Made by a program: the position numbers and the translations under genes | Shown here: piece after piece, positions 1 through 64,000 of the stretch | How the letters are laid out: every line of letters begins with the position of its first letter | How positions within the stretch are numbered: the first letter of the stretch is position 1 | Notes under the pieces: model-generated | Told to the model about the DNA's origin: nothing | The model's database searches: none | The model's input: only the letters and a program-made list of their open reading frames with translations | Source of the DNA: Candidatus Pantoea floridensis | Lineage (GTDB): Bacteria > Pseudomonadota > Gammaproteobacteria > Enterobacterales > Enterobacteriaceae | Length of the DNA stretch: 64,000 nt | Reading direction: 5' to 3' | Assembly: GCF_900215435.1 (NCBI RefSeq) | Contig: NZ_OCMY01000002.1 | Span: forward strand, 496,001 to 560,000

Positions 1-184
1 GACCGCATTTAGCGGCAACAGCGTTAATCGACTCCAGCGCCACCGTGTTTGGGTTTTGTGTCACATAGCGGGCTGCCTGCTGGTGTCGCACCGACAACTG
101 CGCATAGCGTTTGGTAATTTCATCCACAATTTGCTCGTAATTCTCATGAGGCAGCGTGGCCTGCATCTTCTCGATTTTACTCAT
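1..184 (-). CDS. RpiR/MurR-family transcriptional regulator, N-terminal part (cut by window edge)
   Basis: Sixty-one codons of the amino end are visible, starting MSKIEKMQATLPHENYEQIV and running off the window. The pattern of a helical N-terminus followed by RHQQAARYVTQNPNTVALES fits the HTH_6 DNA-binding domain of RpiR regulators, which sense sugar phosphates through a C-terminal SIS domain (not visible here). The ATG at 184 is preceded by an AAGGA-like ribosome site. It is divergent from the catabolic run beginning at 589, so it probably controls that run. The family call rests on the N-terminal domain only. Confidence 0.7.
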   Translation of the reverse strand, partial: MSKIEKMQATLPHENYEQIVDEITKRYAQLSVRHQQAARYVTQNPNTVALESINAVAAKCG

Positions 185-588
185 CCATCATTCCTTTTTG
201 GCGTAAAGCCCGTCTCGCCAGCACGCTACCGCAATAAAAATTGCAAGTAAAACTCTAATGCAATTAGTTCTAACCTATTCGTTTCCAACTGGGAAAAACT
301 CAGCGTGATATTTGTGATTTGCTTCGAAAAATTCACTTTTAGTCTTAATGAAACACCTCAACCATCTGAAAAAGAAGAATATTACTACATGATATTCAAC
401 AACATTTTACGATAAACCCTCAATTTCACCTCACACGAGTCATATCATTGCAATTTTTATTGCTCCGATCCTAACATTGCAACTATCAATGCTGATGAGG
501 GATTTTCACTCCCTTCTTTTCCCTCTCAGCCGACCGTTTCAGGTCAATTGTCTTTAGCCTGAAACCGCTACCGGAGGAACGGATCAAC
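185..588. promoter_or_regulatory. Divergent intergenic control region, RpiR gene / aldehyde dehydrogenase operon
   Basis: This 404-bp AT-rich gap separates two divergent genes and must hold both promoters. The clearest structure is an inverted repeat at 536-565 (arms GTTTCAGG and CCTGAAAC, 14-nt loop) just before the GGAGG ribosome site (573-577) of the aldehyde dehydrogenase. It could be an operator or a 5' leader hairpin. I see no gene in the gap. Confidence 0.5.
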
Positions 589-2022
589 ATGTATCAAAAC
601 TTTGGACAGTTTATTAATGGCGAATGGCTTAAAGGCAGCGGTAAAGAACCGGTGATCGTTACCGATCCCGGTAATGGAAAAACGCTGGGTGAAATAGCCG
701 CCGCCTCTGCCGCTGACACCCAATCTGCGCTGGCAAGTGCAGCAGCGGCACTGGTCGAGTGGCGAACAACCCTGGGCTGGGCGCGGGCAGATTTACTGCA
801 GGCGGTGGCAAAAGAGATGACGCTATTAGCGGCAGAAGCCGCGCAGATGATCTCGCAAGAGAGCGGTAAACCGTTAGCACAGGCCAAACGTGAGTGGGAA
901 TTATCGACCGATCAATTTATCTGGTACGCCGAGGAGGCACGTCGCATCTATGGTCGCATTGTAGAAAGCCGGGTGCCGGGCGGGCGCTGCGAAGTGTCAC
1001 ACGAACCGGTCGGTGTGGTGGCGGCTTTTACCGCGTGGAATTTTCCGGTGGTGCTAGTGGCACGCAAGCTCGCACCTGCGCTCGCCGCTGGCTGCACGGT
1101 GGTGTTGCGTCCCTCGAGTGAAGTCCCTGGCTCCGCCATGATGATTTTTGAGTGTCTGCGCAAAGCGGGACTGCCGGCTGGCGTGGCCAATCTGGTTGTT
1201 GGGCCGACTGCCGCAACCTATGAACCGTTGATTGCTTCGCCCGTGGTGAAGAAAGTCTCACTAACCGGCTCAACGCAACTCGGCCAGCAGATGATTCGCG
1301 ATTCAGCGGCCACCATCAAGCGCCTGAGCATGGAGTTAGGCGGCAACGCGCCGGTCATCGTCTTTGAAGATGCCGACCTGGAAAAAGCGCTCGACCTTTC
1401 CGTAGCCACCAAATTTGCCAACTGCGGCCAGGTTTGTGTCACCTGCGATCGCTTTTATGTCCACCAAAGCCGCTACCACGACTTTGTGCAAGGTTTTGCC
1501 GAGCGCGCGGAAAAACTCAAGGTGGGTTACGGGCTGGATGAGGGAACGCAAATGGGCCCGCTGATCAACCCTCGGCGTCTTAAAGCTATCGAAGCGATTG
1601 TGGCGGATGCACGCGATAAAGGGGCGCGCATCGTGACCGGCGGCGAGCGTATCGAATTAAACGGCGGTTATTTTTACGCCCCTACCGTGATAGCGGATGT
1701 TCCCGATGATGCGCTGGCTATCGCCGAAGAGAACTTTGGCCCTATCGCCGCCATCACCTCGTTTAGCGACAGCGACGATCTGTGGCGGCGCGTTAATAAC
1801 TCTGACTTTGCCCTCTCCGCATACGCCTTTACCCACGATCCGGCCCGCATCCGTGAAACCGTTGCGCGCCTCGAAGCCGGTATGGTCGGTATCAACAGTT
1901 ATGCGCTAGCCGCTGCCGAAGTACCGTTCGGCGGCGTGAAAGCCAGCGGCATGGGCCGTGAAGGCGGAAGTGAAGGTATTCACGACTATATGAACGTCAA
2001 ACTCGCGCAAATCGTGCTGTAA
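589..2022 (+). CDS. NAD(P)-dependent aldehyde dehydrogenase (succinate-semialdehyde dehydrogenase-like)
   Basis: This 477-aa cytosolic enzyme has the full aldehyde dehydrogenase plan. The N-terminal cofactor domain carries the AWNFP motif, the catalytic glutamate is E249 in MELGGN, the catalytic cysteine is C283 in GQVC, and the C-terminal PFGGVKASGMGREGG motif is present. Length and the 34-residue Glu-Cys spacing match GabD/SSADH enzymes. It is first in a tight operon with an HpaI-type aldolase 11 bp downstream, so it probably oxidises the aldehyde released by that aldolase. The exact substrate (succinic, glycol- or tartronate semialdehyde) cannot be read from sequence. Confidence 0.9.
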   Translation: MYQNFGQFINGEWLKGSGKEPVIVTDPGNGKTLGEIAAASAADTQSALASAAAALVEWRTTLGWARADLLQAVAKEMTLLAAEAAQMISQESGKPLAQAKREWELSTDQFIWYAEEARRIYGRIVESRVPGGRCEVSHEPVGVVAAFTAWNFPVVLVARKLAPALAAGCTVVLRPSSEVPGSAMMIFECLRKAGLPAGVANLVVGPTAATYEPLIASPVVKKVSLTGSTQLGQQMIRDSAATIKRLSMELGGNAPVIVFEDADLEKALDLSVATKFANCGQVCVTCDRFYVHQSRYHDFVQGFAERAEKLKVGYGLDEGTQMGPLINPRRLKAIEAIVADARDKGARIVTGGERIELNGGYFYAPTVIADVPDDALAIAEENFGPIAAITSFSDSDDLWRRVNNSDFALSAYAFTHDPARIRETVARLEAGMVGINSYALAAAEVPFGGVKASGMGREGGSEGIHDYMNVKLAQIVL

Positions 2023-2033
2023 GGAATGCATTG

Positions 2034-2849
2034 ATGAAGCTGAATAATATCAAAGCACGCTGGAATGAAGGACAAACCGTACTTAATGGCTGGCTTAGCA
2101 TCGCCAACGCCTTCACCGCTGAGATCATGGCTGAGCAGGGTTACGACGCGCTGACTATCGATTTGCAGCACGGTTTCGTCGGGTATGAGCAGGCAACGCA
2201 TATGCTACAGGCGATGCGCGCCAGCGGCGTTGCCCCCATGGTGCGCGTGCCCTGGCTAGAGCCGGGCATCATCATGAAGTCACTCGATGCCGGTGCGTGG
2301 GGCATTATTTGTCCCATGATCAGTACCGCTGAGCAAGCGCAGGCGCTGGTCTCCTGCGTACGCTATCCGCCCCATGGCAGCCGCAGCTTTGGTCCAACGC
2401 GCGTGACGTTCTCTGCCGGTCAGGATTACGGCCAGCATGCCGACGATCACGTGGTGTGTTTCGCAATGATTGAAACCGCAGAAGCCTTTGAAAATATCGA
2501 AGCGATTGTCGCCACGCCCGGTCTCGATGGCGTCTATATCGGCCCGGCCGACCTGACGCTGGGCCTCACCGGGAGAAAATATCGCACTGGCTTTGATCGC
2601 ACTGAAGCGGAAATTGTCGATGCAATTAAACATATTCTCGCCACCGCCCATCGCGCCGGGAAGAAAGCGGGTTTGCACAATGGTTCTGCCGCTTATGCGG
2701 CCAACGCGGCGCAATGGGGCTTCGATTTAGTCACCCTTTCCAATGATGTCCAGCTGTTGCGTGGTGCAGCAGCCAGCAGCGTGCAGCAGTTCCGCGAACT
2801 TAACGGTAACGGCGTAACAGCACCATCAACCCAGGCGGGGGGTTACTAA
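2034..2849 (+). CDS. HpcH/HpaI-family class II aldolase
   Basis: This 271-aa protein belongs to the HpcH/HpaI aldolase family, which cleaves 2-keto-3-deoxy acids to pyruvate and an aldehyde using a divalent metal. Visible family residues are the His in IDLQHGF, the Arg in MVRVPW, the metal-binding Glu in MIETAEA and the Asp in GPADL. ATG 2034 is chosen over the TTG three bases upstream because AAGGAA (2021-2026) is correctly spaced from it. It sits between aldehyde dehydrogenase and hydroxyacid dehydrogenase genes, which suggests a non-phosphorylative route: a keto-deoxy acid is split and the aldehyde is oxidised. Substrate is unknown. Confidence 0.88.
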   Translation: MKLNNIKARWNEGQTVLNGWLSIANAFTAEIMAEQGYDALTIDLQHGFVGYEQATHMLQAMRASGVAPMVRVPWLEPGIIMKSLDAGAWGIICPMISTAEQAQALVSCVRYPPHGSRSFGPTRVTFSAGQDYGQHADDHVVCFAMIETAEAFENIEAIVATPGLDGVYIGPADLTLGLTGRKYRTGFDRTEAEIVDAIKHILATAHRAGKKAGLHNGSAAYAANAAQWGFDLVTLSNDVQLLRGAAASSVQQFRELNGNGVTAPSTQAGGY

Positions 2850-2850
2850 C

Positions 2851-3843
2851 ATGCCAAACATTCTGGTTGCCGGAAAAATTCATCAGGCTGGGATCGATAT
2901 TCTCAATAGCGCGCCAGGTTTCACGGTGCAGTTGGTGCACGACGTTAGCGTGGAAAGTTATGCGCCTTTTATGGCTGAGGCGGATGCGCTGTTAATCCGC
3001 ACGCAACCGCTCACGGCAAAAGAGATCGTTGCCGCGAAAAATCTGCGCGTGGTGTCACGTCACGGTGTGGGTTATGACTCGGTTGATGTTGCCGCCCTCA
3101 CCGAACGCAACATTCCGCTGACCATTGTCGGCAATGTGAATTCGCTTTCCGTGGCGGAGCACACCCTGTCCATGCTGCTGGCTTTGGCAAAACGCCTCTG
3201 CTATTTCGATAACAGTATTCGTGAAGGGGAATGGAATCGTCGCAACAGTTTTTCTGCGGTTGAGGTGGCTGGCAGAACCTTATTCATCCTCGGTTTTGGT
3301 CGTATCGGCCGCGAAGTGGCGCGCCTGGCGAAAAGCTTCCGCATGAAAGTCATCGCCTACGATCCTTTCTTGCCCGATAACGCTTTTGAAGAAAGCGGCG
3401 TAGCCCGCATAACTGCCATCAATGACGGTTTGCAGCTGGCAGATGCGATCACCATTCATCTGCCGTTGAGCGGCGAAAAACCGTTGATTGGCGCAGAAGA
3501 ACTGGCACTGATGAAACGTCACGCCATTTTGATCAATACCGCACGCGGCGGCATTGTCGATGAAGAGGCGCTGGCAACCGCCCTGCAAAACGATGCGCTG
3601 GGCGGCGCGGGTCTGGATGTGTTACAGCAGGAGCCACCCGCCCTGCACACTGCGCTGCTAGCCCAGCGCGATAAATTAATCCTCAGCCCCCATTCGGCGG
3701 GGCTCACGGAAGAAGCGGCGATGCGAATGTCGGTCTCCGCCGCCACTAATATCGTTGACTATTTCACTGGTCAGCTCGATACGGATCTTGTGGTCAATAA
3801 GCAGGTTCTGGCGCTTAACGACCTGATGAGCAAATTACCCTGA
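2851..3843 (+). CDS. D-isomer specific 2-hydroxyacid dehydrogenase (phosphoglycerate dehydrogenase-like)
   Basis: This 330-aa NAD-linked dehydrogenase starts one base after the aldolase stop, so translation is probably coupled. It has the Rossmann motif GFGRIGRE with YDPF after the second strand, catalytic Arg in NTARGGIVDEEA, Glu in QQEPP and His in SPHSAG. It resembles the catalytic part of SerA but lacks the C-terminal ACT domain, so serine synthesis is unlikely. In this operon it probably interconverts a 2-keto and a 2-hydroxy acid intermediate. Confidence 0.87.
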   Translation: MPNILVAGKIHQAGIDILNSAPGFTVQLVHDVSVESYAPFMAEADALLIRTQPLTAKEIVAAKNLRVVSRHGVGYDSVDVAALTERNIPLTIVGNVNSLSVAEHTLSMLLALAKRLCYFDNSIREGEWNRRNSFSAVEVAGRTLFILGFGRIGREVARLAKSFRMKVIAYDPFLPDNAFEESGVARITAINDGLQLADAITIHLPLSGEKPLIGAEELALMKRHAILINTARGGIVDEEALATALQNDALGGAGLDVLQQEPPALHTALLAQRDKLILSPHSAGLTEEAAMRMSVSAATNIVDYFTGQLDTDLVVNKQVLALNDLMSKLP

Positions 3844-3872
3844 TAACAATAAAACTCGACCCGGAGAACATC

Positions 3873-4868
3873 ATGCTCAAAATCGCCATCCTCGGCGCTG
3901 GCCGTATTGGCCAGGTCCATGCCGCCAACGTGGCACGCCATAAAGACGCGCAGCTGGTTATGGTTGCCGATCCCTTTATTGAAAATGCTAATGCATTGAC
4001 AGCCCTGTGGGGCGGTCGCGCGGTGCAAGATCCGCTTGAGGCGATTCACGATCCTGCTGTTGACGCCGTGGTGATTGGTACACCTACCGATACCCACGTC
4101 GAACTGATGCTCGCCGCAGCCAATGCAGGCAAAGCCGTGCTGTGCGAAAAGCCGGTGGATCTTGATATCCACAAAGCGCTGGCGGCCGAAAAAGCGCTGG
4201 GCGAGAAGGCCAGCAGAGTAATGCTGGGTTTCAACCGTCGCTTCGATCCCGGCTTTAACGAAATTCATCAGCGTATCGCTAAGGGAGATATTGGCGACCT
4301 GCATCAAGTGGTGATCACCAGCCGCGATCCGGGTCTGGCACCGCTGAATTATCTCAAGCATTCCGGCGGTATCTTCCGCGATATGGTGATCCATGATTTT
4401 GACCTCGCGCGCTGGATTTTGGGCGAGGAACCGGTAGAGGTGTTTGCCACCGGCAGCCGCCTGTTTGAGCCTTCGCTGGAAGCGTTAGGGGATTACGACA
4501 CCGTGATGGTGCAGCTGCGTACGGCTTCGGGTAAACAGTGCCAGATTAACTGCAGCCGTCAGGCGGTATATGGCTACGATCAGCGCCTGGAGGCATTTGG
4601 TTCTGGCGGCATGATGATCAATGACAACCACCGTGAGACCACGGTGCGCCATTTTGGCGCGCAGCACACCGAAGTGCGCGGTCCGCTGCTGGACTTCTTC
4701 ATGCAGCGTTATACCGATGCGTATCGGCTGGAAATCGACGCCTTTATTCAGGCCATCAGCAAGGGTACCGCGCTGCCTGTCACTATTCATGATGGCTGCC
4801 AGGCGCTACGCCTTGCCGATGCTGCGCAGCTCTCCGCCGATACTCAGGCCGTGGTGAAACTGAATTAA
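3873..4868 (+). CDS. iolG: Gfo/Idh/MocA oxidoreductase, probable inositol 2-dehydrogenase
   Basis: This 331-aa protein has a Rossmann domain (ILGAGRIGQVHAANVARH), the EKPVD lysine motif near residue 96 and the active-site segment DMVIHDFDLARW. That Asp-x3-His arrangement is typical of inositol 2-dehydrogenases, which oxidise myo- or scyllo-inositol to the keto form. The IolG call is from motifs; related enzymes act on other polyols or sugars. It begins 29 bp after the hydroxyacid dehydrogenase with a GGAG site and lies in the same operon. The other iol genes (iolB, C, D, E) are not present here. Confidence 0.75.
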   Translation: MLKIAILGAGRIGQVHAANVARHKDAQLVMVADPFIENANALTALWGGRAVQDPLEAIHDPAVDAVVIGTPTDTHVELMLAAANAGKAVLCEKPVDLDIHKALAAEKALGEKASRVMLGFNRRFDPGFNEIHQRIAKGDIGDLHQVVITSRDPGLAPLNYLKHSGGIFRDMVIHDFDLARWILGEEPVEVFATGSRLFEPSLEALGDYDTVMVQLRTASGKQCQINCSRQAVYGYDQRLEAFGSGGMMINDNHRETTVRHFGAQHTEVRGPLLDFFMQRYTDAYRLEIDAFIQAISKGTALPVTIHDGCQALRLADAAQLSADTQAVVKLN

Positions 4869-4878
4869 GGACATTGTG

Positions 4879-5994
4879 ATGCGCAAATTAGGTATTGGCC
4901 TTATTGGCACCGGCTTCATGGGCAAATCTCACGCTATGGCCTGGCGTGCGGCAGCCAACTTTTCAGGCGAGGTGCAGCCGGTGTTGGTGTGCGTCGCGGA
5001 TATTGACGGTGAAGCTGCCCGCCGTACCCAACAGCAGTATGGCTTTCAACGTTCAACCAATAACTGGCAGGAGTTGATTGACGATCCTGAAATTGATGTC
5101 ATTTCAATCACCTCACCCAATCGCTTTCATGCCGAGCAGTCGCTAGCGGCGATTGCGGCGGGCAAACATGTGCACTGCGAAAAACCGCTGGCACCGGATA
5201 GCCAAACCGCAGAACGCATGGTGCTGGCCGCCAAAGCAGCAGGCGTGGTCACCCAGGTTGGCTTTAATTACGTTAAAAATCCGCTGCTGAAGCTGGCGCA
5301 AAAGATGATAGCGGAAGGCGATCTGGGTGATATCACCGGTTTTCGCGGTATTCATGCCGAAGACTTTATGGCCAATCCAGAGATCCCCTGGTCATGGCGA
5401 CTGGATCCCTCAGGCGGCGCCGGTGCCGTGGCCGACCTGGGCAGCCATATTCTTGGCATGGCGCGCTTTCTGCTTGGTCCCATTTCGTCACTGTTTGCCG
5501 ATTTGGAAACCGTGATTAAAACACGCCCGGAAAGTGCCGGTGCCGCAAATACCAAAGCCGTTGAAGTGGATGATATCGCTCGTCTTACGGTGAAGTTTGC
5601 GCGCGGTTGCAGCGGGCATGTTGAAGCTAACTGGGTGGCTTCAGGCCATAAAATGCAGCTGGGCTTTGAAATTACCGGTTCTAAAGGCGCGCTGATTTTT
5701 AATCAGGAGCGTTTCAACGAACTGCAATATTTCCAGTTCAATCAACATGAAGCGACCAACGGTTTTAAAACGCTGGTGGCCGGACCCGAACATTATCCTT
5801 ATGCCCTATTCTGCCCGGCTCCGGGACACCAGCTTGGATTTAACGATTTAAAAACTATCGAAATGCTGGAGTTTATTCAATCAATCAATGAGGGGAAATC
5901 TTTTGGCCCCGATTTTACTGAAGCATATGAAATTCAGAAGTTGGTCGATGCTGCCGTCGCCTCTTCACGTGAAAAAAGTTGGATAACGATCTAA
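4879..5994 (+). CDS. Gfo/Idh/MocA-family oxidoreductase
   Basis: This is a 371-aa NAD(P)-binding oxidoreductase with GLIGTGFMGKSHAMAWR at the start, CEKPLA near residue 100 and DLGSHILGMARFLLG in the substrate domain. ATG 4879 is preferred to the upstream GTG because TAAGGA is well placed. The gene follows the inositol dehydrogenase-like gene by 10 bp. It probably acts on a related keto-sugar, polyol or inosose derivative; a mocA-like role in rhizopine breakdown is one possibility but nothing specific shows it. Confidence 0.83.
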   Translation: MRKLGIGLIGTGFMGKSHAMAWRAAANFSGEVQPVLVCVADIDGEAARRTQQQYGFQRSTNNWQELIDDPEIDVISITSPNRFHAEQSLAAIAAGKHVHCEKPLAPDSQTAERMVLAAKAAGVVTQVGFNYVKNPLLKLAQKMIAEGDLGDITGFRGIHAEDFMANPEIPWSWRLDPSGGAGAVADLGSHILGMARFLLGPISSLFADLETVIKTRPESAGAANTKAVEVDDIARLTVKFARGCSGHVEANWVASGHKMQLGFEITGSKGALIFNQERFNELQYFQFNQHEATNGFKTLVAGPEHYPYALFCPAPGHQLGFNDLKTIEMLEFIQSINEGKSFGPDFTEAYEIQKLVDAAVASSREKSWITI

Positions 5995-6163
5995 AACATC
6001 AGGTCGTAAGGCAGGGATGCCGCTCTGTAATTTCTATTATCAGCCGTTCCAGATCGTGCACGACATAAAAGTGCTGTAAATAAACCCTACGCAAGTGAAG
6101 TTAATAATAAAAAACCCGACATCAGACTGGTTCTGAGATTAATCATAAATGTGGAATGCTATT

Positions 6164-7090
6164 ATGAAAAAAATCATCTTACTCTGCCTTACCTTACTTT
6201 CGCTAAGCCCTGCTGTTAATGCCGTACAGGTTGGCGTAAGTATCGCCCAAATGGATGACGTATTTCTCTCACGCCTGAGAGGATATATTATCGAGCAGGC
6301 GAAAACGCATCCTGATATGAAAATTCAATTTGAGGACGCTCAGGGCGCCGTAGATAAACAACTTAGCCAGGTGCAAAGTTTTATTAACGGTAAAGTCGAC
6401 GTCATCATTGTTAATCCGGTTGATACCCAGGGAACCAAGAATATGGCTGACGCGGCACGCGCCGCCAAAGTACCGCTGATATTTCTTAACCGTATGCCTT
6501 CAGACGCCAAAATGGGCGATGGCGTGAGCTATATCGGCAGCGATGAAATTGAAGCGGGACGTTTGCAGATGCAGTATCTGGCAGATTTGGTTAAAGATCG
6601 CAAAAGCGTTAATGTCGCCATCATGAAAGGTTTATTAAGTAATGATGCCACCCGTTTCAGAACGCAAGGCGCGAAAGAGATTATTGCCAAACATCCTAAT
6701 ATGCATGTGATTGTTGAAGACACAGCGAAATGGATGCGTGAAGACGGCATGAATCTAATGAATAACTGGATTCTGTCGGGCGACAAAATTGATATCCTTT
6801 CCGCTAACGCGGATGAAATGGCTATTGGTGCCGCCATGGCCATTAAAAGTAACGGCATTAAAATTGGCAAAGATATTTTAGTTGGCGGCACCGACGGCGG
6901 CCCGAATGGTTTACAGGCGATAAAAACCGGTTTACTCACTGTCACCGTATTCCAGGATGCGAAATCACAAGCTTATGGCGCCGTGGATATGGCAGAAAAA
7001 GCCGCCAAAGGTGAAAAAATCCAGGATGTTAATTTTATTCCGTTCCAGTTGGTCACACCGCAAAACTACCAGAAGTTTATGACTAATTAA
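6164..7090 (+). CDS. Periplasmic sugar-binding protein (RbsB/Peripla_BP_4 type), orphan
   Basis: This 308-aa protein begins MKKIILLCLTLLSLSPAVNA, a Sec signal peptide that should be cut after residue 20. The mature part has the pattern of ribose/galactose-type binding proteins: VDVIIVNPVDTQG, a hinge with VPLIFLNRMP, and GGTDGGPNGLQAI. ATG 6164 is preferred to ATG 6149 because only it gives a clean signal peptide. No ABC permease or ATPase lies in this operon, so the protein must serve a transporter encoded elsewhere or a chemoreceptor. A 169-bp gap precedes it, and a clear terminator follows. Confidence 0.85.
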   Translation: MKKIILLCLTLLSLSPAVNAVQVGVSIAQMDDVFLSRLRGYIIEQAKTHPDMKIQFEDAQGAVDKQLSQVQSFINGKVDVIIVNPVDTQGTKNMADAARAAKVPLIFLNRMPSDAKMGDGVSYIGSDEIEAGRLQMQYLADLVKDRKSVNVAIMKGLLSNDATRFRTQGAKEIIAKHPNMHVIVEDTAKWMREDGMNLMNNWILSGDKIDILSANADEMAIGAAMAIKSNGIKIGKDILVGGTDGGPNGLQAIKTGLLTVTVFQDAKSQAYGAVDMAEKAAKGEKIQDVNFIPFQLVTPQNYQKFMTN

Positions 7091-7118
7091 CTTTCGCTTT
7101 CTTCTGTGTCTGTTGTTT

Positions 7119-7150
7119 GCACCTGTGAAGGCAGCAGGTGCCTTTTTTTT
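7119..7150 (+). terminator. Rho-independent terminator after the sugar-binding protein gene
   Basis: Stem arms GCACCTG (7119-7125) and CAGGTGC (7135-7141) enclose a 9-nt loop and are followed by a run of eight T. This would end or weaken transcription before the isomerase gene at 7165. Confidence 0.85.
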
Positions 7151-7164
7151 AATTCGGAGAAGTT

Positions 7165-8235
7165 ATGAAAACGATTAAAGGCCCCGCGGTATTTCTGGCG
7201 CAGTTCGCTGGCGACGATGCGCCTTTTAATTCTTTAGCTGGCATGGCGGGTTGGGCGGCGGAAAAAGGATTTAAGGGCGTAGAAATCCCCAGTTGGGACT
7301 CTCGTCTGATTGACCTGCGCAAAGCGGCTGAAAGCCAGACCTATGCTGATGAAATTCTTGGCGTACTGGCTGAGCACGAGCTGGCGCTGACCGATTTAGC
7401 CAGCCACTTGCAGGGCCAGCTGGTCGCACTCCATCCGGCTTTCGATTTACCCGCCGATAGCTTCGCCCCAGAAAGCGTGCGTAATGATCCGCACGTGCGC
7501 CAGCAGTGGGCCACTGAGCAGCTTTACCTGGCAGCACGCGCATCACGCCGCTTAGGCCTGACGAAGCATGTCACTTTCTCTGGCACGCTGCTGTGGCCCT
7601 ATCTCTATCCCTATCCGCAGTGGCCAGAAGGCCTGATTGATGAGGGCTTCAGCGAGCTGGCGCGGCGCTGGATACCGATTCTCAATGCTTTCGATGAACA
7701 GGGAATCGATCTCTGCTATGAGATCCATCCTACGGAAGATCTGCATGACGGCGTGACCTTCGAGCGTTTCCTGGAAAAAACCCACAACCATCCACGCTGC
7801 AACATCATGTATGACCCCAGCCATCTGGTATTACAGGGCATTGATTACCTGAGCTATATCGATCACTACCACCAGCACATCAAGGCTTTCCATGTCAAAG
7901 ATGCCGAGTTCAGGCCGAATGGCAAAACCGGTGCGTACGGCGGCTATCAACCCTGGACCAGCCGGGCAGGACGCTTCCGCTCGCCTGGTGACGGCCAAAC
8001 TGATTTTGGCGGGATTTTCTCGAAGTTAACCGGTTACGGCTTCGAGGGTTGGGCGGTGCTGGAGTGGGAGTGCTGCTTTAAGAACCCGGAAGATGGCGCA
8101 CGTGAAGGCGCGCAGTTCATCAGCGACCACATTATTCGCGTCACCGATAAATCGTTTGATGATTTTTGTAAGTCCTACGCCGATCGGTCACTTAACCGCA
8201 AAATTTTGGGTATTACAGGAGCGAAAGATGAATAG
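7165..8235 (+). CDS. Sugar phosphate isomerase/epimerase (AP endonuclease-2 fold TIM barrel)
   Basis: This 356-aa protein fits the xylose isomerase-like TIM-barrel family (IolE/IolH type). Likely metal ligands are the Glu in CYEIHP, the Asp and His in MYDPSHL, the His in AFHVKDAE and the Glu in VLEWECC. It probably isomerises or dehydrates a sugar or inosose intermediate. Its 3' end overlaps the next gene by 8 bp, so the two proteins are likely co-translated and act in sequence. A similar isomerase plus Gfo/Idh pair occurs at 51169-53297. Confidence 0.82.
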   Translation: MKTIKGPAVFLAQFAGDDAPFNSLAGMAGWAAEKGFKGVEIPSWDSRLIDLRKAAESQTYADEILGVLAEHELALTDLASHLQGQLVALHPAFDLPADSFAPESVRNDPHVRQQWATEQLYLAARASRRLGLTKHVTFSGTLLWPYLYPYPQWPEGLIDEGFSELARRWIPILNAFDEQGIDLCYEIHPTEDLHDGVTFERFLEKTHNHPRCNIMYDPSHLVLQGIDYLSYIDHYHQHIKAFHVKDAEFRPNGKTGAYGGYQPWTSRAGRFRSPGDGQTDFGGIFSKLTGYGFEGWAVLEWECCFKNPEDGAREGAQFISDHIIRVTDKSFDDFCKSYADRSLNRKILGITGAKDE

Positions 8236-9400
8236 ATCACCTTTGAATGGACGTCGTATCCGATTAGGCATGGTCGGCGGTGGCGAGGGTGCCTACATTG
8301 GCGGTATTCACCGTTTTGCAGCGCGTCTTGACGATCAATATGAACTGGTAGCGGGCGCGTTTGACGTTGACGCCGAGCGCGGGCACCGCTTTGCCACGCA
8401 AAACTATATCGCCCCTGAGCGTTCTTATAGCGATTACGCCACCATGGCGCAGTTTGAGGCGGCGCGCGCAGACGGTATTGATGTTGTCGCCATTTGTACG
8501 CCTAACTTCACCCACTTCCCCATCGCCAAGACCTTTCTTGAAGCCGGCATCGATGTGATCTGTGAAAAACCGCTCACTACCACGTTGCAGGATGCCGAAG
8601 CGCTAGCCGAAGTGGTGAGCCAGACCGGCCGTTTTCTTGGCGTGACCTACACCTATTCCGGCTATCCGCTGATCGTGGAAGCCCGCGCGCGCGTCCAGGC
8701 TGGACTGATTGGCAAGGTGCGGACCGTGCAAGTGGAGTATCCGCTGGAGTGGATGGCGACCGGCGTCGAGCTGAAAAATAACCAGCAGGCAGCATGGCGC
8801 GTCGATCCACAAAAGAATGGACGCGGCGGCTCGATTGGCGATATTGGCACCCATGCCTATCATCTCGCCGGTTATGTAACCGGATTGAAAGCGGAGAGCG
8901 TGGCCGCTGACTTAGCCACCTTTGTGGAAGGGCGAGCGCTGGACGATAACGCCCATGTGCTGATTCGCTATGAGGGCGGCGCGCGCGGCATGTTGTGGTC
9001 ATCGCAGGTTGCCATAGGCTGTTCAAATGCGCTGCGGCTGCGAGTTTACGGCGAAACCGGTAGCCTGACCTGGGCGCAAGAGCAGCCGAACGAACTGATT
9101 TACACCTCATTGGAAGGCTATACCCAGATTATTAAACGGGGGCGTGACGATCTGGATGCGATAACCCGGGCGCGCACTCGCACACCGCCAGGCCACCCTG
9201 AAGGCTATATCGAAGCCTTTACCAATCTGTACAGCGGCTTTGCTGCGGCACTGCGCGCGCGCGACGAACAGCGCGCGATTTCTGGCATTGGCGCACTTAT
9301 CCCGCAAATCCATGATGGCCTAAAAGGGGTAGCCTTTGTCGATGCAGTGGTCGATAGCCATCAACAGGGTACGGTGTGGAAACAGCCGAAATATCGCTGA
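8228..9400 (+). CDS. Gfo/Idh/MocA-family oxidoreductase
   Basis: This 390-aa enzyme has LGMVGGGEGAYIGGIHRFAA at its N-terminal nucleotide site and ICEKPL at the conserved lysine. ATG 8228 lies inside the end of the isomerase gene with AGGAG just upstream; a longer frame going back to 8093 has no support. It is clearly related to the protein at 52119-53297 (shared AFD(V/I)DAERG, HVICEKPL-like and GVTY segments), so the isomerase/dehydrogenase pair exists twice in the window. Substrate unknown. Confidence 0.83.
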   Translation: MNRSPLNGRRIRLGMVGGGEGAYIGGIHRFAARLDDQYELVAGAFDVDAERGHRFATQNYIAPERSYSDYATMAQFEAARADGIDVVAICTPNFTHFPIAKTFLEAGIDVICEKPLTTTLQDAEALAEVVSQTGRFLGVTYTYSGYPLIVEARARVQAGLIGKVRTVQVEYPLEWMATGVELKNNQQAAWRVDPQKNGRGGSIGDIGTHAYHLAGYVTGLKAESVAADLATFVEGRALDDNAHVLIRYEGGARGMLWSSQVAIGCSNALRLRVYGETGSLTWAQEQPNELIYTSLEGYTQIIKRGRDDLDAITRARTRTPPGHPEGYIEAFTNLYSGFAAALRARDEQRAISGIGALIPQIHDGLKGVAFVDAVVDSHQQGTVWKQPKYR

Positions 9401-9408
9401 TGCCAACA

Positions 9409-9431
9409 GAAGCCTGACGCCGTCAGGCTTC
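9409..9431. terminator. Bidirectional hairpin between convergent genes
   Basis: A perfect inverted repeat with 11-bp arms (GAAGCCTGACG / CGTCAGGCTTC) and a single central C lies between the Gfo/Idh stop at 9400 and the stop of the opposing LacI gene. It can serve as terminator for both, although neither side has a long T run. Confidence 0.7.
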
Positions 9432-9432
9432 G

Positions 9433-10449
9433 TTAGGTATACATGTTGTAGCGCATGATGATATTGATGCGTGAATAGGTTGCGTTGCTACGCGTTTCAG
9501 GTAAAAACCCGTGGAATTCCAGCAGTGTTTTAAATGAGTGCTGCGCATCCAGTTGCAGATTATGCTCAATCAGCGCGTCGATTTTACCCGCCTGCATCAA
9601 CGCGCGATTTTCCCGATCCAGGTCGTGCCCAACAAACACCTTCGGCTGAATGTTGCGTTCTTCTAATGCGCGCAAAATGCCGGCATTTCCGCCACCCACG
9701 GTGTAAACCGCATCAATCTGGGGATTATCCTGCAGGAAGGTTTGCAGGGTTTGGTACATCAGATGGTCTATGCCCGATCCACCGGCGACGATTTTTATCT
9801 GATGTTGGGGGGAAAAGGATTTCATTCCCTCCTGAAAACCGCGGATGCGATCCTGTTCCCCAACAAACGCTTTATTGCCGGTGATGGCGGCAATCGTGCC
9901 CGGTTCGTTACCCAACCATTTTGCCATCAGGAAGGCTGCCGACTGTCCCGCGCTGACGTTATCCATGCCAATGTAACGCAGCCGATGGCTACCCGTGATA
10001 TCCGTAACCACCGTAACAACCGGAATGCGCTGCTTAATCAGATTGTTAATAACCGGCACCAGCTGGCTTGAATTCATCGCCTTCAGGATAATGCCATGGG
10101 TGCTCAGCGAGCACTTTTTCAACAATCGTTCCACTTCCTCCACCGCCATCTCTTCACTGCAATGGAATCTAAGCTGGATGCGGAAAGAGGCGAAACTGGA
10201 TATCTGGCTACTAAAGGCTTCTTTTACCAACTCACTGAAACGCTCTGGCGTGTGCATGATGACATCGAAGTAAATTGTCCGCCCTTGCGCCAGGCTGCTT
10301 TTTTGCTGCAACTCCAAATCGGCTAATGCTTGCTGAATTCGATGCTGCGTTTGCGGATGTACCCGGCCGCGGTTATGCAACGCACGATCGATGGTGGCGA
10401 GGCTTAATCCGGACTGGGCTGAAATCTGTTTTTGCGTAAATTTTGGCAT
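9433..10449 (-). CDS. LacI-family transcriptional regulator with sugar-binding domain
   Basis: This 338-aa protein starts MPKFTQKQISAQSGLSLATI, a LacI-type helix-turn-helix (residues about 5-25) followed by the hinge region. The rest is a periplasmic-binding-protein-like effector domain (TVGGGNAG, FVGHDLDRENRALM). It is convergent with the upstream catabolic run and divergent from the PhyH gene at 10602, so it may regulate one or both. The intergenic region contains inverted repeats that could be its operators. The effector is unknown, probably a sugar or cyclitol. Confidence 0.85.
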   Translation of the reverse strand: MPKFTQKQISAQSGLSLATIDRALHNRGRVHPQTQHRIQQALADLELQQKSSLAQGRTIYFDVIMHTPERFSELVKEAFSSQISSFASFRIQLRFHCSEEMAVEEVERLLKKCSLSTHGIILKAMNSSQLVPVINNLIKQRIPVVTVVTDITGSHRLRYIGMDNVSAGQSAAFLMAKWLGNEPGTIAAITGNKAFVGEQDRIRGFQEGMKSFSPQHQIKIVAGGSGIDHLMYQTLQTFLQDNPQIDAVYTVGGGNAGILRALEERNIQPKVFVGHDLDRENRALMQAGKIDALIEHNLQLDAQHSFKTLLEFHGFLPETRSNATYSRINIIMRYNMYT

Positions 10450-10487
10450 AGGTCACATGATGTAGGAGTGAGGTGTTTTTGATGTGC

Positions 10488-10559
10488 TGTTAAAGAAATG
10501 TAACTGCTATTTTAACACTCATCAACCCTATCACGACGCCAGTTAATGTTGCACTGGCG
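10488..10559. promoter_or_regulatory. Two inverted repeats between the LacI and PhyH genes, possible operators
   Basis: TGTTAAA (10488-10494) pairs with TTTAACA (10511-10517), and CGCCAGT (10537-10543) pairs with ACTGGCG (10553-10559). Both are perfect 7-bp arms in the divergent promoter region. Assignment to the LacI protein is inference from position. Confidence 0.45.
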
Positions 10560-10601
10560 GCTGATAACGCTCTGTCACTCCATCTCTAAAATGAGGTCGT
10601 T

Positions 10602-11747
10602 ATGATGTCACCCTATTTTGCCCGTGAAGATCAGGTCTCTGTTGAAGACTTCAAAACATTTTGTACTCAGCAGCTCGATGCCAGTGATTATCCGCTGGCG
10701 AGCGAAGCGGTTGCCAACGTGCTGGTTTACGATCGAGAGACGCTGGAGACCGCGGCGAAAACGGATAAAAAAGCGCTGCTCAGCGAACTGCACAAAGCCC
10801 TTTCTTATGGTCCCGGCGTTTTTGTGGTACGTGGGTTATACCGCGATCTCGACGTCATTGATCGCACCTCGCAGGCTTTCGAAACCATCATGAGTCACGA
10901 GGCCAAATCTAAAATTCAGGCCGATCACTTCTCACGCGCGGGTAACAATGGACGTATCTGGAACGCGCTGCAAAAACTGGCGGAAACCAGCCCGCAAACG
11001 TTTGTTGATTACTACGCGAATCCGACGCTGGAGTTGATTTGTCAGGCGTGGCTGGGCCCAGCGTGGAGCATGACCTCGCAAGTGAATCAGGTGCGGCCGG
11101 GCGGCGAAGCCCAGCAGCCGCACCGGGATTACCATTTGGGCTTCCAGCAAAGTGCGTTCGCGTCTGAATTCCCGGTGCCGGTACAGATCCTTTCGCAATA
11201 TCTGACGTTGCAAGGTGCCGTGGCACACACGGATATGCCGCTGGCATCCGGCCCGACCCGTTTACTGCCGTGGTCACATCAGTATGAGCTGGGTTACATC
11301 GCCTATCGTGACCCAGAGTTCGTTGAATTCTTTAACCACAATTACGTCCAGCTGCCGCTGGAAAAAGGTGATGGCCTGTTCTTCAATCCGGCGCTGTTCC
11401 ATGCCGCAGGTAACAATACCACCAGCGATCATGTTAGAACCGCCAACCTGCTGCAGGTTTCCTCCGCATTTGGCGTACCGATGGAGAAAGTAAATCACGA
11501 ACAGTTGCTCAAGCTGATTTACCCGCTGCTGCAAAACAGCCAGCTTACCCAGCAGGAGCTCAATACGGTCATCAACGTGGCGGCGCGCGGTTACTCCTTC
11601 CCCACGAATCTCGATACCGATCCACCGTTAGGCGGCATGGTTCCGCAGACGCAGCAGGCTTTGGTGCACGAGGCCTTGCAGCAAGAGTGGAGCCCGAGCC
11701 AGTTCAATCAGAAACTGGATGAGCAAAGTACTCGAAGAGAAGCGTAG
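10602..11747 (+). CDS. Phytanoyl-CoA dioxygenase (PhyH) family Fe(II)/2-oxoglutarate oxygenase
   Basis: This 381-aa protein shows the facial triad expected for non-heme Fe(II)/2-oxoglutarate oxygenases: HRD (HxD) in QQPHRDYHLGF, a distal His in FHAAGNN, and a following Arg (VRTANLLQ) for 2-oxoglutarate. It should hydroxylate an organic substrate with O2. The ATG at 10602 or the one at 10605 may be used; GAGG lies just upstream. It is a single-gene unit divergent from the LacI gene. In this setting it may hydroxylate or demethylate a sugar-derived compound. The substrate is not known. Confidence 0.8.
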   Translation: MMSPYFAREDQVSVEDFKTFCTQQLDASDYPLASEAVANVLVYDRETLETAAKTDKKALLSELHKALSYGPGVFVVRGLYRDLDVIDRTSQAFETIMSHEAKSKIQADHFSRAGNNGRIWNALQKLAETSPQTFVDYYANPTLELICQAWLGPAWSMTSQVNQVRPGGEAQQPHRDYHLGFQQSAFASEFPVPVQILSQYLTLQGAVAHTDMPLASGPTRLLPWSHQYELGYIAYRDPEFVEFFNHNYVQLPLEKGDGLFFNPALFHAAGNNTTSDHVRTANLLQVSSAFGVPMEKVNHEQLLKLIYPLLQNSQLTQQELNTVINVAARGYSFPTNLDTDPPLGGMVPQTQQALVHEALQQEWSPSQFNQKLDEQSTRREA

Positions 11748-11778
11748 CAGCGACAGGCCGGGCGCTTGCCCGGTCTGA

Positions 11779-12966
11779 TCACTTCATCAGCACCTGAAAC
11801 TGCGGATTAAATTCGTCAAAAATCGGCAGCGCTGCAGCACCCAGCGCGGCGGTATCGCTGCCGGTCATACCGATTTTTAAGCGGGTGCCGGTAAGGTAAC
11901 GGCCGCGTACTGATTGATACAGCGGTGGCAGGCGGCGAATGATTTTGTCCAGCAGCGCAGCCGGTATCATGCCGCCGATAATCACACTTTCAGCATCGAA
12001 AATGCACTCCAGCAGATTAATCGCCTGGCGCAGCGGCGTGAGCACGGTATCAATCCAGCGATCGAACAGCGCCGGATCGACCTCCAGTAAATCTTCCGGC
12101 AGCGCCGTCATCGGATCGAGACCGCAAAACTCATATGCCGCCTGCAGCGATACATAGCGCTCAAGACAGCCATGATTGCCGCAATAACATTCGCGTCCAC
12201 CAGGCTCAACCACCACATGCCCCACTTCACCGGCGTTATGCGCATGGCCGCTGTAAACGTGGCCATCCATAATGATGCCAGCACCCAAACCGGTGCCGAT
12301 ATAGAGATAGATAAACGAGTTGAGCTGGCGCGCCACGCCATGAAAACGTTCACCAATCGCCGCCACCGTGGCATCGTTCTCCAGCGTCACCGGCACGCCG
12401 CTCATCGCTGCCAGTTTGGCTTCAATATCCACCTGCTCCCAGCCGTGCAGCGTGGTGGGTCCTACCGAGGAGATGCCTTCGACACCAAACGGACCCGGCA
12501 TCACCACGCCAATACCCAGCACTTTGCGCCAGCGCTCGCCGAGTTGCGTTTTGATTTCAGCCAGCACCGCTTCGATGCGCGCTAAAGTGGCATCTGGCTC
12601 GGGCTTTTGCACCAGAATAAGACGCCGGAAGTGAATTTCACCGGTGAGATCCACCAGCACAATCAGCAGCGTTTGGTGATCCAGATGGATGCCAATAGAG
12701 AAGGCGCTGGCAGGATTGAGCGTCACCGGAATGGCCGGTTGCCCACGTCCTTGCTTGCGCGGCTCACGGCTGGTGAGCAGTTCCGCCTGCTCCAGTTCGG
12801 CAACGATATTTGAAACGGTTTGCGGCGTGAGCGCGGTCAGGCGAGCCAGTTCGGCGCGGGTGAGTTCGCCGTGCAGGCGAATGGCTTCAATGATCACGCG
12901 ACGATTATGCGCCCGTGCATGTTCCAGATTGGTTCCCGACGTTTTCACCTTGCTTTCTTCCCTCAT
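11779..12966 (-). CDS. ROK-family transcriptional repressor (NagC/Mlc/XylR type)
   Basis: This 395-aa protein has an N-terminal winged helix-turn-helix (residues about 15-75, ELTRAELARLTALTPQTVSN) and a ROK sugar-kinase-like domain with ENDATVAA, GTGLGAGI and the zinc motif CYCGNHGCLE. It probably represses a sugar-uptake operon until the sugar binds. The likely target is the ABC transporter operon at 26447-31471, from which it is now separated by a 13-kb island: related upstream sequence is found at both places. That link is inference. Confidence 0.85.
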   Translation of the reverse strand: MREESKVKTSGTNLEHARAHNRRVIIEAIRLHGELTRAELARLTALTPQTVSNIVAELEQAELLTSREPRKQGRGQPAIPVTLNPASAFSIGIHLDHQTLLIVLVDLTGEIHFRRLILVQKPEPDATLARIEAVLAEIKTQLGERWRKVLGIGVVMPGPFGVEGISSVGPTTLHGWEQVDIEAKLAAMSGVPVTLENDATVAAIGERFHGVARQLNSFIYLYIGTGLGAGIIMDGHVYSGHAHNAGEVGHVVVEPGGRECYCGNHGCLERYVSLQAAYEFCGLDPMTALPEDLLEVDPALFDRWIDTVLTPLRQAINLLECIFDAESVIIGGMIPAALLDKIIRRLPPLYQSVRGRYLTGTRLKIGMTGSDTAALGAAALPIFDEFNPQFQVLMK

Positions 12967-12992
12967 TCAACCGCGCTGTGAATAGCCGCATC

Positions 12993-13012
12993 AATATCTA
13001 TGATCGGCCACA
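12993..13012 (+). repeat. Left copy of 20-bp direct repeat at the edge of the accessory island
   Basis: AATATCTATGATCGGCCACA is repeated exactly at 26227-26246 in the same orientation. Similarity continues beyond the core: 9 of the next 12 bases match (both end TTACAACC), and CCCTCATT occurs upstream of both copies. The left copy sits just upstream of the ROK repressor start, and the right copy sits upstream of the ABC operon. Confidence 0.85.
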
Positions 13013-13347
13013 GTAATTACAACCCTTTCGGGACGTTGAATGGGGGTTGGCTAAGTGCAACAGCAAATTGGTCATGCCGGTACGGACGCAAAATTAACTT
13101 CATAGCTAACGAACACGGATGAGTTAACTTCGCGTTGCTTATGAAGGATGACGCCTATCTTGATGGTTATTCATCGGAAAGCGGATCAGTGAGTTTCTCG
13201 CTGATAGCAGACTTTTCATAATTAGATGTCCGCAATGTGCCAGAAGCGGACATTACTTTCCTATGGTTCAAACATGTAAAATAGTCCGAATCATGCAAAA
13301 CCTTCTGGTGTTTGTCAGAGCCTGTTATTCACAACCAGCCATAATGG
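13013..13347. other. Intergenic stretch at the left edge of the island
   Basis: This 335-bp gap between the ROK gene and the NAD-epimerase gene holds no convincing gene. It begins right after the boundary repeat and contains the first copy of the double-hairpin repeat (13192-13253). Base composition becomes AT-richer than in the ROK gene. Confidence 0.6.
13192..13253 (+). repeat. Double-hairpin intergenic repeat, copy 1
   Basis: The first half resembles CGCTCATAGCGGA (here degenerate, CGCTGATAGCAGA). The second half is a perfect hairpin with arms ATGTCCGC (13226-13233) and GCGGACAT (13246-13253) around a loop containing GTGCCAGA. Seven more copies follow to 20250 in the same orientation. Confidence 0.8.
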
Positions 13348-14301
13348 TTAATTATCTTTCTTCAACGCGGAGGTGGCTTTCCATTCAGCGTATATACTTT
13401 CCAGCCCCTGCCTGTAACTTGTTATACGAAAGTCCGGGAAGCGCATCTTAAATTTTGATGAGTCAAAAAAATTATCAGCTTCATAGCGGGGAAGGAGTTC
13501 CCGCAGTTCACGAGGCCCTTTAGAAAATATACCCGCAATATATAAGGAGTATTTCCTCAGAACTGACCATGACGGTTCTTTTCCAAATACACTGCACGCC
13601 AGAGAAACAAACTGCGCATAGGTGATTCGTTCTTCACAACAGGGCAGATGCCATGTCTGACCGTAGGCTTCTGGCGTGTTACCCAGCAGCGCTAAAGCCC
13701 GGCTTGCATCAGGGGTCCAGATGAGCGTACGTAATGAGTCATCACGCAATGGGACGAGTGGTTTTTTTCCAGCTTTAAGTCTGTCTAAAACCAGGGCATT
13801 GGTAAAACTCTGGGTTTTCCCGGGCCCATAAAATTCAGGGGCGCGACCAATGAGTACAGGAATATCACCCCGCAGCATCTCCTCCAGAACCATATTCGCC
13901 ATCTTAGCCCGGACTCGCCCTTTTCGCCCTGATGGCTGGAACGGCATATCTTCCATCTGCAGTCTGCCGTCCTGAGGGTACATATACGTATTGTCAAAAT
14001 AGACAAAATGAGCCCCTGCTTGCCGGGTGGCATTCAGTGCATTCTGAAGCATTACAGGAAACTGCTCCTCCCAGAGGGAGGAATCCGGTGGCAGTCCTGC
14101 CGCAAAATACACAATGCGGCTTCCTTTTACCGCATCCAGAGTCTGACTGCCATCAAGCAAATCAGCCGACATAAGGGTGTCGCTTTTAGTGACTTTATGC
14201 GGATTGCGGCTGACAAGCCTCAACTCAGCACTGTAGGAATGTGTTAACTCGCGGGCAAGTTCCCGGGCAATCTGTCCGCTTGCTCCCAGAATCGTTTGCA
14301 T
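13348..14301 (-). CDS. NAD-dependent epimerase/dehydratase-like (atypical SDR) protein
   Basis: This 317-aa protein begins MQTILGASGQIARELARELT, a Rossmann dinucleotide site of extended or atypical short-chain dehydrogenases (GASGxIG type). VYFDNTYMYP in the middle resembles the catalytic Tyr region of nucleotide-sugar epimerases, but the canonical YxxxK is not obvious. It probably reduces or isomerises a small metabolite or acts as an NAD(P)H sensor. Its promoter has the layout of a MerR-controlled promoter and it is divergent from a MerR gene, so it is probably induced by that regulator. Confidence 0.75.
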   Translation of the reverse strand: MQTILGASGQIARELARELTHSYSAELRLVSRNPHKVTKSDTLMSADLLDGSQTLDAVKGSRIVYFAAGLPPDSSLWEEQFPVMLQNALNATRQAGAHFVYFDNTYMYPQDGRLQMEDMPFQPSGRKGRVRAKMANMVLEEMLRGDIPVLIGRAPEFYGPGKTQSFTNALVLDRLKAGKKPLVPLRDDSLRTLIWTPDASRALALLGNTPEAYGQTWHLPCCEERITYAQFVSLACSVFGKEPSWSVLRKYSLYIAGIFSKGPRELRELLPRYEADNFFDSSKFKMRFPDFRITSYRQGLESIYAEWKATSALKKDN

Positions 14302-14357
14302 TTATTTCCTCTTCATACAATTTTTGATGGAAGTCCCGGGACTTTGACTTTTTTAAA

Positions 14358-14388
14358 AGTATAAGATTAAAGTTAACTTTAATGTCAA
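14358..14388 (-). promoter_or_regulatory. MerR-type promoter and operator of the epimerase gene
   Basis: On the minus strand, TTGACA (14383-14388) and TATACT (14358-14363) are separated by 19 bp, the elongated spacing typical of MerR-controlled promoters. The spacer is occupied by a perfect 18-bp palindrome, ATTAAAGTTAACTTTAAT (14366-14383). The same layout recurs at 15949-15979 before the hydrolase gene. Confidence 0.85.
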
Positions 14389-14408
14389 GGGCGGTCACTG
14401 GAGATGAA

Positions 14409-14837
14409 ATGAAGATAGGAGATCTTGCAAAAGCGACGGGGCTTACACCTTCCCGCATCCGTTATTACGAGGCGGAAGGCCTGATAAGTGCCCCTCCCCG
14501 ACAGGATAATGGCTATCGCCATTATCCGCCTGAGACCGCCCTGATACTCATGCTTATTGACCGGGCACAGGGATTTGGATTCACGCTTGAGCAAATCCGT
14601 CAGGTATTACCTCAGGGGAAAGAAAGCTGGAACCATGAAGGATTAATTGCTTCTCTTGAATCCAGGGTTGAGGAGATCCGACTCCTGCAGCAGCAACTCA
14701 GGGAAAATCAGACCATGATACTGCATTTAATCAGCGGCATCGAAAACAGGCCGGAGGGTATTTCATGCCAGGAAAATATGTTGCGGGTTATGAGGCTAAT
14801 GCAGGTTGATACGCCGGTTCTTCATGCTATTAAGTAA
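14409..14837 (+). CDS. MerR-family transcriptional regulator
   Basis: This 142-aa regulator starts MKIGDLAKATGLTPSRIRYY, the MerR winged helix, followed by EAEGLI and a C-terminal coiled coil (about residues 75-120) for dimerisation. The ATG at 14409 has GGAG six bases upstream; the ATG at 14382 lies in the operator. It has only one C-terminal cysteine (ISCQEN) and no SoxR-type Cys cluster or metal-loop pattern, so its signal is probably an organic or redox compound. Two promoters with 19-bp spacers and matching operators flank it, so it probably controls the epimerase and hydrolase genes and itself. Confidence 0.85.
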   Translation: MKIGDLAKATGLTPSRIRYYEAEGLISAPPRQDNGYRHYPPETALILMLIDRAQGFGFTLEQIRQVLPQGKESWNHEGLIASLESRVEEIRLLQQQLRENQTMILHLISGIENRPEGISCQENMLRVMRLMQVDTPVLHAIK

Positions 14838-14928
14838 TCTGGCAAACATTGCGCCAGGTCTGTTTCAGAATGAAGAGTGAATTAACGAAGTCTGATTTGT
14901 AAGACACGGTTCCCTTGTTCACAAGCAT

Positions 14929-14971
14929 GAAGACTCCGTTACCGGTATTTTGTACCGGTAACGGAGTCTTC
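14929..14971. terminator. Long perfect hairpin between convergent MerR and hydrolase genes
   Basis: Arms of 19 bp (14929-14947 and 14953-14971, starting GAAGACTCCGTTACCGGTA) surround a 5-nt loop. It lies between converging genes and is probably a bidirectional transcription barrier, although a good T run is missing on either side. Confidence 0.7.
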
Positions 14972-14995
14972 AACTTATATATTTTATCAGCTGGA

Positions 14996-15826
14996 TTAAC
15001 TGTTTATAAATGCAAGTAGATCTGCGTTCACCTGATCCGCGTGTGTAGTGGGTATGCCGTGGGGAGCTCCTTTATAAGTATTGAGTTTCCCATTTTGGAC
15101 CAGTTCAGCCGACAACTTACCGGAATCATCATAAGGGACAACCTGATCGTCATCGCCATGAATCACCATTACGGGGATGGATATTCCTTTGAGGTCTTCA
15201 GTAAAGTCGGTTTGCGAAAAAGCAACGATCCCATCGTAATGCGCTTTGGCGCTACCCATCATGCCCTGTCGCCACCAGTTATAAATGACAGCTTCGGAAG
15301 GAGCCGAACCGGAGCGGTTAAATCCATAAAATGGTCCAGCAGGAACGTCATAATAGAACTGAGCGCGATTAGCAGCCAGTTGCGCCTGCAGGTCATCAAA
15401 TACTGTTTTCGGCGTTCCCTGTGGATTATTGTCGGTTTTCACCATCAATGGCGGTACGGCACTGATTAACACGGCTTTTGAAACTTTATCTTCACCATGC
15501 CTGGCTATATAACGTACAACTTCGCCACCGCCGGTTGAATGGCCAACATGCATCGCGCCTTGTACATTAAGGTGTTCCACAACGGCTGCAACATCATCTG
15601 CGTAATGATCCATGTCGTGGCCATCCCACACCTGTCCTGAGCGACCATGCCCGCGCCGGTCATGTGCCACAACGCGGAAGCCTTTATTTACGAAGAATAA
15701 CATCTGGGCATCCCAGTCATCACTGCTCAGAGGCCAGCCATGATGGAAAAAAATAACTTTACCATCCCTTGGACCCCAGTCCTTGTAGAAGATTTCAACG
15801 CCATCGCGAGTTGTTACATAACCCAT
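14996..15826 (-). CDS. Alpha/beta hydrolase, non-heme chloroperoxidase/esterase type
   Basis: This 276-aa protein has the alpha/beta hydrolase order: oxyanion region HHGWPLSSDDW, nucleophile S97 in GHSTGGG, acid in IHGDDDQVVP and His in GAPHGIP. These match cofactor-free chloroperoxidase-type perhydrolases (for example the Pseudomonas family), which also act as esterases. There is no signal peptide, so it is cytosolic. Its promoter (15949-15979) has a MerR-type 19-bp spacer and an operator like that of the epimerase gene, which suggests one regulon with the MerR gene. Confidence 0.87.
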   Translation of the reverse strand: MGYVTTRDGVEIFYKDWGPRDGKVIFFHHGWPLSSDDWDAQMLFFVNKGFRVVAHDRRGHGRSGQVWDGHDMDHYADDVAAVVEHLNVQGAMHVGHSTGGGEVVRYIARHGEDKVSKAVLISAVPPLMVKTDNNPQGTPKTVFDDLQAQLAANRAQFYYDVPAGPFYGFNRSGSAPSEAVIYNWWRQGMMGSAKAHYDGIVAFSQTDFTEDLKGISIPVMVIHGDDDQVVPYDDSGKLSAELVQNGKLNTYKGAPHGIPTTHADQVNADLLAFINS

Positions 15827-15948
15827 GTCACTTCTCCACTCAGATAAACTGTCAATGGACTGTGCTTATCCTGCTCAACTCTTCGTAAAGGGCAGAACGA
15901 ACTGATAAGTACCGATCCTTTCACCGGCTCTGAATCAACCGTGACTGT

Positions 15949-15979
15949 AGTATAGGTTTAAAGTCAACTTGAAGGTCAA
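15949..15979 (-). promoter_or_regulatory. MerR-type promoter and operator of the alpha/beta hydrolase gene
   Basis: On the minus strand TTGACC (15974-15979) and TATACT (15949-15954) are 19 bp apart. The spacer TTCAAGTTGACTTTAAACC contains the same AAGTTnACTT core as the palindrome at 14366-14383. It lies about 120 bp upstream of the hydrolase start. Confidence 0.8.
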
Positions 15980-16139
15980 TGAGGGTTGTGAGATTGTTTG
16001 AGGGCTTTGAGTGTAGGTTACAAAAAACCTCTCCGGGAGAGCAGGGGATTTCTGACTCAGGTATCGCAGGAAGGAGAGCTCATGGTTTGCTAGAGTCATG
16101 ATTTTGACTTCAAAAAGCAGGACTTGCTATATCACGCAG

Positions 16140-16202
16140 TCTGCTTTTCGCTCATAGCGGACCTTAGCCTACCGTCAGTCCGCTTTGTGCCAAAAGCGGA
16201 CA
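16140..16202 (+). repeat. Double-hairpin intergenic repeat, copy 2
   Basis: It contains TTCGCTCATAGCGGACC and then a hairpin GTCCGCT (16178-16184) / AGCGGAC (16195-16201) around a loop containing GTGCC. It is among the best preserved copies. Confidence 0.85.
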
Positions 16203-16301
16203 TTTGCATCAACTGTTGGCACCCATACTTTTATGTAACATATGAGTGTTGGGCACCTCTAAAGGGGTCGAGACTGCCTCATGGTATCAGCCAGCAAATT
16301 A

Positions 16302-16612
16302 CTACAAACGGGATACGGTTTGGACGTTATGCTGAAAGACGTAAGGATCTGATAGCAGCTGAAATTGCTCGTCATCCGGATAGGTAACTGCGATCTGGAA
16401 CTGTTCGCCTGCGAATGCTTTCACTGCCTCAATATCTTTCCAATAAGTTGCCAGAAAGAAATGCTCACAATTACCCTGCGTCTCTCTGCGTACATATGTC
16501 CCCAGATTTCCGGGTGTCCTCTCTAAATGTTCAACACCGGTTTTTGCAAATGATGTGCAAAACCTTCTGCATGCTTGACTGGTACGCATCCATGCCATGT
16601 TCTTACAATCAT
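16302..16612 (-). pseudogene. Frameshifted antibiotic biosynthesis monooxygenase-like (ABM domain) gene
   Basis: Two overlapping frames together give one ABM-type small monooxygenase. The first part reads MIVRTWHGCVPVKHAEGFAH and HLQK, and the second resumes at TGVEHLERTPGNLGTYVRRE and continues through FFLATYWKDIEAVKAFAGE. The switch falls in a T5 run (A5 on the coding strand, about 16541-16545); one more A would restore a frame of about 104 residues. ABM proteins are dimeric, cofactor-poor oxygenases or heme/quinone-handling enzymes. The break could be a true mutation or a sequencing error in the homopolymer. Repeat copies 2 and 3 flank it. Confidence 0.75.
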
Positions 16613-16728
16613 GTTTCTACCCATATGTTTTAGAAGGGTTTTAAATATAGCATGTAGGATGGATGTGGGATTCGTGAGTGGGTTGTTATGTCTAATGTGG
16701 CATAACATCCCTATCGCCATGATTTTGA

Positions 16729-16792
16729 CGTCCGCTCCTCACTCATAGCAGACATAAGCCTTACGTCAGTCCGTTTTGTGACAGAAGCAGAG
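16729..16792 (+). repeat. Double-hairpin intergenic repeat, copy 3 (degenerate)
   Basis: It begins GTCCGCTCCTCACTCATAGC and continues to a degenerate second half (CAGTCCGTTTTGTGACAGAA). Upstream bases ATTTTGACGT are shared with copy 8, so the conserved unit extends beyond the two hairpins. Confidence 0.7.
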
Positions 16793-16882
16793 GTTGTGCG
16801 TTTCATTATCAAAAAAGCAAGATTGAACATTCAGAGGAGGATGGTAAGGTCATTGTTTGCTCATTTCCAAAATGGCTCTTAT

Positions 16883-17260
16883 ATGAACAATGTGTTACGG
16901 AAGAATTATCCCGAATTAGGTGAAGTAAAGGCTCCTTATGTTCATGCTGTAAAACATGGCGGTACGCTCTACATTTCCGGATTGACTGCTTTTGGCACAG
17001 TTGCTCAACATAAAGGCATTGCTGAGCAGGCTGAAGAAATATTTTGCCAAATCAGGAAAATAATCAGCGCAGAAGGCTCAGATTTTTCAGCCCTGATTAA
17101 AGTGACGATATTCATTACCTCTTTTAAAGAGATAGACGAGCTACGCAAAGTATTGTACCGAAATTACGGTGATCACTTGCCAGCCAGCTCGCTTGTTGAA
17201 GTTAGCCGCCTCTTTTCACCTGACCTCTCGATTGAAATTGAGGCTATATTCGGCCTTTGA
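16883..17260 (+). CDS. RidA (YjgF/YER057c/UK114) family protein
   Basis: The 125-aa protein starts MNNVLRKNYPELGEVKAPYV and contains the RidA core GGTLYISGLTAF, IRKIISAEGSDFSALIKVTIF and the C-terminal SRLFSPDLSIEIEAIF. RidA proteins hydrolyse reactive enamine/imine intermediates; the usual substrate-binding Arg near the C-terminus (IExxA context) is not clearly present, so a different activity is possible. The start is uncertain: an earlier ATG at 16841 directly follows AGGAGG, but family proteins begin near 16883. It stands alone between repeat copies 3 and 4. Confidence 0.78.
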   Translation: MNNVLRKNYPELGEVKAPYVHAVKHGGTLYISGLTAFGTVAQHKGIAEQAEEIFCQIRKIISAEGSDFSALIKVTIFITSFKEIDELRKVLYRNYGDHLPASSLVEVSRLFSPDLSIEIEAIFGL

Positions 17261-17335
17261 TTTATTGCTCATAACCGGATAGCGATAACTATTCGGTTCT
17301 TACGCCGTTTTATTAAACCCTCTTTAAGACATAGC

Positions 17336-17399
17336 GTCCGCTGTTCGCTCATAGCTGACCTTAGATCTCACATGAACTTTATCGATGTCCGCAGACATC
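17336..17399 (+). repeat. Double-hairpin intergenic repeat, copy 4 (truncated second hairpin)
   Basis: GTCCGCTGTTCGCTCATAGC is followed by a shortened second half, GATGTCCGCAGACATC, which lacks the GTGCC loop. Its right end overlaps the last codons of the small gene at 17379-17567. Confidence 0.7.
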
Positions 17400-17567
17400 A
17401 ACTTTTTCGCCAGTCAGTCTCCCAACCGCCTCTATTGCGTCTGGATCACCATGCCAGGCCATGCAACTTAAACAATCTCCGCCACAGTCTAAATTCAATG
17501 TGTCTGGTGTTTTACTCATTGGCTGATTACAGGTCTGGCAATTGTTTTCTTTCACTGGAAGTGGCAT
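17379..17567 (-). CDS. Small cysteine-rich protein, probable zinc-binding
   Basis: This 62-aa frame reads MPLPVKENNCQTCNQPMSKT followed by a segment ending LDCGGDCLSCMAWHGDPD. Five cysteines fall in a CxxC...CxxxCxxC pattern, which suggests one zinc ribbon. I recall similar unnamed small proteins in enterobacteria but cannot give a function. The last residues (VDVCGHR) are translated from repeat copy 4, so the original C-terminus may have been altered by the repeat. The ribosome site is weak. It stands alone between repeat copies 4 and 5. Confidence 0.55.
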   Translation of the reverse strand: MPLPVKENNCQTCNQPMSKTPDTLNLDCGGDCLSCMAWHGDPDAIEAVGRLTGEKVDVCGHR

Positions 17568-17611
17568 CCGATTTTGATTTTCATTTCTATGTTACCTGAC
17601 ATATCACTCTT

Positions 17612-17671
17612 ATGTCCGCAGTTCGCTCATAGCTGACTTTCTTCTGCGTCCGCTTCGCGCCAGAAGCGGAA
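17612..17671 (+). repeat. Double-hairpin intergenic repeat, copy 5
   Basis: ATGTCCGCAGTTCGCTCATA leads into a hairpin GTCCGCT / AGCGGA around CGCGCCAGA. Same orientation as the other copies. It lies just downstream of the quinone reductase gene. Confidence 0.8.
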
Positions 17672-17710
17672 CTCAGTCACCACTTAGCGCACTGATTTTT
17701 AAGGATGCCA

Positions 17711-18694
17711 TTATATGTGTATAAGGACTTTACCGATCACTTTTGCATGTTCCACTGTATAATGAGCGTCGGCTATTTTCTCAAGCGGCAGATTTAAGCC
17801 TATTAAAGGTGCATAACTTCCAGTTTGAAGGCAGGAATTAATATCTTCTGCGCTGGCTTTTTTAACGTCCATGGGAACTTTGTATATATAGACAAAGCGG
17901 AGTACACAGCCGTGCATCATGGCTTTGAGAAGTGGAACAGAAATTGTTTCTGTTGCGCTACTCGTAGCATAAGAGCTAATAACTCCTCCTTGAGACAAAC
18001 AAGCCAGGTTGATATCAAGGTTCTCTTTCAAAGCCACATCGACAATATGATGAACCCCCTGATTATCTGTATTCGCCATGATGATATTTGCCACATCGCC
18101 AGCTGTATGGTCGAGTACTAAATCAGCACCATTAATTTTTGCTATCGCCGCTTGTTGAGCATTTCTCACCGTGGTAACAACCCATGCACCGGCCCATTTA
18201 GCTAATAAAATTGCTGCAGTTCCCACCACTCCAGCTCCGCCATGAATGAGTACCCGGCGGTCTTTAAGGTCACCGTCTGAAAAAAGGCAGCGGTGAGCGG
18301 TAAGGGCTGGAATTCCAAGTGAAGCGCCTGTTTCAAACGAAACATTATCGGGGAGTCTTACAGCCTGACTTGTTGGTACGACAACGAACTCTGCTGCCGT
18401 TCCTGACGCCCGTCCATATTGTGCTTCATAAAGCCAGACACGCTCATTAAGTCGTTCTGACGATACGTTCTCACCAACTGCTTCAATCACACCTGCGCCA
18501 TCCTGATGGGGAATGATGCGGGCATATGGCATGCTCGCAGAGAAAGCTGTTCTTGCCTTGATGTCTGATGGATTGACTCCTGAAACGTAAATACGCACGA
18601 GTACTTCATTCGGACCAGGGCTGGGTTTAGAAACTTCACCAATTTTCAGTACATCATATGCATTACCTTGAGTGTCATAATATGCGGCTTTCAT
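17711..18694 (-). CDS. NADPH:quinone reductase-like MDR-family oxidoreductase
   Basis: This 327-aa medium-chain dehydrogenase/reductase has the GroES-like N-terminus (VLVRIYVSGVNPSDIKAR) and the NADPH motif HGGAGVVGTAAILLAKW. The structural zinc cysteines of true alcohol dehydrogenases are missing, as in QOR/zeta-crystallin enzymes. It probably reduces quinones or unsaturated carbonyls. It is divergent from an HxlR regulator, a frequent arrangement for aldehyde- or quinone-responsive reductases, so induction by an electrophile is likely. Confidence 0.85.
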   Translation of the reverse strand: MKAAYYDTQGNAYDVLKIGEVSKPSPGPNEVLVRIYVSGVNPSDIKARTAFSASMPYARIIPHQDGAGVIEAVGENVSSERLNERVWLYEAQYGRASGTAAEFVVVPTSQAVRLPDNVSFETGASLGIPALTAHRCLFSDGDLKDRRVLIHGGAGVVGTAAILLAKWAGAWVVTTVRNAQQAAIAKINGADLVLDHTAGDVANIIMANTDNQGVHHIVDVALKENLDINLACLSQGGVISSYATSSATETISVPLLKAMMHGCVLRFVYIYKVPMDVKKASAEDINSCLQTGSYAPLIGLNLPLEKIADAHYTVEHAKVIGKVLIHI

Positions 18695-18703
18695 TAGTTG
18701 TAA

Positions 18704-18813
18704 CCCTATGTATGAATTGAAAATAAATCATTATACGTTTTAGTCTTGTTCCTTGGTGTACTTTAAGCTCTATGGATAGTATTTAAAAGTAGGCACTCTT
18801 ATGATACATAGGG
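18704..18813. promoter_or_regulatory. Symmetric inverted repeat in the quinone reductase/HxlR divergent promoter
   Basis: CCCTATGTAT (18704-18713) and ATACATAGGG (18804-18813) are exact reverse complements placed about 90 bp apart, one near each gene start. They may be paired binding sites for the HxlR protein. This is inference from position. Confidence 0.45.
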
Positions 18814-18845
18814 ATAATAAGTATACTAATGGAGTGTCTAAATTG

Positions 18846-19187
18846 ATGAAAATCGAGGAAGAACAGAATTACCAATGCACCGTAGAAGCAACCATTACAG
18901 TAGCCGGGGGTAAATGGAAACCGTTGATCATTTATTATCTGCTCAGTGGAACCAAGCGATTTGGAGAACTTCGTAAACTCATAGGTAGTGTGACGCAGCG
19001 TTCATTGACGCTACAACTTAGAGAACTTGAGGCTCATGGCATTATTTCCCGGAAAATATTTGCAGAGGTCCCCCCACGAGTTGAATATTCACTCACTGAA
19101 TTAGGTTTTACTCTCGCTCCTGTACTCGAGACGATGAAAGCTTGGGGAGATGCCTATGTATCCAGGCAACGAAAAAAGGATCATTAA
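18846..19187 (+). CDS. HxlR-family transcriptional regulator
   Basis: This 113-aa winged-helix regulator has the HxlR signature: YQCTVEATITVAGGKWKPLI near the N-terminus with a conserved Cys, then RFGELRKLIGSVTQRSLTLQ and YSLTELG. HxlR/HypR/QorR proteins use that N-terminal cysteine to sense aldehydes, quinones or oxidants. ATG 18846 is used here; an in-frame ATG at 18801 would add 15 residues but has no clear ribosome site. It is divergent from the quinone reductase gene, its probable target. Confidence 0.85.
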   Translation: MKIEEEQNYQCTVEATITVAGGKWKPLIIYYLLSGTKRFGELRKLIGSVTQRSLTLQLRELEAHGIISRKIFAEVPPRVEYSLTELGFTLAPVLETMKAWGDAYVSRQRKKDH

Positions 19188-19263
19188 TTATGTACCCGTT
19201 TTTGGTGTTGAGTAACCAGCTCACCATTGCGCAGGACATTCCGATGTAAATATCCATTCTTAG

Positions 19264-19300
19264 CTTCCGCTTTTCGCTCACAGCGGACCTTCAGCGTCCA
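19264..19300 (+). repeat. Double-hairpin intergenic repeat, copy 6 (first half only)
   Basis: CTTCCGCTTTTCGCTCACAG followed by CGGACCTT matches the first hairpin; the second hairpin is missing. Confidence 0.7.
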
Positions 19301-19388
19301 ATAACCATTAGTTTGCATTCCGACGAGTTACCGTTTGGCTGATACGCTGGTTCGTTAAAACCTGATCAGAGACGAGTAAAACGGTGAA

Positions 19389-19453
19389 CTTCCGCTTCTC
19401 GCTCATACCGCACAGGGCTCTCATATCTGTCCGCTGCGTGCCAGAAGCGGACA
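19389..19453 (+). repeat. Double-hairpin intergenic repeat, copy 7
   Basis: It begins CTTCCGCTTCTCGCTCATAC and ends with hairpin GTCCGCT / AGCGGAC. About 58 bases from TCGCTCATAC to GGACAT match copy 8 with only three differences. Copies 7 and 8 flank the GNAT gene as direct repeats. Confidence 0.85.
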
Positions 19454-19521
19454 TCTGCGTTCTGGGCCAACACAAACGGGTGAGCGAAAGTAGTCTTATG
19501 TAAAGCGACTGAATTGCTCTC

Positions 19522-20058
19522 TTACTCTGACTTTTTATCCCATTCGGCGTGAGTCAGTGTAAACAGCATGCTGGCGGGCGCATTTGTCACATCCTGAATG
19601 TCCCGTACATATCTGAGTCCGGAATTAGTCAGGACTTTTTGTGATGCCAGGTGGTCTGCTCTTACTACTGCAGAGATATCCGGCAGTTTTAGCTCACCAA
19701 ATCCATAACTGACCGCATGGTTAGCAAACTCTGTCGCCAGCCCTCTTCCCCACGACTCAGCAGAGAACCGATATCCTAGGTTATTGATAGTGGTATTGGC
19801 ATAACTGCGGATATTCAGCCCGCCAAAACCGATGAGCCTTTTAGGATCATCGTTCAGCGAGATAGCCCAGTTTCCGAAACCGTAATCTTCCCAGTGTTTA
19901 AGCCAGCGAGCCAAAACATCACGGGCATAATCAATATCAGGATATGGGCCTGCGGGATTAAATGTATTCGTGGCAGGATCGCCATAAATTCTGAAAAGGT
20001 CATCTGCGTCTGAGGTGATTACAGGCCGAAGATGCAGTCGGGAGGTGGTTAGCCGCAA
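19522..20058 (-). CDS. GNAT-family N-acetyltransferase (RimJ/RimL type)
   Basis: This 178-aa protein starts MRLTTSRLHLRPVITSDADD, typical of the RimJ/RimL branch, and has an acetyl-CoA region ESWGRGLATEFANHAV (Q/RxxGxG/A type). Such enzymes acetylate protein N-termini, amino acids or toxic compounds; the substrate here is unknown. It is a single gene bounded on both sides by nearly identical repeat copies, which suggests gain as a unit. Confidence 0.83.
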   Translation of the reverse strand: MRLTTSRLHLRPVITSDADDLFRIYGDPATNTFNPAGPYPDIDYARDVLARWLKHWEDYGFGNWAISLNDDPKRLIGFGGLNIRSYANTTINNLGYRFSAESWGRGLATEFANHAVSYGFGELKLPDISAVVRADHLASQKVLTNSGLRYVRDIQDVTNAPASMLFTLTHAEWDKKSE

Positions 20059-20183
20059 AATTTCTCCTGAGTTTTTGATTCATTCAATGAGTTATCTTAC
20101 TGTTTTTATAGTCAGAAAATTTCGGCTTCACAACAGCACTGTTATGTTTAATTTGGCAAAATTTGCATGTCGCCATCATTTTG

Positions 20184-20250
20184 ACGTCTGCTCCTCGCTC
20201 ATACCGCACAGGGCTCTCATATCTGTCCGCTCTGTGCCAGAAACGGACAT
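20184..20250 (+). repeat. Double-hairpin intergenic repeat, copy 8
   Basis: It starts GACGTCTGCTCCTCGCTCAT and ends GTCCGCTCTGTGCCAGAAAC plus GGACAT. It is almost identical to copy 7 and has the same orientation. Confidence 0.85.
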
Positions 20251-20323
20251 TGCTAATTTTAAGGTGCATTATTTAAAAGCGGGAAATTTTAAATACCCCA
20301 TGAGATAGTATGGTCTTCCCTTG

Positions 20324-20349
20324 AACATATTCCTTTTATTGAATATGTT
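20324..20349. promoter_or_regulatory. Probable ArsR operator upstream of arsRBC
   Basis: AACATATTC (20324-20332) and GAATATGTT (20341-20349) form a perfect 9-bp inverted repeat with an 8-bp centre about 50 bp before arsR. ArsR-family repressors bind such AT-rich dyads over the promoter. Confidence 0.65.
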
Positions 20350-20402
20350 TTTGTTCTATCCTCTTGCCAATACCTTTAGGCTTTCTTTAATCGGGTTTCA
20401 AC

Positions 20403-20756
20403 ATGTTATCTCTAACCCCACTACAACTTTTTAAAAACCTTTCGGACGAAACACGTCTCACACTGGTGCTGCTGCTGAAAGAAAAGGGAGAGCTCTGTGT
20501 GTGTGAACTCACAGGGGCACTGAACCTTCCTCAGCCTAAAATTTCCCGCCACCTTGCAATGCTGCGATCCAGCGGGTTACTCAGTGACCGGCGCGACGGC
20601 AAGTGGATCCACTATCGCCTGTCTCCACACATGCCAGTGTGGGCGGCTTCTGTCATTGATCAGGCGTGGCTGAGCCAGCGTGACGAAATTCGTGACCTGG
20701 CCGATCATTCACAGCTGGATCATGCCACAACTAACGGCAGGGCTGTCTGCCTGTAA
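20403..20756 (+). CDS. arsR: ArsR arsenite-responsive repressor (E. coli plasmid type)
   Basis: This 117-aa winged-helix repressor has C32 and C34 in ELCVCELT at the position where E. coli ArsR binds As(III); the third Cys of that site is Thr here. The recognition helix is QPKISRHLAMLRSSGLL. It releases the arsRBC promoter when arsenite or antimonite binds. It is the first gene of the operon, and a hairpin with a T run separates it from arsB. Confidence 0.93.
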   Translation: MLSLTPLQLFKNLSDETRLTLVLLLKEKGELCVCELTGALNLPQPKISRHLAMLRSSGLLSDRRDGKWIHYRLSPHMPVWAASVIDQAWLSQRDEIRDLADHSQLDHATTNGRAVCL

Positions 20757-20768
20757 AAAAATTTAGCC

Positions 20769-20798
20769 AAACACATTCGAATTATCGAATGTGTTTTT
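20769..20798 (+). terminator. Hairpin with T run between arsR and arsB
   Basis: Arms AAACACATTCGA (20769-20780) and TCGAATGTGTTT (20785-20796) enclose ATTA and run into five T. It could cut arsB transcription relative to arsR, or stabilise the upstream message. Confidence 0.65.
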
Positions 20799-20828
20799 AG
20801 GCTTCTAAGACTTATCAACGGAGGAAGC

Positions 20829-22112
20829 ATGCTGCTGGCAGGCGCAATTTTTATTCTTACACTGATATTTGTTATCTGGCAGCCACGCGGGCTTAGTATC
20901 GGATGGAGCGCTGTTGCCGGAGCCGCGCTGGCTCTGGCAACCGGCGTGGTTCATATCGGTGATATTCCCGTGGTCTGGCAGATAGTCTGGAACGCAACGG
21001 CCACGTTTATTGCGGTGATCATTATCAGCCTGCTGCTGGATGAATCAGGGTTTTTTGAGTGGTCGGCGCTGCACGTGGCACGCTGGGGCGGCGGCAGCGG
21101 AAAGCTGCTTTTCACCTATATTGTATTGCTGGGAGCGGCGATAGCAGTGCTGTTTGCTAATGATGGCGCGGCGTTGATCCTGACGCCCATCGTGATTGCC
21201 ATGCTGCTGGCACTCGGATTCAGCCAGGGTGCCACGCTGGCGTTCGTGATGGCGGCTGGATTTATCGCTGATACGTCAAGCCTGCCGCTAATCGTGTCTA
21301 ACCTGGTCAATATCGTCTCAGCTGACTTTTTCCATCTGGGATTCAGGGATTACGCTTCGGTCATGGTGCCGGTCAATATCGCTTCGGTGCTGGCTACACT
21401 CGCCATGCTGCACCTCTTTTTCCGCAAGGAGATCCCCGCGCAGTATGATGAAGCCAGGCTCAGGATGCCGCGTGAGGCCATTCGTGATATCAGCACCTTC
21501 CGTGCCGGATGGGTTGTCCTCGTTCTACTGCTGGCGGGCTTCTTTGCGCTGGAACCGCTCGGCGTACCGGTCAGCCTGGTTGCAGCCATCGGCGCGCTAA
21601 TCCTCTGGCTGGTCGCACGGCGCGGCCATGTGATTGATACCCGCAGAGTGCTGCGCAACGCCCCCTGGCAGATTGTGGTGTTTTCACTTGGCATGTATCT
21701 GGTGGTCTATGGACTGCGCAATGCCGGACTGACAGAATATCTGACCGCGCTGCTTAACGATTTTTCCGATGCCGGTGTATGGGGCGCGGCGATGGGAATC
21801 GGATATATCACCGCACTCCTCTCATCAGTAATGAACAACATGCCTACGGTGCTGATTGGCGCACTTTCCATTGATGCCAGCACTGCGCAGGGTGTCGTGC
21901 GTGAAGCAATGATTTACGCCAACATTATCGGCTGCGATCTTGGACCGAAAATCACGCCTATCGGCAGCCTGGCTACGCTGCTGTGGCTGCATGTGCTGTC
22001 CAAGAAAAACATCCGCATCAGCTGGGGATACTACTTCCGGGTCGGTATCGTTATGACGCTGCCGGTAATGACCGTTACGCTTGCTGCGCTCGCGCTGCGC
22101 CTCTCTGTCTGA
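20829..22112 (+). CDS. arsB: ArsB arsenite/antimonite:H+ antiporter
   Basis: This 427-aa inner-membrane protein is the length of ArsB (about 429 aa) and is hydrophobic throughout, with about 12 predicted spans. Segments such as [38 protein letters not shown] and [13 protein letters not shown] are characteristic of ArsB. It exports arsenite. GGAGG precedes the ATG. It lies between arsR and arsC in the usual order. Confidence 0.95.
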
Positions 22113-22159
22113 TGATAATCCGGGGCGGCGTATGCAGCCCCATCACACGAGGTTTTACC

Positions 22160-22588
22160 ATGTCTGACATTACCATTTATCACAATCCCGCCTGCGGCAC
22201 CTCGCGTAATACACTGGCGCTAATCCTGAACAGCGGCGCGGAACCTACCGTTATTCACTACCTTGAAACTCCGCCGACGCGTGAAACTCTTCAGGGGCTG
22301 ATTGAAGCGACGGGAATCGGAGTGCGGGCGCTGCTGCGTAAAAACACAGATCCCTATGAACAGCTGGGCCTCGCCAGCGACAGCTTTACTGATGAACAGT
22401 TGCTGGATGCCATGCTGGCTCACCCGATTCTGATCAACCGTCCGATAGTGGTGACTCCGCTGGGAACGAAGCTTTGCCGCCCTTCCGAAGTCGTGCTGGA
22501 CATTCTGCCTGATCAGCAAAAAGGTTCGTTCACCAAGGAAGATGGCGAAGTGGTGATTGGCGCGGACGGTAAACGCGTCAGCCAGTAA
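22160..22588 (+). CDS. arsC: ArsC arsenate reductase, glutaredoxin-dependent
   Basis: This 142-aa enzyme starts MSDITIYHNPACGTSRNTLA with catalytic C12 followed by the Arg/Ser pattern of the plasmid R773-type arsenate reductases. It reduces arsenate to arsenite with glutathione and glutaredoxin so that ArsB can export it. The start at 22160 is the family start; a longer frame back into arsB is not supported. It ends the arsRBC operon before a strong terminator. Confidence 0.95.
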   Translation: MSDITIYHNPACGTSRNTLALILNSGAEPTVIHYLETPPTRETLQGLIEATGIGVRALLRKNTDPYEQLGLASDSFTDEQLLDAMLAHPILINRPIVVTPLGTKLCRPSEVVLDILPDQQKGSFTKEDGEVVIGADGKRVSQ

Positions 22589-22600
22589 TCAGGCAGGATG

Positions 22601-22628
22601 AAAAAAACCGGCGTTTCGCCGGTTTTTT
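22601..22628. terminator. Shared bidirectional terminator between arsC and arsH
   Basis: AAAAAACCGGC and GCCGGTTTTTT flank a 5-nt loop, giving a T run in both directions. It sits between the convergent arsRBC and arsR2-arsH operons. Confidence 0.92.
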
Positions 22629-23350
22629 CAGATGCTGCGCTGGTTAACTCTGGCAGAGAGCTGCTCCGCGCTCTCCTTTCTCTCGCTGTAGCGGTCGGTC
22701 AGATATTTGCTGCGTCCACGGGTCAGCACGGTGAACTTCATCAGTTCCTCCATCACGTCCACGATGCGCTCGTAATATGCCGATGGCTTCATCCGCCCCG
22801 CTTCATCGAACTCCGCCCAGGCTTTTGCCACCGATGACTGATTAGGAATGGTGATCATGCGCATCCAACGTCCCAGAATGCGCATCTGGTTAACTGCGTT
22901 AAACGACTGGGAGCCGCCGCTGACCTGCATCACCGCCAGCGTTTTGCCCTGTGACGGCCGCACCGCGCCGGTTGAGAGCGGGATCCAGTCAATCTGCGCT
23001 TTCATCACGCCGGTCATTGCACCGTGGCGCTCTGGCGAACACCACACCATGCCTTCAGACCACAACACCAGTTCACGCAGTTCAGCTACTTTAGTGTGTG
23101 TTTCGGGGGCGTCATCGGGAAGTGGCAGCCCGGATGGATTAAAAATTCTGACTTCTGCGCCCATCGCAGTCAGCAGGCGGGCCGCCTCTTCCGTGGCGAA
23201 CCGGCTGAAAGAGCGCTCACGTACTGAACCGTACAGCATCAGTATGCGCGGTGCATGTGCAGGCTCGTCAGCTGCCAGTTTTGCTGTGGTAATCGGTGCA
23301 TCAACCAGGCCAGTATCGATATTGGGTAGCGACATATCCGTTAGATTCAT
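22628..23350 (-). CDS. arsH: ArsH NADPH-dependent FMN reductase / organoarsenical oxidase
   Basis: This 240-aa flavodoxin-like protein has the FMN phosphate site [11 protein letters not shown] and the segment [20 protein letters not shown] diagnostic of ArsH. ArsH oxidises trivalent organoarsenicals to less toxic pentavalent forms and reduces quinones. ATG 23350 is used because its ATGA overlaps the stop of the second arsR, indicating coupled translation; a longer frame has no support. Confidence 0.93.
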
Positions 23351-23682
23351 TCTGTTCTCTCTGTTAACTGTGTTGGCAGGCTCAGTCCACATCCACCTTC
23401 TCCGCTGCAGCACTCCTCGACGAGAAAGGCCAGCAGCTGCTCCAGACGTTCATACTGTGGCAGGCAAAACAGCGTGCGCCCCTGACGATCCTGACGGATG
23501 AGCCCGACAGACATCAGCGCGGAAAGGTGATGGCTTAGCGTGGATGCGGGTATATCCAGCTGCTTCTGTAAATCGCCAACCGGCAGCCCACCGTGCCCGG
23601 CCTTAACCAGCGTTTTGTAAACGGCCAGCCTTGTCGGATGGCCGAGCTCTTTTAACGCGCTGGCCGCTGTATTCAGATCCAT
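23347..23682 (-). CDS. arsR: ArsR-family repressor with C-terminal Cys sensor
   Basis: This 111-aa winged-helix protein ([18 protein letters not shown] recognition helix) lacks the CVC site of the arsR at 20403. It has ECCSGEGGC with C91, C92 and C98. This spacing (adjacent pair plus a third six residues later) is the arsenite site of Acidithiobacillus-type ArsR. It heads a two-gene operon with arsH and overlaps it by four bases. Two evolutionarily distinct arsenic sensors therefore serve one locus. Confidence 0.92.
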
Positions 23683-23699
23683 AAAACCTCCTTAAATCC

Positions 23700-23723
23700 A
23701 TATTTCCAGAATAATCGAAATAT
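23700..23723. promoter_or_regulatory. Probable operator of arsR2-arsH
   Basis: ATATTTC (23700-23706) and GAAATAT (23717-23723) form an inverted repeat with a 10-bp centre directly upstream of arsR2. A minus-strand TTGACT and TATTCT pair overlaps it as a likely promoter. Confidence 0.6.
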
Positions 23724-23956
23724 AAATTAAGTCAATCTACCCACTTCTGTTGTTAAACAATCATTCTGGAAAGCATCCATCGGTTGAACTCACAGCTCAT
23801 TGCTGGCCTCCGACATCTGAGTACCAGGAGCGAACGTTGCCAATTCCGCGTAGTATTTATTACAGAATAGCGGATCACAATTTAACCAGGTCGCATTGTA
23901 GTAAAATCAGATGTTAATGTATCTTTTGTTATCGCATGAATTTATAGAGCTTTTAG

Positions 23957-24502
23957 GTGAGATGGGTGAACACTACTTTATCATTAGATGACCTTGGCCC
24001 ACGCATATGTATCATGGGGCCATCAAATAGTGGTAAATCCACACTGGCAAAAGCAATCGCTTCTAAGACGTCATTACCTCTAATTCATCTTGATCAATTG
24101 CATCATTTACCTGATACAAAATGGGTTCCCCGTGAACCAGAAGATTTTTATCGGTTACATGAAGAAGCTGTTCGTGGAGAAAAATGGGTAATAGAGGGCA
24201 ATTACACCAAGTGTATTTATTCCCGACTTGAACGTGCTACAGGGCTGATATTGCTTGATGTGCCAATGGCGATAGCGCTGCAGCGCTATATACGCCGATG
24301 TTACTCGTCAAAGCCCAGGATCGGTGGTCTCAATATCCGAAGAGAGCATGTGACGTGGGAAATGCTTAAATACATTGTGCATATTGCGCCTAAAAACCAC
24401 CATCTTCACAAGAAGATTTTCGAGCAGGTAACCATTCCAAAAGTGATGTTGACATTACCTCGTGATATTAAGACCTGCTATCAAAGCTGGGATATTTCAT
24501 AA
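23957..24502 (+). CDS. P-loop NTPase, adenylate kinase/topology-modulation (FlaR-like) family
   Basis: This protein of about 181 aa has a Walker A motif GPSNSGKST near residue 21, then LIHLDQLHHLPDTKWVPREP and WVIEGNYTKCIYSRLERATG, the pattern of small kinase-like proteins named DNA topology modulation protein FlaR. These probably phosphorylate a small molecule; no substrate is established. The start is unclear (GTG 23957 or GTG 23966). Codon use is AT-rich compared with the flanks, as for other island genes. Confidence 0.75.
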   Translation: MRWVNTTLSLDDLGPRICIMGPSNSGKSTLAKAIASKTSLPLIHLDQLHHLPDTKWVPREPEDFYRLHEEAVRGEKWVIEGNYTKCIYSRLERATGLILLDVPMAIALQRYIRRCYSSKPRIGGLNIRREHVTWEMLKYIVHIAPKNHHLHKKIFEQVTIPKVMLTLPRDIKTCYQSWDIS

Positions 24503-24693
24503 TGGTTTAAGATGATTAATATGCTTCCGAAAATAGTCAATCATTCATCGAAGGCTATACCTCGCATAATTTAATTACCGGGCACGTCCAATGTGCTGGG
24601 AAGGTCCTCAAACCTGTCTGCTGTTTGCTCACTGCTGCCCTTTTGGCTTTGCCTACGACACTTGAACGCCAAGAAGGGATTAGGCAAAGTTTT

Positions 24694-24957
24694 TTAATGC
24701 CCATGAACTGTTAGCCCCACCATCCTGACCACGATCGGGCGTACAAATAGTATGCAGACAAAGGCGGCGGGCATGGCGACCTTGTAAGCATTGATAACAT
24801 TTAACATATAATGAGGCCCGAAACCGAATTCCGAAAAGGTAATAACTAAACTCATCAGAAAGGCCATGATGGTCGCCATATAAAGCGCAAAGATGTAAGG
24901 TGAAGTGTGTTTTGGAAAGCGTATTCTGGCGATCTTTTTCGTTGTTGCATCCGTCAT
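24694..24957 (-). CDS. DUF2798 small membrane protein
   Basis: This 87-aa protein has two hydrophobic helices (about residues 19-43 and 55-78) with the FPKHTSPYIFALYMATIMAF pattern of DUF2798 proteins. It is an inner-membrane protein of unknown function. It is divergent from a LysR gene 128 bp away, a common arrangement for this family, so it is probably LysR-controlled. Confidence 0.8.
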   Translation of the reverse strand: MTDATTKKIARIRFPKHTSPYIFALYMATIMAFLMSLVITFSEFGFGPHYMLNVINAYKVAMPAAFVCILFVRPIVVRMVGLTVHGH

Positions 24958-25085
24958 AGTGTTACCCTGTTTAACCGAGAGTTAGCGAAACAGTCGCAAA
25001 GCTACCAAGTAAGTCAACGTGTTAGTAGAACGGTTCAGCTTTAATCACCATTAAGTAAAAGTAACGAATTTTGCATTGAGGTCTT

Positions 25086-25997
25086 ATGGACTTGTTGGGG
25101 TTAATCAGTACCTATATCCGTGTAGTGGAGAACGGCAGTATCGCAGCGGCTGCACGCGCTAAAGGAATGAGCCCTGCAGCAGTCAGTCAGAGCCTTTCTC
25201 GTCTGGAATCGTATCTGGGGGTACGCCTGCTATCACGCACAACCCGAAGTATGACCCTTACCGAAAGTGGTAAACGCTATTTCGATAAAGTTCGCCACAT
25301 TCCGTATGATGTTGATCTCGCGTCGCAGGCTGCTGCCTTCGAAACAAAACCGCAGGGGCAACTTTGCATCGCTACGACTGCGGCGTTTGGCCGGTACGTT
25401 CTTGCACCACTGATGCCAGAATTCAAATCAGTTTATCCCGATATTGATATTGAGCTGATCAGTACCGATCGTAACGTTGATCATCGACTAGAGGGAGTCG
25501 ACGTCAGCATCCGCATCGAGGCACAACTGAACGAACAGCTGATTGCCCTGAAAATTTCATCATTACCTTTTATCTTCTGCGCAGCCCCGGCATATCTGGA
25601 GCGTGCGGGCATACCAGAAAGTCCCGAAGAATTGAGTCAGCATGCCTGCCTGGTATTTCGCTATCCAACTGATGGACGCTTTTTGCCCTGGACATTTATG
25701 GTTGACGGTCAAAAGGTGGCGGCGAAACTCAATCCCGAATTTATCAGTGACGATATTGATATCATTGCTAATATCGCAATCAATGGTGGTGGTATTGCTC
25801 GCCTTGCGAGTTTTATTGCACAACCGCTTATCGACAATGGACAACTCATCGCGTTATTTCAATCCAGCCAAAGCGATGAAACCCATATCGCATCTTCCCC
25901 TATGAACATTTACGCGTGCGTCAACGATCGTTCAGCGCTCAACTCAAAGGCCAGAGCCTTTATTGCTTTTTTGGAACAGGCGATGCAGTCAGCGTGA
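25086..25997 (+). CDS. LysR-family transcriptional regulator
   Basis: This 303-aa regulator has an N-terminal helix-turn-helix (GSIAAAARAKGMSPAAVSQS, residues about 17-36) followed by RLESYLGVRLLSRTTRSMTL, then a type 2 periplasmic-binding-like effector domain. It belongs to the CrgA/DmlR-like branch by its pattern. The divergent DUF2798 gene is its likely target. It is the last gene before the right boundary repeat of the island. Confidence 0.88.
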   Translation: MDLLGLISTYIRVVENGSIAAAARAKGMSPAAVSQSLSRLESYLGVRLLSRTTRSMTLTESGKRYFDKVRHIPYDVDLASQAAAFETKPQGQLCIATTAAFGRYVLAPLMPEFKSVYPDIDIELISTDRNVDHRLEGVDVSIRIEAQLNEQLIALKISSLPFIFCAAPAYLERAGIPESPEELSQHACLVFRYPTDGRFLPWTFMVDGQKVAAKLNPEFISDDIDIIANIAINGGGIARLASFIAQPLIDNGQLIALFQSSQSDETHIASSPMNIYACVNDRSALNSKARAFIAFLEQAMQSA

Positions 25998-26446
25998 TCC
26001 CAATCGTGAAAAAGTGAATGGTCTTTGGCCTGAGATGAATACGTGTTGATGGAGGAACAATAGCGTCGGTACATCATCTGCTGTCAGCAACGGATACTCA
26101 TGACGTTAATTTGCCATTGTGGAATGCGCGTTTATGTAGCAACTCACAACGCATTTGCACCAGAACCATGCATCCTGAAAAGAGTTGTAATCAGCTCTTA
26201 GGCTTGCCCTCATTTATACCCGCCTGAATATCTATGATCGGCCACACAATTTACAACCTGTTTACCTGACAGCCACAAAATTCTGTGCCAAAAAGTGTGC
26301 AGCGGCATTCGAGATTTATGCCCTGGCACGTCAATTGCTTTAGCTAACCGATGTCAGCCGCAGCAATCTGACAACCTGTGCGCGTTATTAAATCAATCAA
26401 ATTGATTTAATTAAACACCCTCTTTTTGCATCAAGGCGAAAACACC
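25998..26446. promoter_or_regulatory. Right edge of island and promoter region of the sugar ABC operon
   Basis: This 449-bp gap contains no gene. It holds the right boundary repeat (26227-26246) and a perfect inverted repeat ATTAAATCAA (26387-26396) / TTGATTTAAT (26402-26411) directly upstream of the ABC operon, the best candidate for the ROK repressor operator. Confidence 0.6.
26227..26246 (+). repeat. Right copy of 20-bp direct repeat at the edge of the accessory island
   Basis: AATATCTATGATCGGCCACA is identical to 12993-13012 and in the same orientation. Weaker similarity extends on both sides. Confidence 0.85.
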
Positions 26447-27694
26447 ATGAAAATCCGATTCAATCCAGTCATAAAAGGTTGTTTTGCAGCGATTCTGTTA
26501 GCCAGCGTTGGCAGCGCGGCGGCGGCAACCACGTTAAATGCGCTGTTTATGACGCAGGCGGCGTACAGCGAAAATGATATTCGCGCCATGACGCAGGAGT
26601 TTCAAAAAACGCACCCGGACGTGCAGGTTAATCTTGAGTTTGTACCTTACGAAGCGCTGCATGACAAAATTGTCGCTGCGCGTGGCGCGGGCGGCAATGG
26701 CTACGATGTAGTGCTGTTTGATGCCATCTGGCCCGCTGAATTTACCAAATTTGATCTGTTGCAGGACGTGAGCAGCCGCATCAGCGCCGATGAAAAAGCG
26801 CAGATTTTCCCCGGCGCGATGAACACCGTGGTATTCAAAGGCAAAACCCTCGGCATGCCGTGGATCCTTGATACCAAATATCTCTATTACAACAAAGCGA
26901 TGCTGGAAAAAGCCGGCATCAGCACACCGCCACAAACCTGGCAGCAGGTGATGGATGATGCGCGCATTATCAAGCAGAAAAATATCGTCAAATATCCGCT
27001 GGTCTGGAGTTGGTCGCAGGCTGAAGCGCTGGTGTGCGATTACACCACGCTGGTATCCGGCTTCGGCGGCAAATTCTATAACAACGACAAACTTGATTTC
27101 TCCTCCCCTGCCTCGCTGCAAGCCGTCAAGCTGATGAAAAGCTCGCTGGATGAAGGCTTAAGCAATCCGGCCTCACGCGAGTATCTGGAAGAGGACGTAC
27201 GTAAAGCCTTCTCCAATGGCGATGCCGCCTTCGCGCTTAATTGGACCTACATGTACAACATGGCCAACGATCCGAAGCAGAGTAAAGTCGCCGGGCAGGT
27301 CGGTATTGTTCCGGCACCGGGCGACGCGCCGGGCAAATTTGGTGCGGTTAACGGTTCGATGGGCCTTGGCATCACCAAAGGCAGTGCTCATGCGGATCAG
27401 GCATGGCAATACATCAGCTACATGACCTCTCAGCCGGTGCAGAACAACTACGCCACGCTGAGTCTGCCGATCTGGAAAAGCTCATATCAGGATCCAGCAG
27501 TGCTGAAAAATCAGGAAAGCCTGATCGCTGCGGCGGATAAATCGCTCAACGTAATGCTTTCGCGCCCGGAAACCGCGGATTATTCGCGCCTCTCCAATAC
27601 CTTGCAGCAGCAGTTGCAGCAGGTGCTGGTGGGTAGCGCCACGCCTGATGCCGCGCTGCAAGCGGTAGACAAGAGTGCGGCGCGTCTGCGCTAA
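26447..27694 (+). CDS. ABC transporter sugar-binding protein (family 1, CUT1)
   Basis: This 415-aa protein begins with a Sec signal peptide (MKIRFNPVIKGCFAAILLAS, cleaved near residue 26 after an Ala run). The mature part matches family 1 extracellular solute-binding proteins (VVLFDAIWPAEFTKF, MPWILDTKYLYYNKAMLEKA, AFSNGDAAFALNWTYM). It should bind a di- or oligosaccharide or polyol in the periplasm and deliver it to the two permeases that follow. ATG 26447 is chosen with AAGGCG upstream. Confidence 0.9.
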   Translation: MKIRFNPVIKGCFAAILLASVGSAAAATTLNALFMTQAAYSENDIRAMTQEFQKTHPDVQVNLEFVPYEALHDKIVAARGAGGNGYDVVLFDAIWPAEFTKFDLLQDVSSRISADEKAQIFPGAMNTVVFKGKTLGMPWILDTKYLYYNKAMLEKAGISTPPQTWQQVMDDARIIKQKNIVKYPLVWSWSQAEALVCDYTTLVSGFGGKFYNNDKLDFSSPASLQAVKLMKSSLDEGLSNPASREYLEEDVRKAFSNGDAAFALNWTYMYNMANDPKQSKVAGQVGIVPAPGDAPGKFGAVNGSMGLGITKGSAHADQAWQYISYMTSQPVQNNYATLSLPIWKSSYQDPAVLKNQESLIAAADKSLNVMLSRPETADYSRLSNTLQQQLQQVLVGSATPDAALQAVDKSAARLR

Positions 27695-27703
27695 GGGGCA
27701 ACA

Positions 27704-28612
27704 ATGCTGAGTTTGCGTCAACGCGAACAACGGCAGGCATGGGTGCTGCTGGCACCCATGCTGTTGGTGATGCTGTTGCTCACCGCATGGCCGCTGTTAC
27801 GCACTATCTGGCTGAGCTTCACTGATGCCGCCTTAATAGGCAGCGGTGAAGCGCCGGGTTGGATTGGTTTTGAAAACTACCTGTTCGCCATCACCGATGC
27901 CGATTTTCGCAGTTCACTGTGGCGCACGCTCTACTTCACCGTCGTCTCGGTAGCGATTGAGGGCGTGATCGGCGTGCTGGTAGCGCTGTTGCTGAATCAG
28001 AAATTCGCTGGCCGTAACGTGCTGCGTGTGCTGGTGATTTTGCCGTGGGCGCTGCCAACTATCGTTAATGCCATGATGTGGCGCCTGAACTTTAACCCCG
28101 ATTATGGCAGCATCAACGCCCTGCTGACACAGCTAGGCATCATCGATGGCTATCGCAGTTGGCTGGGCTCGCCCGATTCGGCGCTTAATGCGGTGATGTT
28201 CGCCGATATCTGGAAAAACTATCCGCTGGTCACTCTGCTGGTGCTGGCGGCGTTGCAATCCATTCCTGACGATCTGTTTGAAGCGGCGCGACTCGACGGT
28301 GCGTCAGCATGGCGCCGTTTTCGCGCCATCACCTTCCCGGCGATTGTCGGTCCGCTTAGCGTGGCGCTGGTGCTGCGTACCATCGACGCCTTCAAAATCT
28401 TCGACATCATCTACGTGATGACGCGCGGCGGCCCGGTCGACAGTACCAAAACACTCAGTTTTTACGTCTATCAGGAATCGTTTAGCTATCTGCGTGCTGG
28501 CAGCGGCGCGGCCTATGCGATGCTGATGACGTTGCTGTGCGCAGTGCTGATCACGCTTTACATGTTGTTATTGTGGCGGCAACGCCGCAAAGGAAGCGCG
28601 CATGAAGGCTAA
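27704..28612 (+). CDS. Sugar ABC transporter permease (MalF/UgpA type)
   Basis: This 302-aa inner-membrane protein has six predicted helices and the EAA-type cytoplasmic loop FEAARLDGASAWRRFRAITF that docks on the ATPase. It is a shorter CUT1 permease (no large MalF periplasmic domain). It starts 9 bp after the binding-protein gene and overlaps the next permease by 11 bp. Confidence 0.92.
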   Translation: MLSLRQREQRQAWVLLAPMLLVMLLLTAWPLLRTIWLSFTDAALIGSGEAPGWIGFENYLFAITDADFRSSLWRTLYFTVVSVAIEGVIGVLVALLLNQKFAGRNVLRVLVILPWALPTIVNAMMWRLNFNPDYGSINALLTQLGIIDGYRSWLGSPDSALNAVMFADIWKNYPLVTLLVLAALQSIPDDLFEAARLDGASAWRRFRAITFPAIVGPLSVALVLRTIDAFKIFDIIYVMTRGGPVDSTKTLSFYVYQESFSYLRAGSGAAYAMLMTLLCAVLITLYMLLLWRQRRKGSAHEG

Positions 28613-29441
28613 GTTACGTCATGTTGGCAAATACGCCGCCGCGCTGCTGGTGGCGATTTCCGTGCTGGCACCGATGGGCTGGCTGTTTTTGATGAGTGTC
28701 AGCGCCACCAGCGATCTGACCCGCGTGCCGCTGGAGTGGCTGCCGCGCCAGTGGGATTTCACCCGCTATGGCAAACTGCTGTCGCTGGAGCCCGGCCAGC
28801 CGGGCGTGCTGTTCCTGCATGCGCTCGGCAACAGCCTTTTGGTGGCAACCGGCGCAACGATAATTTGTTTGTTGCTGGCGATTCCGGCAGCGTTCAGCTT
28901 CTCACGCTATCGCGGTCGCGATGGCTGGCTGTTCGCTTCGCTGGCTATCTATATGGTGCCACCGGTGGCGTTTGTGTTGCCACTCTACTTCCTGCTACAG
29001 CAGTTCGATCTGCTCAACACGCGGCCTGGGCTTACCATCGTTTACTGCTCGCTGATTCTGCCGTTCCTCACCTGGATGTTGAAAAACCAGTTCGATACGT
29101 TGCCGCAGGATATTGAACAGGCAGCGCGGCTCGATGGTTTACGCGTCTGGCAGGTTCTGCTGCGCATTACGCTGCCGCTGGCAAAACCCGTTCTAGGCGC
29201 TGCGGCGCTGTTTGGCTGGCTGCTGGCGTGGGATGAGTTCTTCTATGCGCTGTTGTTCACCAGCAATATCGCGGCACAAACCCTGCCGGTCACCATTGCC
29301 GGGTTCACGGCCGGTCGGGCAACCGATGATGGCTTGATCGCCGCCGTTGGCATTCTGGCATCGGTGCCACCGCTATTTATTGCCATCTGGCTGCAAAAGA
29401 CGCTGGTCAGCGGCCTTGCCAGTGGCGGGAGTAAAGGATGA
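28602..29441 (+). CDS. Sugar ABC transporter permease (MalG/UgpE type)
   Basis: This 279-aa inner-membrane protein has six predicted helices and the EAA-like loop IEQAARLDGLRVWQVLLRIT. It pairs with the preceding permease to form the channel. Its first codons overlap the end of that gene, and its stop overlaps the start of the kinase gene, so all are translationally coupled. Confidence 0.92.
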   Translation: MKAKLRHVGKYAAALLVAISVLAPMGWLFLMSVSATSDLTRVPLEWLPRQWDFTRYGKLLSLEPGQPGVLFLHALGNSLLVATGATIICLLLAIPAAFSFSRYRGRDGWLFASLAIYMVPPVAFVLPLYFLLQQFDLLNTRPGLTIVYCSLILPFLTWMLKNQFDTLPQDIEQAARLDGLRVWQVLLRITLPLAKPVLGAAALFGWLLAWDEFFYALLFTSNIAAQTLPVTIAGFTAGRATDDGLIAAVGILASVPPLFIAIWLQKTLVSGLASGGSKG

Positions 29442-30385
29442 TGGAACATAAACTCACCGCCACGCTGTACGTGGTGGGCAATATTAATGTCGATTTAATT
29501 ATGGGCACGCTGGACAGCTGGCCGCAGCGCGGTACCGAAGTGATGCTCAATCACAGCGAACTACGTCCTGGCGGATCGGCTGGCAACTGTGCGCTGGCGC
29601 TGGAAGCGATGCAGGTGCGCCATCGCGCCGTGGCAAATCAGGGTGATGATGGCCTGAGCGCCTGGCTGGCGAGCCATTTTCCGCACAGCGCCGCGCACTG
29701 GACGCGCTACAGCTGCGAAACCTCACTCACCGTTGGCGTCACGCATTCAGATCACGAACGCTCGTTCCTGAGCAATCTTGGACATATCGTGAAACTCAGC
29801 GCGCAGGATGTGCTGGCGCAGCTACCCGCTGAAGCGGCTGACGGCGATATCGTTTTGCTGTGCGGCACTTTCTTATGCCTGCGCTTGTATGACGAATATC
29901 CCGCGCTGCTTAGCGAGCTGCGGCAGCGCGGCTTTATCACCGCCGTTGATACCGGCTGGCCGCCGCAGGGATGGAGTGACGAGGTGCGCCAGCAGGTGAT
30001 GCAATGGCTACCGCTCTGCGACTGGCTGCTGCTTAATGAAGTGGAAACGCTGGGTCTGGGCGCCGCAAACAATCTGCCCGCCAGCGCACAAACCCTGGTT
30101 CAGCAGCTCAGCGGACGCGGTGGCTGCGTGGTGAAATGCGGCCCGCAGGGCGCACACTGCTGGCAGGCCGAACGCTCGATTAGCCAGCCTGCACGTCCGG
30201 TGACGGTGGTGGATACCATTGGTGCGGGCGACAGCTTTAATGCCGGCTTCCTTACCGCGCTAGTGCATCAGCAAGATCTCGCCACGGCTTTGCAATGGGG
30301 GATCGCGGTGGCGTCGCTGGCCATCAGCACCCTGCCGCGTCGCTATCCCGACTGGCATCAACTGCAACTTTCTCAGGAGTGTTAA
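29438..30385 (+). CDS. PfkB-family carbohydrate kinase
   Basis: This 315-aa ribokinase-like protein has the N-terminal GGSAGNCALALEAM sugar site and the C-terminal DTIGAGDSFNAGF motif, whose Asp is the catalytic base. It probably phosphorylates the sugar brought in by the surrounding ABC transporter. Two start codons are adjacent (29438 and 29441). It lies between permease and ATPase genes, which is unusual and argues strongly that its substrate is the transported sugar. Confidence 0.88.
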   Translation: MMEHKLTATLYVVGNINVDLIMGTLDSWPQRGTEVMLNHSELRPGGSAGNCALALEAMQVRHRAVANQGDDGLSAWLASHFPHSAAHWTRYSCETSLTVGVTHSDHERSFLSNLGHIVKLSAQDVLAQLPAEAADGDIVLLCGTFLCLRLYDEYPALLSELRQRGFITAVDTGWPPQGWSDEVRQQVMQWLPLCDWLLLNEVETLGLGAANNLPASAQTLVQQLSGRGGCVVKCGPQGAHCWQAERSISQPARPVTVVDTIGAGDSFNAGFLTALVHQQDLATALQWGIAVASLAISTLPRRYPDWHQLQLSQEC

Positions 30386-30388
30386 TTT

Positions 30389-31471
30389 ATGGCCAGTGTT
30401 GAACTCGTAAAAGTGGCCAAACGCTACGCAAAACAGTCGGTGCTGCATCCGCTCGATCTCACCATTCCTGATGGCAGCTTTACCGTGCTGGTTGGCCCCT
30501 CCGGCTGCGGCAAATCCACGTTGCTACGCCTGCTGGCCGGTCTGGAAAGCCTGTCGGATGGCGCAATCTTGATGGATAACGTGCAGATCAACGATCGCGA
30601 TCCGGCAGACCGCGATATTGCCATGGTATTTCAGAGCTACGCGCTTTATCCGCACTTAACGGTGGCGGAGAATCTGGCGTTCCATATGCAGGTGAAGAGG
30701 GTTAAGCGCGAAGAGCAGCAGAGTAAAATTGCGCGTATCGCCGGGATCCTCGGCATCGACAAGCTGCTGCAGCGCTACCCGCGCGCGCTTTCAGGCGGCC
30801 AGCGTCAGCGCGTGGCGATGGGGCGCGCGATGGTGCGTAATCCCAAAGTGTTCCTGTTTGATGAACCGCTGTCGAATCTGGATGCCCAGCTGCGCATGGA
30901 GCTGCGCGCTGAGATTAAATCGCTGCATCAGCGCTTCAAAACCACCATGGTTTACGTAACGCACGATCAGGTGGAAGCCATGACGCTCGCCGATCAGATT
31001 GTGGTAATGAAAGATGGCCGTATTGTGCAACAGGGCGCGCCGCTGGCGATTTACGATCGTCCGGCGGATACGTTTGTGGCGCGCTTTATCGGCTCACCGC
31101 CAATGAATCTGCTACCGGCGCAGCTCAGCACGCGTGATGGCGTGCCCGGCGTGCAGTGTCAGGATCTTTGGCAGCCGCTGCCCGCACGCTGGCAAGCGGC
31201 AGCGCGTGAGCGTGAGGGTTCCGCCGTAACGCTTGGCGTACGTCCGCATGATTTGCTGGAGGCCAGCAGCAACGCAGCAGCGCAGGTGAACGTGGTAGAG
31301 ATCACCGGCGAATCAACCCTGCTGCACCTCGACTGGCACGGCCATGCGTTGCATATGCAGGTTGCCGGTCGTCACCCGGCGGTGAGCGGCGTCAGCATTA
31401 TGTTGGGCTTTAACGCCGAGAAGATTCATCTGTTTGATGCGGAAACCGGACTTAGGTTAGGTGAATCTTAA
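30389..31471 (+). CDS. Sugar ABC transporter ATP-binding protein (MalK/UgpC type)
   Basis: This 360-aa ATPase has Walker A GPSGCGKST, signature LSGGQRQRVAMGRAMVRNPK, Walker B FLFDEPLSNLD, H-loop VTHDQ and a C-terminal OB-fold/TOBE domain (VTLGVRPHDLLEAS). This matches CUT1 ATPases of MalK/UgpC type. It powers the permease pair at 27704-29441 and ends the operon. Confidence 0.93.
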   Translation: MASVELVKVAKRYAKQSVLHPLDLTIPDGSFTVLVGPSGCGKSTLLRLLAGLESLSDGAILMDNVQINDRDPADRDIAMVFQSYALYPHLTVAENLAFHMQVKRVKREEQQSKIARIAGILGIDKLLQRYPRALSGGQRQRVAMGRAMVRNPKVFLFDEPLSNLDAQLRMELRAEIKSLHQRFKTTMVYVTHDQVEAMTLADQIVVMKDGRIVQQGAPLAIYDRPADTFVARFIGSPPMNLLPAQLSTRDGVPGVQCQDLWQPLPARWQAAAREREGSAVTLGVRPHDLLEASSNAAAQVNVVEITGESTLLHLDWHGHALHMQVAGRHPAVSGVSIMLGFNAEKIHLFDAETGLRLGES

Positions 31472-31494
31472 TTTTTATCTTTCTCTGGCGCACA

Positions 31495-31541
31495 TTTATG
31501 CGCACCAGAGTGTTGTAGGGTCGCCATTTATGGCGACCGCT
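31495..31541 (+). repeat. REP-like tandem hairpin repeat, copy A
   Basis: A near-perfect hairpin GCGCACATTTATGCGCAC is followed by GGTCGCCAT / ATGGCGACC. The same pair of motifs recurs at 39388-39450 and 63953-64000, with a single-hairpin version at 38819-38840. It lies downstream of genes, as REP/BIME elements do. Confidence 0.75.
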
Positions 31542-31548
31542 TTACCCA

Positions 31549-31576
31549 ATAAAAAAAGCCACCCGATACTGGGTGG
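31549..31576 (-). terminator. Terminator for the bamA-like gene
   Basis: GCCACCC (31557-31563) and GGGTGGC (31570-31576) enclose GATACT. The adjacent A run (31549-31556) becomes a U run on the minus strand, so it ends transcription coming from the BamA-like gene. Confidence 0.85.
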
Positions 31577-31734
31577 CGAAATAATATTCATCTGATGCAT
31601 AACAACGATATTCGCGAACGCTCGTTCCTTAAGCATTGCACATTGGATATTTTACGCTACCGGCTGTTTTATTCTGTCTTAGTCGTTTAAAGATCCTGTA
31701 AAACTGATGTCGTCTTTTAACGAATTAAATACAT

Positions 31735-34167
31735 CTACCAGGTTTTTCCGATATTAAACTGGAACTGCTCCGACTTATCGCCCTCATACTTTTTAATCGG
31801 CAACGCATAGGAAAACACCAGCGGACCCAGCGGGGATTGCCATTGCAATGCCACGCCACTCGACACGCGAATCTGGCTTGGATCGCCATAATCCGGAATG
31901 CCTGCCGCTTTGGTCGCTGCCGTATTCTGCCAGTCGGTGTCCCATACTGTACCCGCATCGACAAAGAGTGAGGTGCGCAGAGAATCGGCATAGCGTTCGC
32001 TAATAAATGGCGTGGGGACAATCAACTCTGCACTGACAACCGCCATCGCATTGCCCCCTACCGCATCATCCGACTTTTCCACCGGACAGCCACCGTAGCT
32101 GCTTTCGCTGCCGCTACAGCGGTAATAAGCCGCTTTCGGACCGATGGTGTTGGAGGAAAAACCGCGTACTGAACTCGAACCGCCCGCGTAGAAGTTGTCA
32201 TAAAACGGCACTTCATTGCCACCTAAGCCATCGGCATAACCGGCCTTGCTACGTCCCATCAGTACCCAGCGATGATCGCGGCTCAGCGGCAGGTAACCGT
32301 TGGCGGTCAGCGTGCTCTTGTAATAACTGTTGGTGGAACCGGGGATAGTCACTTTAGTGTTAAAACCGGCACTCACGCCCGATGTGGGGAAGAAGCCGCG
32401 ATCCAGAGAGTTGTAGCTCCAGCCAATATTCCAGAAGAAATCATTGGCAGTGAATTTATCCGCAACCGTGGCATCATCGTCGTCGTCGTCACTGGTAATC
32501 ACTTTCGGGTGAATGCCCTGAGAACCCAAGTAGCGCCACATTGCAACCTGCGGCGCCATATTGCTCACGCGGTTATAAACGTAATCTAGCCCGCTGCTCA
32601 CCGTGCTGTTTTCGCTGATAGGGAAGCTTAAGGTGCTGCCCGCGCCGAAGCTCTTCAACGTGTACTCAGAGAGATCGTTATCTTCCGCGCTGTAATCGTT
32701 ATAAAACAGCTTGCCGCCCAGACTCACGCCATCAACGGTGAAATAGGGATCGGTAGCGGCGATTTCAACATAGGTTTGATAGCTGTTTTTCGTACCGCTA
32801 AAGCTTACGGTATTACCGGTGCCCATCCAGTTATCCTGACTGACGCCAAGCTGATAGCTGATGCCGCTGTCGGTGCCGTAACCCAGTCCGACGTTGAAGG
32901 TGCCGGTATTGCGCTCCTTCACTTTGTACACCACGTCTACCTGATCCGGTCTGCCCGGCACACGTTGCGTCTCTACATCAACGCTTTCAAAGTAACCGGT
33001 ACGATTGAGTCGCGCTTTACCCTGTTCCACTTGGTTACTTGCCAGCCAGGCACCCTCCATCTGGCGCATTTCACGACGTAACACAGCATCTTTCGAGGTG
33101 TCGTTACCGGAGAAGCGCACCTGACGCACCGAGAAACGTCGCCCCGCATCCACATTGATGTGCAGCTGCACGGTTTTATCGTTATCGTTAATCTCCGAGT
33201 GCGTCGTCACCTGCGGAAACGCATAGCCGTAACGGCCTAATACTTTTTTAATCGCTTCCTCATTTTGGGTGATTTTTGCTCCGCTGTATAATGTGCCCGC
33301 AGGGAAGCGCACCAGCTTTTCAATTTCCGCAGAGTATCCGGCCATATTGCCCGTCAAGGTCACGCCGCTAACACGATAAACATCGCCTTCATGAATATTT
33401 ATTGTGAGGTAAATATGCTTTTTATCCGGCGTTAAACTGACTTGGGTAGAATCGAGATTAAATCGCGCGTAACCGCGGTCAAGATAATAACTGCGTAGCG
33501 TCTCTAAATCGCCTGAGAGTTTCTGTTTCTGATATTTCTGGTCAGCGACTACATTCCACCACGGCACATCATCGCGCAATTGGAAATGCGAGATCAGCTC
33601 GTCAGATGTGAAAGCATGATTGCCTACGATATTGATTTGCTGAATTTTCGCCGACACGCCTTCGGTGAAAATGAATTTCAGATCAACGCGGTTGCGCGGC
33701 AACGGCGTAACGACCGCTTTAACGCTAGCCGTGTATTTCCCAGCGCTATAGTAGAAATCTTCCAGCCCTTTTTCGATATCCGCAAGCGTGGTGCGGTCTA
33801 GCGCTTCACCTACGCGTACACCCGAAGCATCGAGGTTCTGCTTGAGTTGATCCTCTTTAATCGCTTTGTTGCCGGAGAACGAAATACTGGCAATGGCCGG
33901 GCGCTCTTTGACTTTGATCAGTAACATATCGCCGTCACGCAACACCTGCACATCTTCAAAGTTGCCGGTGGCGAACAGCGAGCGAATGGTATTGCGAATA
34001 TCATCATCGTTGATGCGGTCGCCAACGCGCAACGGCATATGCAGCAGCGCCGCGCCGGGCGCAACGCGCTGGAGACCATCAAAGTGAATATCCTTGAGGG
34101 TGAAATCATCTGCACCAAAGGCAGTGGTGGTTACCATGAAAAGTAACCCGGTTAACATCTTCTTCAT
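31735..34167 (-). CDS. bamA: BamA paralogue, outer-membrane protein assembly factor
   Basis: This 810-aa protein is a full-length BamA: signal peptide of about 19 residues ([19 protein letters not shown]), five POTRA domains to about residue 420, and a C-terminal Omp85 barrel. The loop-6 motif [13 protein letters not shown] (near residue 668) and a Cys pair ([20 protein letters not shown]) match E. coli BamA. Six consecutive Asp residues near residue 560 fall in an expected surface loop. The essential chromosomal bamA lies beside rseP, skp and lpxD; none is here, so this is an extra copy. It may insert special outer-membrane proteins or vary surface loops. Confidence 0.9.
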
Positions 34168-34227
34168 CTGCTATGAGCCTGCCGTTTTTCCTGTGCCTGA
34201 TTCAAGCGCCTTGCTTCCACACCCCAT

Positions 34228-34259
34228 AAAAACGGGCTGAACACGTGGTCCAGCCCGTT
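34228..34259 (-). terminator. Terminator for the MFS transporter gene
   Basis: AACGGGCTG (34231-34239) and CAGCCCGTT (34251-34259) form a 9-bp stem. On the minus strand it is followed by five T. It separates the MFS gene from the BamA-like gene on the same strand. Confidence 0.85.
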
Positions 34260-34381
34260 AACTGCGGCGATATGTTCCGGAAAAAAGACCGCTCAGCCAA
34301 AGGTAAATTCAGCGTAACTCACGGATTTTCGGTTGTTTTACACTATGGTGAAACGCTCCTGTCGAAATACCCTCACAAGAA

Positions 34382-35791
34382 TTACCCTTCTGCCGCTACT
34401 GACTGAAACGTACGGCGATTAAGGCTGGTGAAAATCACCAGCAGCGCCATCATCCCCAGCTCAACGCCAAGCGTACCGGTAATCGCCGTTAGATGATTTC
34501 CGTGTGCATAGATCTGCGTAAATACGCCGCCAAGCAGCATCGGGCCTAAACCCAGCGCCGATTGCTGAACGGTTGATAACACTGCACTGCCCGCCCCCGC
34601 CTGATGATGCGGCACGCTACTCATACCGATGCGGTAGAAGGTGCTGACAATAAACGACTGACCAAAACCAATCAGCACCGTGGCGGGAATTAGCGTGAAA
34701 ATGCCTACCTGTGGCCAGGCGAGTTGCAGCGTAGCGATTAACGTTACCAGGCCAACCATTTGAATACCGCAGCCCATCAGCAGAGCGCCGCGTTTTCCTA
34801 AACGCTCGACGATGCGGGTGGATTGCATCGCACCAATAAAATAAGCGGCGCCGAGCGCAATAAAAGCATTACCCGACTGGAACGCCGTCATGCCTAAGCC
34901 GGCTTGCAGCGTCAGCGCGACTGAGAACATAAACCCGCTCCAGCACGAGAAAAACAGCACCGCCAGCGTCAGGCCAAAGCGCACGCTGGGAAGACGCAGC
35001 AGCGAGGGTGGCAGCAGTGGTGCGCCGTTTGCCGCTTCCAGCCGCAGCGAACTCTGGCGTAAACGGTGTAAAAATAGCGGGAACAGCACCAGCAGCAAGA
35101 TGCATGGCCACGACCAGTGCAGCAGCGGCCCAAGCGCCAACGCCAGCATCAGGCAACCGATCGCACCTGCCAGCAGCAACGTGCCGCTAACATCGACCGG
35201 TACGCGCTGCGTGTTTTGCGTTTCTGGCACGAAGCGGCGCGCGGTGATCAGCACAAACAGACAGATCGGCAGGTTAATCAGGAACACGCTGCGCCAGCCG
35301 TAACCGCCGATATCGGCTTTGATGAGAAAACCGCCCAGCACCTGGCCGATGATAAATGCCAGCCCACCAATGCCGCCGTACAAGCCGATGGCGCGTGCGT
35401 GCGCTCGACCTTTCAAGGTGATGTGCAATGTTGCCAGGATCTGCGGCACGATAAAGGCCGCGCCAACGCCCTGCAGTGCGCGAGCAAACATCAGCAAACC
35501 AACGCTGTTGGCAATGCCGCATAATAAAGATGCAATACCAAAGATCCATACTCCCGCAAGGAACACGCGACGGCGTCCATAGTTATCGCCCAGCCGTCCG
35601 CCCATCGCCAGGCAGATGGCGAAGGCGATGCCATATACCGCGACAATCAGCGCCAGCTCAATCGCCGTGGCCTGCAGCGTGTGAGCCATCGCGTCTAAGG
35701 CCACGTTAACGATAGAAAAATCGATCATGGGCAGCAGTTGCCCGGCAAGCAGGACCATCAATCCTGTGCGTTGAAGTTGCGATGTCTGCAT
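34382..35791 (-). CDS. MFS drug/H+ antiporter, DHA2 family (EmrB/QacA-like)
   Basis: This 469-aa inner-membrane protein is the right size for a 14-helix DHA2 exporter. It carries the motif A region GGRLGDNYGRRRVF between helices 2 and 3 and motif C-like GPLLHW and GAAFIVPQ segments. It probably expels toxic organic compounds. It is divergent from an HTH regulator at 35908, its likely repressor or activator. No EmrA partner gene is present, so it may work alone. Confidence 0.88.
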   Translation of the reverse strand: MQTSQLQRTGLMVLLAGQLLPMIDFSIVNVALDAMAHTLQATAIELALIVAVYGIAFAICLAMGGRLGDNYGRRRVFLAGVWIFGIASLLCGIANSVGLLMFARALQGVGAAFIVPQILATLHITLKGRAHARAIGLYGGIGGLAFIIGQVLGGFLIKADIGGYGWRSVFLINLPICLFVLITARRFVPETQNTQRVPVDVSGTLLLAGAIGCLMLALALGPLLHWSWPCILLLVLFPLFLHRLRQSSLRLEAANGAPLLPPSLLRLPSVRFGLTLAVLFFSCWSGFMFSVALTLQAGLGMTAFQSGNAFIALGAAYFIGAMQSTRIVERLGKRGALLMGCGIQMVGLVTLIATLQLAWPQVGIFTLIPATVLIGFGQSFIVSTFYRIGMSSVPHHQAGAGSAVLSTVQQSALGLGPMLLGGVFTQIYAHGNHLTAITGTLGVELGMMALLVIFTSLNRRTFQSVAAEG

Positions 35792-35846
35792 CGGTTTTAC
35801 CCTTGTTTTTCGTTTCAGTACGGCATAGCATCACCTAACCATTAAA

Positions 35847-35887
35847 CGGGTACCAGTTCTTAATTATCATGGTATAAACACTACCCG
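35847..35887. promoter_or_regulatory. Separated inverted hexamers in the MFS/HTH divergent promoter
   Basis: CGGGTA near 35847 and TACCCG near 35882 are reverse complements about 35 bp apart in the short gap between the two divergent genes. They could be binding half-sites of the HTH protein. The evidence is only positional. Confidence 0.35.
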
Positions 35888-35907
35888 TCTTGCTGAAGGA
35901 TCTGTGT

Positions 35908-36762
35908 ATGAGCCTGGCATCCGCGCCTGTTAGCACTGAACAAAACAATCGTAAGCTACTCGGTACGTTTCTACGCACGCGCCGCGAAAACCTCGATCCC
36001 AATCGCCTGGGTTTACCGCGCATGCGCCATCGCCGCACGCCGGGTTTACGTCGGGAAGAAGTTGCGCAGTTGGCGGATGTTGGCGTGACCTGGTATACGT
36101 GGCTGGAACAGGGGCGTGATATTAAAGCCTCGCCGAAAACCCTCACCGCCATCGCCGCCGCGCTGCAGTGCAACGATGTGGAAACTCAGCATCTGTTTTC
36201 CCTGGCCGGACATACATTACCGTCGGTGCGCGTGGTGGCAGCGTGCTGTAAAATTGCCGCACACAATCAGCAAATGCTCGATGCCATCCAGTTACCGGCC
36301 ATTATTGAGACGCCGCGCTTCGATATCCTTGGCTACAACGCCGCGTGGTGTGCATTAATGGGCGTCGATTTAGCAGAGATTGCGCCAGAAGATCGCAACT
36401 GCATCTGGTTGGCGTTCAATCATCCCGCCTGGCGCCAGGCCATCAATGACTGGGATGAAGTGATGCCGCAAATGGTGGCGATGTTTCGGGGTCAGATGGG
36501 TGAACATCTTGGCGATCCGCATTGGGAAAGCTTTCTTGCGCGCCTGTTGCACAGTTCAGATGAGTTTGCGCACACCTGGCAGCGCTATGAGTTGGGCCAG
36601 GTGGAGAACCGCGTGAAACGTTTTTACCATGCGCAAGTGGGTGAACTCACGCTGCGGCAAAATAACTGGTGGTCCGCTTCGCGCAACGGTGACCGCCTGT
36701 TGGTGTATGTGCCGGACGATGAAATTAGCGCCTCGGCACTGCAGCAGTTGATCAAGCCGTGA
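35908..36762 (+). CDS. Helix-turn-helix regulator with MmyB-like ligand-binding domain
   Basis: This 284-aa protein has an N-terminal XRE-type helix-turn-helix (RRTPGLRREEVAQLADVGVT, then WLEQGRDIKASP) and a C-terminal MmyB-like PAS-fold domain (ILGYNAAWCALMG). The MmyB family binds fatty-acid-like ligands in actinobacteria. ATG 35908 has GAAGGA seven bases upstream. It is divergent from the MFS transporter and probably controls it. Confidence 0.87.
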   Translation: MSLASAPVSTEQNNRKLLGTFLRTRRENLDPNRLGLPRMRHRRTPGLRREEVAQLADVGVTWYTWLEQGRDIKASPKTLTAIAAALQCNDVETQHLFSLAGHTLPSVRVVAACCKIAAHNQQMLDAIQLPAIIETPRFDILGYNAAWCALMGVDLAEIAPEDRNCIWLAFNHPAWRQAINDWDEVMPQMVAMFRGQMGEHLGDPHWESFLARLLHSSDEFAHTWQRYELGQVENRVKRFYHAQVGELTLRQNNWWSASRNGDRLLVYVPDDEISASALQQLIKP

Positions 36763-36766
36763 TCGG

Positions 36767-37759
36767 TTACGCCTTGCCCGTCAGCGCCGGGAGCGGGGTT
36801 TGCGGGCGGGCGCCCTTCTGGCTGGTTAAGAGAATCTGACCCAGTAAGCTATCTTGGTTCACCACACCATATTTCAGATTAGTGTCGAGATATTTGCGGT
36901 CAAATCCCGTCAGCTTAGTCAGCGGCGGTAAGACGGCAGGAAGGCGATCCACCATCAGCATGCGGCTCAGTTTTACCGGGCGCCACTTCACTAAACTCTG
37001 ATAGAGCAACGCGCTGGCTTCGCATTTGCGCAGATAAAAATTGTACTGATTATTTTCACGTAACGCCTGCTGCTGCGCGATGTACACCACCAGATAATCC
37101 GGTGGCGTTATGCCCTGCACCAGGGTTGCGTAGTCAGGCAACGCCTGCAGGCGGCGGAAAAATTCATCAGCGCCGATCTCAACTATTGGCCGGAAATAGT
37201 GCAGCCAGCGTGCGATAAAAGGGTTATTTTTTGGCGCGGCTAAAAACCAGGATTCAACCACCGGATAGGCTTTATCTAGCGTCGATCCATCGCGATAAAA
37301 AGCGATGAGGTCATAACTGTCATCAATATTTACCGCCAGCAGCTCATCCATCGTACGATTGAGAATAATGGTGGCATCCATCCAGATACCGCCATATCGG
37401 TGCAACAGTTCCAGCCTGATGACATCACTTTTGTGTGACGCACGCATATCCTGATGCACAAAATGCAGGTCTGGCAGGTAATTTTTAATATTCAGGTTAT
37501 TGATAACCGTGACCAAATAACCTGGATTCTCACGGACGATTTTATCAACAAAAATCTGCACTTCTGCTGGCAGTTGTTCACTTTCCCAGTACATCCAGAT
37601 TTGACGCGGAATGGCAGCAGGTGCCGTCTGACGCGGCTGCAAATTGATATCCTGCTCTGCGGCCGGGTTGTAGTCGGGTAACGTTTTGCGTTTGGTTAGC
37701 TTTTTTTCCGCCAGTAGCCCGAGCGAAACCAGGTGTGTTTTTACTTTATTTTTTTTCAT
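36767..37759 (-). CDS. GT32-type glycosyltransferase (capsular polysaccharide synthesis family)
   Basis: This 330-aa cytosolic or peripheral protein has IPRQIWMYWESEQLP, then DVIRLELLHRYGGIWMDATI, in which the DxD motif (DAT region, MDATI) binds the nucleotide sugar through a metal. This is the pattern of Caps_synth/GT32 enzymes, which add a sugar (often mannose or galactose) to a glycan. It is a single gene without other polysaccharide genes nearby. It converges on the HTH gene with a gap of four bases. Confidence 0.8.
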   Translation of the reverse strand: MKKNKVKTHLVSLGLLAEKKLTKRKTLPDYNPAAEQDINLQPRQTAPAAIPRQIWMYWESEQLPAEVQIFVDKIVRENPGYLVTVINNLNIKNYLPDLHFVHQDMRASHKSDVIRLELLHRYGGIWMDATIILNRTMDELLAVNIDDSYDLIAFYRDGSTLDKAYPVVESWFLAAPKNNPFIARWLHYFRPIVEIGADEFFRRLQALPDYATLVQGITPPDYLVVYIAQQQALRENNQYNFYLRKCEASALLYQSLVKWRPVKLSRMLMVDRLPAVLPPLTKLTGFDRKYLDTNLKYGVVNQDSLLGQILLTSQKGARPQTPLPALTGKA

Positions 37760-38098
37760 TTCTTCTCCAGCAGGGTTGCTGCCAGTGATGTGATCATTGC
37801 TGTTAAAAAGGTCTACATCGGCGCTGCGCCAAACGGTCGCAGAAAGCCAATAAAAACCCGGAAAATTGGCTCAAAATTAGCAAACGGCATCCATAACGAC
37901 AATTTAATAAACCTGAAACGCGCCACTTTAAGAGAATACGCAGAGTGGAATAACGTGAACTGGCATTGATTTGTGCAACGCCACGCAAAACAGAACATCT
38001 TACGAAAACGGTTAAAATAAATACTGGATATAAAACCAGTATTCGGTATACTTATTCGACAGCCACACGGCTGAGTAAGTCTGCAAGAGGTGCGAATA
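37760..38098. promoter_or_regulatory. Intergenic region with SOS-like box before the antirepressor gene
   Basis: This 339-bp AT-rich gap between divergent genes has no convincing gene. It holds the promoter region of the antirepressor, with an SOS-like palindrome at 38022-38041 and a TATACT box at 38047-38052. Confidence 0.6.
38022..38041. promoter_or_regulatory. LexA (SOS) box-like palindrome
   Basis: TACTGGATATAAAACCAGTA is a 20-bp palindrome with the SOS layout (CTG-N10-CAG, A/T centre). It differs from the consensus by CTGG in place of CTGT; known E. coli boxes such as that of recN also carry a CCAG half. It overlaps the -35 position of a TATACT promoter 50 bp upstream of the antirepressor. 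Confidence 0.6.
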
Positions 38099-38806
38099 AT
38101 GATGATCTCAACGGAAAGTCTGTCTGCTCTGAATTCATCAATGATGATGAGCAGCCGCGAAATAGCCAGCGTTACGGGTATTACTCACGGTGAAGTGAAG
38201 CGTCTGATCAAAAGCCTGGAAACTGCCCAGCGTCTTTCTCAGCCCATCACGGTAAATCTTTATGAGCATCAGGGTGAAATGCGTCAGGAGTTTCATCTCA
38301 ACAAGCGCGATTCATTATTAGCCGTTGCGCGGCTCTCTCCAGGGTTCACCGCAGAGTTACTCGATCTTTGGCAAAAACGGGAACAGTTTACGCATTTGCC
38401 TGATTTCACTAATCCAGCTGAAGCAGCCCGTGCGTGGGCCGAACAATTTGAGCAGCGACGAGCGGCTGAGCAGCAACTCGCACTGTCTGCGCCCAAAGCC
38501 GAGTTTTTTGACCGCTTTGTTGAAATCGAAGATTCGCTCGGCTTTCGCCAGTTGTGCAAGATGTTGAAAGTCAAGGAAACGGAATTTCGTGAGTTCTTGC
38601 TGGAGCGCAATATCATGTACCGCGAGAAAGGTTCACTGGCACCGCAGCAGCATCACCTCCAGGCGGGTTACTTTACGCTGCGTTCTGGACATGCTGAGAA
38701 TCAGCACGCGTTTTCTCAAGCGCGTTTTACCGCTAAAGGGGTGAAATGGGTCGCCAGTTTATGGGCGGGACATCTGTCGTCGCTACCGAAAGGCGTTGCT
38801 GCGTGA
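38099..38806 (+). CDS. Phage-type antirepressor with KilAC (ANT) domain, Rha-like
   Basis: This 235-aa protein has an N-terminal Rha-like domain (MMMSSREIASVTGITHGEVK, then FHLNKRDSLLAVARLSPGFT) and a C-terminal KilAC domain (FFDRFVEIEDSLGFRQLCKM to FTAKGVKWVASLW). Such proteins come from temperate phages, where they inactivate repressors or alter host regulation. AGAGG precedes ATG 38099. No other phage gene is near, so it is a solitary, probably domesticated copy. A LexA-like box in its promoter suggests induction by DNA damage. Confidence 0.82.
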   Translation: MMISTESLSALNSSMMMSSREIASVTGITHGEVKRLIKSLETAQRLSQPITVNLYEHQGEMRQEFHLNKRDSLLAVARLSPGFTAELLDLWQKREQFTHLPDFTNPAEAARAWAEQFEQRRAAEQQLALSAPKAEFFDRFVEIEDSLGFRQLCKMLKVKETEFREFLLERNIMYREKGSLAPQQHHLQAGYFTLRSGHAENQHAFSQARFTAKGVKWVASLWAGHLSSLPKGVAA

Positions 38807-38818
38807 GATAAGATTTGG

Positions 38819-38840
38819 GTCGCCATAATTCGGCGACCTG
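38819..38840 (+). repeat. REP-like hairpin, single copy
   Basis: GGGTCGCCATAATTCGGCGACC forms a hairpin of the same family as those at 31495, 39388 and 63953. It lies between convergent genes and may also help end transcription. Confidence 0.65.
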
Positions 38841-38845
38841 ACACA

Positions 38846-39337
38846 TTATAGTGTCATCAACATCTCATGCCACGCCATGCCGCCATGATCGGACGCGGAC
38901 GGTTTAACGTACTGATAACCCATTTTCTTATACAGTTCGACATGATGGGTTTTGCACATTAAGTGAATGGTTTGCTTGTCCATTTGCTTCATCAGCTGGA
39001 CAAAATGGCGCATCAGCAGCGTAGCGTAACCTTTGCCTTGATATGCTGGATCGAGCACCACCGACATGATCACCGCGTTAGGCGCAGCCGGATCGTGGCC
39101 GATTAGCGCTTTGAATTCCTCATCCGACATCACTACATCCCACGCGCAGCCGCCATTGATAAAACCGATGACCTTGCCCTCTGCTTCCAGGCACAGGAAA
39201 CCTTGCGGATACTGCGCAATGCGAGTCGCTATTTTCTCGCGGGTTGCCGCTTCGTCTCCTTCGTAAGCTTCTGTTTCAATGGCATAACACCGATCCACAT
39301 CCGTAAGATTCGCTTCTCTAAATACTAACGCCGACAC
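38846..39337 (-). CDS. GNAT-family N-acetyltransferase
   Basis: This 163-aa acetyltransferase has the acetyl-CoA motif DPAYQGKGYATLLMRHFVQ (QxxGxG) and a C-terminal YKKMGYQYVKP segment typical of single-domain GNAT enzymes. It may acetylate an amine or a protein. It is a single gene; substrate unknown. Confidence 0.83.
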   Translation of the reverse strand: MSALVFREANLTDVDRCYAIETEAYEGDEAATREKIATRIAQYPQGFLCLEAEGKVIGFINGGCAWDVVMSDEEFKALIGHDPAAPNAVIMSVVLDPAYQGKGYATLLMRHFVQLMKQMDKQTIHLMCKTHHVELYKKMGYQYVKPSASDHGGMAWHEMLMTL

Positions 39338-39387
39338 AACTTACCTCACTGCTTTCACCACTAAATGACGGCCATTCTAGCAGGCTG

Positions 39388-39450
39388 AAATGCGTGGTGC
39401 GCGTAAATGCGCACCTTACTACCTAGGGTCGCCGTGCCTGGCGACCGATA
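39388..39450 (+). repeat. REP-like tandem hairpin repeat, copy B
   Basis: GTGCGCGTAAATGCGCAC is followed by GGGTCGCCGTGCCTGGCGACC. It repeats the two-hairpin order seen at 31495-31541 and at the right end of the window. Confidence 0.7.
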
Positions 39451-39467
39451 CAAATCATCGAGATGCG

Positions 39468-40493
39468 TTATGCGATCGTCACCACGCGATTCTCTCGCGC
39501 GCTGATAAACGCCGCATCCAGCACCGCCAACACTTCAATCGCTTGATCGGTCGTCACCGGCGGTTCGGTGCCGTTACGCACTGCATCAGCAAAGGCTTCA
39601 TAATAAGCGTGATAGGCGCCCTGTTCAGATGGCACCGCTTCGTTGCCTTCGGCACGTTGCAAAACGCCCCAACGGTCGCGCTGCTCGTAACCCCATCCCG
39701 CCAAATCATCAGCGGGACGTTTACCCGCAAAAATCGCCTGCGCCTGCACATCACTGCCCTGCGACAAATAACTGCCCTTCTCGCCGTACAGCCGCAGTTC
39801 GCGGCATACCATGCGGTTGAGTTTGGTGGCGGAAACATAGGAATGCGTGCCGTTATGGTGGGTCAGCGTCAGCACGAAACTGGCATCCGTTGGTCCTTCT
39901 GGTAATTCAACAATATCCAATTGTGCATAGACCGATTTCACCGGCCCCATCAGCCAGATGGCTTGATCAACAATGTGGCTGCCCAAATCGCGCAGCAGGC
40001 CTCCGGTTTCACCGCCTTCCAGCGTCAGGGCATCATCGAAATCCATGCGATTATGCAAGCGCCAAAGTTTGCCAACGCGCTGTTCTTCAATCACTTTTTT
40101 CAGCGTCAGGATGTCAGCATCATAACGGCGGTTATGATAAACGCTCAGCACCACGCCTTTCGCACGCGCTGCAGCCGCCAGCTCGCGACCGGTTTTGGCA
40201 TCCGGCGCGAAGGGTTTATCGGCGATCACCGCAACTCCCGCATCGATCGCTTCCAATACCAGCTCACGACGCGTCTGCGGTGGTGTAGTGATGGTGACGA
40301 TATCCACACCCGCTGCCAGCATCTCTGTCAGGCTAGCGAAAATGGGCACATCGGGGAAATCCGCTTTCACTTTTGCAATAGTCGCAGGCGCACGAGCGAC
40401 TATTCCTGCCAGCTCCAATCCCTGTGCTGCAACAATAAAGGGGGCGTGGAAATGTTTACCGCCGGTACCGTAACCCACAATGCCTATTTTCAT
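39468..40493 (-). CDS. Gfo/Idh/MocA-family oxidoreductase (YdgJ/YhhX-like)
   Basis: This 341-aa protein starts with VGYGTGGKHFHAPFI and has ADKPFAPDAKTG at the conserved Lys motif and DLGSHIVDQAIWLMG in the second domain. The pattern is that of the YdgJ/YhhX branch, whose members act on sugars or inositol derivatives with NAD(P). It is a single gene. Confidence 0.85.
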   Translation of the reverse strand: MKIGIVGYGTGGKHFHAPFIVAAQGLELAGIVARAPATIAKVKADFPDVPIFASLTEMLAAGVDIVTITTPPQTRRELVLEAIDAGVAVIADKPFAPDAKTGRELAAAARAKGVVLSVYHNRRYDADILTLKKVIEEQRVGKLWRLHNRMDFDDALTLEGGETGGLLRDLGSHIVDQAIWLMGPVKSVYAQLDIVELPEGPTDASFVLTLTHHNGTHSYVSATKLNRMVCRELRLYGEKGSYLSQGSDVQAQAIFAGKRPADDLAGWGYEQRDRWGVLQRAEGNEAVPSEQGAYHAYYEAFADAVRNGTEPPVTTDQAIEVLAVLDAAFISARENRVVTIA

Positions 40494-40653
40494 GCTGCCT
40501 CCGTATGAGATAAAAGAATCGTTAACCGCCTTACCAATAACATATTAGTAACAAGTTAACGCGTTCATCCACGCAAAATTGGCATAAAAATATCATTTTT
40601 ATAAAAAATGGCTTTACTGTGCCGCCGGTTTGCTCGGCAATCAAAGGTAAAAT

Positions 40654-41595
40654 TTAGAGTGCGGTAATCATTTTCCCCTCGGAAAAATAATTGCGTAAAT
40701 TTTCCAGTACATTACTCGTCATTTGCGCGCGGGTTTCATGCGTAGCGCTGGCAATGTGCGGTGTTAAAAGGACATTATCCAATTCACGCAGAGCGGGGTT
40801 AATCATCGGTTCATGTGGATAAACATCAAGTGCCGCACCTTTTATGGTTCCCTGTTGCAATGCGGTGATGAGATCGGCTTCATGGATGACTGTCCCGCGC
40901 GCAATGTTAATCAGCACACCTTCTTTACCAAGCGCTGTCAGCACTTTTGCATCAACTAATTGCAGATTTTCCGCGCTGCCTGGCAATGCCAGCACCAGAA
41001 AATCACTAAAGGCGGCGAGCTGCTCAATGTTGTCGCAGCGCTTGTAGCTTACGTCTTTAGCCGTGCGCGCGGTGTACGCAACCTGCATGCCAAAAGCTTC
41101 GGCACGGCGCGCGATGGCTAAGCCAATCGCGCCCAGCCCAGCTATTCCGATGCGCTTTCCACTGGCGCGGGTGGATAGTTCAACGCTGCTATTTTCCCAT
41201 GCGCCAGCTTTCGCAAACTGATGATAGGCTACTAGATTACGAGAAAATGCCAGCATCAGCGTCAGCGCTAAATCCGCCACATCTTCAGTGAGAATATCGC
41301 GGGTGATACTCACCTGAATGCCGTGTTTTGCGGTGTAGTCAAGGTCAATACGATCGGTGCCAACGCCAAATACCGCAATCGCTTTACAGGCGGGCAGTTG
41401 TTCCAGAATTGCGGTTTCTACACCAATATCACCGCGCGTAACAATAGCCTTAATCGCGATGCCATGCTGTTGAATAAATCCTACGGGATCTTGCTGCTCA
41501 TATAAGCGATGACAGTGAAAGTGCTGAGTGAGTTTTTCATCCAGCTGCGGCATTAGCGGCTGAATAATCAGGATGGCAGGTTGCGAATTCGTCAT
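40654..41595 (-). CDS. D-isomer specific 2-hydroxyacid dehydrogenase (glyoxylate/hydroxypyruvate reductase-like)
   Basis: This protein of about 313 aa has the Rossmann motif GIAGLGAIGLAIARRAEAFG, catalytic Arg in NIARGTVI, Glu in PHEPM and His in LTPHIAS. It probably reduces glyoxylate, hydroxypyruvate or a 2-keto sugar acid, and 2-keto-gluconate is possible in an organism with the oxidation system at 55788-59620. The start at 41595 is likely; an in-frame ATG at 41607 is an alternative. Confidence 0.84.
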   Translation of the reverse strand: MTNSQPAILIIQPLMPQLDEKLTQHFHCHRLYEQQDPVGFIQQHGIAIKAIVTRGDIGVETAILEQLPACKAIAVFGVGTDRIDLDYTAKHGIQVSITRDILTEDVADLALTLMLAFSRNLVAYHQFAKAGAWENSSVELSTRASGKRIGIAGLGAIGLAIARRAEAFGMQVAYTARTAKDVSYKRCDNIEQLAAFSDFLVLALPGSAENLQLVDAKVLTALGKEGVLINIARGTVIHEADLITALQQGTIKGAALDVYPHEPMINPALRELDNVLLTPHIASATHETRAQMTSNVLENLRNYFSEGKMITAL

Positions 41596-41827
41596 TATAT
41601 TTTCCATCAGGTGCATTTATTTATCACCAGCCTAACGGAGTTATTTATGTTACGACGCAGTTGTTACTTTTTTCGCTAATAAGATCACGCAGTAAATGGC
41701 ATTAAATTCTCATATTCATTGCGGTTAATTTCAGCCCTAATGCGCGGCACGCGCTGGCGAACTCCCCTTACGCAGTCTACGGTTAATCAAAAAAGTATAA
41801 AAATTTCACCAACCATGGATAGCCACT
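41596..41827 (+). promoter_or_regulatory. Promoter region of the carotenoid operon
   Basis: The AT-rich gap between the hydroxyacid dehydrogenase gene and crtE must carry the crt promoter. TATAAA at 41796-41801 is a plausible -10; no good -35 is seen at 17 bp. No clear operator was found. Confidence 0.4.
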
Positions 41828-42733
41828 ATGACCGCCCATGTCGACACCACAGCACACCAGGATAGCGAACTTCTTCAGCTGCAACAGATTTTACAGGCGC
41901 ACCTTGAACATTTGTTGCCTGCTGGACAGCAAGCCGATCGCGTGCGAGCCGCTATGCGTGCCGGTACGCTGGCACAAGGTAAGCGCATTCGTCCTTTATT
42001 ACTCATGCTGGCGGCGCGCGACATGGGTTGCGAGCTCACTCAACATGGCATTCTCGATCTCGCCTGTGCGGTGGAGATGGTACACGCGGCGTCTTTGATA
42101 CTTGATGATATTCCCTCCATGGATAACGCGCAGATGCGACGTGGCCGCCCGACGGTGCATCGCGAGTTTGGTGAGAACGTGGCGATCCTGGCGGCTATCG
42201 CGCTGCTCAGTCGCGCCTTTGAAGTGATTGCGATTGCACCGGGTTTACCCGCGCTGCATAAATCTGAGGCGATTGCCGAACTCTCTTCCGCCGTTGGCTT
42301 GCAGGGCCTGGTACAAGGACAATTCCAGGATTTGCACAATGGTGCGCAAAGCCGAAGTCCGGAAGCCATTGCCCTCACCAATGAACTGAAAACCAGCGTG
42401 CTGTTTCGCGCCACGCTGCAAATGGCAGCGATTGCTGCGGACGCATCACCACAGATACGTCAGCGACTTAACTTTTTCGCTCAGGATTTAGGTCAAGCAT
42501 TTCAGCTGCTCGACGATCTCGCCGATGGCTGCAAACTCACCGGCAAAGATATGCATCAAGACGAAGGTAAATCAACGCTGGTGCAGATGCTGGGTGCTGA
42601 TGGCGCTGAACGGCGTCTGCGCGATCACCTCCGCAGCGCCGATGCGCATCTTGCCTGTGCCTGCGATCGTGGCATCGCTACCCGCCAATATATGCACGCC
42701 CTGTTTAACCAACAGCTGGCGATGTTCAACTGA
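41828..42733 (+). CDS. crtE: CrtE geranylgeranyl diphosphate synthase
   Basis: This 301-aa prenyltransferase makes geranylgeranyl diphosphate from farnesyl or shorter prenyl diphosphates. It has the first aspartate-rich motif in ILDDIPSMDN followed by RRGRP, and the second in FQLLDDLAD. GKRIRPLLLMLAARD near the start and length match Pantoea CrtE. It is first in crtEXYIB; crtX follows after 14 bp with no idi gene between. Confidence 0.95.
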   Translation: MTAHVDTTAHQDSELLQLQQILQAHLEHLLPAGQQADRVRAAMRAGTLAQGKRIRPLLLMLAARDMGCELTQHGILDLACAVEMVHAASLILDDIPSMDNAQMRRGRPTVHREFGENVAILAAIALLSRAFEVIAIAPGLPALHKSEAIAELSSAVGLQGLVQGQFQDLHNGAQSRSPEAIALTNELKTSVLFRATLQMAAIAADASPQIRQRLNFFAQDLGQAFQLLDDLADGCKLTGKDMHQDEGKSTLVQMLGADGAERRLRDHLRSADAHLACACDRGIATRQYMHALFNQQLAMFN

Positions 42734-42747
42734 GCGCGGATCCGCTG

Positions 42748-44025
42748 ATGGGCCACTTTGCGGTGATTGCGCCTCCGCTTTATAGCCACTTTCATGCGTT
42801 GCAGGCGCTGGCACAAACGCTGCTGGCACGCGGGCATCGCATCACGTTTATTCAACAAGCCGATGCGCGCACTTTACTGAGCGATGAACGCATCGAATTT
42901 GTTACCGTCGGGCAGCAAACGCATCCGGCCGGCTCTCTGGCGCCGGTATTACATCGACTGGCCTCGCCGGGTGGCTTGTCGGTGTTTCGGGTAATAAAGG
43001 ATTTGGCAGACTGTACCGATATGCTATGTCGCGAATTACCAGAGCTGCTAAAGGCACTGAAAGTTGACGGCGTGATCGCCGATGAGATGGAAGCTGCGGG
43101 CGGGCTGGTTGCGGAAGCGCTGCATCTGCCTTTTGTCTCTGTGGCCTGCGCCTTACCGGTTAATCGCGAAGCGGGCATTCCCCTCGCGGTGATGCCTTTC
43201 CGTTTTGCGCAGAATGAGAAAGCCTTAAAGCGTTTTCAGGCTAGCAGCGATATCTACGATCGCATCATGCATCGCCATGGCGAGGTCATTCTCAAACATG
43301 CCCGAGCGTTTGGCTTAACGGAACGGCGCGGTTTGCATCAATGTCTTTCGCCGCTGGCGCAAATCAGCCAGATGGTGCCTGCCTTTGATTTTCCACGTCA
43401 GCAGTTGCCGGACTGCTATCACGCCGTTGGGCCCTTACGCGAGCCGGTGTCAGTTGCACCGCTCAACGCGCCCTGGCCAGCGCTGCGTCAGCCGGTGGTA
43501 TACGCCTCGCTCGGAACGCTACAAGGTCATCGCTTTCGCCTGTTTTTGCATCTGGCGCAGGCGTGCCGAAATCTGCGATTGTCATTAGTCATCGCACATT
43601 GCGGTGGTTTAAACATGCAGCAAACGCATCAACTTGAACTGGCCGGTGCTGCCTGGGTGACGGATTTTGTCGATCAACGCGCAGCGTTGCAGCACGCGCA
43701 GCTGTTTATTACTCATGCTGGATTAAACAGCGCGCTGGAAGCGCTGGCGTGCGGCACTCCGATGCTGGCACTGCCGATTGCTTTTGATCAGCCCGGCGTA
43801 GCGGCGCGGATTGAGTGGCACGGCGTTGGGTGCCGCGCATCGCGTTTCAGCGGAGTACATCGACTGGAACGGCATCTGCAAAAAGTGCTGGCAGACGACA
43901 GTTATACGTTACGTATGTCAGCGATTCAGGCGCAGTTGCAGCGCGCAGGCGGCTGCCAGCGTGCAGCAGAGATCGTTGAACAAGCGCTGTGCCAGCAGCA
44001 CGTTGTGCTCGCGGAGGCAACCTGA
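42748..44025 (+). CDS. crtX: CrtX zeaxanthin glucosyltransferase
   Basis: This 425-aa GT-B glycosyltransferase adds glucose to zeaxanthin using UDP-glucose. The C-terminal domain has the sugar-nucleotide region FITHAGLNSALEALACGTPM followed by LALPIAFDQPGVAARIEW, as in family 1 transferases. It starts MGHFAVIAPPLYSHFHALQA, as in Pantoea CrtX. Its stop overlaps the crtY start by one base. Confidence 0.95.
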   Translation: MGHFAVIAPPLYSHFHALQALAQTLLARGHRITFIQQADARTLLSDERIEFVTVGQQTHPAGSLAPVLHRLASPGGLSVFRVIKDLADCTDMLCRELPELLKALKVDGVIADEMEAAGGLVAEALHLPFVSVACALPVNREAGIPLAVMPFRFAQNEKALKRFQASSDIYDRIMHRHGEVILKHARAFGLTERRGLHQCLSPLAQISQMVPAFDFPRQQLPDCYHAVGPLREPVSVAPLNAPWPALRQPVVYASLGTLQGHRFRLFLHLAQACRNLRLSLVIAHCGGLNMQQTHQLELAGAAWVTDFVDQRAALQHAQLFITHAGLNSALEALACGTPMLALPIAFDQPGVAARIEWHGVGCRASRFSGVHRLERHLQKVLADDSYTLRMSAIQAQLQRAGGCQRAAEIVEQALCQQHVVLAEAT

Positions 44026-45191
44026 TGCAGACGCAATACGATGTGATTTTGGTGGGGGCCGGATTGGCGAACGGCCTGATCGCGCTCCGCCTGCGTCAGC
44101 TGCAACCCGAACTAAAATGCTTGCTGCTGGAGAGTCACGCACATCCGGCGGGGAATCATACCTGGTCCTTTCATCACAGCGATCTCACCGCTGAACAGTT
44201 GAGTTGGCTCGAACCGCTGATTTCGGTACGTTGGTCGGGTTATCAAGTGCGCTTCCCTGCGCTGCGTCGCACATTGAATGGGGCTTATGGTTCGATCTTC
44301 TCAGACGATTTTGCCCACAAGCTCGCTAGTGTAATGGGCGACGATCTATGGTGTAACGCGCCCGTCAGCCAGATGAGCCCTACGCAGGTGACGCTGGAAG
44401 ATGGCCGCGAACTTCATGTGCAAGTTGTTATCGATGGCCGGGGATTGCAGCCTACACCGCACTTACAGCTCGGTTATCAGGTCTTTCTTGGCCAGGAGTG
44501 GCAGCTGGCGCAGCCGCACGGTTTACGACAACCGATACTGATGGATGCGACCGTCGATCAGCACGAAGGCTATCGTTTTGTTTACACGCTGCCGCTCAGC
44601 GCCGATCGCCTGCTCATTGAAGACACCTACTACGTCAATCAACCTACGCTGGCTGAAAACGCGACACGCCAACATATCGGCGACTATGCGCAGCAGCAAG
44701 GCTGGATGCTCAGCAGGCTGCTGCGTGAAGAGCATGGCGTATTACCCATCACATTAAGCGGCGATGTCGATCGATTCTGGCAGCAGCAGTGCGGCCAGCC
44801 CAGCAGCGGCCTGCGCGCCGGACTGTTTCACGCCACCACCGGTTATTCGTTGCCCTCCGCCGTAGCGCTGGCGGAGTTAATCGCAACCTTGTTGCCCACC
44901 GCGGCCGGCACTCTCAATCAGCACATTGAACGCTTCGCTCGTAATCAGTGGCGCGAGCAGCGCTTCTTTCGCCTGCTCAATCGCATGCTGTTTCTCGCCG
45001 GACCTCCTGAACAGCGCTGGCGTGTGATGCAGCGCTTTTATCGGCTCGATGCCGGATTAATTAGTCGCTTTTACGCCGGGCAACTGCGCCTGAGCGATAA
45101 AGCCCGAATTTTGTGCGGCAAGCCGCCGGTGCCACTCGGTGAAGCGCTGCGCGCGCTAATGATGACCTCAGCAACGCCAGGGAAGAAATAA
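44025..45191 (+). CDS. crtY: CrtY lycopene beta-cyclase
   Basis: This 388-aa flavoprotein cyclises both ends of lycopene to beta-carotene. It has the N-terminal dinucleotide motif YDVILVGAGLANGLIALRL, the GNHTWSFH segment and the FHATTGYSLPSA segment conserved in bacterial CrtY. ATG 44025 shares one base with the crtX stop; its own stop shares one base with the crtI start. Confidence 0.96.
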   Translation: MQTQYDVILVGAGLANGLIALRLRQLQPELKCLLLESHAHPAGNHTWSFHHSDLTAEQLSWLEPLISVRWSGYQVRFPALRRTLNGAYGSIFSDDFAHKLASVMGDDLWCNAPVSQMSPTQVTLEDGRELHVQVVIDGRGLQPTPHLQLGYQVFLGQEWQLAQPHGLRQPILMDATVDQHEGYRFVYTLPLSADRLLIEDTYYVNQPTLAENATRQHIGDYAQQQGWMLSRLLREEHGVLPITLSGDVDRFWQQQCGQPSSGLRAGLFHATTGYSLPSAVALAELIATLLPTAAGTLNQHIERFARNQWREQRFFRLLNRMLFLAGPPEQRWRVMQRFYRLDAGLISRFYAGQLRLSDKARILCGKPPVPLGEALRALMMTSATPGKK

Positions 45192-46672
45192 TGGAACGTA
45201 CTTATGTGATTGGCGCAGGTTTTGGTGGGTTGGCGTTGGCGATTCGCCTGCAAGCAGCCGGCATCCCAACCACCCTACTGGAGCAGCGCGATAAACCAGG
45301 CGGACGCGCCTATGTCTTTGAGGATAAAGGTTTTATCTTCGATGCGGGGCCGACGGTAATCACCGATCCCAGCGCCATTGAAGAGTTGTTCACGCTGGCG
45401 GGAAAATCACTCAGCGATTACGTCGAGCTGATGCCCGTAACGCCCTTTTACCGCCTGTGTTGGGAAGACGGTAAACAGCTTGATTATGATAACAACCAGC
45501 CGCTGCTCGAGCAGCAGATCGCCACGTTCAACCCGCAGGATGTCGCTGGCTATCGCCAGTTTCTCGCCTATTCTCGCGAGGTGTTTCAAGAGGGCTATCT
45601 GAAACTTGGCACGGTGCCGTTTCTGCACTTCCGCGATATGCTGCGCGTCGCGCCGCAGCTGGGACGTTTACAGGCATGGCGCAGCGTTTACAGCATGGTG
45701 GCAAAATTTATTCAGGACGATCACCTGCGGCAGGCATTCTCCTTTCACTCATTACTGGTGGGCGGTAATCCTTTTGCAACATCATCGATTTATACCTTGA
45801 TTCATGCGCTGGAGCGCGAATGGGGCGTGTGGTTTCCGCGTGGCGGCACCGGCGCGCTGGTTAGCGGTATGGCGCGGCTGTTTGAAGATCTGGGCGGCGA
45901 GTTGCTGCTGAATGCCGAAGTGAGTCAGCTGGAAACCCACGACGATCGCATTAGCGGTATTCAACTGAAGGACGGACGACGTTTTGCTGCGGCGGCGGTG
46001 GCCTCGAATGCAGATGTGGTTCACACCTACGACAGGCTATTGCATCATCATCCGCAGGCCCGCAAGCGCGCCGCATCGCTAAAACGTAAGCGTATGAGTA
46101 ACTCTTTGTTTGTTCTCTATTTTGGCCTGAATCATCCTCATGAACAGCTCGCGCATCATACAGTCTGTTTTGGTCCGCGCTATCGCGAGTTAATAGATGA
46201 AATTTTCAACAGCCGTGAGCTGGCAGATGACTTTTCGCTTTATCTTCACGCACCTTGCAGCAGCGATCCCTCGCTTGCACCGCCGGGCTGCGGCAGTTTT
46301 TATGTGTTAGCGCCGGTGCCGCATCTCGGTACCGCTGATATCGACTGGCAACAGGAAGGACCGCGCTTGCGCGATCGAATTTTTGCTTATCTGGAGCAGC
46401 ACTATATGCCGGGACTACGTCAGCAATTGGTGACACACAGGATGTTTACGCCGTTTGATTTTCGCGACACGCTGCATGCTCATCATGGCTCGGCGTTTTC
46501 GCTGGAGCCGATTTTGACGCAAAGTGCCTGGTTCCGTCCGCATAATCGTGATGCTGATATCAGCAATCTCTATTTAGTCGGCGCGGGCACCCATCCCGGT
46601 GCGGGCGTGCCGGGAGTCATCGGATCCGCCAAAGCCACCGCCCAGCTGATGCTGGAGGATAGCGCTAAATGA
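45191..46672 (+). CDS. crtI: CrtI phytoene desaturase
   Basis: This 493-aa FAD enzyme converts phytoene to lycopene in four steps. It has the N-terminal FAD site VIGAGFGGLALAIRLQAAG, EQRDKPGGRAYV, and the C-terminal motif LYLVGAGTHPGAGVPGVIGS typical of carotenoid desaturases. Length matches Pantoea CrtI (492 aa). Translation is coupled on both sides by short overlaps with crtY and crtB. Confidence 0.97.
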   Translation: MERTYVIGAGFGGLALAIRLQAAGIPTTLLEQRDKPGGRAYVFEDKGFIFDAGPTVITDPSAIEELFTLAGKSLSDYVELMPVTPFYRLCWEDGKQLDYDNNQPLLEQQIATFNPQDVAGYRQFLAYSREVFQEGYLKLGTVPFLHFRDMLRVAPQLGRLQAWRSVYSMVAKFIQDDHLRQAFSFHSLLVGGNPFATSSIYTLIHALEREWGVWFPRGGTGALVSGMARLFEDLGGELLLNAEVSQLETHDDRISGIQLKDGRRFAAAAVASNADVVHTYDRLLHHHPQARKRAASLKRKRMSNSLFVLYFGLNHPHEQLAHHTVCFGPRYRELIDEIFNSRELADDFSLYLHAPCSSDPSLAPPGCGSFYVLAPVPHLGTADIDWQQEGPRLRDRIFAYLEQHYMPGLRQQLVTHRMFTPFDFRDTLHAHHGSAFSLEPILTQSAWFRPHNRDADISNLYLVGAGTHPGAGVPGVIGSAKATAQLMLEDSAK

Positions 46673-47598
46673 ATCGACAGCCGCTGCTTGAGCAAGTCAC
46701 GCAAACCATGGCCGTGGGATCGAAGAGTTTTGCTACCGCCGCAAAGTTATTTGATGCGCCAACGCGCCGCAGTACGCTGATGCTCTACGCCTGGTGTCGC
46801 CACTGCGACGATGTGATTGATGGGCAAACGCTTGGCGAAGCGGGCACGCAACACGCGGTAGAGGATGCGCAGGCGCGCATGCTTCATCTGCAGATCGAAA
46901 CGCGCCGCGCCTACAGCGGTGCGCACATGGATGAACCGGCGTTTAAGGCGTTTCAGGAAGTGGCGATCATTCACCAGTTACCTCAGCAGCTGGCCTTTGA
47001 TCATCTGGAAGGCTTCGCCATGGATGCGCGCGATGAACACTACGCAACCTTCGCGGACACGCTGCGTTACTGCTATCACGTTGCGGGTGTCGTCGGCTTA
47101 ATGATGGCGCGCGTGATGGGCGTTCGCGATGAAGCGGTGCTGGATCATGCCTGCGATTTAGGTTTGGCCTTTCAGCTAACGAATATTGCGCGCGATATTG
47201 TCGAGGATGCTGAAAATGGTCGCTGTTATCTGCCGCAATCCTGGCTTGATGAAGCAGGATTAAATGGCGCTACGTTGAGCGCTCCACAGCACCGAACAGC
47301 CCTGGCAACGCTGGCTGCGCGTTTAGTGGCGGAAGCGGAACCTTATTATCAATCTGCGCGATCTGGCTTACCTGGATTGCCGCTGCGTTCGGCGTGGGCC
47401 ATCGCTACCGCGCGCGGCGTTTATCGCGAAATTGGGGTGAAAGTCCAGCACGCTGGCGCGCATGCCTGGGATACACGCCAACGCACCAGCAAAGGAGAGA
47501 AGCTGGCTCTGCTGTTGAAAGGCGCAGGTATGGCGCTCACTTCGCGCGTGGCGCATCCTGAGCCGCGTCCGGCTGGTCTGTGGCAGCGTCCTCGTTGA
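46669..47598 (+). CDS. crtB: CrtB phytoene synthase
   Basis: This 309-aa enzyme joins two geranylgeranyl diphosphates to phytoene. It has the first aspartate motif CRHCDDVIDG near residue 43 and the second in QLTNIARDIVEDAENGR. Its start overlaps the crtI stop by four bases. Its last 12 codons (PEPRPAGLWQRPR) fall within a 53-bp segment that is repeated at the 3' end of crtZ, so crtB once overlapped crtZ tail to tail. Confidence 0.96.
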   Translation: MNRQPLLEQVTQTMAVGSKSFATAAKLFDAPTRRSTLMLYAWCRHCDDVIDGQTLGEAGTQHAVEDAQARMLHLQIETRRAYSGAHMDEPAFKAFQEVAIIHQLPQQLAFDHLEGFAMDARDEHYATFADTLRYCYHVAGVVGLMMARVMGVRDEAVLDHACDLGLAFQLTNIARDIVEDAENGRCYLPQSWLDEAGLNGATLSAPQHRTALATLAARLVAEAEPYYQSARSGLPGLPLRSAWAIATARGVYREIGVKVQHAGAHAWDTRQRTSKGEKLALLLKGAGMALTSRVAHPEPRPAGLWQRPR

Positions 47599-47614
47599 GT
47601 TTGCGTCCATGGCG
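47562..47614. repeat. 53-bp direct repeat, left copy (crtB end with crtZ 3' remnant)
   Basis: The segment starting GCCGCGTCCGGCTGGTCTGT matches 48181-48233 at 52 of 53 positions, in the same orientation. Read on the minus strand it still encodes a crtZ tail (RQRHGRKLNEDAATDQPDAA, then a stop inside crtB). Confidence 0.92.
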
Positions 47615-47632
47615 CTGGCGGCTATGCTCATT

Positions 47633-47659
47633 ACCGAATTCATTCGGTTAAGGCTTTTT
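47633..47659 (+). terminator. Possible crtB operon terminator
   Basis: ACCGAAT (47633-47639) and ATTCGGT (47642-47648) form a tight stem, followed by TAAGGCTTTTTGC. The loop is only two bases, so the structure is weak. Confidence 0.45.
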
Positions 47660-47833
47660 GCTTTGCGAAGATGACAAATTCCTTAAACGAAATTCAGAAA
47701 TTTGTATTCTTTAAATAAGCGATAGCCTTGCCGTATAATTAAGCCAACGCACTGATGAATTTTTTCACTCGTATAAAGATATTTTTTTGCAAGGTTTCAA
47801 TTTTTAATAAACCATAGATAGGGATCTAATAAA

Positions 47834-48031
47834 ATGAGCAGGATGCTACAATGTTTTTTCAGATTTTCCATTTGGCTATTCCTTTCCTCCAGCATACCTC
47901 TCATTCTGATTATAACCGTTGGCTCTCTTTCCTATGATCGCTGGCCTGACCATGCATGGAATATCACTGCCGTATGTGCAGTCGTTATTTTCATAATTGA
48001 CTTTATTATTGTGAAAAAATACTGGAAATGA
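47834..48031 (+). CDS. Small two-helix membrane protein inside the crtB/crtZ insert
   Basis: This 65-aa frame (MSRMLQCFFRFSIWLFLSSS, then a second helix AVCAVVIFIIDFIIVKKYWK) has two clear hydrophobic spans and a basic C-terminus. I do not recognise the family. It lies in a 566-bp insert bounded by 53-bp direct repeats, with TATAAT at 47734-47739 and a terminator-like hairpin after its stop, so it has the parts of an independent transcription unit. The ribosome site is poor, which leaves it uncertain that it is translated. Confidence 0.5.
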   Translation: MSRMLQCFFRFSIWLFLSSSIPLILIITVGSLSYDRWPDHAWNITAVCAVVIFIIDFIIVKKYWK

Positions 48032-48078
48032 AAATCTAACTTTGCCTTGAATGAACGAAAGCAATGTTAGATTTTCTT
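48031..48078 (+). terminator. Hairpin terminator after the small membrane-protein gene
   Basis: AAAATCTAACTTTGC (48031-48045) and GCAATGTTAGATTTT (48061-48075) pair with one mismatch over 15 bp, followed by CTTTG. It begins at the stop codon of the small gene. Confidence 0.65.
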
Positions 48079-48155
48079 TGTGAAGAAGGTAAAAGATCGG
48101 AACCTAAAGTGAAGATGACGAGTATTTGCTGCTGAAAAAGTCGAGCACCGGCCAA

Positions 48156-48689
48156 TCACTTTACGCGTGAATTTTTACGCGCCGCGTCCGGCTGGTCTGT
48201 GGCAGCGTCCTCGTTGATTTTGCGTCCATGGCGTTCGCGCAACGCGGCTTGCAGCTTGCTGAGTGGCGGTGCGTAAAGGAAGCCGAAGGAAACACAGCCT
48301 TCACGTCCACGTACCGCATGATGCATACGATGCGCCATGTATAAGCGCTTGAGATAGCCTTTGCGCGGAATGTAGCGGAAAGGCCAGCGTTGATGCACGA
48401 GTCCATCGTGCACCATAAAATAAAGCGCGCCGTAGGCCGTCATGCCCGCGCCAATCCACTGCAGCGGCCACAAGCCCTGCACGCCGACATAAATCAGTAC
48501 AATCGCCAGCCCGGCAAACACCACCGCATACAGATCGTTAAGTTCAAACTTGCCGCTGTGCGGTTCATGATGCGACAAATGCCAGCCCCATCCCCAACCA
48601 TGCATGATGTATTTATGCGAAAGCGCCGCGACGATTTCCATCACCACCACGGTTGCCAGCAAGATAAGCACGTTCCATAACCAGAGCAT
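48156..48689 (-). CDS. crtZ: CrtZ beta-carotene 3-hydroxylase
   Basis: This 177-aa membrane enzyme hydroxylates beta-carotene to zeaxanthin. It has the four His-rich motifs of the di-iron fatty-acid hydroxylase superfamily: HKYIMHG, HLSHHEPH, HDGLVHQRW and HRMHH. ATG 48689 is the family start (MLWLWNVLILLATVVVMEIV); an upstream in-frame extension is unlikely. The last seven residues (RKNSRVK) are not from the ancestral tail: a 53-bp repeat shows that the 3' end was rebuilt by an insertion. Confidence 0.95.
   Translation of the reverse strand: MLWLWNVLILLATVVVMEIVAALSHKYIMHGWGWGWHLSHHEPHSGKFELNDLYAVVFAGLAIVLIYVGVQGLWPLQWIGAGMTAYGALYFMVHDGLVHQRWPFRYIPRKGYLKRLYMAHRMHHAVRGREGCVSFGFLYAPPLSKLQAALRERHGRKINEDAATDQPDAARKNSRVK
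48181..48233. repeat. 53-bp direct repeat, right copy (crtZ end with crtB remnant)
   Basis: This copy inside the crtZ 3' end matches 47562-47614 with one difference (T for G at position 38 of the repeat). The 566 bp between the copies (47615-48180) is absent from the usual crtB/crtZ junction by inference. Confidence 0.92.
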
Positions 48690-48830
48690 TGTTCGTCCAT
48701 TTGTGGGAAAAGGGGAAATACTAAAGGTGGACGCGGATAGCGGATGGCGCAAGGTAAGATGATTGAGTTTTTCAGGTTTATAGGAGGCGCGCACTGAATT
48801 ATCAGTAAACATCACACATACTCATCACGC

Positions 48831-49103
48831 ATGTTTATACACGTGTACCGTACACGGGGAAATTATGCCATCTACATCTGTAAGACAAAAAAAACAGTCA
48901 GTGTGACACTTGAACCCACATTGCTTGAACAAGCGAGAGAAGCTGGCCTTAATCTATCAGCAATCCTCTCCCGAGCTTTGCAACATGAGATCCGAGCAAC
49001 AGAAGCAGAAAGATGGAAGCGTGAAAATAGCGAAGATTTACAAGAGTTGAACCGCATCATCGAAGAGCATGGATTATTGTCGGATGAATACAGGACGTTT
49101 TAG
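48831..49103 (+). CDS. ccdA: CcdA-type antitoxin, N-terminus out of frame at an A8 run
   Basis: The body (KKTVSVTLEPTLLEQAREAG to HGLLSDEYRTF) is a CcdA antitoxin with an N-terminal DNA-binding arm and a C-terminal toxin-binding arm. The natural start appears to be ATG 48865, with GGGGA upstream and an MPSTSVRQKK beginning typical of the family. It is out of frame with the body: the run at 48887-48894 has eight A, and nine would join the two. The uninterrupted frame begins at ATG 48831 with unrelated residues and no ribosome site. Possibilities are transcriptional slippage, real mutation or sequencing error. ccdB starts three bases after its stop. Confidence 0.8.
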   Translation: MFIHVYRTRGNYAIYICKTKKTVSVTLEPTLLEQAREAGLNLSAILSRALQHEIRATEAERWKRENSEDLQELNRIIEEHGLLSDEYRTF

Positions 49104-49105
49104 CA

Positions 49106-49414
49106 ATGCAATATTTCATTTATCGCAACACCAACAAGAATAGCGAATACCCTTTTTTGATAGATGCCCAAAGCGAGATTATCGGCGAGCTGGCCTCGCG
49201 AATCGTTATTCCACTTTATCCCGTTAATCTATTCAAAAAAAACCAAGTGAAGCGACTCAATCCGGTGATTAATGTTGAAGGTGAGGAATACTTAGTCATG
49301 ACCCACGAAATGGCTAGCGTACGCGAATCACTTCCCGGCGATCAAGTTATGGATGCGCATGTTGATCGACAGCGCATTAAAGATTCGATTGATTTTATCT
49401 TCGATGGGTTCTGA
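49106..49414 (+). CDS. ccdB: CcdB-type gyrase-poisoning toxin
   Basis: This 102-aa protein has the CcdB plan: MQYFIYRNTNKNSEYPFLID near the start, SRIVIPLYPV in the middle and a C-terminal helix ending DSIDFIFDGF (F240 family: CcdB ends in a short hydrophobic residue motif that contacts GyrA). It is intact in length. It follows the antitoxin after two bases, as in the F-plasmid module. It should stabilise the replicon by killing cells that lose it. Confidence 0.92.
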   Translation: MQYFIYRNTNKNSEYPFLIDAQSEIIGELASRIVIPLYPVNLFKKNQVKRLNPVINVEGEEYLVMTHEMASVRESLPGDQVMDAHVDRQRIKDSIDFIFDGF

Positions 49415-49545
49415 GAACTTTACATCAGTACATCCCCTCGTTAGTATTGCCCTCCTTTCAGCGGCCTGCGCCGTTGCGTAAGCGTTAACGTCAACCAACG
49501 CACCATATGCAGACTTGGTCTGCCTCATTGCTATGGTGCGAAAAG

Positions 49546-50736
49546 ATGACCCATACCGTTTTATCTGCGAATCCTGCCCTGCGTCGTTCTGGTTTTTTCC
49601 TGTTCTTGCTGCTGCTGACGGCGGCCAATTTGCGCACGCCGATTACGGCGGTGGGTCCGGTGCTGGAAAACATTCGTCTGACGTTTGGACTGAGCGCCAG
49701 CGCGGCAGGCGTGATTAACTTCTTACCGCTGCTGATGTTTGCCACCTTAGCGCCACCGGCTGCGTGGTTCGGCAATCGCTTTGGTCTGGAGCGCAGTTTG
49801 TGGGGCGCACTGCTGCTGATTACGCTGGGATCGGTGCTGCGCATTAGCGGCAGTGAAAATGCCTTATGGGCTGGCACCGTGATTCTCAGTTCCGGTATCG
49901 CTGCCGCCAATGTGCTTCTGCCGCCGCTGATCAAGCGTGATTTCACCGAGCACACCGCGCGTTATATTGGACTGTATGCGATGACGATGGCGATTACTGC
50001 CAGCATCGCTTCTGGCGTGGTGGTGCCGCTGGCAGAACTCAGTAGCGCAGGTTGGCGTCTATCGCTGGCGGTATGGCTGATGCCGGCCGTAATTGCGCTG
50101 CTCGCCTGGCTGCCGTATCTGAAAAAATCCGCTACTCAGAAAAAAGGCACAGCCAATGCCGTACCCACGCGATCGCCGTGGCGCGCCGCATTAGGTTGGC
50201 AGGTTTCCCTGTTTATGGCTTGTCAGTCGCTGGTGTTTTACACCTTAATTGGTTGGTTCACCCCTTTCGCACAGGACAGCGGCATTAGCCAACTGGAAGC
50301 TGGCGGCATGCTATTCGTTTATCAGGTAGTGGCGATCGTTTCGAATCTCGCCTGTATGAGCGCCCTGAAGAAAATGCGCGATCAGCGCGCGATGAGTTTC
50401 CTCGCGTCACTTGCCATCTTGCTGGCCGTGGCAGGATTGCTGGCTGCGCCAAATTACGCGCTGCTGTGGCTGATTCTGGCCGGGCTAGGCGCGGGAGCAT
50501 CAATGGTGATTTGCCTGTCGCTGTTTAATCTGCGCACCGCGGATCATCTGCAGGCCGCGAAGTTATCGGGCATGGCGCAGTGCGTTGGCTATGGAGTGGC
50601 GGCACTCGGACCGTTGTGCTTTGGTCTGTTGCATGACATCAGCGGCAGCTGGCAGTGGCCACTGACGATGCTATTAGTGATTGCGGCTGTGCAGATAGTG
50701 GTGGCCACGCTGGCGGGCCGCGCGCGGGTTATTTAG
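49546..50736 (+). CDS. MFS transporter of the CynX/NimT family
   Basis: This 396-aa inner-membrane protein begins with a cytoplasmic N-terminus and FFLFLLLLTAANLRTPITAV, then GPVLENIRLTFGLSASAAGV, as in cyanate/nitroimidazole-type MFS proteins. About 12 spans are predicted. The substrate is unknown: family members carry cyanate or 2-nitroimidazole. ATG 49546 is chosen over an upstream ATG by similarity to the family start. Its 3' end overlaps the opposing ArsR-type gene by eight bases. Confidence 0.83.
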   Translation: MTHTVLSANPALRRSGFFLFLLLLTAANLRTPITAVGPVLENIRLTFGLSASAAGVINFLPLLMFATLAPPAAWFGNRFGLERSLWGALLLITLGSVLRISGSENALWAGTVILSSGIAAANVLLPPLIKRDFTEHTARYIGLYAMTMAITASIASGVVVPLAELSSAGWRLSLAVWLMPAVIALLAWLPYLKKSATQKKGTANAVPTRSPWRAALGWQVSLFMACQSLVFYTLIGWFTPFAQDSGISQLEAGGMLFVYQVVAIVSNLACMSALKKMRDQRAMSFLASLAILLAVAGLLAAPNYALLWLILAGLGAGASMVICLSLFNLRTADHLQAAKLSGMAQCVGYGVAALGPLCFGLLHDISGSWQWPLTMLLVIAAVQIVVATLAGRARVI

Positions 50737-51085
50737 GGTGGAACGCATTTAGCGTGGCGGTGGTGAGCGCATCTTGCTCAGTCGCACTCAACAACGAATC
50801 CAGCAATCCGGGAAAACGCGCATCCAGATCGTCGCGTCGCAGTGATAATAAATTTTCACGGCCAGAGGGTTTCTGCCAGATAATGCCGCCCTCGCGCAGT
50901 ACGCGCCAGTGGTGAGTTAAGGTGGATTTCGATACGCCTTTCAGCAGCGATCCGCAGGTATGTTCACCGCCATCCGCCAGAATGCTGACCACGGTCATGC
51001 GCATTGGATTGCCCAATGCCGCCAGCACATTTTCCAGCCGAATCTCCTCGCGTGATGGATGATTCTCTCGCATTACCTGCCCCAT
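50729..51085 (-). CDS. ArsR-type winged-helix transcriptional regulator
   Basis: This 118-aa protein has a winged helix (residues about 15-95) with the recognition helix SKSTLTHHWRVLREGGII. No metal-binding Cys pattern is seen, so it is not a metal sensor of the classic type. An 18-bp palindrome lies directly before its start, probably an autoregulatory operator. It overlaps the end of the CynX-like gene, which may be its target. The start may be ATG 51085 or ATG 51073. Confidence 0.8.
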   Translation of the reverse strand: MGQVMRENHPSREEIRLENVLAALGNPMRMTVVSILADGGEHTCGSLLKGVSKSTLTHHWRVLREGGIIWQKPSGRENLLSLRRDDLDARFPGLLDSLLSATEQDALTTATLNAFHPK

Positions 51086-51087
51086 TC

Positions 51088-51105
51088 ATTCGTGTAAACA
51101 CGAAT
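51088..51105. promoter_or_regulatory. 18-bp palindromic operator of the ArsR-type gene
   Basis: ATTCGTGTAAACACGAAT is a perfect palindrome three bases before the start codon of the regulator. ArsR-family dyads with this spacing are common. Confidence 0.75.
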
Positions 51106-51168
51106 TATCAGGGCATCGCCTCGCGATGTACAGAACACGGCGAGCGGTTACCCGCCGCGAACTGCACC

Positions 51169-52110
51169 TTACTGGCTAAGGGTTTGCTTGAGTGCTGCAA
51201 TCGATGACGTAATTCCCGCATCCACCGACATGGTAAGATCTTCCATCTCCAGCGATACCCAATCGTTGTAGCCCACCATGCGCACCACCGAGAAGAACTC
51301 CTTCCACCACTGCAAATCCTGGCCGCAACCCACCGCAACATAGTTCCAGGCGCGGTTGGCAACGTCTTCCACCGGTTTGGTTTCCAGTAAGCCGTTAATG
51401 TTCACCAACCCACGTTCCAGCCGCACGTCCTTGCCGTGGCAGTGATGAATCGCCGGGCCGAGCGCACGCGCCGCAGCAATCGGATCTGCGCCCATCCACA
51501 AGAGATGGCTGGGATCGAGATTCAGCCCAACCATATCGCCCACCGCATTACGCAGACGGAACAACGTTTCCGGATTCCACACCAGCATCGAGCTGAAGTT
51601 TTCCAGCGCAAACTTCTCCACGCCGCTCTCTTTAGCGCGCGCCACCAGCCCTTGCCAATAGGGAATCGCCACTTCATTCCACTGATAATCGAGGCAGTTT
51701 TTCAGCGTGGGCGGCCAACTCACGGTGTAAGTGATCCAGTTGGGAATGGTGTCATGGGGGCTGGCTGGCGGGAGACCACTCATCATGACGATTTTTTTCA
51801 CGCCCAGTTCACCGGCCAAGGCCAACGCGTTTTCCGTATCGCGCTTGTGCTTATTGCCCAGTTCGCCCGGGTCGAGCGGATTTCCCGACACATTCAGCGC
51901 CGCAATCGACATGCCGCGACTCTCCAGCGCCCTGAGTAGCTGTTGACGTTGCGTGGCGCTGCCCAGTAGCGTTTCAGTGCGCAGATGCGGTGCCGATGAC
52001 CAGCCGCCGGTGGTCATCTCAACGCCATAAACGCCAAGCTCCAACAGTTTATCCAGCATTTGTTCAAACGGCAGATGACCCAGGCTATCGGTACAGAAAG
52101 AGAGTTTCAT
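51169..52110 (-). CDS. Sugar phosphate isomerase/epimerase (IolE-like TIM barrel)
   Basis: This 313-aa protein has the TIM-barrel metal-site pattern: KFALENFSS, LDPSHLLWMG, HCHGKDVRLE and VSLEMED. These are the Glu, Asp, His and Glu ligands expected for the family. It is transcribed with the Gfo/Idh gene that starts 8 bp upstream of it on the same strand. The pair resembles that at 7165-9400. Substrate unknown; a keto-sugar or inosose is likely. Confidence 0.82.
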   Translation of the reverse strand: MKLSFCTDSLGHLPFEQMLDKLLELGVYGVEMTTGGWSSAPHLRTETLLGSATQRQQLLRALESRGMSIAALNVSGNPLDPGELGNKHKRDTENALALAGELGVKKIVMMSGLPPASPHDTIPNWITYTVSWPPTLKNCLDYQWNEVAIPYWQGLVARAKESGVEKFALENFSSMLVWNPETLFRLRNAVGDMVGLNLDPSHLLWMGADPIAAARALGPAIHHCHGKDVRLERGLVNINGLLETKPVEDVANRAWNYVAVGCGQDLQWWKEFFSVVRMVGYNDWVSLEMEDLTMSVDAGITSSIAALKQTLSQ

Positions 52111-52118
52111 GGCATTCC

Positions 52119-53297
52119 TTATTCGTAATTAACCCAGCTCGCGCCGTTATCCGCAGACCGTACGCAGTTTTCGATCCAGCGCACCCCTTCGATCCCGGCG
52201 TTAATATCCGGGTAGATCAGGTTGTTGAGTGTCTGCTGATCACCGCGCTGCGTGGCGCTGATGGCGATAGCAAATTTGAGATAGATGTTGGCCCAGGATT
52301 CCGCCAGCCCTTCGGTGTGCAGCGCCCCGAGACGTTCATCTGCCAGGGCGCTTTCATGCAGATATGGCATGCCGTGATGCATGATCTGATTCGGCTGGCC
52401 CTGCACTTCATACTTCAGCTCGCCTGGGTTGTAATCGCTCCACTCCAGGCTAGCGCGTGATCCGATCACGCGAATGCTTTGGCTATCCATCGAACCGGCA
52501 TTAATGGATGACGCCCACATGCGCCCGACTGCGCCGTTGTCGTAGTGCATCAACACCATGGCGTTATCTTCCAGCGGTGCTCGGGAAGGAATAAAGCTTT
52601 GGCGATCGCACAACAGCGATTTCACTTTCAGCTGCGGCAGCACCAGCTGCGAAATGTAGAAGGTGTGTGTAGAGATGTCGCCGAGCACGAATGAAGGCCC
52701 GGCGATTTTGGGATCGACGCGCCACTTTTGCGCTTCGCTGAACTTGTCGGCGCTATCATTAGCGCTAAAACCGTGGGTGTATTGCAGCTCAACCATGCGT
52801 ACATCGCCGATTTCGCCATTGGCGATCATTGCGCGCATCTGCATCAGCAGCGGATGTCCGGAAAAACCGTAGGTGACACCGACGATCAACCCTTTCGCCG
52901 CCGCCAGCGCTTTGATTTCCTGCGCTTCGGCACGGGTGAAAAACAGCGGCTTCTCGCAAATCACGTGGATACCGGCATTCAGTGCCGCTTTAGCGATCTC
53001 AAAATGGGTGCCGTTTGGCGTGGCAACGGACACTACTTCCACGCCATCCTCCCGCTTCGCCTCTTCGACCAGCAGCTGCTGATAAGTGTCATAGTAGCGT
53101 TCTGCCGCCAGGCCGAGATTGATGCCGAAATCGCGTCCGCGCTCGGCATCAATATCAAACGCGCTGGCCACCATTTGATAAGCGGTATTATCTCGCAGCG
53201 CACCGGAACGGTGTTTATAGCCAACCTGGCTCAAACGACCGCCGCCGATCATGGCCCAGCGTAGTGGACGTGGGATACTCTTTTCACCGTTGAGCAT
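52119..53297 (-). CDS. Gfo/Idh/MocA-family oxidoreductase
   Basis: This 392-aa NAD(P) enzyme starts MLNGEKSIPRPLRWAMIGGG and has VICEKPLFFTRAEAQEI at the Lys motif and LGDISTHTFYISQLVLP in the second domain. ATG 53297 has AAGGAG six bases upstream; a longer frame is not supported. It is closely related to the protein at 8228-9400. A perfect LacI-type operator (53311-53324) lies directly upstream, so it is repressed by the LacI protein at 53698. Confidence 0.85.
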   Translation of the reverse strand: MLNGEKSIPRPLRWAMIGGGRLSQVGYKHRSGALRDNTAYQMVASAFDIDAERGRDFGINLGLAAERYYDTYQQLLVEEAKREDGVEVVSVATPNGTHFEIAKAALNAGIHVICEKPLFFTRAEAQEIKALAAAKGLIVGVTYGFSGHPLLMQMRAMIANGEIGDVRMVELQYTHGFSANDSADKFSEAQKWRVDPKIAGPSFVLGDISTHTFYISQLVLPQLKVKSLLCDRQSFIPSRAPLEDNAMVLMHYDNGAVGRMWASSINAGSMDSQSIRVIGSRASLEWSDYNPGELKYEVQGQPNQIMHHGMPYLHESALADERLGALHTEGLAESWANIYLKFAIAISATQRGDQQTLNNLIYPDINAGIEGVRWIENCVRSADNGASWVNYE

Positions 53298-53310
53298 AGC
53301 AACTCCTTTT

Positions 53311-53324
53311 TGCACCCGGGTGCA
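53311..53324. promoter_or_regulatory. LacI-family operator, perfect palindrome
   Basis: TGCACCCGGGTGCA has a central CG and perfect 7-bp half sites, the usual LacI-family form. It is 13 bp upstream of the Gfo/Idh start. A degenerate copy, TTGATACCGGGTGCAA, lies at 53375-53390. Confidence 0.85.
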
Positions 53325-53520
53325 ATTTGAAATAAAGTAAGATGGAAGGATATCTATTCTCGCCAATGCCAGATTTGATACCGGGTGCAAAAAAGCCTGC
53401 ACTCACGCGTAAAAATGGCTATTTCGCGCTTTCTACTGTGCAAAATGTCAGCGATATCGGCCTGACAGTCAATCCGGCAAAGTGAAAATGAGCGAAATGG
53501 ATCACATAAAGTTAATGTAA

Positions 53521-53556
53521 TGCACCCGATTGCAAAAAATGTTGCAATCGGGTGCA
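53521..53556. promoter_or_regulatory. Pair of LacI-family operators in inverted order
   Basis: TGCACCCGATTGCA (53521-53534) and TGCAATCGGGTGCA (53543-53556) are exact reverse complements of each other across an 8-bp AT-rich gap. Two dimers could bind side by side on the LacI promoter. Confidence 0.85.
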
Positions 53557-53697
53557 CTGATCAAACATAATCGCAACATCATAAAAACAGGGTTATTTGT
53601 CGCGCTTTCCGCCAAATGCCGCGCTTAGGTGTTTATTTTCGGTTGGGTTTCACGTTCAATGCTGGGGGTCTTCCGCTAATACCCCTACGCAGGTGCT

Positions 53698-54711
53698 ATG
53701 AGTAAACCAACCGACAAACCACACAAAGCCACAGCCAGCGACGTGGCACGACTGGCAGGCGTCTCAAAATGGACGGTATCGCGTGCCTTTACGCCAGGCG
53801 CGTCGATCTCAGAGAAAGCGCGTGAACGCGTGATGGCCATCGCCAGCGAGCTGGGATATCGCCCTAACCTGCTGGCGCGCAGCCTGTCGCAAAAGAAGAC
53901 GCACATTATCGGCGTGGTGATCGACGAGCTGAAAAATCCGCACACCATGCTGATGCTTGATACCGTTACCCGCCAGCTTCAGCAGCGCGGTTACATGGCG
54001 CTGCTGCTGAATATCGGCAGCGGCGAAAATTATCGCGCGGTACTTTCGCTGGCCGACCAGCTGCAGGTCGATGGCATGCTGTTTCTCGGCACGGTGCTGA
54101 GCGATGAGCTCATCGCCGTTGCGCGCGAAATGCACCACATTCCGCTGGTTCAGGTGTGTCGTAATAATGACGAACCGGGTATTGAGGTGGTGAGCGTCGA
54201 TGGCTTGCGGGCAGGCAAACAGTTGGGTGAACTGCTGCTGGCACAAGGTTATACGCGTATCGGTTACATGATGGGGCCCGCCACCAGAAGCCATCACACG
54301 CTCCGCCTGGAAGGCCTGCAGCAGGCGTTAAATGAGGCGGGATTACCGCTTGATGTGCTGCTCACGGCTGGCGCATATGCCCGTGAGTGCAGCTACGCAG
54401 CGTTAACCGACTACCTGAACGCGCAGGCCCCCGACAAGCGTGTTGAAGCGTTGTTTTGCGAGAATGATGTGCTGGCGCTTGGCGCACTGGCGGCTTTACG
54501 CGAAGGTGCAGGCAATAAATTTATGGCGGTGGTGGGTTTCGATGATATTGACGAAGCCAGCTTGCCCAGCTGGCAGCTCACTTCGTTCAGCCAGCGCATT
54601 GATTTGATCATCACAGAAGCCTTAAACCGGCTGATTGATGGACGTGCCACTCCAGGTGGCGTTTGGTCTCAGGGAGAATTGCGTATTCGTCGCTCTCACC
54701 TGAAGCCGTGA
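53698..54711 (+). CDS. LacI-family transcriptional regulator
   Basis: This 337-aa repressor has the LacI-type helix-turn-helix ATASDVARLAGVSKWTVSRA, the hinge GYRPNLLARSLSQKKTHIIG, and a periplasmic-binding-like effector domain (FCENDVLALGALAALREG, VVGFDDIDEA). It probably binds the operators at 53311 and 53521-53556, controlling the divergent isomerase/Gfo-Idh operon and itself. It is followed after 17 bp by a second isomerase gene in the same direction. The inducer is unknown. Confidence 0.92.
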   Translation: MSKPTDKPHKATASDVARLAGVSKWTVSRAFTPGASISEKARERVMAIASELGYRPNLLARSLSQKKTHIIGVVIDELKNPHTMLMLDTVTRQLQQRGYMALLLNIGSGENYRAVLSLADQLQVDGMLFLGTVLSDELIAVAREMHHIPLVQVCRNNDEPGIEVVSVDGLRAGKQLGELLLAQGYTRIGYMMGPATRSHHTLRLEGLQQALNEAGLPLDVLLTAGAYARECSYAALTDYLNAQAPDKRVEALFCENDVLALGALAALREGAGNKFMAVVGFDDIDEASLPSWQLTSFSQRIDLIITEALNRLIDGRATPGGVWSQGELRIRRSHLKP

Positions 54712-54728
54712 GGTAACAAGGAGGAGAG

Positions 54729-55553
54729 ATGAAGTTGTCGTTGCATGGCGTGTCTGTTTGGTACAGCAATGCCGTCACTCAGTTACGCATCGCCCATGAA
54801 ACGGGCTTTAGCGGATTAGAAATCCTGCCAGAACATCTGTATCGCTATCTGGATAACGGTGGCAGCTATGCCGCCTACCGCGATTTGATGGCGAAATACA
54901 GCATCGAGATTACCTGCATCAATGCACTGAAACGCATTGGTCGCCATCAACCTGAAGCGCGTGCTGAATTGTTGCGCGAAGCGGAAAAAATCTGTCAGGC
55001 CGCGGTTGAACTGCGTTGTCCAGTGGTGCAAATCATGGCGCTGACCGAACTTGATCACTTGCCCGACTCCGAGCGCGATGCCATCCTGCTGGACAACATC
55101 TCCGCGATTGCCGATATCGGTGCGCCGCTCGGCATCAAATTCCAGATTGAAGTAGTGGCGTTCACCGCGTTCAACTCACTGCAGCACGCGCTCGATCTGA
55201 TTAAACAGAGCGGCAAAGATAACCTGGGTGTGGTAGTGGATTTCTGGCATCTGCATGCGGGCGGCGCTACCACGCCAGCGGAAGTGGCGCGCATGGATAA
55301 AGATTTGATTTACGGCGTGCATTTCTGCGATGGCCGCGCGGCTAAACCGGGCGAAGCCTGGGACGAGTGGGTACAGCGTAATTACGCACCGGGCGAAGGA
55401 GAGATTGATATTTCCGCCTGGGTCGAAGCGGTAAAAGCCACCGGTTACGATGGTGTATGGTCGCCGGAATTATTAAGCCCGCGCAACTGGGAACAGGATC
55501 TCTGGGATATTTCCCGTCACTGCTATGAAGATATGAACAAATATATTCAATAA
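54729..55553 (+). CDS. Sugar phosphate isomerase/epimerase (TIM barrel)
   Basis: This 274-aa TIM-barrel protein has metal-ligand segments KFQIEVVAFTAF, VVVDFWHLHAGGA, GVHFCDGRA and VWSPELLSP. It is of the IolE/IolH or hexulose-isomerase type. It follows the LacI gene closely with an AGGAGGAG ribosome site, so the two are co-transcribed. It may act in the same pathway as the isomerase and Gfo/Idh pair on the other strand. Confidence 0.83.
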   Translation: MKLSLHGVSVWYSNAVTQLRIAHETGFSGLEILPEHLYRYLDNGGSYAAYRDLMAKYSIEITCINALKRIGRHQPEARAELLREAEKICQAAVELRCPVVQIMALTELDHLPDSERDAILLDNISAIADIGAPLGIKFQIEVVAFTAFNSLQHALDLIKQSGKDNLGVVVDFWHLHAGGATTPAEVARMDKDLIYGVHFCDGRAAKPGEAWDEWVQRNYAPGEGEIDISAWVEAVKATGYDGVWSPELLSPRNWEQDLWDISRHCYEDMNKYIQ

Positions 55554-55707
55554 AGGTAAATTCAATTAACGGATTTTCCGTGAATAATAATGGCCCTGGC
55601 GGCCTGATAAATGACGTGCCTTATTTAAATACTTTCTGCCAAAAATAATAACGAACGTGGATTCGTCGTTGATGCCTGTGCGCTATTTGCATAGTGCATC
55701 ACCGTGT

Positions 55708-55767
55708 TTGACAGTTCAGAACGTCGTGCTCTGTAAATAATAATCAGTGGTGTCCATCTTAGATGGA
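55708..55767 (+). promoter_or_regulatory. Promoter region of the GMC dehydrogenase operon
   Basis: TTGACA (55708-55713) is a good -35; a TGTAAA-like -10 lies about 18 bp downstream. A palindrome TCCATCTTAGATGGA (55753-55767) sits 20 bp before the start codon and could be an operator or leader hairpin. Confidence 0.4.
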
Positions 55768-55787
55768 ATGATTAAGGGATAAGAAGT

Positions 55788-56516
55788 ATGAACCGAAGAG
55801 AAGCGCTCTTTTCGCTCAGTGGCATTGTGGCATCACTCGCCGTTGCGCCGCAGCTGCGCGCTAAAGAGCTACACAATGTTCCACTGGAAACCCAACTCAG
55901 CTCCGATCACCTGCCGCAACCGGCATGGCAAAATGGTTATCGGGTGCTCACTAACCCGCTGGATCGGCAGAATTTGGCCGCCATTTTTGATCGCCTCATC
56001 CCCGCCGATGATCTCGGCCCATCGGCCAGTGAAGCGGGTGGGATTGAATTCCTCGATAACCAATTAGCGGGTGATTATGGCTCCGGCGCAGCGCTCTATT
56101 TGCAGGCGCCGCTACACCCGGAAAATGAAGAAGCCTTGATGGGCAGTCCGCAATTCCTCACGCCACCGAAAGAGCGTTATTTAACCGGCTTAGCTGCATT
56201 GGAAAAGTGGGCACAGCAACATCATCAAACCTCTTTCCACGCCTTATCAGTTCAGCAGATCGATGACTTCCTGACGAAGATGGAAGACGGCAAGATCGAT
56301 TTAGGAAAAGACGTAAATAGCCAGGCGCTGTTTGAATTAATGCTGCAAAACGCGCGCGAAAGTTATTTGGCCGATCCGATTTATGGCGGAAATAAAAATA
56401 TGGCGGGCTGGAAGATGATCGGTTTTCCCGGCGCACGCTATGACTATCGCCCTTATATCGAACGCCGTAACGAAAATCTGGCACTTATTCCCGTCAGTCT
56501 GATTCCTAACGATTAA
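55788..56516 (+). CDS. Gluconate 2-dehydrogenase subunit 3-family protein
   Basis: This 242-aa protein starts MNRREALFSLSGIVASLAVA, with an RR pair before a hydrophobic stretch, so export by the Tat path is likely. The body has FDRLIPADDLGPSASEAGGI, the signature of the small subunit of GMC sugar dehydrogenases. It would help export and bind the flavoprotein in the periplasm. It is first in a three-gene operon and followed by the flavoprotein after 18 bp. Confidence 0.9.
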   Translation: MNRREALFSLSGIVASLAVAPQLRAKELHNVPLETQLSSDHLPQPAWQNGYRVLTNPLDRQNLAAIFDRLIPADDLGPSASEAGGIEFLDNQLAGDYGSGAALYLQAPLHPENEEALMGSPQFLTPPKERYLTGLAALEKWAQQHHQTSFHALSVQQIDDFLTKMEDGKIDLGKDVNSQALFELMLQNARESYLADPIYGGNKNMAGWKMIGFPGARYDYRPYIERRNENLALIPVSLIPND

Positions 56517-56534
56517 ATAGCCGGAGCTGAGTCA

Positions 56535-58304
56535 ATGTCATTAGTACGAAATAAAGCTGACGTCGTGATCGTCGGCCTGGGTTGGGCCGGTTCGGTGATG
56601 GCGGAAGAGCTCACCCGCGCGGGACTGAACGTGGTTGCCATCGAACGCGGTGCCTGGCGCGATACTTCTACCGATTTCCCGGTCGCCATTGATGCCGACG
56701 AACTGCGTTTTCATACGCGCCGTAAAATCCTGCAGCCCATGAGCGTGGAAACCACCACCTTCCGCAACCGTAGCGATCAGGTGGCCGCCCCGGTGCGTAA
56801 CTGGTCAGCGTTTCAGTTTGGCTGGAACGTCGGCGGCGCGGGCACGCACTGGGCGGGGATGTCATGGCGTTTCTCGCCGTGGGATTTTGAAGTGGCAAAG
56901 CAAACCCGCGAACGCTATGGCGCAAAAAAGATGCAGGGTTTGCAGCTACAGGACTGGGGCGTAACCTACGACGACATGGCGCCGTTTTACGATCGCTTTG
57001 AGCGTATTGCCGGAACATCCGGTATCGCCGGCAATCTCAACGGTCAGCTGCAGAAAGGCGGCAACGTGTTTGAAGGGCCGCGCTCGCGCGACTATCCCAC
57101 GCCTCCGCTGAAAGATACGCACTGGATGAGCAAATATCGCAAAACTACCGAAAGCATGGGTTATCACCCCTTCACGATCCCTGCCGGTAATCTCTCTCAG
57201 GCTTACGTGAATCCACTCGGCGTCAGCATGGGCCCGTGCACGTACTGCGGCTTCTGCGACTTCCACGGCTGCGGCAACTTCTCCAAATCCTCACCGCAAG
57301 CGTGCATTTTGCCGGTGCTGATGCGTCGTCCAAACTTCACGCTGCTGACCGAAACTGAAGTACTGCACGCCGTGAAGCATGACGATGGCAAAACGGTGAA
57401 AGGCGTTAAATTCATCACGCAGGATGGCGTAGAAGGTTTCCAGCCTGCCGATATCGTCTGCATCACCGCCTATCAGATGGATAACGTTCGTCTGATGCTG
57501 CTCTCCGGCGTGGGCGAGCAATACGATCCGCTCACTGGCCGCGGCACCATTGGCCGAAACTACAATTACCAAACCTGCTCCACTGTCACCGGATACTTCG
57601 ATAACGAATATATGAACCCGTTCATCGGTGGCGGTGCGTTAGCAGTGCAGATTGATGACTATAACGGCGATAACTTCGATCACAGCGAACTCGATTTCAT
57701 CGGCGGCGCGGGCATCATGGGCTTCTCCACCAACGGCCGTCCGATTCAAAACATGAATAGCTTGCGTCCCGGTACCAAACGTTGGGGCAGCGAGTGGAAA
57801 GCGGGCTATAAGCGCGATTACCAAAGTGCTGGCACCATCTTCTGTCAGGGCACCTCAATGCCGATGCGCGAAGCCTATCTCGATCTTGATCCGAACTATA
57901 AAGATCGTCACGGCCAACCGCTGATCCGCACCACCTTCGACTGGAACCAGAACGATGTGCGCATGGCGAGATATGTTACCGACCGCGCCATCAACATCAT
58001 GAAAGAGATGGGCGGGCAGCATTGGGTGGTCGATAACCAGGCAGAGAAGCGCTGGAACCCCTACCAACAGCAAAGCTCACACACCATCGGTGGCGCGGTG
58101 ATGGGCGCCGATCCTCGCACCTCGGCCCTTAATCCCTATCTACAAAGCTGGGATGCACACAACCTGTTTGTGGTGGGCGCGTCAGCCTTCCCTAACAACG
58201 GTGGTTACAACCCAACTATCACCGTGGGTGCGCTGGCCGTACGCGCCGCGCAGGCAATTCACCAGAAGTACATCAATAACCCGGCACCGCTGGTGGGGGC
58301 GTAA
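56535..58304 (+). CDS. GMC-family FAD sugar dehydrogenase flavoprotein
   Basis: This 589-aa protein has the FAD site ADVVIVGLGWAGSVMAEELT and the GMC C-terminal motifs HTIGGAVMGADPRTS and NNGGYNPTITVGALA with catalytic His and Asn. The segment CTYCGFCDFHGC (near residue 236) gives a close Cys cluster, as in FAD-glucose and gluconate dehydrogenases that hold a 3Fe-4S centre. It lacks its own signal and probably travels with the Tat-exported small subunit. It oxidises gluconate, 2-ketogluconate or another sugar acid at the periplasmic face. Confidence 0.92.
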   Translation: MSLVRNKADVVIVGLGWAGSVMAEELTRAGLNVVAIERGAWRDTSTDFPVAIDADELRFHTRRKILQPMSVETTTFRNRSDQVAAPVRNWSAFQFGWNVGGAGTHWAGMSWRFSPWDFEVAKQTRERYGAKKMQGLQLQDWGVTYDDMAPFYDRFERIAGTSGIAGNLNGQLQKGGNVFEGPRSRDYPTPPLKDTHWMSKYRKTTESMGYHPFTIPAGNLSQAYVNPLGVSMGPCTYCGFCDFHGCGNFSKSSPQACILPVLMRRPNFTLLTETEVLHAVKHDDGKTVKGVKFITQDGVEGFQPADIVCITAYQMDNVRLMLLSGVGEQYDPLTGRGTIGRNYNYQTCSTVTGYFDNEYMNPFIGGGALAVQIDDYNGDNFDHSELDFIGGAGIMGFSTNGRPIQNMNSLRPGTKRWGSEWKAGYKRDYQSAGTIFCQGTSMPMREAYLDLDPNYKDRHGQPLIRTTFDWNQNDVRMARYVTDRAINIMKEMGGQHWVVDNQAEKRWNPYQQQSSHTIGGAVMGADPRTSALNPYLQSWDAHNLFVVGASAFPNNGGYNPTITVGALAVRAAQAIHQKYINNPAPLVGA

Positions 58305-58306
58305 TC

Positions 58307-59620
58307 ATGGCGAAAGCAAAGAAGATAACCTACACGCTCGCCGCGCTGGCGGTGCTGGCTGGTATTGCGGCAACAGGCAGATTATGGGTGGTGTTGGACA
58401 GTGCCCGCTCCAATGTGGCCGACGATAAGGTGCAGTTGACCGATTTTCACAGCAATGATTCTGCTGCCATCAAACGCGGCGAATATGTGATGCGTCTTGC
58501 CGACTGCGCCGCCTGCCACAATGCCGACTTCTCAGGCGGCTACAAGATTGACACGCCGTTTGGCGCGCTGAAAACCTCGAACATTTCGCCAGATCGCGCC
58601 ACAGGAATCGGCAAAATGACCGAGCGCGACTTCTTCAACGCGGTGCGTCAGGGGCGCGGCGAACATGGCTTCCTCTATCCGGCGATGCCATACACCGCTT
58701 ACACCCAGATGAGCGATGGCGATATGCACGATCTTTGGGCCTATTTTTCGGTGCAAAAACCGGTGAACAACGCCGTAGATGAAAATGCGGGCATGAACTT
58801 CCCGTATAACATTCGCCTGGCGATGGCAGGCTGGAACCTGTTGTTTTTTGATAACAACGCGTTTAAACCGCAAACCACGCAGAACGACGAATGGAATCGC
58901 GGCAAATACATTGTGGATGGTCCCGCGCACTGCAGCGTATGCCACACCGCGCGTAACGCGCTGGGCGGCGAGATTGCGAGCCAATATCTACAAGGCGGCA
59001 ATCTGGGCAGCTGGTACGCACCGGATATCACGCCAAATCCACATGCAGGCATTGGCAAATGGAGCGATGCGCAAATCGCCAACTACCTGAAAACCGGCTC
59101 TAACGGCGAGAGCGTGGCGGCAGGCCCAATGGCGGAAGCAGTTGAGCACTCAACGCAGTATTTTAACGATCGCGATCTGCAATCCATCGCCACCTATCTG
59201 CGCAGTTTACCGGCGTCTTCCACGCTGCAAGCCGCTGGATTTGTCATGGATAAAAGCCGTTACGATCAAGCCGCTCGGCGTTATGAAGTGGATTGCTCTG
59301 CCTGCCACGGTTTGGCCGGTGAGGGTATCACCGGCATGGTACCTGCCTTTGCTGGCAATGGTGCAATGCAAAACGATCCCACCAACATGATTCATGCACT
59401 GCTGGATGGCGCGCGGGCGCCGCACACCGAAGGCCGCCCAACGTCCGCAGGCATGCCGTCATTCTCCTGGAAGCTTAACGATCAGGAGATGGCCGACGTG
59501 CTCAACTACGTAAGGAATTCGTGGGGCAATCAGGGCGCAGAAGTGAAAGCCAGCCAGGTTGCGGAAGTGCGTAAAGTCACCGGCGCGGGCAATAAGTTGA
59601 AGGTGCCGGCGATGAAATAA
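58307..59620 (+). CDS. Triheme cytochrome c subunit of a membrane-bound sugar dehydrogenase
   Basis: This 437-aa protein starts with a short basic segment and a hydrophobic anchor or signal (ALAVLAGIAATGRLWVVL). It carries three CxxCH heme sites: CAACH, CSVCH and CSACH. This matches cytochrome subunits of gluconate and alcohol dehydrogenases, which pass electrons from the flavoprotein to ubiquinone. It begins two bases after the flavoprotein stop. Confidence 0.93.
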   Translation: MAKAKKITYTLAALAVLAGIAATGRLWVVLDSARSNVADDKVQLTDFHSNDSAAIKRGEYVMRLADCAACHNADFSGGYKIDTPFGALKTSNISPDRATGIGKMTERDFFNAVRQGRGEHGFLYPAMPYTAYTQMSDGDMHDLWAYFSVQKPVNNAVDENAGMNFPYNIRLAMAGWNLLFFDNNAFKPQTTQNDEWNRGKYIVDGPAHCSVCHTARNALGGEIASQYLQGGNLGSWYAPDITPNPHAGIGKWSDAQIANYLKTGSNGESVAAGPMAEAVEHSTQYFNDRDLQSIATYLRSLPASSTLQAAGFVMDKSRYDQAARRYEVDCSACHGLAGEGITGMVPAFAGNGAMQNDPTNMIHALLDGARAPHTEGRPTSAGMPSFSWKLNDQEMADVLNYVRNSWGNQGAEVKASQVAEVRKVTGAGNKLKVPAMK

Positions 59621-59832
59621 ATGTCATTATTTTCATCACATGCTTAAGCGGCGCGATTTATCGCATAATGCTCGCCAGTTAAGTCATGAAAAACCCTCAT
59701 TACCGAGAGCACTATTGTAGCGGCGCAATTCATTGCGCGATAAATCGCGCCGCTACGGAAAGTGCAGCAATTTGATACGGTGCTTAACCGATCGGCATTA
59801 CGCCATTCATGGTGCCGCTTCACACTGGATCA
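59621..59832. repeat. Intergenic hairpin repeat with GTAGCGGCGC arms
   Basis: The gap contains GTAGCGGCGC and GCGCCGCTAC (perfect 10-bp arms) at about 59714-59753, with an inner GCGCAAT / ATTGCGC pair. An extra GCGGCGCGATTTATCGC lies at about 59648. This looks like a dispersed extragenic palindrome. No gene is seen. Confidence 0.65.
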
Positions 59833-60297
59833 TTAGCGCAGCAGCTGGGTGATTCCCCACAGCGCTAACGCATGATCCTCTTCTGACGGTAACCCACTAA
59901 TAGTGACGGCGCCGATGATCGCGCCCTGCGACGTCAGCAGCGGGAAAGAACCGCCGTGATCGGTATAATCTTGCTGAAGGATATGACGCTGCTCTGCCAT
60001 ACGTTCGCCCTTCAGCTCATTCACAAGCCCCACATACATCGACGAGTGGCCGGTCAACAGCACGGTGTTACGCTTGCGCCGCATCCATTCAAGGTTTTCC
60101 GGCGTTGATCCCGGCAGCGCAGCCAGAAACAGCACCTGACCAAAGGCGTAGACTTCGATAGCAACAGGCACGTTATCCTCACGAGCGCGCTGCTGAATGC
60201 TTTGCCCAATTTGCCACGCCAAATCAAAATCAAACTGCGGTAAACGGTGCTCAGCTTCCTGCTGTAATAGGATTTCCAGAGACGGGAGCGATGACAT
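59833..60297 (-). CDS. UPF0303 / heme-degrading-domain (HbpS-like) family protein
   Basis: This 154-aa cytosolic protein fits the UPF0303/YBR137W-type branch of the HbpS-like fold (VYAFGQVLFLAALPGSTPEN, HGGSFPLLTSQGAIIGAVTI, GLPSEEDHALAL). The family has no settled function; related proteins bind heme or corrinoid-like cofactors. It is often near sugar and dehydrogenase genes. Here it stands alone and converges on the cytochrome gene. Confidence 0.8.
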   Translation of the reverse strand: MSSLPSLEILLQQEAEHRLPQFDFDLAWQIGQSIQQRAREDNVPVAIEVYAFGQVLFLAALPGSTPENLEWMRRKRNTVLLTGHSSMYVGLVNELKGERMAEQRHILQQDYTDHGGSFPLLTSQGAIIGAVTISGLPSEEDHALALWGITQLLR

Positions 60298-60404
60298 GAT
60301 AGATTCCTCTCAATCTGAAATAAAAATTCCATATTTTATACCATGGAAAATATCTTTCGCACATGGTGAAGTTCTCAGTTCATTCGCCGTTTACGGGAAG
60401 CGCT

Positions 60405-60430
60405 GCCCTCTCTCAACCCCGAGAGAGGGC
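60405..60430. repeat. Perfect 10-bp-arm hairpin
   Basis: GCCCTCTCTC and GAGAGAGGGC enclose AACCCC in the gap between UPF0303 and glsB. It has the shape of a terminator without a T run. Confidence 0.6.
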
Positions 60431-60542
60431 ATTGGCTGTTCAACCATTACCCAGAAGCCTCACAGAATTTTGCGCCGCTGATTGACGCGCTGCGCACAAA
60501 TCACCATTATCCTGGCCACGATTTACTGCACGGAGCGTCAAG

Positions 60543-61466
60543 GTGTCGGAACTCAGTAATGCATTGCTTGAAGAGATTGTGAGCGAAGTTCGTCCATTAA
60601 CGCAGCAGGGTAAAGTGGCGGATTATATTCCGGCATTGGCAGAGGTCGATGCTGACCACCTCGGCATTGCCATTTGCACGCCCGATGGACGCTGTTTCCA
60701 GGCGGGTGATGCAACGACACGCTTTTCAATTCAGTCGATCTCTAAAGTGCTCTCACTCAGCGTGGCGCTCACCTTGTATGAAGATGGCGAGATCTGGCAA
60801 CGCGTGGGAAAAGAACCCTCCGGCCAGGCGTTTAATTCACTGGTGCAGCTGGAGCTGGAACAGGGTAAACCGCGCAATCCGTTTATTAATGCCGGTGCGC
60901 TGGTGATGTGCGACCTGCTGGAAAGCCGCCTTACCGCACCGCGTCAGCGCATGCTGGAAATTGTGCGCCGTCTGGCGCAGCAAAATGACATCAATTACGA
61001 TCGCGCTGTAGCGCGTTCTGAATACGAACACTCAGCGCGCAACGCGGCGATTGCCTGGCTGATGAAATCGTTCGGCAATTTTCATAACGATGTCAGCAAA
61101 GTGATGGAAACCTACTTCCACTACTGCTCGCTGGCGATGAACTGCGAAGAGTTAGCGCGCACCTTCCTCTATCTTGCCAACCATGGCCGCACCCAGGATG
61201 GAGAATCGGCGGTGATTTCGCCGCGTCAGGCGCGGCAGGTGAATGCATTGATGATGACCAGCGGCATGTATGATGGCGCCGGAGAATTTGCCTGGCGCGT
61301 CGGAATGCCGGCCAAATCTGGCGTCGGTGGCGGCATTGTGGCCGTGATTCCCGGCGATATGAGTATCGCCGTCTGGTCGCCCGCGCTGGATCACTCGGGC
61401 AATTCATTAGCCGGTACCGCACTGCTGGAGAAACTCACCGAGCGGCTGGGAAGATCGATTTTTTAA
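60543..61466 (+). CDS. glsB: Glutaminase B
   Basis: This 307-aa cytosolic enzyme hydrolyses glutamine to glutamate and ammonia. It has the serine-dependent active-site motif FSIQSISK (S65, K68) and the segments [30 protein letters not shown] and [10 protein letters not shown] found in bacterial glutaminases. It aligns throughout with E. coli GlsB (YneH). GTG 60543 is used, with GGAG six bases upstream. Confidence 0.95.
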
Positions 61467-61713
61467 TTGTTCTGATTAATGCGACCCAAAGAATGAGCGC
61501 AACTGGTTTACCTGCAATGCTATTTTTATGGCCCCGCCCATAATGTTTCCGCGTTGTTCTTATCAGGTTGCACTAAAGTTAAAAGCTCCGCTTCATTAAG
61601 TGACTTTTTTCAAAAGGTGCGAATTTTTTCTAAAATAGGCTGAGTTTTTTTAACCCATCAACGGCAATCGCGTTACACTTCCGCCTCATTTACGGAATTA
61701 TCCACTCGCTACC

Positions 61714-62127
61714 ATGACGTTTTCACATCACTTCCGCCAACGTTTGACTGCCTGCGTCGCCATTGTGGCGGTGCTGCTGCTGTTCGTCGCGCCGATTGTG
61801 TCGAAAACCCTGATGGAACGTCACAGTCAGATGATGGCGATGCCGCAGCACAGCATGATGGATAGCTCAATGAGCCACCACGAGATGATGGCGGACATGC
61901 CGATGCCGGGCATGAGCCATCACATGATGGATGACGGCGAGTTTGCCTGTGGCTATTGTGACCTGCTGGTGCACGTGCCGCTGCTGATGTGGGTATTCAT
62001 TCCGTTTATCTGGTTAATTCTGGTGATTTCGCGCGCGCCGCCGCTGCCTCACGTGGTTGCGCCGATCGTGCGTCGCTTCAGCACTATTCATCGCCCGCGC
62101 GCACCTCCCGCACTTCTTCCCTGCTGA
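61714..62127 (+). CDS. DUF2946-family Met/His-rich membrane protein
   Basis: This 137-aa protein has a first hydrophobic span (residues about 10-30), a Met- and His-rich stretch (MMAMPQHSMMDSSMSHHEMM onward), a CGYCDLLVHVPLL motif and a second span. This is the DUF2946 pattern, often found with copper or iron membrane proteins. The Met/His run suggests periplasmic copper binding. A PepSY protein gene follows after about 67 bp in the same direction, so they are probably co-expressed. Function is not established. Confidence 0.82.
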   Translation: MTFSHHFRQRLTACVAIVAVLLLFVAPIVSKTLMERHSQMMAMPQHSMMDSSMSHHEMMADMPMPGMSHHMMDDGEFACGYCDLLVHVPLLMWVFIPFIWLILVISRAPPLPHVVAPIVRRFSTIHRPRAPPALLPC

Positions 62128-62193
62128 TCTTATTCACTACGGTGCACGCTCTGTTTGTGCGTTGCGCTAACACCATTTCTTTTTGGAAGGAAG

Positions 62194-63939
62194 ATGGCTT
62201 TGTCTGCTGCTCACTCTGCAGCACCGCGCGGCGCGGTGCTAAATTTGCTACGTCGCTTACATTTTTATATCGGCCTGTTTGTCGCCCCATTTATCTTTGT
62301 GGCGGCACTCAGCGGGACACTTTATGTACTCACGCCTCAGCTGGAAAACCTGATTTATGCCGATGCGCTTACCGCTGAACCTCAGGGCAATGCACAGCCG
62401 CTGTCAGCACAAATCAGCGCGGCACGCGCCTATGCGGGTGAAAACCAGCATATTTATGCGGTGCGCCCGGCTCCGGATGCCACGGATACCACCCGCGTGC
62501 AATTCAGCGATCCCGCGCTCGGTGCCTCACAATCTCGCGCAATTTTTATCGATCCCTACAGCCTCAAGGTAAAGGGCGATATGCCGGTATACGGCACCAG
62601 CGGCGTATTACCGCTGCGCACTACGCTTGACCTGCTGCACAGCAGCCTGCTGCTTGGCGATTTTGGTCGCAACTACAGCGAACTGGCGGCGTCCTGGTTA
62701 TGGGTAGCCGCACTTGGTGGCGTGGTGCTATGGCTGGGAACACGTCCGAAACGTAAGCTGAAGCAGCCGCGCAAGGGCTTCGCGTTCAGTCGCCACTGGC
62801 ACGTCACGCTCGGTTTGACGTTGGTGGTGGGTTTGGTGTTTTTCTCGGTCACCGGCCTGACGTGGTCGCAATGGGCGGGCGGTAATATCGACCGCATGCG
62901 TACCGAACTGAACTGGTTAACACCGCAGGTGAACACCTCACTCAACAGTGAGGCACCAGCAGCTCCCGCCGATCCCCATGCCGACCACATGCCGGATATG
63001 GATATGTCGGACATGAGTATGCCGATGTCAGCGATGACCAAACCTGCGGCCGCAGCAGCAAAACCGATGCCGAATAATGCCGCCGACAGCGATTGGGATC
63101 GCGTGCTGAATGCAGCACGGCAGGATGGGCTGAGCGCATCGAAACTCGAACTGCGCCAGCCGAAAAGCGTGGATAAAGCCTGGGCGGTGACGGAAATAGA
63201 TCGCAGCTGGCCAACGCGGGTGGATGCTGTTTCAGTCAATCCACAGGATTTCAGCGTGGTGGATCACGTCTATTTTGACCGTTTCCCGCTGGTAGCAAAG
63301 TTAACGCGCTGGGGCGTGGATGCGCACATGGGCGTATTGTTCGGTTTGCCGAATCAGCTACTGCTGGCCTTCTTTGGCCTTGGTTTATGCAGCATGATTG
63401 GTTTCGGTTATCGCATGTGGTGGATCCGTCGCCCCAGGGATGTCGATGCCAGTCCGGCACAAACACTGACCGAAACCTGGGTGGCATTACCGCACTACGC
63501 CAAAGGAGCGTGGCTGATGCTGGCATTGGCTCTGGGCTATGCTCTGCCGCTGATGGGCGCGAGTTTGCTGGCATTTTTAGGGGTGGATATCCTGCGCTGG
63601 CGTAAGCAACAGCGAGCGCCATTGGATGAGGCGGCGCTACTGGCGTCGCAGCAATCGCCACTCGGCATTATTCGCGCGCGTTTTGCGGTGAAACGGAAAG
63701 AGATGCGTTACTTCCTGCGCGGTTTGTTTATCCTCGCGCTGATTGTCGGCACGGTAATGAGTAACGCGATTATCGGTGGCGTGATCGATCAATACGGCAT
63801 CCCATTCAGCCACTGGTCGCTAACCATGTATATCACGCAGGGCTTTATGATCGCGTTGTATACCACGGTGTTTACCGCATTAACCTCCATTCCGCTATGG
63901 TACTTCTTCCTCGGCGAAAAGGATGATTCGCGGGGATAA
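62194..63939 (+). CDS. PepSY-associated membrane protein (PiuB-like)
   Basis: This 581-aa inner-membrane protein starts MALSAAHSAAPRGAVLNLLR and has a PepSY-associated plan: HFYIGLFVAPFIFVAALSGT (first span), PepSY regions, further spans, and RWGVDAHMGVLFGLPNQLLL. A Met/His/Asp-rich insert (DPHADHMPDMDMSDMSMPMS, residues about 262-281) matches the composition of the DUF2946 gene upstream. GGAAGG lies before ATG 62194. PepSY membrane proteins of this kind are linked to ferric-siderophore reduction or metal handling. A copper or iron role is inferred. Confidence 0.83.
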   Translation: MALSAAHSAAPRGAVLNLLRRLHFYIGLFVAPFIFVAALSGTLYVLTPQLENLIYADALTAEPQGNAQPLSAQISAARAYAGENQHIYAVRPAPDATDTTRVQFSDPALGASQSRAIFIDPYSLKVKGDMPVYGTSGVLPLRTTLDLLHSSLLLGDFGRNYSELAASWLWVAALGGVVLWLGTRPKRKLKQPRKGFAFSRHWHVTLGLTLVVGLVFFSVTGLTWSQWAGGNIDRMRTELNWLTPQVNTSLNSEAPAAPADPHADHMPDMDMSDMSMPMSAMTKPAAAAAKPMPNNAADSDWDRVLNAARQDGLSASKLELRQPKSVDKAWAVTEIDRSWPTRVDAVSVNPQDFSVVDHVYFDRFPLVAKLTRWGVDAHMGVLFGLPNQLLLAFFGLGLCSMIGFGYRMWWIRRPRDVDASPAQTLTETWVALPHYAKGAWLMLALALGYALPLMGASLLAFLGVDILRWRKQQRAPLDEAALLASQQSPLGIIRARFAVKRKEMRYFLRGLFILALIVGTVMSNAIIGGVIDQYGIPFSHWSLTMYITQGFMIALYTTVFTALTSIPLWYFFLGEKDDSRG

Positions 63940-63952
63940 CTGCAGTCTATGA

Positions 63953-64000
63953 AACGGTGCGCATACATGCGCACCTAATATCACAGGGTCGGCATTGCTG
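63953..64000 (+). repeat. REP-like tandem hairpin repeat, copy C (cut by window end)
   Basis: GTGCGCATACATGCGCAC is followed by CAGGGTCGGCATTGC at the window end, where the second hairpin would complete outside. It matches copies A and B. Confidence 0.65.

Follow-up and report, generated by a model that had tools for sequence, protein, structure and literature searches.

The array of double-hairpin repeats and small gene units in the window (the whole 64,000-nucleotide stretch of DNA from the plant-associated Candidatus Pantoea floridensis analysed here) can be read as a row of gene modules that very probably change places through a small tyrosine recombinase dedicated to paired, inversely oriented sites. 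Each module boundary would then consist of two site-specific recombination sites in inverse orientation. Comparison of related sequences shows exchange at both hairpins of the repeat, gain and loss of gene units as blocks, a recombinase gene placed between the same half-sites, and interchange of this gene with the spacer of the repeat.

The repeat is a double hairpin of 65 to 70 bp, present in the window as six complete and two single-hairpin copies, all on the plus strand. The two hairpins, h1 (GTCCGCTT-TTCGCTCATA-GCGGAC) and h2 (GTCCGCTT-TGTGCCA-GAAGCGGAC), consist of short inverted arms flanking a conserved asymmetric centre, and 20 of 24 positions agree between h1 and the reverse complement of h2, so that the two form an inversely oriented pair. 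These half-sites are the most conserved blocks of the repeat; the motif 3′ of h2 is weak, and a degenerate (A/G)TT 3′ box is present. Complete copies are located at 13187..13256 (h1 13189-13212, with a decayed outer arm, h2 13228-13251; 74.3 bits), 16137..16206 (h1 16139-16162, h2 16178-16201; 83.9 bits), 16728..16797 (h1 16730-16753, h2 16769-16792; 73.9 bits), 17612..17676 (short spacer, h1 17614-17637, h2 17648-17671; 67.4 bits), 19388..19457 and 20184..20253. In the last two copies the middle is identical over 38 bases (19398-19435 and 20194-20231), whereas the outer arms and the neighbouring sequences differ. Single h1 sites lie at 17336..17359, where h2 is absent or decayed, and at 19265..19288.

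A covariance model built from the six complete copies gave 17 matches in the window at E up to 1: the six source copies (67-84 bits), two partial copies at 17334 (28.0 bits) and 19263 (23.4 bits), six reverse-strand matches that are shadows of the near-palindromic repeat, and three weak matches. The 13-mer core, allowing up to 2 mismatches, occurs 11 times against 2.34 expected, with a maximum of 6 in 100 shuffles, and a position weight matrix built from 64 copies found no match in 1,005,219 bases of mononucleotide-shuffled sequence. The original prediction listed eight double-hairpin copies; these are eight of the 11 core matches, every one on the plus strand, yet the double hairpin is complete in six only, the copies at 17336 and 19265 having the first hairpin alone. 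Nothing closely similar to the region was found in the E. coli collection.

Gene units extend from h2 of one repeat to the next h1. Unit 1 (13257..16136, both strands) contains a NAD-dependent epimerase (13348-14301, minus strand), a MerR regulator (14409-14837, plus) and an alpha/beta hydrolase (14996-15826, minus). It is followed by unit 2 (16207..16727), with a short ABM-type ORF on the minus strand (16302-16598) that scores 21.3 bits, under the Pfam cut-off of 23.1, and by unit 3 (16798..17335, plus), which encodes a RidA family protein whose limits, 16883-17260, were carried over from the BRR-3P annotation. Unit 4 (17360..17611, minus) holds a 62-aa Cys-containing ORF (17379-17567) that matches no Pfam family, unit 5 (17677..19264, both strands) an NADPH:quinone reductase (17711-18694, minus) and an HxlR regulator (plus, ending at 19187), and unit 6 (19458..20183, minus) a GNAT acetyltransferase (19522-20058).

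The shared orientation of all eight sites, with genes of mixed strand between them, bears out what had been claimed for the window, and the earlier estimate of a 1 in 128 chance agreement is exceeded by the data from relatives. In 47 Pantoea loci, picked around clusters and including some arrays homologous among strains, 95 of 95 neighbouring copies up to 6 kb apart have the same orientation at a score of at least 38; when weaker copies are counted, the agreement is 100/101 at score 30 and 106/108 at score 24. One pair 6-8 kb apart, at locus L050, has opposite orientations. On the W01 plasmid, arrays about 25 kb apart face opposite ways (minus at 65.6 kb, plus at 90.5 kb), and replication strand is therefore unlikely to be the cause of the uniform orientation.

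Alignment ends fall at the repeat in 156 of 592 cases, against 2.44% for random positions. Among 152 copies, 53 pairs have the upstream flank in common and the downstream flank not, 37 pairs show the converse, and 98 pairs, which are not independent of each other, have only the middle of the repeat in common. Where spacer and downstream flank are common, linkage to the common flank declines across h1 from 1.00 in the right arm to 0.58 in the centre and 0.16 in the left arm; the upstream-only class has a flat h1 profile (0.63, 0.82, 0.50; 7 families). Where upstream flank and spacer are common, linkage to the upstream flank across h2 is 0.93 in the left arm, 0.84 in the centre, 0.51 in the right arm (a value that rests on 4 families) and 0.06 in the 3′ box. 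The box is linked to the downstream flank at 0.76 and goes with the downstream unit. These profiles place the breakpoints to a hairpin rather than to a single base, and they indicate that h1 and h2 are each a separate crossover site, with the outer arms going with the adjacent genes. The middle of the repeat appears to move on its own, as exemplified by the 19388 and 20184 copies. The proposal that the repeat is the site of joining is thus borne out as far as exchange at the repeat is concerned, but the two hairpins act separately and not as one attC-like site.

Several units of the window recur elsewhere. Twenty-six plasmid records match the region, and context was inspected in four (L191-L194) together with the near-identical BRR-3P. 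In P. agglomerans pCB1C (L191) the GNAT unit also lies between repeats (2770, 3696) with other neighbours, as does the RidA unit (2907, 3513) in P. agglomerans L192, and a stretch in P. vagans (L194) with 92% identity to that of the small Cys ORF is flanked by two h1 sites, likewise among other neighbours. The same genes without repeats in relatives had been named as an outcome that would refute a cassette array; the quinone reductase/HxlR pair fits it, being present on a Rahnella plasmid (L193) with the repeat absent across the 7.5 kb inspected. What distinguishes a filled from an empty site is a block of sequence, whose junction overlaps a half-site in 8 of 12 empty sites; among the other four, L078 is IS-like (9-bp overlap), L085 has no half-site, and at L050 and L079 a half-site lies nearby but outside the junction. 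The view of the region as a cassette array joined at a repeat that lacks an attC core gains support from these relocated units, from the gain and loss of blocks, and from a linked recombinase.

In relatives, a tyrosine recombinase is tied to the same sites. It is 200 aa long, comprises the catalytic domain only, belongs to PF00589 (E 7.1e-19, match beginning at residue 35), and in 14 aligned sequences has invariant R51, K79, H148, R151, H174 and Y183, which we take to be the R-K-H-R-H-Y catalytic residues of a tyrosine recombinase. Its best NCBIfam matches are XerA (59.4 bits), XerC (52.7) and a DNA invertase model (34.2), whose cut-offs lie far above these scores at 220, 335 and 222 bits. In 34 of 44 Enterobacterales loci the integrase gene lies between an h1-like and an h2-like site, both with at most 8 mismatches; the h1-like site is at -62/-63 in 37 of the 44 and the h2-like site at +21/+22 in 36. 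Controls at integrase flanks gave 0/79 with the reversed consensus, and 5/79 and 1/79 with the swapped consensus. The recombinase thus occupies the position where the repeat has a spacer of about 15 bp, and the inner arms are more conserved than the outer arms (left 1.31 vs 1.04, right 1.60 vs 1.12 bits per base). Complete repeats within 10 kb of an integrase are on its strand in 64 cases and opposite in 4. Of 87 integrase flanks searched, five are found at other places next to a repeat of the spacer type, with orientations that agree, and the window is one of these places; a further case (L154) has a strand mismatch and stands outside these five. In Pantoea anthophila (L123) the ABM unit (unit 2) follows the integrase, and homology to the window begins at TGTGCCA 16186-16192, the h2 centre of the 16137 repeat. 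Some Pseudoalteromonas loci retain TCGCTCAT upstream of the integrase, and at many Alteromonadales integrase loci the flanks bear little or no resemblance to h1 and h2. When integrase loci, mostly of Alteromonadales, were searched for hairpins that recur and have perfect arms of 6 bp, no hairpin of this kind turned up, and two alpha- and one betaproteobacterial plasmid homologue loci have no h1/h2 site with up to 6 mismatches.

The repeat was found in 43 of 119 genera of the family sample, including 9 of 11 integrase-bearing genera versus 34 of 108 others (p 0.0017); the two integrase-bearing genomes without it have just short gene fragments. A pattern for one site, allowing at most 2 mismatches, occurs in 6 of 200 phylum genomes, four in the window's family and two elsewhere in the class; the idea that such hairpins are numerous in alphaproteobacteria was set aside on this result. 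The window's own genome was searched and contains no recombinase of this kind, so that the array would now be an orphan, or served in trans. Literature searches with the core string and by topic, with subscription papers, preprints and supplements outside their scope, returned no description of the repeat among the best-ranked matches, and the repeat may have been described earlier.

The recombinase module would be arranged h1-int-h2, with the 70-bp repeat as the form that has only the spacer of about 15 bp in place of the gene. Recombination of h1 with h1, or h2 with h2, between direct copies would excise a circle carrying a gene module and one repeat, which could insert at any other copy of the repeat. 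Recombination at h1 and h2 would yield a single orientation per array, place the crossovers in the hairpins and let the middle move by itself. Circular intermediates, the activity of the recombinase, its role as the cutting enzyme and the exact bases cleaved are predictions from comparative sequence data.

Alternatively, the repeat could be one of the usual dispersed elements of intergenic DNA, similar to REP/BIME or MITE sequences and perhaps an integrase-less remnant of a small h1-int-h2 element, and the gene units could have recombined through it by RecA or by chance. Such an element would agree with the wide occurrence of the repeat in the family and with the lack of the recombinase in 34 of 43 repeat-bearing genomes, and since the half-sites are its most conserved parts, homologous exchange would break there too. 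This explanation is nevertheless unlikely, given the common orientation of all 95 neighbouring pairs, the movement of the middle independently of both flanks, and the recombinase between the same half-sites with their better conserved inner arms; imperfect 24-bp sites are also short for RecA exchange.

An integron remnant (CALIN), in which the repeat would be an attC site, is a highly improbable explanation. Uniform orientation, small gene units, the imperfect long inverted repeat and the degenerate 3′ box all suggest a CALIN, and attC identity was considered on account of AAC...GTT-like outer boxes but dropped, as the breakpoints lie inside the hairpins. None of 24 genomes of the genus has a match to the IntI model TIGR02249 above its curated cut-off, against 12 of 16 genomes of other families; CALINs are without IntI by definition, so this absence is by itself compatible with a CALIN. 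The attC crossover takes place in the 3′ R′ box (GTTRRRY), in contrast to the exchange within both hairpins seen here; moreover, the ORFs use both strands (89 along and 76 against), and no Rfam family matches at its gathering threshold. An array of dif modules worked by host XerC/XerD is highly improbable as well. It would account for the many repeat-bearing genomes without a small recombinase and for modules between inverted site pairs, as in the Acinetobacter plasmid dif (pdif) modules, in which modules of genes occur in differing contexts, each bounded by short recombinase sites that face opposite ways and have inverted arms, the dif site being 28 bp (11+6+11) with XerC and XerD arms (PMC6449649). 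However, h1 and h2 each match the E. coli dif sequence at 10 of 28 positions, which 62% and 64% of shuffles reach, and dif similarity was rejected. Both arms are one inverted sequence rather than a C/D pair, and the recombinase linked to the site is a dedicated one.

If exchange by the small recombinase is correct, part of the accessory genes of Pantoea megaplasmids, and of individual loci on plasmids and in further Enterobacterales genera, would have been assembled by this system, and such arrays would be expected to escape a search for integrons. The reading supplies a concrete site, an enzyme family and a crossover prediction, by which the shuffling of small units between replicons becomes testable.

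The system resembles integrons and dif modules in its working but falls under neither definition, as no IntI exceeds the cut-off in the genus, exchange is not at the 3′ box, and dif similarity is lacking. The chances seem about even that it represents a separate class of gene capture beside them, with a minimal tyrosine recombinase inside its own composite site, an exchangeable linker, and one-direction arrays with genes on both strands, mostly orphan, across Enterobacterales. Integron arrays and CALINs are, like the window array, made of one-direction small units at a structured repeat, and include orphan arrays without a recombinase; integrons, however, exchange at the 3′ R′ box and not at two internal hairpins, and here the recombinase gene lies within the composite site and ORFs occupy both strands. 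In contrast to dif modules, with their XerC and XerD arms, the array has two sites at each boundary, separated by an independently moving middle of about 15 bp, and a dedicated 200-aa recombinase lies between the sites in relatives. MITEs and REP/BIME (REPIN) elements are likewise short, palindromic, non-coding and present in many copies, and the repeat resembles a recombinase-less form of an h1-int-h2 element; it differs from them in being tied to a tyrosine recombinase, in marking module exchange and in its array-wide orientation. Xer and FimB/FimE-type recombinases share the PF00589 catalytic domain with the 200-aa protein, but Xer proteins carry an N-terminal core-binding domain, for which the latter has no room because its PF00589 match begins at residue 35 of 200.

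The repeat consists of two hairpins, h1 and h2 (half-sites when taken singly), separated by a spacer of about 15 bp, the middle. The hairpin arms read GTCCGCT...AGCGGAC, and the hairpins are near reverse complements, h1 matching the reverse complement of h2 at 20/24 positions. The centres (CGCTCAT in h1, TGTGCC in h2) are conserved to much the same degree as the arms, something that a stem-loop alone does not call for; the repeat flanks are poor in information, and the spacer is identical in just 0.4% of unrelated copy pairs. Eight double hairpins pointing in the same direction had been described in the window; all copies do lie on the plus strand, but only six are complete and two are single first hairpins. 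The genome comprises 5.45 Mb in five contigs, and its window region shares 99.5% identity with the 729-kb plasmid from Pantoea sp. BRR-3P. Searched as a whole with a covariance model (E up to 1), the genome gave 40 hits, shadows of the near-palindrome on the reverse strand among them. The hits lie in the window cluster, at C2:689-692 kb, at C1:3006-3017 kb and on contig C3. Shadows aside, orientation is uniform within each of the first three places, and contig C3 (181 kb) carries both orientations at separate places.

To locate the breakpoints within the repeat, pairs among 152 copies were classed by which of the upstream flank, the spacer and the downstream flank they share, with linkage expressed as (identity - background)/(1 - background) and averaged over families of shared flank. 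Where spacer and downstream flank are shared (9 pairs, 3 families), linkage in h1 falls from 1.00 in the right arm through 0.58 in the centre to 0.16 in the left arm. Sharing of upstream flank and spacer (36 pairs, 4 families) gives 0.93, 0.84 and 0.51 for the left arm, centre and right arm of h2 and 0.06 for the 3′ box, and sharing of the downstream flank alone (26 pairs, 12 families) gives 0.13, 0.35, 0.60 and 0.76 for the same elements. Pairs sharing the upstream flank alone (10 pairs, 7 families) have a flat h1 profile (0.63, 0.82, 0.50). A further 98 pairs share the middle alone, among them the window copies at 19388 and 20184, which have 38 identical bases (19398-19435 and 20194-20231) between differing outer arms. 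From these linkage classes and middle-only pairs it follows, as far as sequence comparison reaches, that each hairpin is an exchange point, with the crossover located to the hairpin and not to a single base, and that the middle is a module in its own right.

Blocks present or absent between relatives, which the original prediction had proposed as a test, are bounded by half-sites in most cases. Eighteen filled/empty comparisons collapse to 12 empty sites (loci L075 and L086 being one site in two strains), and 8 of these have a junction overlapping a half-site, mostly with 23-26 bp common to both sequences. The L050 and L079 empty sites have a half-site near the junction, without overlap, and no half-site is present at L085 or at L078, the latter IS-like with a 9-bp overlap. 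A half-site with at most 7 mismatches is found at 8 of the 18 filled-side ends checked, compared with 3.1% of random 120-nt windows; the 10 ends without one all come from the L078, L085 and L050/L079 comparisons. Of 592 Blast end points between Pantoea loci, 156 lie no more than 60 bp from the centre of a repeat; points placed at random in the same loci do so in 2.44% of cases. Window units also recur elsewhere (4 of 26 matching plasmid records looked at): the GNAT (L191), RidA (L192) and small Cys (L194) genes have other neighbours and lie beside repeats or single h1 sites, and in Rahnella (L193) the quinone reductase/HxlR pair has other neighbours and no repeats in the 7.5 kb covered. The 2.1-kb insertion at L078:4503-4511 between P. 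agglomerans plasmids (against L076, L084, L087, L091 and L094) does not lie at a half-site; it has the 9-bp overlap AATGATGAA and resembles an ordinary insertion sequence or transposon.

A linked recombinase, which the original prediction had proposed to look for, was encountered in relatives. An array in P. agglomerans (NZ_CP034149.1) encodes a 200-aa protein with a PF00589 domain in the interval between the repeats at 90490 and 93082. Of 7999 candidates scored, at least 7997 are homologues of it at E 1e-5, and a sequence comparison with PDB gave no relative at E 0.001. A scan of genome contigs gave 192 relatives, the best 80 of which form 79 loci; 43 of these, with L075, make up 44 Enterobacterales integrase loci, near-duplicates such as L117/L119/L120 and L127/L157 included. 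Upstream of the integrase, 40/44 have an h1-like site (37 of them at offset -62/-63); downstream, 38/44 have an h2-like site (36 of them at +21/+22); 34/44 have both. On all 79 loci, the reversed consensus matched on neither side (0 and 0), and the swapped consensus matched at 5 and 1. Conservation is higher in the inner arms and centres than in the outer arms: in bits per base it is 1.04, 1.58 and 1.31 for the outer arm, centre and inner arm of the left site and 1.60, 1.63 and 1.12 for the inner arm, centre and outer arm of the right site, as entry of the integrase module into many different half-sites would lead one to expect. Within 10 kb of the integrase, 64/68 complete repeats lie on its strand, and 30/43 loci have any such repeat. 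In Pseudoalteromonas (L171, L173, L174, L176, L177), TCGCTCAT and the inner arm ACCCGAA are kept 109 bp 5′ of the integrase match and the outer arms differ, which suggests that Alteromonadales have a sister system with different arms. The C-terminal extension of the integrase homologue P0117, ending ALCQKQTF, reads like a translated h2 site 3′ of the gene.

The integrase module can be connected to the window itself. In Pantoea anthophila (L123) the window's ABM unit directly follows the integrase, with 83% identity along 516 bp. The alignment starts exactly at TGTGCCA in the h2 centre (window 16186), and the sequences preceding this point are unrelated. Compared with 126 loci, 5 of 87 integrase-module flanks abut a spacer-type repeat in another genome in matching orientation (upstream flanks of L075 and L156; downstream flanks of L123, L135 and, at a low-scoring copy, L126); a sixth, at L154, was left out because its strand disagrees. 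Among 119 family genomes, one per genus, the repeat occurs in 9/11 with and 34/108 without an integrase (p 0.0017), or in 7/7 and 36/112 when full-length matches are counted (p 0.0006), these p-values being indicative since the genomes are related. All 7 integrase-bearing genomes of the genus have the repeat, two of them carrying partial integrase genes only. The genome under study has no integrase homologue at E 1e-10, and belongs to the 34/43 repeat-bearing genomes of the family sample without the recombinase.

The repeat is present in 20/24 genomes of the genus (this one included) versus 0/16 of other families. Under strict filters it was found in 43/119 genera of the GTDB family and in 6/148 genomes across the order, all six within the family. 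Of 200 genomes sampled from the phylum, 6 matched a single-site pattern, 4 being members of the window's family. The repeat itself has matches in 371/5426 E. coli genomes, mostly one each, with at least 80% of it covered in 155. Plasmid records with the repeat number 473, chiefly from Klebsiella (138), Enterobacter (136) and Pantoea (133). Across 47 Pantoea loci, neighbouring copies up to 6 kb apart (median spacing 1.6 kb) agree in orientation in 95/95 cases at a score of at least 38, 100/101 at 30 and 106/108 at 24, and one pair 6-8 kb apart disagrees. Mechanically called ORFs of at least 90 aa between copies run along the repeat in 89 cases and against it in 76, with both directions in 33/74 distinct segments.

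Further elements lie beside or between the repeats. A TTGCATCATGGTATGTTAATTTACG-like motif lies directly 3′ of h2 in a subset of copies (L058:10174, L078:12997, L091:6006, L093:7863 and others); at 14 or more of 21 positions it is found in 7/116 distinct downstream flanks, versus 0/115 upstream flanks and 0.43% of shuffles, and may be an accessory site, a promoter or an end shared by several units. Directly upstream of h1, seven copies have an extra TGTTATGTCTAATGTGGCATAACA-like hairpin (window 16684-16727 and 20140-20183; L046:905, L046:5048, L061:936, L088:5552 and, weakly, L094:11575), at least some after different genes. Between the MerR and hydrolase genes, window 14928-14972 holds a terminator-like inverted repeat, perfect over 20 bp around a 5-nt loop.

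Comparison between loci shows blocks to be exchanged at the sites, with two exchange points per boundary and with spacer and recombinase modules interchanging. In the proposed mechanism the recombinase would pair identical centres, h1 with h1 and h2 with h2; circles of unit plus repeat would be excised and then inserted at another copy, and one orientation would therefore be kept. An integron was rejected: none of 24 genus genomes has an IntI over the curated cut-off, the same search being positive in 12/16 genomes of other families, and the 3′ box travels with the downstream unit. A dif module was likewise set aside, as h1 and h2 match dif no better than shuffles do. The repeat's core strings gave one unrelated match in open-access journal papers, a topic search of the open-access literature had nothing on the repeat among the matches listed, and the portion of PMC5082802 covered contains no description of it. 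The pdif sites are described as 28 bp long, a 6-bp centre separating 11-bp arms for XerC and XerD, with modules flanked by inverted sites (PMC6449649), and the system seen here has this inverted-site module logic in common with them; with CALINs, described as clusters of attC sites without an integrase (PMC9024848), it shares the look of an array.
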